This document shows, one piece after another, positions 1 to 23,210 of a DNA stretch of 23,210 nucleotides (positions within the stretch are counted from its first letter, which is position 1; every line of letters begins with the position of its first letter). The position numbers were made by a program, and so were the translations under genes. The DNA comes from a virus: IMG/VR virus record IMGVR_UViG_3300020197_000171, positions 1-23,210 of that record. One strand, written 5' to 3'. The notes under the pieces were generated by a model. That model saw nothing but the letters and a program-made list of their open reading frames with translations. It had not been told where the DNA came from and ran no database searches.

Positions 1-783
1 GCAGTAGGAGAAAGATTACAAGATCCAGACATGCAAGTTGCTTTAGCAGTAGGTTCTTTTATTCCTGGAGTAAATGCTGTAGCAATTCCACTATCAGCTG
101 CTGCTGGTGCAATTGGTTTGAAGAAACAAATTGATCAAGGTCAATTTAGTGGCGAAGCAGAAACTGATTGGTTTGAGACTGCTGGTAATGTTTTAAGTGT
201 TCTTCCGGCTGTTGGTGCTTTAGGAAAAGGCGCAAAGGCAGTTAAGGCAGGAAGATCAGCAAATGTTCTTTCTAAAGAAATAGAAGTAGCAAAGGCAGCA
301 GGAAAGAGTGCTGATGAAATAGCTGCATTGAGTACTGCAAAAACAGCAGAATTGGCTAAGGCAGGAAGAGTTGGTGCTGCTGTTACATCACCAATAGGAA
401 AAATGAGTGCTGTAGGTAAAGAAGCAGCACAAGCAGTAAAAGCTTCTAAGGTAGCAAAAGCAGCAGGATTGGCTGATGATGCTCTCAAGGCTGGTACTAA
501 AGTTGGAGGATTAACCGACGATGCTCTCAAGGCTGGTACTAAATCTGGTGGCCTATTAAAGACTGGTGCTAAATTAGCAGGAACTGCTGCTGCTACTGGA
601 GCAGTTGCTTATGGGGCTGAGAAACTATTATCTCCAGAACAATCACCATCAACAGGAACATCAACAGGAACATTTGCTGGAGATGATGAGGGAACAGTTG
701 ATATGAGAGCTAGAGGAGAAAAGAGTTCTAGACAAGCCAAGCGGCTTGCTGGTCAAAGTGGCGTAAATGTTTCTTATACTTAA
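1..783 (+). CDS. Ala/Gly-rich protein, 5'-truncated by window edge
   Basis: The reading frame is open to base 1, so the gene very likely starts before the window; the first ATG inside is at 31 (250 residues from there). The product is dominated by Ala, Gly, Lys and Ser, with two hydrophobic Gly/Ala stretches near residues 8-30 and 50-65 (counted from that ATG), then a long Ala/Lys-rich part likely to be helical. A 14-residue unit containing DDALKAGTK occurs twice in tandem, encoded by an identical 24-base run at 478-501 and 520-543. The C-terminus is polar and contains a TSTGTSTGT-like linker. Its last base is shared with the next start (TAATG), which implies translational coupling. No family was recognised. 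The composition would suit a virion or ejected protein, but that is inference only. Confidence 0.8.
   Translation, partial: AVGERLQDPDMQVALAVGSFIPGVNAVAIPLSAAAGAIGLKKQIDQGQFSGEAETDWFETAGNVLSVLPAVGALGKGAKAVKAGRSANVLSKEIEVAKAAGKSADEIAALSTAKTAELAKAGRVGAAVTSPIGKMSAVGKEAAQAVKASKVAKAAGLADDALKAGTKVGGLTDDALKAGTKSGGLLKTGAKLAGTAAATGAVAYGAEKLLSPEQSPSTGTSTGTFAGDDEGTVDMRARGEKSSRQAKRLAGQSGVNVSYT
478..543 (+). repeat. In-frame 42-bp direct repeat
   Basis: The 24-base run at 478-501 recurs exactly at 520-543, a 42-bp (14-codon) period. It duplicates the protein motif DDALKAGTK plus flanking Gly/Leu residues. Two copies only. Confidence 0.85.
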
Positions 784-1451
784 TGAATCAAAAAACATTT
801 AATCATAATTTTATAAATGTCGGAAATGATATCATCAGCTCTGAAACAGTTTCTGGGCGAGTTTATATCACCGAAGATGGTCAATTTCCTAGCGTAACTA
901 CAATTACTAGTTGGGAAAAACAAGAATTTTTTAGAGTATGGAGAAAGCAAAATCCAGAAGAATCTAAAAGAGTTACAGCTAGAGGTAATAGACTACATTC
1001 TTTGATTGAATGTTATCTAAAGAATGAAGATCTTTCAAAGAAAGAAATAATGCCCAATGATATGGATCTTTTCATTCAGATCAAGGGTGAGCTAGACAAG
1101 ATAGATAATATCAAAGCCCTGGAAACTACTCTATATGGCAAGAATGTAGGTCTTGCTGGAAGAGTAGATTGCATTGCTGAGTATAATGGTGTTCTTTCGA
1201 TTATTGACTTCAAAGGAAGTACAAGACAAAAAAGAAAAGAAGACATCGATAATTATATGCTTCAAGCAACAGCATATGCTTTACTCTGGAAAGAGACAAC
1301 CGGAGAAGAAATAGATAACTTTGTAATATTAATTTCTTGTGAAGATGGAGCAAAGCAGATATTTGAAGATAAACCAATAAACCATGTCAGCTCTTTGATT
1401 AAAGCCATAAAAAAGTATAGGATGAATAATGAACGAGAAAGATCAAGTTAA
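783..1451 (+). CDS. PD-(D/E)XK exonuclease, RecB/Cas4/MGME1-like
   Basis: The 222-residue protein carries the ordered motifs of a RecB-type PD-(D/E)XK exonuclease. These are His72 in RGNRLH, Glu114, Asp129 in GRVDC, Asp142 and Lys144 in IIDFKGS, and a QxxxY helix at Gln161-Tyr165. Asp129/Asp142/Lys144 would form the metal-binding catalytic centre. Relatives are common in T4-like phages and resemble mitochondrial MGME1, processing single-stranded or flapped DNA ends. The ATG overlaps the upstream stop by one base (TAATG) and no Shine-Dalgarno is visible, so initiation is probably coupled. The 3' end overlaps the next gene by 23 bases. All expected catalytic residues are present. The fold assignment is strong; the exact substrate is unknown. 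Confidence 0.8.
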   Translation: MNQKTFNHNFINVGNDIISSETVSGRVYITEDGQFPSVTTITSWEKQEFFRVWRKQNPEESKRVTARGNRLHSLIECYLKNEDLSKKEIMPNDMDLFIQIKGELDKIDNIKALETTLYGKNVGLAGRVDCIAEYNGVLSIIDFKGSTRQKRKEDIDNYMLQATAYALLWKETTGEEIDNFVILISCEDGAKQIFEDKPINHVSSLIKAIKKYRMNNERERSS

Positions 1452-1830
1452 TAAAAGAAATACCAGAGTGTGGGTAAAAATGAATGAAGATGCAAAATCT
1501 TCTTATTTCAGAAATCAATTCATACAAAAATATGGTGGAAAATTTATAAAAGAGGAAAGGCATTGGAAATGGGTGGAAATAGATTTTGAAAAACTTTTAA
1601 CGGAAGAGTTTGAAAAAGAAATAAAACAATTTAAACCACCAGAACCAGTTATAAGAGTAGAACGGGGGAAAAAATATGTTTTTCTCAATAAACAGGGAGA
1701 AAAAGTCTATATCAAAAATTTATTAGAATATTGTATGGAAAACAAATTAGTTCGCGGAGCCATGTATGATCTAATGAACGGAAAAAGAAAAATATATAAG
1801 GGTTATAAGTTTTTAAGAAAGGAGGAATGA
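1429..1830 (+). CDS. Small basic protein with homing-endonuclease-type DNA-binding motif
   Basis: A 133-residue Lys-rich protein. Residues about 95-128 resemble the helix-turn-helix module (NUMOD1/IENR1 type) found at the ends of GIY-YIG and HNH homing endonucleases: NLLEYC, a Leu six residues later, then MYDLMNGKRKIYKGY. No catalytic GIY-YIG, HNH or LAGLIDADG motif is visible in the rest, so it looks like a DNA-binding part without its nuclease. The N-terminal half (residues 13-50) has aromatic residues and a Trp-Lys-Trp and was not recognised. It overlaps the exonuclease gene by 23 bases. A TAGG sits just before the ATG at 1429; an ATG at 1480 is an alternative. The DNA-binding call rests on motif memory alone. 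Confidence 0.6.
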   Translation: MNEKDQVNKRNTRVWVKMNEDAKSSYFRNQFIQKYGGKFIKEERHWKWVEIDFEKLLTEEFEKEIKQFKPPEPVIRVERGKKYVFLNKQGEKVYIKNLLEYCMENKLVRGAMYDLMNGKRKIYKGYKFLRKEE

Positions 1831-1831
1831 T

Positions 1832-1960
1832 ATGGAATTAGTAATTAGCGAATCTTTAGGTACTATTTTTTACTCTGTTATAGTTTTCGCCGCAGGAGCC
1901 TTGGTTGGTCAGGGGGTGTGGAATTGGGTATCCAAGTTCTTCCCATGGAATCGGAAGTAA
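1832..1960 (+). CDS. 42-residue single-pass membrane protein
   Basis: A short ORF that length-filtered ORF calling would miss. It has one of the best ribosome-binding sites in the window: AAGGAGG at 1819-1825, six bases before the ATG. The product begins MELVISESLG, then has a hydrophobic segment at about residues 11-28 (with AAGALVG), and ends in an aromatic/basic tail with three Trp and a final NRK. This suggests one membrane helix with a cationic C-terminus. It follows the preceding stop by one base and is directly followed by an intrinsic terminator, so it is the last gene of its unit. Function is not recognised; small phage membrane proteins include holins and antiholins, but nothing here decides it. 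Confidence 0.75.
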   Translation: MELVISESLGTIFYSVIVFAAGALVGQGVWNWVSKFFPWNRK

Positions 1961-1963
1961 AAT

Positions 1964-1994
1964 GAGGCGGGTCAAAAGACCCGCCTCTTTTCTT
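1964..1994 (+). terminator. Rho-independent terminator
   Basis: A perfect 10-bp GC-rich stem (GAGGCGGGTC with its complement), loop AAAA at 1974-1977, then TTTTCTT. It is the strongest terminator in the window. It lies three bases after the stop of the 42-residue membrane protein, and its T tract runs into a late promoter. Confidence 0.93.
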
Positions 1995-2001
1995 ATAAAT
2001 A
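1994..2001 (+). promoter_or_regulatory. T4-type late promoter TATAAATA (upstream of HNH gene)
   Basis: An exact match to the T4 late promoter element, which in T4 is read by the gp55 sigma factor with the clamp-linked coactivator. Its first T is the last T of the terminator tract. Taking the T4 geometry (element at -13 to -6), transcription would begin at 2007, the A of the ATG of the next gene. Confidence 0.75.
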
Positions 2002-2006
2002 TCTTC

Positions 2007-4196
2007 ATGCGCGATACTTGGTTTGATTCCCATTTCATTGACCGTTATAATAGAGATATTTTACCCCATTTAGATGGTAAACTAGATGAGGGGTATTTTC
2101 TCAAACAGAAACTTCAAGGCCAAAAATACGAACGGTTCAATTTCCGCGTAAAAAAGGCTAGAGAAGACCGTAAAGAAAAAATAGCCAGAAAAGTTCTTCT
2201 AGCAAAACATGCCAAGGAAAGAGGAGAGGCCAGAGCAAGAGATGCAATGGCTGGACAGCCAATAAGCTATCCTACTTATGAATCTGTAGAGTATGTTACA
2301 GAAAATGATCAGTCGGGTAAGACCAGAAAAAGAAGAGACATGTTCCGTGGTGGGTTGGGGGTAAGAAAAGAACTTAAAAAATCCAGGAAAATTTCTTTAA
2401 CTGGTGATGTTGAAGAAAAGGATAGAATCAGAAAACAAATCGAAAGAGAACTTGAAGAAAAATTCAGTCTTTTATCATATCCTCTTTTAGAACAGGATGA
2501 TCAGACAGATGAACAACCAGAAGATCAGCCAAAAGAAGAAGGTCAAGAGCAGCAAGAAGTAGCTCCAGAACCACTTCCATATATCGTAATGCTTTCTCAG
2601 ACCTTGGCTATGAGAAATAAGGTAAAAAATGTATTCGAAAATATATCAAATATTTCTTACAAAATTTTAAATGAAAAATACGGCGTAAGATCTATAAACA
2701 AAGACGACAGAGATTTTCAAATAGAAAATGCAATAATTCTAGTTTCTAGAATTTGCTCTGGGGCAACAGCAGAAGAATTGCAAGTTGTTTCGCAATTTGA
2801 AAACGGAAGATTTCTTGATTTTGATGAAAATGCTTTTGATATTTCCAGAAATGTACTTTTACAGCTTGGTGAAAACTGCATCAAAAATTTGATGCACGCA
2901 AGAGAAATAGAAGTATTTGAAGATGCTCCTGGTTCTGGAAGAACTCAATTGCTTTGCCAGGATAATACATTCAAGGTAGTTACCGGAAAGACTTATATCA
3001 AGGATACTACTGATTCTCCTAATTATGGAATAAAGATGCAAAAAGCGTTAAAGTCGATTTTTGCTCAATCCCCCGAAATTTACATCAATCTTGATCCGAT
3101 AATTCAAGAAATTTACACAACTCTCAAACAAAACGAAGAAGCCATTCCAGAAAAAGGCGGAATGGAATTTATTCAGTCTCAATTAGAGGAATTGATACAG
3201 CAATTAGTAGATCAAAAGATTACCTTCAAAGGAGGACAATTCGAAAAATCACTAAAGGCTGCATTAACTAAGTATCATCTAGTAGGTTCAAATATTGTTG
3301 ATCCAAGATCAAATGCTGCATTCTTATTAAGCGACTCTGGATTATTTGAACTAAGCAACGAATTTATATCTTATATCTCAAAGAATGCTTCTCTTAATAT
3401 TAAATTAAAGAAAAGATTTAAATCGACATCTGGTAGAAGAGAAATTAATTCGAAGCTTTCAAAAGAAATTGAAAAATATAAGGCTATCGTTGAACAAGTA
3501 AAAGAAAACATGAAGGTAAAAGAACCTTCAAAGGAAGAATTAATAGTTTCTCTACCAACTATAGTTCTTTCATCTATTGTTGATTATTTTGATTTCTTTT
3601 TCAGCGTTTCTATTAGCCCCGGAGAAAAAATTTCAAATAACAAAAGAAAAGCAAACGAATATAATACGATATTTGTGAAGGGTAAAGAAGTAAAAATTCC
3701 AGTCACTTTGGATAAAGGTGACATGATGACAAATACAATTAAAGAAGATATAGATCTAGCTTGCGATGTTTTAGAAGAAAGAAATATGATGTCAAAAATC
3801 ACTGCTAATGGAATAAAATCAACTAAAAACAAATCTGAAATTCCAGAAGAATTAAAGATGTTATTGGCTACAGTAATTTGCGATATGAAAAATGATCGCA
3901 AACGGGCAATCATTGAAAAACTTGAAGGCTACGAAAAAAAATATTCCAAGAAGACTAGTCACCACAGATCAAACAGAAATAAGGCTAGAAGAGCCGCAGA
4001 AGACAAGTGGGGTGCAGCCGCAATTAAAGGTAAAGATGTGGACCACAAAGACGGCAACCCCATGAACAATTCTCCAAGCAATCTTCGTTTGAGGAATAGG
4101 GGGGATAACCGCTCCGACAACGGGCATCACAAGGGAGAGGTTTTTGAGAAAGCTCGTAAGGGAATTACAAATACATTTAAGGGGAAGAATAAGTAA
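2007..4196 (+). CDS. Large phage protein with C-terminal HNH-like nuclease domain
   Basis: A 729-residue protein. The frame is open further upstream to an ATG at 1905, but that start lies inside the membrane-protein gene and before the terminator, so ATG 2007 is preferred; no Shine-Dalgarno precedes it. Residues 40-80 are highly basic. Residues 162-188 form an acidic Gln/Glu/Asp-rich linker. The middle (about 190-640) is a mainly helical region I do not recognise. The C-terminus resembles phage HNH domains: a basic helix at 652-665, VDHKDGN at 678-684 with His680 as the likely general base, NSPSNLR at 688-694, and a GDNRSDN segment at 699-705. Its last base overlaps the next gene. HNH domains are common in phage homing endonucleases; fusion to so large an N-terminal body is unusual. 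Whether it cuts DNA is unknown. Confidence 0.75.
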   Translation: MRDTWFDSHFIDRYNRDILPHLDGKLDEGYFLKQKLQGQKYERFNFRVKKAREDRKEKIARKVLLAKHAKERGEARARDAMAGQPISYPTYESVEYVTENDQSGKTRKRRDMFRGGLGVRKELKKSRKISLTGDVEEKDRIRKQIERELEEKFSLLSYPLLEQDDQTDEQPEDQPKEEGQEQQEVAPEPLPYIVMLSQTLAMRNKVKNVFENISNISYKILNEKYGVRSINKDDRDFQIENAIILVSRICSGATAEELQVVSQFENGRFLDFDENAFDISRNVLLQLGENCIKNLMHAREIEVFEDAPGSGRTQLLCQDNTFKVVTGKTYIKDTTDSPNYGIKMQKALKSIFAQSPEIYINLDPIIQEIYTTLKQNEEAIPEKGGMEFIQSQLEELIQQLVDQKITFKGGQFEKSLKAALTKYHLVGSNIVDPRSNAAFLLSDSGLFELSNEFISYISKNASLNIKLKKRFKSTSGRREINSKLSKEIEKYKAIVEQVKENMKVKEPSKEELIVSLPTIVLSSIVDYFDFFFSVSISPGEKISNNKRKANEYNTIFVKGKEVKIPVTLDKGDMMTNTIKEDIDLACDVLEERNMMSKITANGIKSTKNKSEIPEELKMLLATVICDMKNDRKRAIIEKLEGYEKKYSKKTSHHRSNRNKARRAAEDKWGAAAIKGKDVDHKDGNPMNNSPSNLRLRNRGDNRSDNGHHKGEVFEKARKGITNTFKGKNK

Positions 4197-4822
4197 TGTT
4201 TGATCTAAATCCTGAATTATTTGAATATGGTATTGCTACCGCCACATTTCTTGTTGGTGCTTATTACGGCATTAAAAAAGTAAAAAACAAACTTTTACAT
4301 AACAAAAAGAAGAAAGAGGGTAGAGAATACTGGAACATTCATTCAGAGATACACGAAATCCTTACTGAGCTTCGTATTCGTACTGGATCAGCCAGAGCAC
4401 AAATCATTCAATTTCATAACGGAGAATATTTCACGGATGGAGTTTCCATGAAGAAGATGAGTCTAACCCACGAATCTCTTCGTTCTGGTATCAGTGCGGA
4501 GGTTTATCAAAAGAAAGATGTTTTAATTTCTGCATACATTGAGTTTATTAAATCTATTTTAGATACCAAATATAAGTTTGAAATTGTTGATGTTATGAAA
4601 GAAACATATCAAAAACAGCTTTTCGTTGCCAATAATGTAGTTGCTTATATGGCAGTTCCCCTCCAGAGCAAGGGAATTAATGTTGGATATATAATAATTC
4701 ACTGGTGTAGTGATGAAAAAGTTAACCAATTAACAGAACACGCAGTATCAGAAGAAATGAAATATGCTAAAGATAGAATTGAAGTTCAACTAGGCAATCA
4801 AATAGCTTTGGAAATACCATGA
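4196..4822 (+). CDS. Membrane-anchored GAF-like protein
   Basis: A 208-residue protein with an N-terminal membrane segment (about residues 9-26, with a Gly-x-x-x-Gly spacing), a Lys-rich stretch at 27-42, then a soluble domain. That domain has an alpha/beta pattern like a GAF fold: helix 45-62, strand with AQIIQFHNGEYFTDG at 68-82, a Met/Ser-rich strand, and later strands around VAYMAVPLQ and VGYIIIHW. GAF domains usually bind small ligands or mediate dimerisation. The start overlaps the upstream stop (TAATG) with AAGGGGA about ten bases before, and the end overlaps the next gene as ATGA. Positive residues after the helix suggest the domain is cytoplasmic. The GAF call is from pattern only and the role in the phage is unknown. 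Confidence 0.6.
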   Translation: MFDLNPELFEYGIATATFLVGAYYGIKKVKNKLLHNKKKKEGREYWNIHSEIHEILTELRIRTGSARAQIIQFHNGEYFTDGVSMKKMSLTHESLRSGISAEVYQKKDVLISAYIEFIKSILDTKYKFEIVDVMKETYQKQLFVANNVVAYMAVPLQSKGINVGYIIIHWCSDEKVNQLTEHAVSEEMKYAKDRIEVQLGNQIALEIP

Positions 4823-5286
4823 AATTTACAAACAAAGTCTATGATACGGATGTTCAGGAGCAATACGATGTCGATAAAAAAGGTCCATCAAAAACTCCAG
4901 GACAAAAAATGGATATTGATAAGCGCAATAAGCGTTTCAGGACTCCTCCTTGTATGATAGATAATAAACAAGCGGAGCAGCCAGAATATATGAACAAAAT
5001 CATTCCAAACAAATCCGTCAGCCAGATCATGGTAGAAGCAAAAAAAATAAAAGAATCAGTAGAACCATATATTGAAAATCTAGCCATAGATAACTCTGAA
5101 GAAGATACAGAAAATTTAAACGATATGGCCTTTAAACCAGAACAACAAGAACCAGATCTACCTATTTTAAAGGTTATCAAAGGTAAAAATAGATTTAATC
5201 CACAAAAAATGAGAGGTTCTTCATTGCGGGTGGAATACTTTAGAAATTTACTAAATAGTACAAAGGAACTGAATGAAGAAATTTAA
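4819..5286 (+). CDS. Hypothetical hydrophilic phage protein
   Basis: A 155-residue, strongly hydrophilic protein rich in Lys, Glu, Asn and Pro with no membrane segment. The first 60 residues look largely disordered (repeated Lys/Asp/Gln and Pro). A helix is likely at about residues 65-90 (SVSQIMVEAKKIKESVEPYI), and the C-terminal 25 residues are basic with an amphipathic helix. It is joined to its neighbours by ATGA at the start and a 14-base overlap at the end, so it belongs to the same late unit. No family was recognised. A scaffold or linker role would fit the composition, but nothing shows it. Confidence 0.7.
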   Translation: MKFTNKVYDTDVQEQYDVDKKGPSKTPGQKMDIDKRNKRFRTPPCMIDNKQAEQPEYMNKIIPNKSVSQIMVEAKKIKESVEPYIENLAIDNSEEDTENLNDMAFKPEQQEPDLPILKVIKGKNRFNPQKMRGSSLRVEYFRNLLNSTKELNEEI

Positions 5287-5764
5287 AGAAATTGTCGCGC
5301 TAATTGAATCAGGAGAATCCGAGGATGGGGGTGGGTTTGGCACACCATTCCAGCCATCAAGAACTACTAGAAGTGCTGCTAGCGATTTTGGCGTTCATAG
5401 AATTGAAAATGATACTCAGCTAAACAGAATCAAAGCATTCCTTTCTAGCTTCACCAATAGAGAATATCTAGATCCCCGTGGTGCTCTTTCGATGCTAAGA
5501 GCAAAAATGAATATTATGGGTTTAGATTTCGATTTTACTCCAGCCACCAAATTAATGCCTTCTCCTGAAGGTCCAAATACATTCAAATTGAAAAGATTCG
5601 GCGGAACATTCGGAACAACCCCAGAACACGATTTAAGCAAAGGATTCCTAGTAACAGACGGAATCGCTGAGTTTAATGGTGGTAAAGGTATCGATATGGT
5701 TGTAGAAGTAATTATTACTAACAATAATCTTTACAAATTTGAAATATCATTAGTATCATCATAA
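5273..5764 (+). CDS. Conserved T4-like phage protein, function unknown
   Basis: A 163-residue protein. It starts inside the previous gene with AAAGGA about seven bases before the ATG. The N-terminus is a short helix, then a Gly-rich turn (residues 15-27). From about residue 48 it has a compact pattern with RIKAFLSSF, a DPRGALSMLRAK helix, the LDFDF strand, a GGTFG turn, and an Asp-Gly-Ile-rich strand. This resembles, from memory, a small protein conserved among marine T4-like phages and found beside the next two genes, usually annotated as hypothetical. No catalytic motif is seen. The neighbourhood (late-promoted block) suggests a structural or morphogenesis role by inference. Confidence 0.68.
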   Translation: MKKFKEIVALIESGESEDGGGFGTPFQPSRTTRSAASDFGVHRIENDTQLNRIKAFLSSFTNREYLDPRGALSMLRAKMNIMGLDFDFTPATKLMPSPEGPNTFKLKRFGGTFGTTPEHDLSKGFLVTDGIAEFNGGKGIDMVVEVIITNNNLYKFEISLVSS

Positions 5765-5770
5765 AATGAT

Positions 5771-6160
5771 ATGGAATTATTAAATGAACAAAACTTTAAT
5801 TATTTTGCAAAACTGAAATATAATAATCCAGTATGTGAATCAGTCGAAGAATTTAATGATGATATAAAAAGAATAAAGTATATTAGAAGACTTTTTCAGA
5901 AGTTTGACGAAGAAAAAGTTTTAAAACACCATCTGATATGCAATCATATTCTTATTTTAATTAACTTGTTTGGAGAAGAATCGGCATTAAGAATGATCTT
6001 TTTCAGGCTTGAAAAAAAATATCATGGTTTTTTAAAAGCCTTTATAAATTATTTAAATTTTAAGATTGAATCAATTCCAGAGATAGATTTGAAATTATTA
6101 GCACCTGATGTAAGAATTACTAGAATATTGAATAAAGTAGAAAAACAAAAAAATGACTAA
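5771..6160 (+). CDS. Conserved T4-like phage protein of the NHI(I/L)L-FG type
   Basis: A 129-residue, mostly helical protein. Its core matches a pattern I associate with a widespread small protein of T4-like phages: NPxxxSxEEF near residues 19-28, DIKRIKYIRRLF at 30-41, then CNHILILINLFGEESALRMIFFR, of which the diagnostic part is the NHI...NLFGEE segment at 57-71. That family has no known activity and usually sits in the virion-gene region. No clear Shine-Dalgarno precedes ATG 5771, six bases after the previous stop. It overlaps the next gene by 8 bases. Codon use is AT-rich like its neighbours. The family resemblance is from memory, not from a search. Confidence 0.68.
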   Translation: MELLNEQNFNYFAKLKYNNPVCESVEEFNDDIKRIKYIRRLFQKFDEEKVLKHHLICNHILILINLFGEESALRMIFFRLEKKYHGFLKAFINYLNFKIESIPEIDLKLLAPDVRITRILNKVEKQKND

Positions 6161-7361
6161 TATGAACGAATCAATCTCTAATTCTGGTTTGATGGTAAAG
6201 AGTTTTACTGTTTATAAATTTTTAACTCTTTTATCATCACCTTTCTCTTCTTTTGATGCTTTTAGAAAAGGAATAATTGATACTAGAGGAAACTATGTTA
6301 AGGATATAGATGAAGCTTTTAGAAGCGGTTCTCTAGATCCGCTTGAAGTAATCATAATAAAACTAAAGAAAATAATAGCCACATCATCTGATCCTGGTCT
6401 AAAATCTTCTTTGAGCAATAATTTAGCTACTTTTGACCTTTTTCTAAATGAGATGTATCAGTATAATGTTCTTCCACACGAATCATTATATTTACTTGAA
6501 ACTCACTGTTTAAAAAAAGGATTTTCATTAATTAATGCTCTATTAGAGGATACGACTGTCGGTGGAGGTGGTATTCCAGGACTTAGTATAACTGATATAA
6601 TTGGACCAAAAAGAAGAAAAAAATCTAAGATTTTTAGAAGAAAGGAATTGATGGAAATGGAAGTCGGGGCAGGACTTCCTGGCGCAGATGCCGACGTGCC
6701 ACCATCACAACATGATAATACTTCGGGTTATACGAACAAGATTCGTAATTTACATTCCGTGAATAACTTCGATGAAGACGGAGATGGTGTTGACATTGGT
6801 GATTTATGGATGGAATTTTGGAGGCTATACCAAGAATTATTAAGGCAACTTGGTGATGATATTCCTGGAGCTGATGGTTCATTAGTAGAAAAAATTATAG
6901 AAATTCTAGAAAGACTTAAAGCTTTGGGAGAAGAAATACCAGAAAATTTACTAAACTTGCAAAATTCAGATATCAATGATGACCAAGATAATGACGGAAT
7001 ACCAGATCATTTAGATAACGATATAGATAATGATGGAATTTATAATGTATATGATCCAGATTCTCCGTATTGGACAGATGAAAATGGTAATGGTATTCAT
7101 GATTGGATAGAACCAGATCATCCAGAAGATGACGAAAATGGTAATGGAATAGATGATGCTTTGGAAGATAGTGATAATAACGGAATTCCCGATATCTTTG
7201 ATAAAGATGGAGATGGAATAGATGACGATTTTGAAGATGATGATGGCGATGGAATTCCTAATGGTAATGATTCTGATGATGATAATAACGGAATATTAGA
7301 TTATCAAGAGTTGATTGATAGGATAAGACAATTCACGGCGATGAATAATCATTATAAATAA
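6153..7361 (+). CDS. Phage protein with C-terminal Ca-binding-type (TSP3-like) Asp-rich repeats
   Basis: A 402-residue protein (a second in-frame ATG at 6162 is possible). Residues 15-130 are a helical domain with VYKFLTLLSSPF and FRKGIIDTRGNYVKD, resembling from memory a small T4-like phage family adjacent to the preceding gene. A basic patch RRKKSKIFRRKE follows at 154-165. An EF-hand-like loop DEDGDGVDIGDL lies at 207-218, then a helix. From 273 to 383 come repeats of the form DxDNDGIxD, like thrombospondin type 3 repeats, whose Asp side chains wrap calcium ions. The late promoter of the next unit overlaps its stop codon. A virion surface or adhesion role is plausible; neither domain's function is established here. 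Confidence 0.75.
   Translation: MTNMNESISNSGLMVKSFTVYKFLTLLSSPFSSFDAFRKGIIDTRGNYVKDIDEAFRSGSLDPLEVIIIKLKKIIATSSDPGLKSSLSNNLATFDLFLNEMYQYNVLPHESLYLLETHCLKKGFSLINALLEDTTVGGGGIPGLSITDIIGPKRRKKSKIFRRKELMEMEVGAGLPGADADVPPSQHDNTSGYTNKIRNLHSVNNFDEDGDGVDIGDLWMEFWRLYQELLRQLGDDIPGADGSLVEKIIEILERLKALGEEIPENLLNLQNSDINDDQDNDGIPDHLDNDIDNDGIYNVYDPDSPYWTDENGNGIHDWIEPDHPEDDENGNGIDDALEDSDNNGIPDIFDKDGDGIDDDFEDDDGDGIPNGNDSDDDNNGILDYQELIDRIRQFTAMNNHYK
7353..7360 (+). promoter_or_regulatory. T4-type late promoter TATAAATA (lysis-like pair)
   Basis: An exact TATAAATA that overlaps the stop codon of the preceding gene. T4 spacing predicts a start at 7366, which is the first G of the GGAGG ribosome-binding site at 7366-7370, giving a leader of only about ten bases before ATG 7376. 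Confidence 0.78.
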
Positions 7362-7375
7362 ATCTGGAGGTTATT

Positions 7376-7810
7376 ATGCCGACTGAGTTGATTTCATTAA
7401 TAGGCGGAAGCCTTACTGGGTTTATCTTCCGGTTCTTGGCCCAGAAGAGCCAAGACCAGAAGGAACTATTTGAGCGTCTAATAACCGCCAATAAGCAAAC
7501 CACAGACAACCAAGAAAAGGCAGCTAAGAGAGTTCCTATCGATGTTGGTAAGGGGGTTCGGCAGTTGATCGTCCTAACAGTTCTATTCGGAACCATTGCT
7601 GCTCCTTTCATTCTTCCATTCTTTGGAGTTCCTACCTTCGTTGAAGTCGATGGTAATAACCCCGAAGCCCTATTTGGTTTGATTCCGGAGACTACGAAGA
7701 AGTACTTCGTTGAGATAAATGGGTATCTCTACACCTCAGAAAACAGACAAATTCTTGTTGCAATTGTCGGGTTCTATTTCGGTACAGCCGCAGCAGGGAG
7801 AAAGTCATGA
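7376..7810 (+). CDS. Three-segment membrane protein, holin candidate
   Basis: A 144-residue protein with hydrophobic segments at about residues 5-22, 64-85 (LIVLTVLFGTIAAPFILPFF) and 126-141 (ILVAIVGFYFGTAAAG). A charged helix rich in Gln, Lys and Glu (23-55) separates the first two and a polar loop with Asp/Asn/Pro separates the last two. Size and topology resemble three-segment phage holins, including the gene-transfer-agent holin type, which permeabilise the inner membrane to end infection. GGAGG lies five bases before the ATG and a late promoter is just upstream. It overlaps the next gene as ATGA. The neighbouring lipobox protein strengthens a lysis reading, but no endolysin is in the window, so holin remains a candidate call. 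Confidence 0.6.
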   Translation: MPTELISLIGGSLTGFIFRFLAQKSQDQKELFERLITANKQTTDNQEKAAKRVPIDVGKGVRQLIVLTVLFGTIAAPFILPFFGVPTFVEVDGNNPEALFGLIPETTKKYFVEINGYLYTSENRQILVAIVGFYFGTAAAGRKS

Positions 7811-8067
7811 AAAAAATATGGAAAATGTTCATTGCTATTCTTTCTATTTCTGTTTTGATAGCCTTTGCTGGTTGCCAATCCGTTGCACCAGAAATTGTCC
7901 CAGATATAACTGGTGATAATGTCGTTATGCTCGACATCAAGAGCCAGATTGAAAACAACAAGATGGTAAAGGATGATTATGGTTGGGTAATCTGGTATCT
8001 ACCAATACTCTTCCTCGTTGTTGCTTGGGGTTGGAAAGAATTCTTCGGTAAGAAAAGGGGCGAATAA
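7807..8067 (+). CDS. Small lipoprotein with C-terminal membrane segment, possible unimolecular spanin
   Basis: An 86-residue protein. Residues 1-22 form a signal peptide (positive MKKIWK, hydrophobic core) ending in the lipobox FAGC, so Cys23 would be lipidated; Gln at +2 does not signal inner-membrane retention by the E. coli rule. A short polar stretch (24-57) leads to a hydrophobic segment at about 58-76 and a Lys/Arg-rich tail. An outer-membrane lipid anchor plus a C-terminal inner-membrane helix is the layout of unimolecular spanins such as phage T1 gp11, which disrupt the outer membrane. The periplasmic part here, about 35 residues, is much shorter than in known examples. GGGAG lies upstream and the start overlaps the holin-like gene (ATGA). 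It could instead be a plain two-segment membrane protein. Confidence 0.6.
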   Translation: MKKIWKMFIAILSISVLIAFAGCQSVAPEIVPDITGDNVVMLDIKSQIENNKMVKDDYGWVIWYLPILFLVVAWGWKEFFGKKRGE

Positions 8068-8120
8068 TTAATAAACTTTTTTTACAATACATTCAAGAAA
8101 AGCAAAAGAATAATTTTGAA

Positions 8121-9278
8121 ATGATTTCTTTCAAGAATTCTATGAGAAAGAATTCTTGGCAGACCCCATTACCAATAGTACAGATTATCGCGGAGGAGTT
8201 TGGCAGTGATATACCAGAAACACTACCGCCTGTAACTGATAATCCAATTCCAGATATACTTAAACCCGTCCATCCTTGGTACAATCCAGCTAATCCTTAT
8301 TGGGATCCAACTAATCCTCTTGATAATCCTGGAGTAAATGACCCATATGATCCTAATTATAACCCAAACCATTCACAATCAGATGCTGACGGGGATGGAA
8401 TTCCAAATATAAACGATCCAGATCATAAAGCATATGATCGAGATCATAGTGGTTCGGATAGAGATGGGGATGGAATTCCAAATATAAACGATCCAGATCA
8501 TCAAGCATATGATCCCCGGCATCCGCTGTCAGATCAAGACAGAGATGGTATTCTTGATGTAAATGATCCAGATAGTCCAGGGTATGATCCATCACACTCG
8601 GGATCCGATCAAGACAGAGATGGTATTCTTGATATAAACGATCCCGACAATCTGGCATATGATCCCAATCATCCAAACTCCGACGCTGATGGTGATGGTA
8701 CTCGCAATGTAAATGATCCAGATAGTCCAGGGTATGATCCATCACACTGGGGATCCGATCAAGACGGAGATGGTATTCTTGATATAAACGATCCCGACAA
8801 TCTGGCATATGATCCCAATCATCCATACTCCGACGCTGATGGTGATGGTACTCTCAATGTAAATGATCCAGATCATCCATTATACGATCCATATCATCCA
8901 GATTCAGATATTGATGGTGATGGAATTCCTAATGAAAGAGATCCAGACTGGGAATACTATAACAATTCAAATGAATTGCCATGGGGGGATGGTGACATGG
9001 ATGGTATTCCTAATAGAAACGACCCAGATCATCCACTATACGATCCAGCGCATGAAGATTCGGACGGAGATGGTGATGGAATTCTGGATATAAACGACCC
9101 AGATGATCCGGCATACGACCCAGACCATCATGATTCAGATAATGATGGTGATGGCATTCCTAATTGGGTAGATCCAGATTCCCCATATTTTTCGGATGAT
9201 GATGGGGATAATATTCCCAATTATCGTGATCCTGGCCACGACTTATATGGCCGCCCCATACCAAGTGATATAAAATAA
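8121..9278 (+). CDS. Asp-rich 25-residue repeat protein (TSP3-like, calcium-binding type)
   Basis: A 385-residue protein. After a short N-terminal part and a Pro/Asn/Tyr-rich stretch (47-85), about twelve repeats of 25 residues run from near residue 87 almost to the end. Each has SDxDGDGIxN(I/V)NDPD followed by a YDPxHP-type linker. The DxDGDGxxD core is that of thrombospondin type 3 and EF-hand-like calcium loops. There is no signal peptide or membrane segment. ATG 8121 has only a weak upstream site, and the frame is open back to an ATT at 8067 overlapping the previous stop. The product is extremely acidic. A calcium-stiffened fibre, adhesin or decoration protein is a reasonable inference; a similar repeat tract ends the gene at 6153. 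Confidence 0.8.
   Translation: MISFKNSMRKNSWQTPLPIVQIIAEEFGSDIPETLPPVTDNPIPDILKPVHPWYNPANPYWDPTNPLDNPGVNDPYDPNYNPNHSQSDADGDGIPNINDPDHKAYDRDHSGSDRDGDGIPNINDPDHQAYDPRHPLSDQDRDGILDVNDPDSPGYDPSHSGSDQDRDGILDINDPDNLAYDPNHPNSDADGDGTRNVNDPDSPGYDPSHWGSDQDGDGILDINDPDNLAYDPNHPYSDADGDGTLNVNDPDHPLYDPYHPDSDIDGDGIPNERDPDWEYYNNSNELPWGDGDMDGIPNRNDPDHPLYDPAHEDSDGDGDGILDINDPDDPAYDPDHHDSDNDGDGIPNWVDPDSPYFSDDDGDNIPNYRDPGHDLYGRPIPSDIK
8378..9238 (+). repeat. 75-bp tandem repeat array (about 12 units)
   Basis: Twelve in-frame units, mostly 75 bp, each encoding a 25-residue Asp-rich repeat; unit 8 carries two extra residues and the last two units are shortened. Within it a 150-bp double unit is nearly duplicated (about 8559-8725 against 8709-8875); the GGATCCGATC word recurs exactly 150 bp apart at 8601 and 8751. 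The first and last units are more diverged. Confidence 0.85.
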
Positions 9279-9290
9279 AATTATATCTTT
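9267..9290 (+). terminator. Weak AT-rich hairpin at gene end
   Basis: A stem of 7 bp (GATATAA / TTATATC) with loop AATAAAA, followed by TTT. It overlaps the stop codon at 9276-9278. With no GC pairs beyond the outer one, it would be a poor terminator on its own. Confidence 0.35.
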
Positions 9291-9309
9291 CAAAGAATTT
9301 TTAAATTAT

Positions 9310-9317
9310 TATAAATA
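9310..9317 (+). promoter_or_regulatory. T4-type late promoter TATAAATA (His-rich protein)
   Basis: An exact TATAAATA in the 54-base gap between two genes. T4 geometry predicts a start at 9323, inside TAGGA (9321-9325), leaving a leader of about ten bases before ATG 9333, the same layout as the promoter at 7353. Confidence 0.78.
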
Positions 9318-9332
9318 ATATAGGAAAATATT

Positions 9333-9920
9333 ATGTCATCAATCTCTAGCGCATATAAATTTAAAATAGAAAAACTAGTAAACGAAATAAATCGACTCAT
9401 TCTAGAAAATAGAAAATTAAATAATTTTATTTGTGAAGCACGCACCCTTGACCCCCGAAACCGAAATCAACTACTTGTTCGCCCTTCTCACCCCGACCAA
9501 CCTGAACTCGGGGTGGAAGGTGATGACTTGCTCCCTGAGTTCCCTCCAAGGACCACCGACATGAGCTGGCTTACATCGAGTGCTCATGCAGATGCTATGG
9601 AAGATGCTGAATTGAAAGAAGTTGGTGAAAAATATGGTATTACTCTAGGACTAGATCGGCAGGAACATCAACAGGATCAACAAGGACCAAGAGATGATTT
9701 TTCTTTACATTCTAGCCGCGTTGGCCATGACCAGAGCGACGAACGCACAGAGGGTGGTAGTCTTCATCCTCATCATACTCACACTTTTGAAGCAATGCAT
9801 CCAGGTGGTAGACAATTTACTGGAAGTATGGTTGCGCCCAATGACGGTGTTGCCTTGGCTAAATTACGAGAAAAAGGATTATTCCCTACTAAAATAAAAG
9901 AACTTCCGTCAAGAAGATAA
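9333..9920 (+). CDS. Hypothetical late protein with His-rich C-terminal half
   Basis: A 195-residue protein. Residues 5-32 form a Lys/Glu/Leu/Asn helix likely to be a coiled coil. A Pro/Arg-rich, more GC-rich stretch follows (about 37-77). The C-terminal half is rich in His, Gln and Asp, with HPHHTHTF near residues 149-156 and a conserved-looking HPGGRQFTG segment. The end is basic. The ATG has TAGGA seven bases upstream and its own late promoter. The His cluster might bind metal, but no enzyme motif is recognised. It is the last forward gene before the convergent replication cluster. Confidence 0.72.
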   Translation: MSSISSAYKFKIEKLVNEINRLILENRKLNNFICEARTLDPRNRNQLLVRPSHPDQPELGVEGDDLLPEFPPRTTDMSWLTSSAHADAMEDAELKEVGEKYGITLGLDRQEHQQDQQGPRDDFSLHSSRVGHDQSDERTEGGSLHPHHTHTFEAMHPGGRQFTGSMVAPNDGVALAKLREKGLFPTKIKELPSRR

Positions 9921-9925
9921 ATTTA

Positions 9926-9949
9926 TTAATTATAAATTTTTATAATTAA
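9926..9949. terminator. All-AT hairpin between convergent genes
   Basis: A perfect 11-bp stem made only of A and T around a TT centre, in the gap between the converging clusters. It overlaps the stop codon of the reverse-strand resolvase gene. The position fits a two-way terminator, but the AT-only stem makes it weak. Confidence 0.4.
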
Positions 9950-10481
9950 ATTTACAAATGTAATAGGCATCTACAATATCTGATATTGGGTTGCCTATTT
10001 CTTTTTTAGCATCATTCATGTGGAATCGTAAATCAACTCCTGTTTCTTCGACAAATGCCTGAAACATCTCTGGCTTTCCAGCATTTCCTTTTCCAGTTGC
10101 AAATTTTTTAACTTTTGTTGGTTGAACAACATCAAGTGGAATTGATTGTTGCCAAAGCTTATACTTAAGAATTCCAGTGTTCTCTGCTATATGAAAGACT
10201 CTTCCTTTTGCTCCATAGGCATAGTCTTCAAGTGCTACCATACTACAACCAATTAAAAGATCTACTGCCCAGTCTGAGATGCTATCGTATCTTCCACACT
10301 CTGCTGTGTAATCCGGAAATAGTTCTCCACGAATATTATTGTTAAACATCGTGGCATTCTTTTTGGTATCAGTCAAAAAATAGAACATGCAGTTCTTATA
10401 AGAAAACTCCCCGTGCATTCTGCCGTTGAAGATGCAGATGCAAGGGGAAGTTAAAGAGTAGTCAATACCAGCGATTATCAC
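9930..10481 (-). CDS. RuvC-like / RNase H-fold Holliday junction resolvase
   Basis: A 183-residue protein with the acidic residues of the RuvC fold in order: Asp7 in GIDYSLTSP, Glu85 in VALEDYAYG, and Asp168 and Asp171 in ISDIVDAYYIC. A Lys/Gly-rich segment (KKFATGKGNAGK, 125-136) may contact DNA. Such enzymes cut four-way junctions and clear recombination intermediates before packaging, the job done by endonuclease VII in T4. The only start at the right place is GTG at 10481, seven bases after the upstream stop, and no Shine-Dalgarno is visible. It is the last gene of the reverse cluster. The fold call is strong; junction specificity is inferred from family and UvsX context. Confidence 0.78.
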   Translation of the reverse strand: MIIAGIDYSLTSPCICIFNGRMHGEFSYKNCMFYFLTDTKKNATMFNNNIRGELFPDYTAECGRYDSISDWAVDLLIGCSMVALEDYAYGAKGRVFHIAENTGILKYKLWQQSIPLDVVQPTKVKKFATGKGNAGKPEMFQAFVEETGVDLRFHMNDAKKEIGNPISDIVDAYYICKFNYKNL

Positions 10482-10488
10482 ATACTAT

Positions 10489-11433
10489 TTATTTGCGTTT
10501 CTTTGCTTTAGTTTTTCTTTTTGATTTTGGTCTTGCAGCTTTATACTCTGAACGCAAAGCTTCTAAAGCTTCTTGATGATCATCAGCGGAATCATGATCG
10601 CCTCTATCTCTGCTTGCTTGTATTATTCTTAAAGTTTCTTGTTTTACAGTTGCCATTGCATGATCAAAGCTTCCTTTTTTCCACATTTTAACAGCATTAT
10701 CGTTTGCTTTTTGTTCTGCCTGTTGTATCCTGGCTTTATGATTTTCTGGTGTTTCTTTTTCGTATTTTGATCCAAAACTTATTCCAATTGATGTGGAAGG
10801 ACCACCAGAAGTATATTCTCTATATCTTTTAGCCGCTGTTCTTCCTCTAGAAGCGTCAGTAGCATAAAATGATGTTTCTAGATCCCTCAACCCCTTTGCT
10901 GTTTTAGCATCTGGTTCAGCAACAAATACTCTTTCAAATCCACCAATGACATGAAAATCTCTTTTACCAATTATATCTTCTATATGGGGCTTATCTCTTT
11001 CGTGAGTTCTGATTCTTATCGCATTACCTCTTCTGTTAAAAGACAATTGTTCAACGGTTCTTGGATCTAATCCTATTTCTTTTAAATCTTCTCCTTTATA
11101 AGTTCTTCCTCTTTTAAGTTTAGATGGATCAACTCCCGACAAAAGAGCGTGATGTGTTGGAGAATTATAATGAACCCCTTTAGGTGCTCTGCTTCCAGCC
11201 GTTACGCTTTTTACTTCAACTGTACTATCATCATTAAGCACAACATCAGGTTCGTTATCTGTTGTATGAAAATTAACCCCTTCAAGTGAATCTGTATAAT
11301 GACCAACAGCATAAGCTAAAAGCTTGCCTCTCATATTATTCAATTTTGTAGAATAGCTATTATTTCTAGATACTTCAGTTCTAGCTTTAGCTCTTTCTAA
11401 TAATATTTTTATAAGATTAAGCCTATGGTCCAT
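10489..11433 (-). CDS. Candidate PD-(D/E)XK nuclease with basic tail
   Basis: A 314-residue protein not recognised as a named family. Residues 61-76 read EPDVVLNDDSTVEVKS, which fits a PD-(D/E)XK active site (Asp63, Glu73, Lys75), preceded by a helix with RGKLLAYAVGHY (35-46). The middle contains several Arg/Gly-rich stretches, and the C-terminus is a Lys/Arg tail (KSKRKTKAKKRK) suited to binding nucleic acid. It starts three bases after the RNR stop with only a poor ribosome-binding site; Met34 is a possible alternative start and would keep the motif. Sitting between dNTP synthesis and a resolvase suggests a DNA-processing role such as host DNA breakdown. This is an inference from one short motif. 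Confidence 0.55.
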   Translation of the reverse strand: MDHRLNLIKILLERAKARTEVSRNNSYSTKLNNMRGKLLAYAVGHYTDSLEGVNFHTTDNEPDVVLNDDSTVEVKSVTAGSRAPKGVHYNSPTHHALLSGVDPSKLKRGRTYKGEDLKEIGLDPRTVEQLSFNRRGNAIRIRTHERDKPHIEDIIGKRDFHVIGGFERVFVAEPDAKTAKGLRDLETSFYATDASRGRTAAKRYREYTSGGPSTSIGISFGSKYEKETPENHKARIQQAEQKANDNAVKMWKKGSFDHAMATVKQETLRIIQASRDRGDHDSADDHQEALEALRSEYKAARPKSKRKTKAKKRK

Positions 11434-11436
11434 ATC

Positions 11437-13359
11437 TTATTTAGTAAGATCGACTAATTCACATGCCCCAGCCGTGCAGCTAAAAGACTGGGTTCCTGTG
11501 GTGTTATCTTCCTTCTCATACTTGGACAATTCACTCCAATCGACATCCTTTGGAAGCTTGGCAAGCATGGTTTCATACTGCTCTCTGGTGCAGTCTTCGT
11601 AAGGAGCCTGACGATAGGTGTGGTCTGAGTGTGGAAGGAAAGAAATACCGCTGATCTCATCGAAGTGCTTATAGACCCAGGCTCCAACTTCCATCCACTC
11701 TTCGTCACGAACAGTAATGGTAACGCTTGGCTTGTGTTCGCACCAGTATTGCTGATAGGTGAGCCAAAGTTCCAACTGCTCAAGAGCAGTCATGTCATTA
11801 CGAGTGATGCAATGCTCAGGAGCCTTCATGGGGAATGAGAAGACCATGGTGTGGTTTGGCTTCATGACGCATGGTTCAGCCGGGAATCCCTTGTCAATCA
11901 TAAACTGGCAGATTGGATCCTTACAGTCAACACGAACACGACGAATATAATAGCTAGCGTGACGAGCATGAATACCCGAAGCAGCATCTACCAGTTGGCT
12001 AACCGTACCGCTTGGCTTGACGCAAGTAATTGCCGCCGATTGATTGATCTTGAGCTTATGTGCAAATTCCTTGTTGGTATCTACAGCAACATGGCGTAGA
12101 TGCTCAAGTAGATCGGGTAGATCACCAGCACGACCATTGGTTATTTCATTATCCATGATACCAGTTAAAGATACACCAAGCAGACGCTCTTCTTCACAGT
12201 TCTTCTGCCAATCGCTTGAAAGGTAGCGGAACTTTGTAAGAGTTGATTGGAATGTACCAAGAATGGTTGCAAGACGAACCTTACGCGCAAGAGTATCTGG
12301 AGTATCGTCGGCACGAACAACGACTTCAGATAGATTGCAGAACTCACGATCACGCAAAATAATTTCTGAGCATGGATTGGTTCCGAAGTCATAGTTTGGA
12401 TTACGACGATCACCAAGACGCTTGGTTTGATTCTTTGCGGCCTGACGATTGAAGATACCACGCTCACCACTCTTACTCTTGACTAAAGAAATCCATTCTT
12501 CCATGAAAGTTTCTATGTCTGGCTTGCTCTTATATGACGCGGAGTTGTTTGCAAGTGCGCGTTGACTATTGTTCTCCCACCATGCCCCACTCTTTGCATT
12601 ACGCATACGATCATCATCAAGAGATGATAGAGAGATGAGAGCAGACCGCCGAACGCCGCCGACAACTACGATTTCAGCAATTTTGCATACGATATCATGG
12701 CATTCGACCGTAGTGAGTTTTCTACCAGCCGCTTTGCGGAAGGTTTCAATGGTAAATCGGAAAAGGTCTTCCAGAGGTTCAGGTCCTGATGCTCGTCCAC
12801 CAAAGGTTTTAAGTCTCGCCCCAGCAGGACGAATTTTTGAAATGTCCCATCGCGGTATCTGACCACCAATGAGTAGCGAGAAGAGTTCCTTGTAAGCCTT
12901 GGCCCAACCAATCTTAGAGTCCTCCACAACAATGAGTGTATCGCTATCAGTAAATTCTTCAGCAATAGTAGGAAGTTTTTCAACGAAATCCCTTTCGACG
13001 GAGAATCCAACACCTGTACCGCACATTAAGATGTATAGAATCTCATCAAACGAGCGAACCTTGCTCGTAGAAACATAAGAGCAGTTATACCCTGCTACAT
13101 GGTCGCGCTCCAATGCCTCGCCTGCGGTCATGAGGCAGCGCATAGACGGCATCACTTCCAAATTCAGAACAGCCGCTTCAAGTTCTTTGCGTAGATCCTT
13201 AGATAACTTGTAATTGCAAGTTTCCTTAAGATGGGTTTCGAAAAAGTCAAAGTAACGAGCAACAGTTTCATTCCACGACTCCCTTCGTGTTTCATCGTTA
13301 ATCCAACGAGCATAACGAGAAGAGTGAATAAAACTCTGATAGGGAGTTGGTAGTGACAT
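11437..13359 (-). CDS. nrdJ: Class II (adenosylcobalamin) ribonucleotide reductase
   Basis: A 640-residue enzyme reducing ribonucleotides to deoxyribonucleotides with a B12-derived radical. Cysteines match the monomeric Lactobacillus leichmannii type: Cys93 in GYNCSY, the thiyl Cys330 with Asn328 and Glu332 in NPCSE, its redox partner Cys341 eleven residues on, and the C-terminal pair Cys628/Cys633. The spacing between each pair agrees with RTPR. A longer frame begins at a TTG (13410), but ATG 13359 has AAGGA seven bases upstream, which decides the start. No small-subunit partner is needed. A sigma70-like promoter lies directly upstream. It gives the phage oxygen-independent dNTP supply, provided the host has cobalamin. 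Confidence 0.92.
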   Translation of the reverse strand: MSLPTPYQSFIHSSRYARWINDETRRESWNETVARYFDFFETHLKETCNYKLSKDLRKELEAAVLNLEVMPSMRCLMTAGEALERDHVAGYNCSYVSTSKVRSFDEILYILMCGTGVGFSVERDFVEKLPTIAEEFTDSDTLIVVEDSKIGWAKAYKELFSLLIGGQIPRWDISKIRPAGARLKTFGGRASGPEPLEDLFRFTIETFRKAAGRKLTTVECHDIVCKIAEIVVVGGVRRSALISLSSLDDDRMRNAKSGAWWENNSQRALANNSASYKSKPDIETFMEEWISLVKSKSGERGIFNRQAAKNQTKRLGDRRNPNYDFGTNPCSEIILRDREFCNLSEVVVRADDTPDTLARKVRLATILGTFQSTLTKFRYLSSDWQKNCEEERLLGVSLTGIMDNEITNGRAGDLPDLLEHLRHVAVDTNKEFAHKLKINQSAAITCVKPSGTVSQLVDAASGIHARHASYYIRRVRVDCKDPICQFMIDKGFPAEPCVMKPNHTMVFSFPMKAPEHCITRNDMTALEQLELWLTYQQYWCEHKPSVTITVRDEEWMEVGAWVYKHFDEISGISFLPHSDHTYRQAPYEDCTREQYETMLAKLPKDVDWSELSKYEKEDNTTGTQSFSCTAGACELVDLTK

Positions 13360-13382
13360 ATGAAAATCCTTAAAGTTATGGC

Positions 13383-13410
13383 ATTCTAACCGGGGTAAAT
13401 ATTTAGTCAA
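13383..13410 (-). promoter_or_regulatory. Sigma70-like promoter for the RNR gene
   Basis: Reading the reverse strand: -35 TTGACT at 13410-13405, 16-base spacer, -10 TAGAAT at 13388-13383. The predicted start near 13376 leaves a leader of about 17 bases containing AAGGA before ATG 13359. Confidence 0.65.
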
Positions 13411-13417
13411 TATTTAC
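13395..13417. promoter_or_regulatory. Perfect palindrome around the RNR -35 box, operator candidate
   Basis: Two 9-bp arms, GTAAATATT and its complement, separated by 5 bases. The palindrome covers the -35 hexamer and the thyX stop codon. It could act as a repressor site in DNA, or as an mRNA-end hairpin for thyX. Confidence 0.45.
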
Positions 13418-14118
13418 TTGGTAAGTTCGGCCCAGCAGACTGGGAAATAGGGCTGAATTAGGCCACCCATGGCATCTGCATATTCCCGAACTTCCCATTG
13501 AGCATGGGGGTCGATTCTTTGCTTAAAAACACGGGCATAAGCGGCTAAAGATCCCGTCCAGTACCATTCGGTATATGCACCCTGGGGCAACACAAAACGA
13601 GCCTGTTCTGGGGCTATACCAGCCTCTAGGAGCCAGTTGTAGGTCTTTAGGGCATCGCTAGCCACCCCAAAGTACATGGCCTCAGCGGCCTCTAGCGTGG
13701 CTGCATTGGTAAGGAAGTCTTCTGACCCCTGCTTGGCCCCATTTGTTGGCTTAGAACGCCACATTGGAATGTAAATTTCTGGTTCTTCTGTAACATACCG
13801 ACGAGAAATTTCGTTTTCAACAAATCCAACCTTATGCTTAAAAAGTTGGGTTCGAATCGAAATGGGAGCCTTGATATGGAGCATGATCTGGGGATGGGCA
13901 AATGGAGTCCAATGCTTGTGCTTGGCCAGATACGAAATAAGCTTCTTATCCTTATCCTGGAGTGTCTTACCAGTGATTGATCCTGTCCAGTGCTGTTCTC
14001 CGTCCCAAGAAGATTCCTTGTGAAACGAGACTCTAGCAGCATTTACTACAGTTAGATCAGAACCCATCACTTCGATAAGTCGAACGAACCCCTTATCCAG
14101 TACATTTAGTTTTTCCAT
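13414..14118 (-). CDS. thyX: Flavin-dependent thymidylate synthase ThyX
   Basis: A 234-residue enzyme making dTMP from dUMP with methylenetetrahydrofolate and FAD. The signature region is at 94-108: KHK, then VGFVENEISRRYV, so the classical RHR is KHK, as I recall for cyanophage-type ThyX. His75 in WTPFAHPQ and the C-terminal QARFVLPQGAYTEWYWTGS segment are also typical. Length is normal. It overlaps the primase gene by 13 bases, so it is translated within the replication unit. The stop lies in a palindrome that also holds the next promoter. Together with dUTPase (dUMP supply) and RNR it forms a dTTP route independent of ThyA. Confidence 0.92.
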   Translation of the reverse strand: MEKLNVLDKGFVRLIEVMGSDLTVVNAARVSFHKESSWDGEQHWTGSITGKTLQDKDKKLISYLAKHKHWTPFAHPQIMLHIKAPISIRTQLFKHKVGFVENEISRRYVTEEPEIYIPMWRSKPTNGAKQGSEDFLTNAATLEAAEAMYFGVASDALKTYNWLLEAGIAPEQARFVLPQGAYTEWYWTGSLAAYARVFKQRIDPHAQWEVREYADAMGGLIQPYFPVCWAELTK

Positions 14119-15113
14119 TTCATAAACCTTAATTTTGCTTCAAGCCCAGAATGAGTATTAGAGCGTATCATAGCCATCGGATCACCAAACGCAAGAACAT
14201 AGTCGTTAATATCCTTGACCTTAACATCTGGCCAAATAAGAATCTTATGGCCCTTCTCAATAACCGTTTCCATGAAGCCACAAATCTGCTTGTTGCGTTT
14301 CTCATTATCAAAGACATAGATCACCTCGCTGTTTGCGATCTTCTCAGGAAGCTTCATGTCCCCAGCAGCACCCACCATGGCAAGAGCGTTGGGTAGGAAG
14401 ATGCTGTCGATTGGTCCTTCTGTGATATAGATTGGTTGTTCTGGATTTACTCTCCAGAGTCCATACCATAGTTTCTCCACAGAATCCTTCTTGAGAGTAA
14501 TATATCGGATCTTGGAATCTGCCTCAAGCGAGCGACCCTGGACTCCGATGAGTTGTTTCTCGTCATCATAGAATGGGATGACCAGTCTTGGTTCTCGCTT
14601 GAGTTCGTAGTCACTGCTAAGGCCCTTCGCAACTTCGGAGAAATCTTCGGCGTAATAAAAGTAGCAGAACGATTCGTCAGGGATCTTTCTCTTCTCAAGA
14701 TATTTGACGATTGGATGTGCAAAATCAAGGTCACAAACATTGACGCAATTCTTAGGCACTTCGAATGTAGTGATCTTCTTAGTCGGCACAAAGAGATCTT
14801 CCTGCTTTGGTTTTTTATAATTTGATCTTCCATTTTCACCACTTGTAAATCGTTTGAAAGCATACTCCTTGGCAAGCAACGGATTGATTGCTTCAAGGAA
14901 GTTGTACATGTTTGCTCCATAACCACAGTTATGGCAACGGAAAAAAAAATCATTACCCTTTTGATAAAAATATCCCCTGGCAATGTTTTTACGCTTCTTT
15001 GAGTCTCCGCATATTGGACAACGGCAATTAGCAAGATTGTCCTTCTTCCACTTGAATCTCTTCAAATGTTCTGAAGCAATATTGATAAACACCTTGTCTA
15101 GGTATGCACTCAT
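14106..15113 (-). CDS. DNA primase, T4 gp61 / DnaG type
   Basis: A 335-residue primase that lays RNA primers for lagging-strand synthesis with the adjacent helicase. An N-terminal zinc ribbon has CPIC (Cys32, Cys35) and CHNC (Cys60, Cys63). A linker follows, then a TOPRIM domain with ITEGPID at 230-236 (Glu232, Asp236) and VFDNE at 267-271. The frame is open to a TTG at 15122, but ATG 15113 overlaps the helicase stop as ATGA, the usual coupled arrangement here, so it is preferred. The primase follows the helicase gene directly, matching their physical partnership (gp41-gp61) in T4. Size is close to gp61. Confidence 0.88.
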   Translation of the reverse strand: MSAYLDKVFINIASEHLKRFKWKKDNLANCRCPICGDSKKRKNIARGYFYQKGNDFFFRCHNCGYGANMYNFLEAINPLLAKEYAFKRFTSGENGRSNYKKPKQEDLFVPTKKITTFEVPKNCVNVCDLDFAHPIVKYLEKRKIPDESFCYFYYAEDFSEVAKGLSSDYELKREPRLVIPFYDDEKQLIGVQGRSLEADSKIRYITLKKDSVEKLWYGLWRVNPEQPIYITEGPIDSIFLPNALAMVGAAGDMKLPEKIANSEVIYVFDNEKRNKQICGFMETVIEKGHKILIWPDVKVKDINDYVLAFGDPMAMIRSNTHSGLEAKLRFMKWKN

Positions 15114-16504
15114 ATAGTCCAATCGTTCACTTTAACTAACTTTGGAATCTCACGCGGAGAATAACCATTCCCATATCCATCTGGATTGTTTTGATTGGAA
15201 TCAGCAATATCATCTTGTTCATCTCTCTTGACATCATATAACTTCATCTTGGATCGGTCAATACCAACCACAAACTTTTTATTCACTATTGCGCTGTTGT
15301 AGCGATTCTTTAGCTGCTTAACTAGAATCTGCCCAGTCTGCTCTAGATCTTCTGTGCTGATAAGAGCAACAAAGAAATCTGCTGTGGCAGGAAGACCGAA
15401 TGATTCTGAGGTATCCTCTAGACCGAAATCGCTGTTTGCAAATCCAGTTCTATTGACCTGAGTGGCAGAGAAGATTGGTACATTGTATTCTACAGCCAGA
15501 CCACGAAGTTCCTCTGCAACAGACTTGATGTAGAAGTAACTGTTTGTGTTTGCATTATGCTTAATTCTTGCCGACGCACAGATGTTGATATAGTCAACAA
15601 AAATAACATCGGGAGTGAACCGCTTCTTGATCTTCAGTTCATCCAGAAGATGCTTGAAGTTGGCAACTGATGCACTGGCTGTTGGATATTCCTTGATGAT
15701 CAACTTGCCATGAACCTTGTTCTTCAGGTGTTCCATCTTCTTGTCGTATAACATTTTTGGTAGTTCCTTTAGACTATCCAAGGTAATGTCAAGAAGGTTG
15801 GCATCGATTCGTTCTGCAATTCTTTCTTCTGCCATTTCACAAGTAATGTACAGAACATTCAGGTTCTGAACAAGACAATTGGCAGCATGATGGCAAAGGA
15901 ATAGAGACTTACCTACGCCAGTTCCCGCCATGATGATATTGAGAGTCTTTGATGGTACTCCCCCACCAGTGATGGCGTTGAAAAACTCAAGATCAAATGG
16001 GATGCGCTTTTCTATCTGATGATAAAACGCAAAGCGACTGTCAGCATCATCAATATAGTCGTGACCAATGTGGTTGTCAAATGACACAGACAGAGCATTA
16101 GAAAGAATACTTGGGATTGCATTCTTTGTGTGTGTCTTTGATTTTCCGTCGAGAATATGAATAGAATCCATAATAGCATTGTAGACTGCCTTATCCTTTA
16201 CATGGTTCTCAGTCTGTTCAATAAGCCATATAAGATCAGTTTGCTCTGGGTTGGAATACAAAGCCTCAACACACTTGGAGCATTCTGCAAACTCGTCTTC
16301 TGAAACAAGATCAAGCTTACCAAGACTAATATCAAGAGCCTCCCTTGTGGGAAGGCTGTTGTACTTCGTGATAAATTCTGAAACCAGAGTGAAGATCTTC
16401 TTGTTTACATTATTGCTGAAATATTCTTCTTTTAGAAATGGATGTACTTTACGAACATATTGCTCATTCGTCGCCAGATTCTTCAATATAACTGATTCCA
16501 TCAT
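15110..16504 (-). CDS. Replicative DNA helicase, T4 gp41 / DnaB type
   Basis: A 464-residue RecA-fold hexameric helicase. Residues 1-140 form a helical N-terminal domain. The ATPase core has Walker A AGTGVGKS at 193-200, the catalytic Glu223 in TCEMAEE, Walker B IFVDY at 301-305 with Asp304, and SATQVNR at 346-352 as the sensor (H3) motif. The C-terminus is polar and Asn/Gly-rich. Starts possible are TTG 16510, ATG 16504 and ATG 16501; GAGGT about eight bases before 16504 favours that one. The upstream neighbour overlaps it by about 41 bases. It unwinds DNA ahead of the polymerase and recruits the primase encoded next. Confidence 0.9.
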   Translation of the reverse strand: MMESVILKNLATNEQYVRKVHPFLKEEYFSNNVNKKIFTLVSEFITKYNSLPTREALDISLGKLDLVSEDEFAECSKCVEALYSNPEQTDLIWLIEQTENHVKDKAVYNAIMDSIHILDGKSKTHTKNAIPSILSNALSVSFDNHIGHDYIDDADSRFAFYHQIEKRIPFDLEFFNAITGGGVPSKTLNIIMAGTGVGKSLFLCHHAANCLVQNLNVLYITCEMAEERIAERIDANLLDITLDSLKELPKMLYDKKMEHLKNKVHGKLIIKEYPTASASVANFKHLLDELKIKKRFTPDVIFVDYINICASARIKHNANTNSYFYIKSVAEELRGLAVEYNVPIFSATQVNRTGFANSDFGLEDTSESFGLPATADFFVALISTEDLEQTGQILVKQLKNRYNSAIVNKKFVVGIDRSKMKLYDVKRDEQDDIADSNQNNPDGYGNGYSPREIPKLVKVNDWTI

Positions 16505-16781
16505 GTTCAATTACCTCTCCATCAAAGTCATCACCGATCATGCTGTTCTGTTCTTCTAGAAACTGAACTAGAAGATTGCCAACAACATTGTTGAATTCTT
16601 CCTTTTCAGATTCAAGGATTGTACCCTTAACTACTTCATAGTCAAAGTTTAAAACAAGATTATTATCCTTTTCTTCTAGCTTTACAATCCCGTATTGAAT
16701 TGCAATGTTCTGAAATCTACCTTCAGCAATTTCAATATGAGCATTTCCATCCCCATCGTTTTCGATAATATTATACTTCAT
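16464..16781 (-). CDS. Small acidic protein of the replication cluster, function unknown
   Basis: A 105-residue protein taken from ATG 16781, which lies in the end of the preceding gene (overlap 11 bases) and has AGAGGA just upstream; a longer frame from 16895 would run almost entirely inside that gene and is rejected. The product is acidic and beta-rich: MKYNIIENDGDG, a strand pair around HIEIAEGRFQNIAIQYG (14-30), NLVLNFDYEVVKG, a helix with NNVVGNLLVQFLEEQN, and an acidic tail. It recalls small conserved proteins found near gp41 in marine T4-like phages. No activity is suggested. Its 3' end overlaps the helicase start. Confidence 0.7.
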   Translation of the reverse strand: MKYNIIENDGDGNAHIEIAEGRFQNIAIQYGIVKLEEKDNNLVLNFDYEVVKGTILESEKEEFNNVVGNLLVQFLEEQNSMIGDDFDGEVIEHDGISYIEESGDE

Positions 16782-17034
16782 ATTCCTCTGCTCTTTCTTT
16801 TGCTTCTTCGATTGACATGTCTTCAATGAAGCAAGGAGTTCCAGAGCCAACCCAGGCTCCGATGATATTGAACTCAAAGTATTCCTGTGCCTCATAAAAT
16901 GTCATACCATCTGCCATCAAATTATCAATGATCTTCTTTTGGCTGTATGCTGCGATTGGTTCGTTTTGACCAAATCTCCACATGAAACCAATGAAGGCAT
17001 TATCATGACCATCACAAAAAAGTATATTGTTCAT
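16771..17034 (-). CDS. Small conserved phage protein (DG...FNxxGAWVG type)
   Basis: An 87-residue protein resembling, from memory, a small family widespread in phages and some bacteria: CDGHDNAFIGFMWRFGQ near the start, then a helix with IIDNLM, MTFYEAQEYFEFN, and GAWVGSGTP followed by a hydrophobic Phe-Ile (49-69). The family has no assigned function. GAGGT precedes the ATG by about five bases, seven bases after the stop of the sugar-nucleotide gene. Acidic C-terminal helix (EEAKERAEEYE). Given the neighbours it is likely to be expressed early with the replication genes. Confidence 0.72.
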   Translation of the reverse strand: MNNILFCDGHDNAFIGFMWRFGQNEPIAAYSQKKIIDNLMADGMTFYEAQEYFEFNIIGAWVGSGTPCFIEDMSIEEAKERAEEYEV

Positions 17035-17041
17035 AGTTACC

Positions 17042-18046
17042 TCAGATAATATTAAATTCGAACTTAGGATTCTGCAACTTATCTAGCCAGTGATCGACCA
17101 TCTCTGCCATCATATCTTCGAAGGTAATGGTCGGTTCCCATCCCATTTCCTTTCTTGCCTTTGTAGCATCGCCACGAAGATAGTGAAGTTCTTCTGGTCG
17201 CTCATACTTCTTATCCGTCTTCACATACATTCTGTAATCCATACCAAGATACTCAAAGACATATTCAACCATATCTTCTACAGAGTATGAATGACCAGTA
17301 GCAAGAACATAATCATCTGGCTTTGGCATCTGAAGCATGTTCCACATACCGCGAACATAATCCTTGGCATGTCCCCAGTCGCGCTTGGCTTTTAGATTTC
17401 CTAGAACTAGGTTGTTTGCCATTCCAAGCTTGATCTTGGCTGCTTGTAGTGCTACCTTATTCGTTACAAAGTTGATACCTCTACGAGGAGATTCGTGATT
17501 GAACAAAATTCCAGAGCAAATAAACATACCATATGAGTTTCTGTAGTTGTGGCATAGGTTGTGAGCGTAAAGCTTGGCACAACCGTATGGACTAACAGGG
17601 GTCATAGGCGTTGTTTCTCTTTGGTACTTGTCATCGTCACAAGAGTTACCAAACATCTCAGAGGTAGCAGCATGATACACCTTTGAGCGTGGTGAGAATC
17701 TACGAACAGCCTCAAGGACTGCAAGCGTACCACCACCATTCACATCCAAGGTATACTTGGGAAGATCGAATGAAACTTGAACATGGGACTGTGCAGCCAG
17801 ATGGTAAACTTCATCTGGTTGCAGCTTCTGAATGTTCGTTTCGATGCTGATTGGATCTGTCAAGTCTGCATAATGCAACTTGATCTTTCCATCAACCCAT
17901 AGATGGTCGATACGAGTAGTCTGTGATTCTGGAACAGAGTTTCTTCGAACGGTTCCATGAACTTCATATCCCTTTCCTACAAGTAGTTCTGCGAGATATG
18001 ATGCGTCTTGGCCGTTGGCCCCAATGATTAGTGCTTTCTTAACCAT
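17042..18046 (-). CDS. gmd: GDP-mannose 4,6-dehydratase
   Basis: A 334-residue short-chain dehydrogenase converting GDP-mannose to GDP-4-keto-6-deoxymannose, precursor of GDP-fucose, rhamnose or perosamine. The N-terminal Rossmann loop is GANGQDASY at 9-17. The active site has Thr128/Glu130 in ATSEMFG and the YxxxK pair Tyr154/Lys158 in [15 protein letters not shown] (183-190) and [10 protein letters not shown] (222-231) are typical of this enzyme. ATG 18046 overlaps the uvsX stop by 8 bases with AGGAGG upstream; an in-frame ATG at 18076 is less likely. All key residues are intact. Phages carry such genes to modify surface sugars or host envelope, but here it lies alone inside the replication cluster, without a fucose-synthase partner in the window. 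Confidence 0.92.
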
Positions 18047-19049
18047 ACTTAAAATCCTCCTGAACTCGCTCATCAATTTGCTTCAGAATCTCCTGAGTGA
18101 AATACTTCTCAGGTTCTTCGTTGATATGCTTCTCAAACGCCTTAGTACCATCAGGAAGTTCAATCTTGGTAGAGTTCTTCTTGAAGATACCGTAATCCAA
18201 GGCAAGGTCAACAAGACCGTAGTAACGGTTCAAACCGCTATCGAAATTCAGTTGAACCTGAACGATCTTGTTCTCCTTGGTTAGTCGGCTCTTGTAAAGT
18301 TTGCAAGTAATTAGATTACCTACAACTTCATCATCCTGCTTGTCCTTCTTCTTGGACAATGTTACGATAGTAGAAGCCGCATATTTTAGACCAGATCCAC
18401 CACCAAGTTCCTTAGTTGGAACATAAGCTCCTACTACATCGTAGGTGTGGTTTGTCATAATCATGGGAATCTTGGCCTTGCCAAGCTTCAGCGTAAGAAC
18501 GCGGAAAGTTCCCTTGATTACTTGTGCGCGGGTCATGTCGCGGACATTCTTGCCCTCAGCGACATCGTTCATTTCCTTTGAAGTGCTCAACATGCCCAGA
18601 GAGTCAAGAACAATCATCATTGGTTTGCGTTCAGATTCATCTGTTGCAAGAACCTTGTCAACGATTGTCAAGCACTGATGGCGGAACTCTTCGACTGTCT
18701 CTACAGGGAACACGGCAACCCGCTTGGGATCTACCCCACGCTCAGTAAACATGTCACTGGTTACTGCCTGTTCCGTATCGAAGTAAAGAACGATACCTTC
18801 TGGATTCGCTGCCAGAAATTGTGCAACAACACCAATGCTGAAGTAAGTCTTACCAGTAGCAGATTCACCAGCCAGACAGGTAATTTTGTTACTAGGTAGA
18901 CCATCAAATAGACTACCAGACAACAGAGCATTAAAAGTATAAGACCCAGTATCAATATAACCGCAAACATCAGATCCATCAAGTCCATCCTCGACTTTAC
19001 TTGCGAATTTGTTTCCTGAGACATTAATTATTTCCTTCAAAAAATCCAT
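18039..19049 (-). CDS. uvsX: UvsX recombinase (RecA family)
   Basis: A 336-residue strand-exchange protein. Walker A is GESATGKT at 61-68; the catalytic Glu lies in the FDTEQA segment at about 90-95; Walker B is the hydrophobic run ending in LDSLGML around 147-153. A Gly-rich loop GGGSG follows near 215-220, part of the DNA-binding L2 region. In T4, UvsX drives recombination-dependent replication and repair. ATG 19049 overlaps the upstream stop (TAATG) and AAGGAGA lies seven bases before it. Its end overlaps gmd by 8 bases. Length is somewhat shorter than T4 UvsX but the core is complete. Confidence 0.92.
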
Positions 19050-19615
19050 TACTTATTCTCCTTGATATCATAATAGTAACTATCGTCATGTCCTTCAATG
19101 ATCCAGCGATCACTTTCTCCTTCGCATCTCCAACTCTTGTTGTCAACCTTGAAATCCGGGTTTGTAGGGAAAGGTTTAGTTACAAAGGACATATTCTTCC
19201 AATAGACTCTATTATTTGGTTGTAGGGTATAGTTGCCATTGTCCAAAGCAATCATATGAAGACATTTATACTGAGATGGTTCATCGGAATAAGAATTCCT
19301 ATACCAATCAAATGTCATAACATATTCTCCCCAATGCTCTGACTTATCTTTGAGAATAACCTTTGCTCTTGTATCAAACAAAGCATCATACTCTACAACA
19401 GAAACATTTTCATGAAAGCAATCCCATAGCTGTAGATAATCAAGAGGCATTGGTGGTGCATCTTGTTTCCAGCATAACATATGAATTGGAACTCTACTTC
19501 TTACCAAACCATAATCAGTCATGACATGGAAAGTCATGGCACTTCCTGAGCATGATTGGATTCCAAATACCATTACCTTATCGAATTCACCAATATGGTC
19601 TTGGTGTTGGTACAT
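19049..19615 (-). CDS. Conserved protein between DNA polymerase and uvsX, function unknown
   Basis: A 188-residue protein if started at ATG 19615; the frame is open to 19714, which would overlap the polymerase gene by 56 bases. The later start, beginning [18 protein letters not shown], is preferred because it lies in the gap after the polymerase stop, although its ribosome-binding site is weak. The N-terminal part looks like a small beta-barrel ([26 protein letters not shown]). The C-terminal half is rich in Trp, Tyr and Asn, with [13 protein letters not shown], a helix, then [14 protein letters not shown]. No catalytic motif is recognised. The stop is shared with the uvsX start. Location suggests an accessory replication or recombination role, by inference. 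Confidence 0.72.
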
Positions 19616-19658
19616 ATGTTCTTTGCGAAGAAAGCAATAAAATTGATTGATGTTTAGA

Positions 19659-22199
19659 TTATGCAAATAGTGACTCCAATGTATTTCGTTCTTCCGTTTG
19701 CCATCCAATAGCACTTACAATGTTATTGAGCGGATCTAGGAATGCCTTTTCAAACTGCGTATCATAATCGATGTAATTCTTTAAGTCAAACTCTTTCGGC
19801 AAAGAAGTCATGAACGAAATTACACACTCCTTGCCTGTGATTCCGCCAACTGGGTTGGGAGACTTAAGATATAAGAACTTAATTTTGTCGGCATCACGAA
19901 TCGACTGATACTTCTTTTCAAGATCATACTTCTTAATATAGTAGTTGAAGAGTAGTGCTCCCTTGACCGCGATTGGAGTACCCTTCTTATAGATGGTAAA
20001 CGAATCTGCATAGTCCTTGACTCCGTTGACCGAACGAGGGAATGCAACATCCTCTGGAGCAAGCTTACGGAACTTCTTTCGAAAGCTTTCTATGTAATTG
20101 ATAAGAGTAGGATTGTCCTTGGTCAAAATGATGTCAATACACTTCTTCAACTCCTCTCGCACAATCTGTGGAGTGGATGATCGGGATGTTTCGATTCCCA
20201 TGATCTTGGTCTTTGGCTTGGTGTAGCGAACACCTTCTGAGTCATGAACCAGGAGCATGTATCTCTTCTTGGCTGTCCAGATACCCTTTGATGCAATTGA
20301 TTCGCGCTTCATGAACATCTTGTTGGCATATGCATTCATGAAATCAGCAAGTTCGTCATAGGACTTCGTGATGTATGGTTCAATAATCTCCTTGCAGCAC
20401 TTGTCAAGATAAGTAACTATTTCTTCAGTTGACTTACCCTTTGCCAAAGTGTTTACCAGTGGACCCATGTTGATGTAGATTGAATCTGTATCGCTAGCAA
20501 CAACATAATCATGATTCGTCTTGAGCATCTTGTTCAAGAACTCGTTTATCTTGTTTTCAATCCAGCGAATAGAAAGCTGACCAGAGAGTGTAATCGCTTC
20601 GGCAATCTCTTCATCGTAATAGCGGAAGTATTCATTTCCAATCGCACCGTAAGCGGAGTTTAGCTGAATCTTACGGGCCATTTGGAAGTTGTTGAACTTG
20701 GCAACCTGTAGTTCCAGTTCTTCTCGCTCTGGGCTTGAGTCTGGACCAAGCTTCTCAAGCTTCTTCTGGCAGTCAAGCATCTGCTTCTTATACTGGCTTC
20801 GTTCCATGTACATCCTCTCCATGAGTCGAGGAAGAAAGCCTTGGCTGTTTCTAGCGAAACCAACCCCGTTTGCGGCAACAGAGATATCATATTTCTTTGC
20901 TTGCTCTAAGTATTTAATAGCATTAGCATTCTTTTCCAAAACATCCATAGGCTTTAGACCGTTGCGAACGAACAGAAAAGAGCGGTCTGTCTTTGTCTCT
21001 GGAGACAAATTGTACTGCATGATGAGGTGAGGGTAAAGGCTGTTCAAGTCGAAGGAAACAATCCAGTCATTCATACCTAGAATAGGTTCCTTGACATATG
21101 CACCTTCGTACTGCTGCTCCTTGAGTGCAGACTTCTTTGGGGGAATCACGATCTTGTCTTTCAGTAGTTCGTTGTAGATAATCGTGTCCCAAGTACGAAC
21201 CTGACTGAATACATCGTCGTAGTTCACCTTGGCGGAATATGCAACAGCAAGAACTAGTTCAATCAACTTCATCTTGCGTTCAAGTTTATATACTAGCTCG
21301 ACATCATGGAAGTTATACTGAACAAACTTGTTGAAGTCGTTCTTATAGAACTCCTTGAGATTGTCGTGCTCGTCATAGGACAATTTACGCTCACCTAGTT
21401 CTACTGAAGCGATGTAATCAAGTCGATACGACTCTTGCTTGCTGTAAGTAAACTTTTGATATAGTTCATAATAATCTAAAGTGCATATACCAACTAACTC
21501 ATAGCATTTCTGATAGCCCCGGCTGGTTTGAATTGTCTTCTCGTAAATTCGTTCAAATGGAGAAAGCTTCAGTACCACATCAGAACCAAGAACTCTTACG
21601 ATGCGATTATAGAGATATGGAATATCGAAGAATCGAACATTCCATCCCGTGATGATATCTGGAGCATGAGATTCCCAGAACAATAAAAATTCTTCTAGCA
21701 GCTGCTTTTCGTTGTCATACTTCTGGCAACGAACATTCGGGGCATCTATGTTGAACTCGCCCAGACCAAACACATATGATCGATCATTGATTCGAACAGT
21801 AATTGCAATCACTTGCTCAGAAGGATTGCTGATCTGAGGAAACCCATCCTCACAGGTAGTTTCAATGTCAATATAAGCAATTACTATTTTACGAATATCG
21901 TATGAAAGATCTTGAGGAAATTCCGATGAGATAAACTGATAAACAAAGTCGGTCTGCCCATAGATTTCGAACCCAACGACATTCTTGTACTTGTCGATGA
22001 ACTCACGGCATTCATACATGTTACCCGGCTTCACTGGTTCTAGACGAACACCATTGAGAGTTCTCCACTCAGTCTTGTTCTTGGTTGGAATAAACAAAGT
22101 TGGGTCAAAGGGGATTGCCCTTTGAACCCGAACTCCGTTCTCCACCCCTCTGTAGAGGATCTTAGATCCGTGGCTCTCGACACATGTATAAAATGACAT
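19659..22199 (-). CDS. Family B DNA polymerase, T4 gp43 type
   Basis: An 846-residue replicative polymerase. The 3'-5' exonuclease is complete: Exo I DIET with Asp111/Glu113, Exo II GWNVRFFDIPYL at 185-196 with Asp192, Exo III Tyr295/Asp299. Polymerase motifs are DLNSLYP at 384-390 (motif A), KIQLNSAYG at 510-518 (motif B) and DTDS at 570-573 (motif C). The C-terminus ends in LESLFA, a likely sliding-clamp binding tail. ATG 22199 has no nearby Shine-Dalgarno: a TATAAT lies six bases upstream, and a hairpin abuts the start. Exonuclease and polymerase sites are both intact. The single polypeptide is unbroken, without intein or split, unlike some T4-like relatives. Confidence 0.95.
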   Translation of the reverse strand: MSFYTCVESHGSKILYRGVENGVRVQRAIPFDPTLFIPTKNKTEWRTLNGVRLEPVKPGNMYECREFIDKYKNVVGFEIYGQTDFVYQFISSEFPQDLSYDIRKIVIAYIDIETTCEDGFPQISNPSEQVIAITVRINDRSYVFGLGEFNIDAPNVRCQKYDNEKQLLEEFLLFWESHAPDIITGWNVRFFDIPYLYNRIVRVLGSDVVLKLSPFERIYEKTIQTSRGYQKCYELVGICTLDYYELYQKFTYSKQESYRLDYIASVELGERKLSYDEHDNLKEFYKNDFNKFVQYNFHDVELVYKLERKMKLIELVLAVAYSAKVNYDDVFSQVRTWDTIIYNELLKDKIVIPPKKSALKEQQYEGAYVKEPILGMNDWIVSFDLNSLYPHLIMQYNLSPETKTDRSFLFVRNGLKPMDVLEKNANAIKYLEQAKKYDISVAANGVGFARNSQGFLPRLMERMYMERSQYKKQMLDCQKKLEKLGPDSSPEREELELQVAKFNNFQMARKIQLNSAYGAIGNEYFRYYDEEIAEAITLSGQLSIRWIENKINEFLNKMLKTNHDYVVASDTDSIYINMGPLVNTLAKGKSTEEIVTYLDKCCKEIIEPYITKSYDELADFMNAYANKMFMKRESIASKGIWTAKKRYMLLVHDSEGVRYTKPKTKIMGIETSRSSTPQIVREELKKCIDIILTKDNPTLINYIESFRKKFRKLAPEDVAFPRSVNGVKDYADSFTIYKKGTPIAVKGALLFNYYIKKYDLEKKYQSIRDADKIKFLYLKSPNPVGGITGKECVISFMTSLPKEFDLKNYIDYDTQFEKAFLDPLNNIVSAIGWQTEERNTLESLFA

Positions 22200-22235
22200 G
22201 CTTGGATTATAGCCACACCTCTTTGTAAATCAAGC
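22200..22235 (-). promoter_or_regulatory. Promoter and/or translational hairpin before DNA polymerase
   Basis: Reverse strand: TTGATT (22233-22228), 16-base spacer, perfect TATAAT (22211-22206), then six bases to the ATG. The same stretch can form RNA arms GCTTGATT and AATCCAAGC (one bulged C) ending at the ATG, with GAGGTG in the loop. T4 gp43 binds a hairpin before its own start to repress translation, so either reading is possible. Confidence 0.5.
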
Positions 22236-22550
22236 TTTATCTTTAGACTTTACATAAGCCGAAAATAGAACGCAATAGTTCATGATGTCTAGTATCGCGT
22301 CCTGATAACCTTCGTTATCGACTACTAGCTTTCCTGCACTCGCAAAGGTGCTCAGACGAGATACCTTATCTGTGATTCGCACCAAAAATCCCTGTTCTGT
22401 GCTACAAATACCCATTGCTTCACAGCGTTCAAAATTTGCAAATGGTTGTTCGCCACTATTACCAGCATAATCATGATTTTTTTTCTTCATTATACTAAGA
22501 GCAGTTTTCGTAAGCTCTTCGTGATGCTTAAAAAGTTCTTCTCTGTTCAT
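22230..22550 (-). CDS. MazG/DUF1599-like nucleotide pyrophosphohydrolase-type protein
   Basis: A 106-residue all-helical protein. The pattern fits the DUF1599/MazG-like group: NHDYAGNSGEQPFANF at 25-40 in the first half, RITDKVSRL at 58-66, and the second acidic helix with GYQDAILDIMNYCVL at 81-95, where Asp84 and Asp88 would bind metal. Members hydrolyse nucleoside triphosphates or are linked to phage nucleotide metabolism. It is coupled to the dUTPase gene (ATGA overlap), which supports a role in cleaning the nucleotide pool. The stop lies within the -35/hairpin arm before the polymerase. Family membership is likely; the substrate cannot be read from sequence. Confidence 0.75.
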   Translation of the reverse strand: MNREELFKHHEELTKTALSIMKKKNHDYAGNSGEQPFANFERCEAMGICSTEQGFLVRITDKVSRLSTFASAGKLVVDNEGYQDAILDIMNYCVLFSAYVKSKDKA

Positions 22551-23053
22551 TCGCCTGTGCTCCCGAAGCCACCGCTTCTATCTGTCTTTTTAATTGGTCT
22601 TTCTAAAATATCATTAAAAACAAAATACTCAGCACGAACAAGTTCTATTTGAACAACTCGCTCTTGATGACCGATATCATACGAAATATTGCTTGTATTG
22701 ATCAACGGAATCATTAGTTCTTCCACATAGTCGGAATCGATTACCCCTTCGCAGTTGACTAGGGATAGACCTTTCTTAATCGCAAGACCAGAACGGGGGT
22801 GCATACGCACTGAGAAGTGCTTTGGAATATCCAGAATGATTCCTGTGGGTACTAGGATTCTTTCCCTGGGTCCAATGCGAACGGATACTGTGTTCTCATC
22901 AGTCTTAAAGATACTCTTATTGTTGTGCCTATCGTAGACTGAGATTTCTTTGCCTTTAATGAAAGCAAACACATCAACACAGGCTGAATTTGCTGTAGCA
23001 AACGCCGGGGTCGTTGCCGTAGGATGTAACTTAAAAATTCCTATTGATTCCAT
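22547..23053 (-). CDS. dut: dUTPase (deoxyuridine triphosphate nucleotidohydrolase)
   Basis: A 168-residue trimeric-type dUTPase, turning dUTP into dUMP for ThyX and keeping uracil out of DNA. All five motifs are present: motif 1 ATANSACVDVFA at 19-30 (Cys where Gly is usual), motif 2 PRSGLA at 86-91, motif 3 GVIDSDYVEE at 103-112 with the catalytic Asp106, motif 4 HQERVVQIEL at 129-138, and the Gly-rich motif 5 RSGGFGSTG at 159-167. It is about 15-20 residues longer than the common length, mostly from an insert at 34-60. ATG 23053 is the only possible start; no ribosome-binding site precedes it, and the -10 box ends six bases before it. Confidence 0.93.
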   Translation of the reverse strand: MESIGIFKLHPTATTPAFATANSACVDVFAFIKGKEISVYDRHNNKSIFKTDENTVSVRIGPRERILVPTGIILDIPKHFSVRMHPRSGLAIKKGLSLVNCEGVIDSDYVEELMIPLINTSNISYDIGHQERVVQIELVRAEYFVFNDILERPIKKTDRSGGFGSTGE

Positions 23054-23059
23054 AGCACA

Positions 23060-23088
23060 AGTTTACACTAAATTATTTTGAAAGTCAA
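23060..23088 (-). promoter_or_regulatory. Sigma70-like early promoter for dUTPase and the replication cluster
   Basis: Reverse strand: -35 TTGACT (23088-23083), 17-base spacer, -10 TAAACT (23065-23060), in the 55-base gap before dUTPase. Standard spacing puts the start at 23053, the first base of the dUTPase ATG. Confidence 0.7.
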
Positions 23089-23108
23089 GCACTCAAATGT
23101 GAATTTTA

Positions 23109-23210
23109 TTAAAGACCCAAGCTTTCTGCTAAAAACAATAAACCAACAATTAATCCCGCTTCACATAACAAATAGACAAAGCAGCGCAAATACCCCCACG
23201 ACACATCTTG
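23109..23210 (-). CDS. C-terminal end of a small membrane protein, cut by window edge
   Basis: The reverse frame entering at 23210 stays open for 33 codons to a TAA at 23111-23109. It reads QDVSWGYLRCF at the start and ends with a hydrophobic run (AGLIVGLLFLAESLGL), consistent with a membrane-spanning segment. A GTG at about 23204 could even be its start, giving 31 residues. It is too short to identify and is followed by the 55-base gap that holds the dUTPase promoter. Confidence 0.45.
   Translation of the reverse strand, partial: QDVSWGYLRCFVYLLCEAGLIVGLLFLAESLGL

Follow-up and report, generated by a model that had tools for sequence, protein, structure and literature searches.

Organization of the locus

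The window, i.e., the whole 23,210-bp stretch of DNA analyzed here, is an IMG/VR record that belongs to a T4-like phage. Its DNA polymerase is nearest to those of cyanophages (52% identity), and it also codes for a UvsX-like recombinase, a T4-type primase and a DnaB-like helicase. It is a fragment, within which no gp23 gene was found. Two genes for Asp-rich repeat proteins, called 6153 and 8121 after the first positions of their ORFs, are part of a block on the plus strand, and the replication genes face this block. The block includes a conserved neighbor gene (5273..5764), whose homolog in Melnitz is found in the same order (BLAST E 1.6e-5), and a DUF7207 gene (5771..6160; PF23837, E 6.1e-30), which is located immediately 5' of gene 6153 and serves as a syntenic anchor. 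The order in close relatives is DUF7207 gene, 6153, 7376, 7807, a variable slot, and RuvC on the opposite strand, and the DUF7207-anchored order is also present in Syn9, ACG-2014d, Melnitz and S-CREM2.

Several other features of the window were recorded. A 763-aa protein (1905-4196), conserved in this block, harbors an HNH_3 match at its end (E 8.9e-9). The protein encoded at 4819-5286 is short (155 aa) as compared with that of several relatives (~290-376 aa), and it lacks a KSGLGKWF-type segment that some of these contain. Between the RuvC-like gene and that of ribonucleotide reductase, a gene for a 314-aa protein without PHROG match (10489-11433) occupies a position at which relatives hold differing ORFs, and which represents a second variable slot.

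As stated in a preliminary description of this DNA, the repeat genes flank two membrane proteins, both with hydrophobic segments. The first (7376..7810, plus strand) is of the phrog_38283 family (1.8e-15), and related proteins are encoded in at least 80 viral contigs. The second (7807..8067, plus strand) is a small protein with a lipobox-like signal (AFAGC) and a C-terminal hydrophobic segment, two traits that are also found in several of its relatives; an automatic scan in which a strict C-terminal segment was required retrieved this arrangement in only 11 of 91 loci. Its topology is that of a unimolecular spanin, but the stretch between signal and segment is short. A role in lysis is possible for the membrane pair, and is not supported for the repeat genes given that the pair occurs widely without Asp-rich neighbors.

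Protein 6153

Gene 6153 (6153..7361, plus strand) codes for a 402-aa protein composed of an N-domain, an arm and linker, a helical hairpin and an Asp-rich tail. The conserved N-domain (residues 1-132; 6153..6548), as delimited by family alignments, has L130-L131-E132 at its C terminus and belongs to the phrog_2086/phrog_18642 family (phrog_2086, E 3.6e-9, in PHROGs); it is the only part of the protein that gave a match among Pfam, PHROGs and NCBIfam. The following arm segment and basic linker (residues 133-160; 6549..6632) are the positional equivalent of the arm of distant family members. Farther downstream, AlphaFold2 predicts a helical hairpin (residues 213-260; 6789..6932) with a mean pLDDT of ~67-92 in 10-residue blocks; the pLDDT of the whole model is 58, and the repeats are not modeled confidently. 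A BFVD search yielded no match at E <=0.001 (best 1.3e-3), and VIA-align covered chiefly the hairpin, with Z <6. The irregular tail (residues 277-385; 6981..7307) contains four near-full TSP3-type loops (shuffle mean 0.01), three or four of them counted as full, and nine loose D.[DN].[DN]G cores at irregular spacing. The long extensions of some relatives of 6153 (L094, L097, L105; L numbers denote related loci) have a nuclease-like look by eye alone, and this assignment was dropped as nothing was found in Pfam.

Protein 8121

The ORF at 8121-9278 (plus strand, 385 aa) harbors eleven loops of the form DxDxDGxx[DN]xxD with a period of 25 residues (once 27), within units that read DxDxDGxx(N/D)xxDPDxxxYDPxHxxS and that span positions 8382..9212. 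Shuffling the whole protein gave a mean of 0.06 loops and a maximum of 2, and shuffling its Asp-rich part alone gave a mean of 0.12, again with a maximum of 2, so that the presence of Asp-rich TSP3-like repeats in both ORFs, as initially described, is beyond the shuffle expectation. Both proteins are very acidic, with net charges of ~-78 (8121) and ~-51 (6153) and pI values of ~4.05-4.15.

At the DNA level, repeats of 75/150 bp were detected in gene 8121 by TRF, including a recent 150-bp duplication in the middle of the array (95% matches). Residues D1, D3, D5, G6, D12, P13 and D14 are identical in 11/11 units, with either N or D at position 9 throughout; the six ligand columns (D1, D3, D5, N/D9, D12, D14) are thus Asp or Asn in all eleven repeats. 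Between units, the core positions have a pN of 0.025 for a pS of 0.67, as compared with 0.42 and 0.64, respectively, for the spacers. Because the ligand residues were kept while synonymous sites drifted, selection appears to have acted on the loop, and the regularity of the array would not merely reflect recent DNA expansion.

Protein 8121 has no match in Pfam, PHROGs or NCBIfam, and scans of viral and genome contigs with its sequence retrieved no relative. Similarly, tblastn searches of phage records with both full proteins and the 6153 N-domain gave no match with the low-complexity filter on. The AlphaFold2 models of 6153 and 8121 have low confidence in the repeats (pLDDT ~35-65), and that of 8121 (pLDDT 48) yielded no structural match in the PDB.

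The beginning of the gene departs from that of its relatives, where it is 18-20 codons farther upstream than ATG 8121. Relative to L014, L019 and L020, the window has a 7-bp deletion (8071..8072, plus strand) that takes out their ATG. The frame of the window is nevertheless open back to ATT 8067, with AAAAGGGG 5' of it (8053..8060), which from its sequence may be a ribosome-binding site for a start at this ATT. Either this ATT or the internal ATG 8121 may serve as the start, unless the gene is damaged, and the deletion itself may stem from an error in sequencing or assembly. The ORF initially described does exist, but the start found in relatives lies upstream of it.

In its ancestral frame (8067..9278), the gene codes for a 43-residue N-terminal module (8067..8195), a linker and the eleven repeats. 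The module is common to the Asp-rich protein of L014, to the 231-aa, not Asp-rich proteins of L017, L019 and L020, and to a gene found at a different place (L117, in the record of L009). In the window, it ends near an I-A-E motif.

Class of the predicted calcium loops

The preliminary description held the repeats of the two proteins to be of different types. This is correct as regards spacing, which is irregular in 6153 and regular in 8121, but both sets belong to a single loop class, the TSP3 type. The 25-mers of 8121 share the ligand spacing DxDxDGxx(D/N)xxDxD with TSP3 (PF02412) and with the loop of the C-rich domain of teneurin-4. When their profile was compared with the PDB, one chain of note was retrieved, teneurin-4 (7plp, E 0.16), a likeness at the level of the motif and not of homology. 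In that structure, two calcium ions are coordinated in a TSP3-like manner, and the crystallographic ligands D843, D845, D847, D851, D854 and D856 match the ligand positions of 8121 (PMC9058538). The phage repeats nevertheless differ from TSP3 by the lack of disulfides, by a unit of 25 residues in which the spacer reads YDPxHxxS, and by the lack of a Pfam match. Thus, protein 8121 is devoid of Cys and 6153 has a single one, outside its tail, which leaves no TSP3 cysteine pairs between units. At the PF02412 gathering cut-off (25 bits), the window proteins gave no match; the two L014 proteins scored 17.7 and 21.0 bits. The Asp-rich parts of 6153 and 8121 align with each other above shuffles (182 vs. 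a maximum of 131), which is weak evidence given their composition and repeat structure.

Other loop types were considered and set aside. The EF-hand pattern gave five hits and one hit, fewer than the TSP3 pattern, and the dockerin pattern gave none. In L118, a 277-aa protein (9749-10582, minus strand) has a coiled-coil-like start and two dockerin-like units (DYNGDGVVDGADLG), and a second type of calcium-loop repeat is thus present in a related phage. From the match of the ligand pattern and the conservation at the codon level, the repeats of the window proteins are predicted to bind calcium. A search of a limited literature collection found no paper that joins thrombospondin type 3 with phages.

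Evidence for gain and exchange of the repeats

Among relatives, the 6153 N-domain is followed by an Asp-rich tail in the window, L002, L003, L011, L014 and L019, and has no such tail in L005, L007, L008, L009, L012, L013, L015, L016 and L018. The N-domain tree, in which several inner branches are weak, calls for at least three tail changes. The 6153 gene of L014 is an intragenic mosaic, with nt 1-536 being 85% identical to the tailless L005 and the part from nt 257 being 84-86% identical to the tailed L003 and L019. L003 and L011 share 60% identity across the tail, as against 55% across the N-domain. In addition, the two Asp-rich proteins of L014 have a helical module in common (score 75, shuffle maximum 44). 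The 8121 slot is also variable. It is empty in some relatives; where it is filled, the product has 231 aa, is Asp-rich with 304 aa, or is large (508-1021 aa). The mosaicism and the tree support the earlier proposal that repeats were gained or exchanged between neighboring genes.

Indications of a location in the phage head

The T4 prohead protease gp21 cuts after L/I-x-E (PMC9026906), a motif that L130-L131-E132 of 6153 fits. E132 is invariant and L130 is at least 90% conserved among 20 family members, and both are invariant in the 14 close ones. Of the related records, those of L094 and L004 were found to carry a Peptidase_S77 gene. In distant members of the 6153 family, the segment that follows the N-domain and L-x-E resembles the N-arm of gp23. 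With a profile of this distant arm, gp23 (L109, in the same record, G001, as L094) was the first match outside the 6153 family among 3999 ORFs (E 6e-11), and S-CREM2 gp160 (8e-5) and an ACG-2014d protein (0.02) were also retrieved. The likeness to gp23 is seen in distant members, and the arm of the window protein is positionally equivalent to theirs.

The S-CREM2 gp160 gene is located immediately 3' of the DUF7207 gene, as are those of the proteins labeled 'major head protein' in Syn9 and ACG-2014d. These proteins have the arm segment in common with the 6153 family, but neither a phrog_2086-type N-domain nor an Asp-rich repeat tail. Seven unique peptides of gp160 were detected in virions by mass spectrometry, and the products of nearby genes, gp154, gp155 and gp156, were likewise detected, with the proviso that some detected proteins may have persisted with virions through purification (PMC10665884). 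As gp160 shares the arm segment and not the N-domain with 6153, its detection in virions transfers weakly to the latter. In Melnitz EXVC044M, the gene that follows the DUF7207 gene codes for a homolog of the N-domain itself (QZI94762.1, E 3e-8), a protein of 203 aa without TSP3-type tail.

The proteins encoded in the 8121 slot of relatives point in the same direction. Those of L008, L011, L013, L016 and L021 have a capsid-targeting N terminus of ~10 residues that ends in L/I-x-E, which is the layout of T4 IPIII (PMC9026906). Of eight distinct slot proteins, four have a T4-type capsid-targeting N terminus, whereas among 658 other genes six do (Fisher p 1.8e-6); the pattern used for this count follows the published layout and was set after some sequences had been seen. 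A looser pattern retrieved 16 genes, as compared with 3.6 expected from shuffled N termini (maximum 10). Such an N terminus is absent from 8121 and from the slot proteins of L014 and L019. The module of 8121 differs from that of the T4 internal head proteins and is longer, and its cargo is acidic, whereas the T4 ones are basic. Altogether, a location of the two proteins in the virion is indirectly supported by these analogies.

Proposed role and alternatives

Our preferred interpretation, which we consider to have an even chance of being correct, is that both genes code for T4-type head-assembly proteins with exchangeable calcium-binding cargo, and it is held with greater confidence for 6153 than for 8121. 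In each protein, a conserved N-terminal part would serve head assembly and carry a cargo, here TSP3-type loops. The N-domain of 6153 would act like a propeptide, removed after L-L-E132 by a T4-type prohead protease to yield an acidic mature chain of approximately residues 133-402 (computed pI ~4.05). Protein 8121 would be packaged by means of its short N-terminal module, in the slot where relatives carry capsid-targeted proteins. The repeats would be flexible in the low-calcium cytoplasm and would form compact folded chains in the presence of calcium, and the cargo would be exchanged by recombination at module borders. Of these elements, the binding of calcium by the repeats, the cleavage, the position in the head of this phage, the packaging of 8121 and any role once infection has begun are inferred. 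It would be a long shot to propose that the TSP3-type chain is one cargo of an interchangeable head-protein site, packaged with the DNA and changing state on meeting calcium outside the cytoplasm. The sensing of high calcium by the repeats, suggested in the preliminary description, has no specific support.

The same description proposed a calcium-dependent surface or fiber module, in which the repeats would be calcium-stiffened rods that protrude from the virion and aid attachment. TSP3-type loops are found in secreted and surface proteins, and variation in repeat number and sequence would fit an exposed part. The tail of L011 is also weakly similar to a model of the surface lipoprotein CglD (E 2e-5, far under the cut-off). 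However, the neighbors and relatives of the genes indicate head assembly, through the gp23-arm homology, the L-x-E motif and the capsid-targeting N termini of slot proteins, and no fiber, adhesin or baseplate-attachment domain was found in the window proteins with Pfam, PHROGs and NCBIfam, although such a domain may escape profile searches. We regard a surface or fiber module, which has no specific support, as unlikely. The mature part of these proteins may lie on either side of the head, and a cargo on its outer face is possible.

Alternatively, the proteins might be ejected and act in the host by their charge, for instance as DNA mimics or as calcium chelators directed against defense, in the manner of T4 internal proteins. 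One of the latter, IPI, is ejected and counters restriction (PMC9026906), and the capsid-targeting N termini of the slot proteins, the strong negative charges of 8121 and 6153, and a rapid exchange of cargo suited to an arms race are consistent with this scenario. Charge alone would not require the residue-by-residue conservation of ligands, the T4 internal proteins are basic, and there is no known target or link to defense, which together make an action by charge quite improbable. It is likewise quite improbable that the two are intracellular late proteins outside the virion, whose repeats would serve host take-over or lysis with the membrane pair, given that this pair is kept in many loci without Asp-rich neighbors and that the 6153 family has gp23-arm homology, even though the repeat genes are tightly spaced with 7376-7810 and 7807-8067 and the virion link through S-CREM2 is indirect.

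If the head-assembly interpretation is correct, phage head proteins would carry, as an interchangeable part, calcium-binding repeat chains of the kind best known from animal adhesion proteins. The locus, with its tail present, absent or exchanged, would then represent a natural series for probing the function of the cargo.
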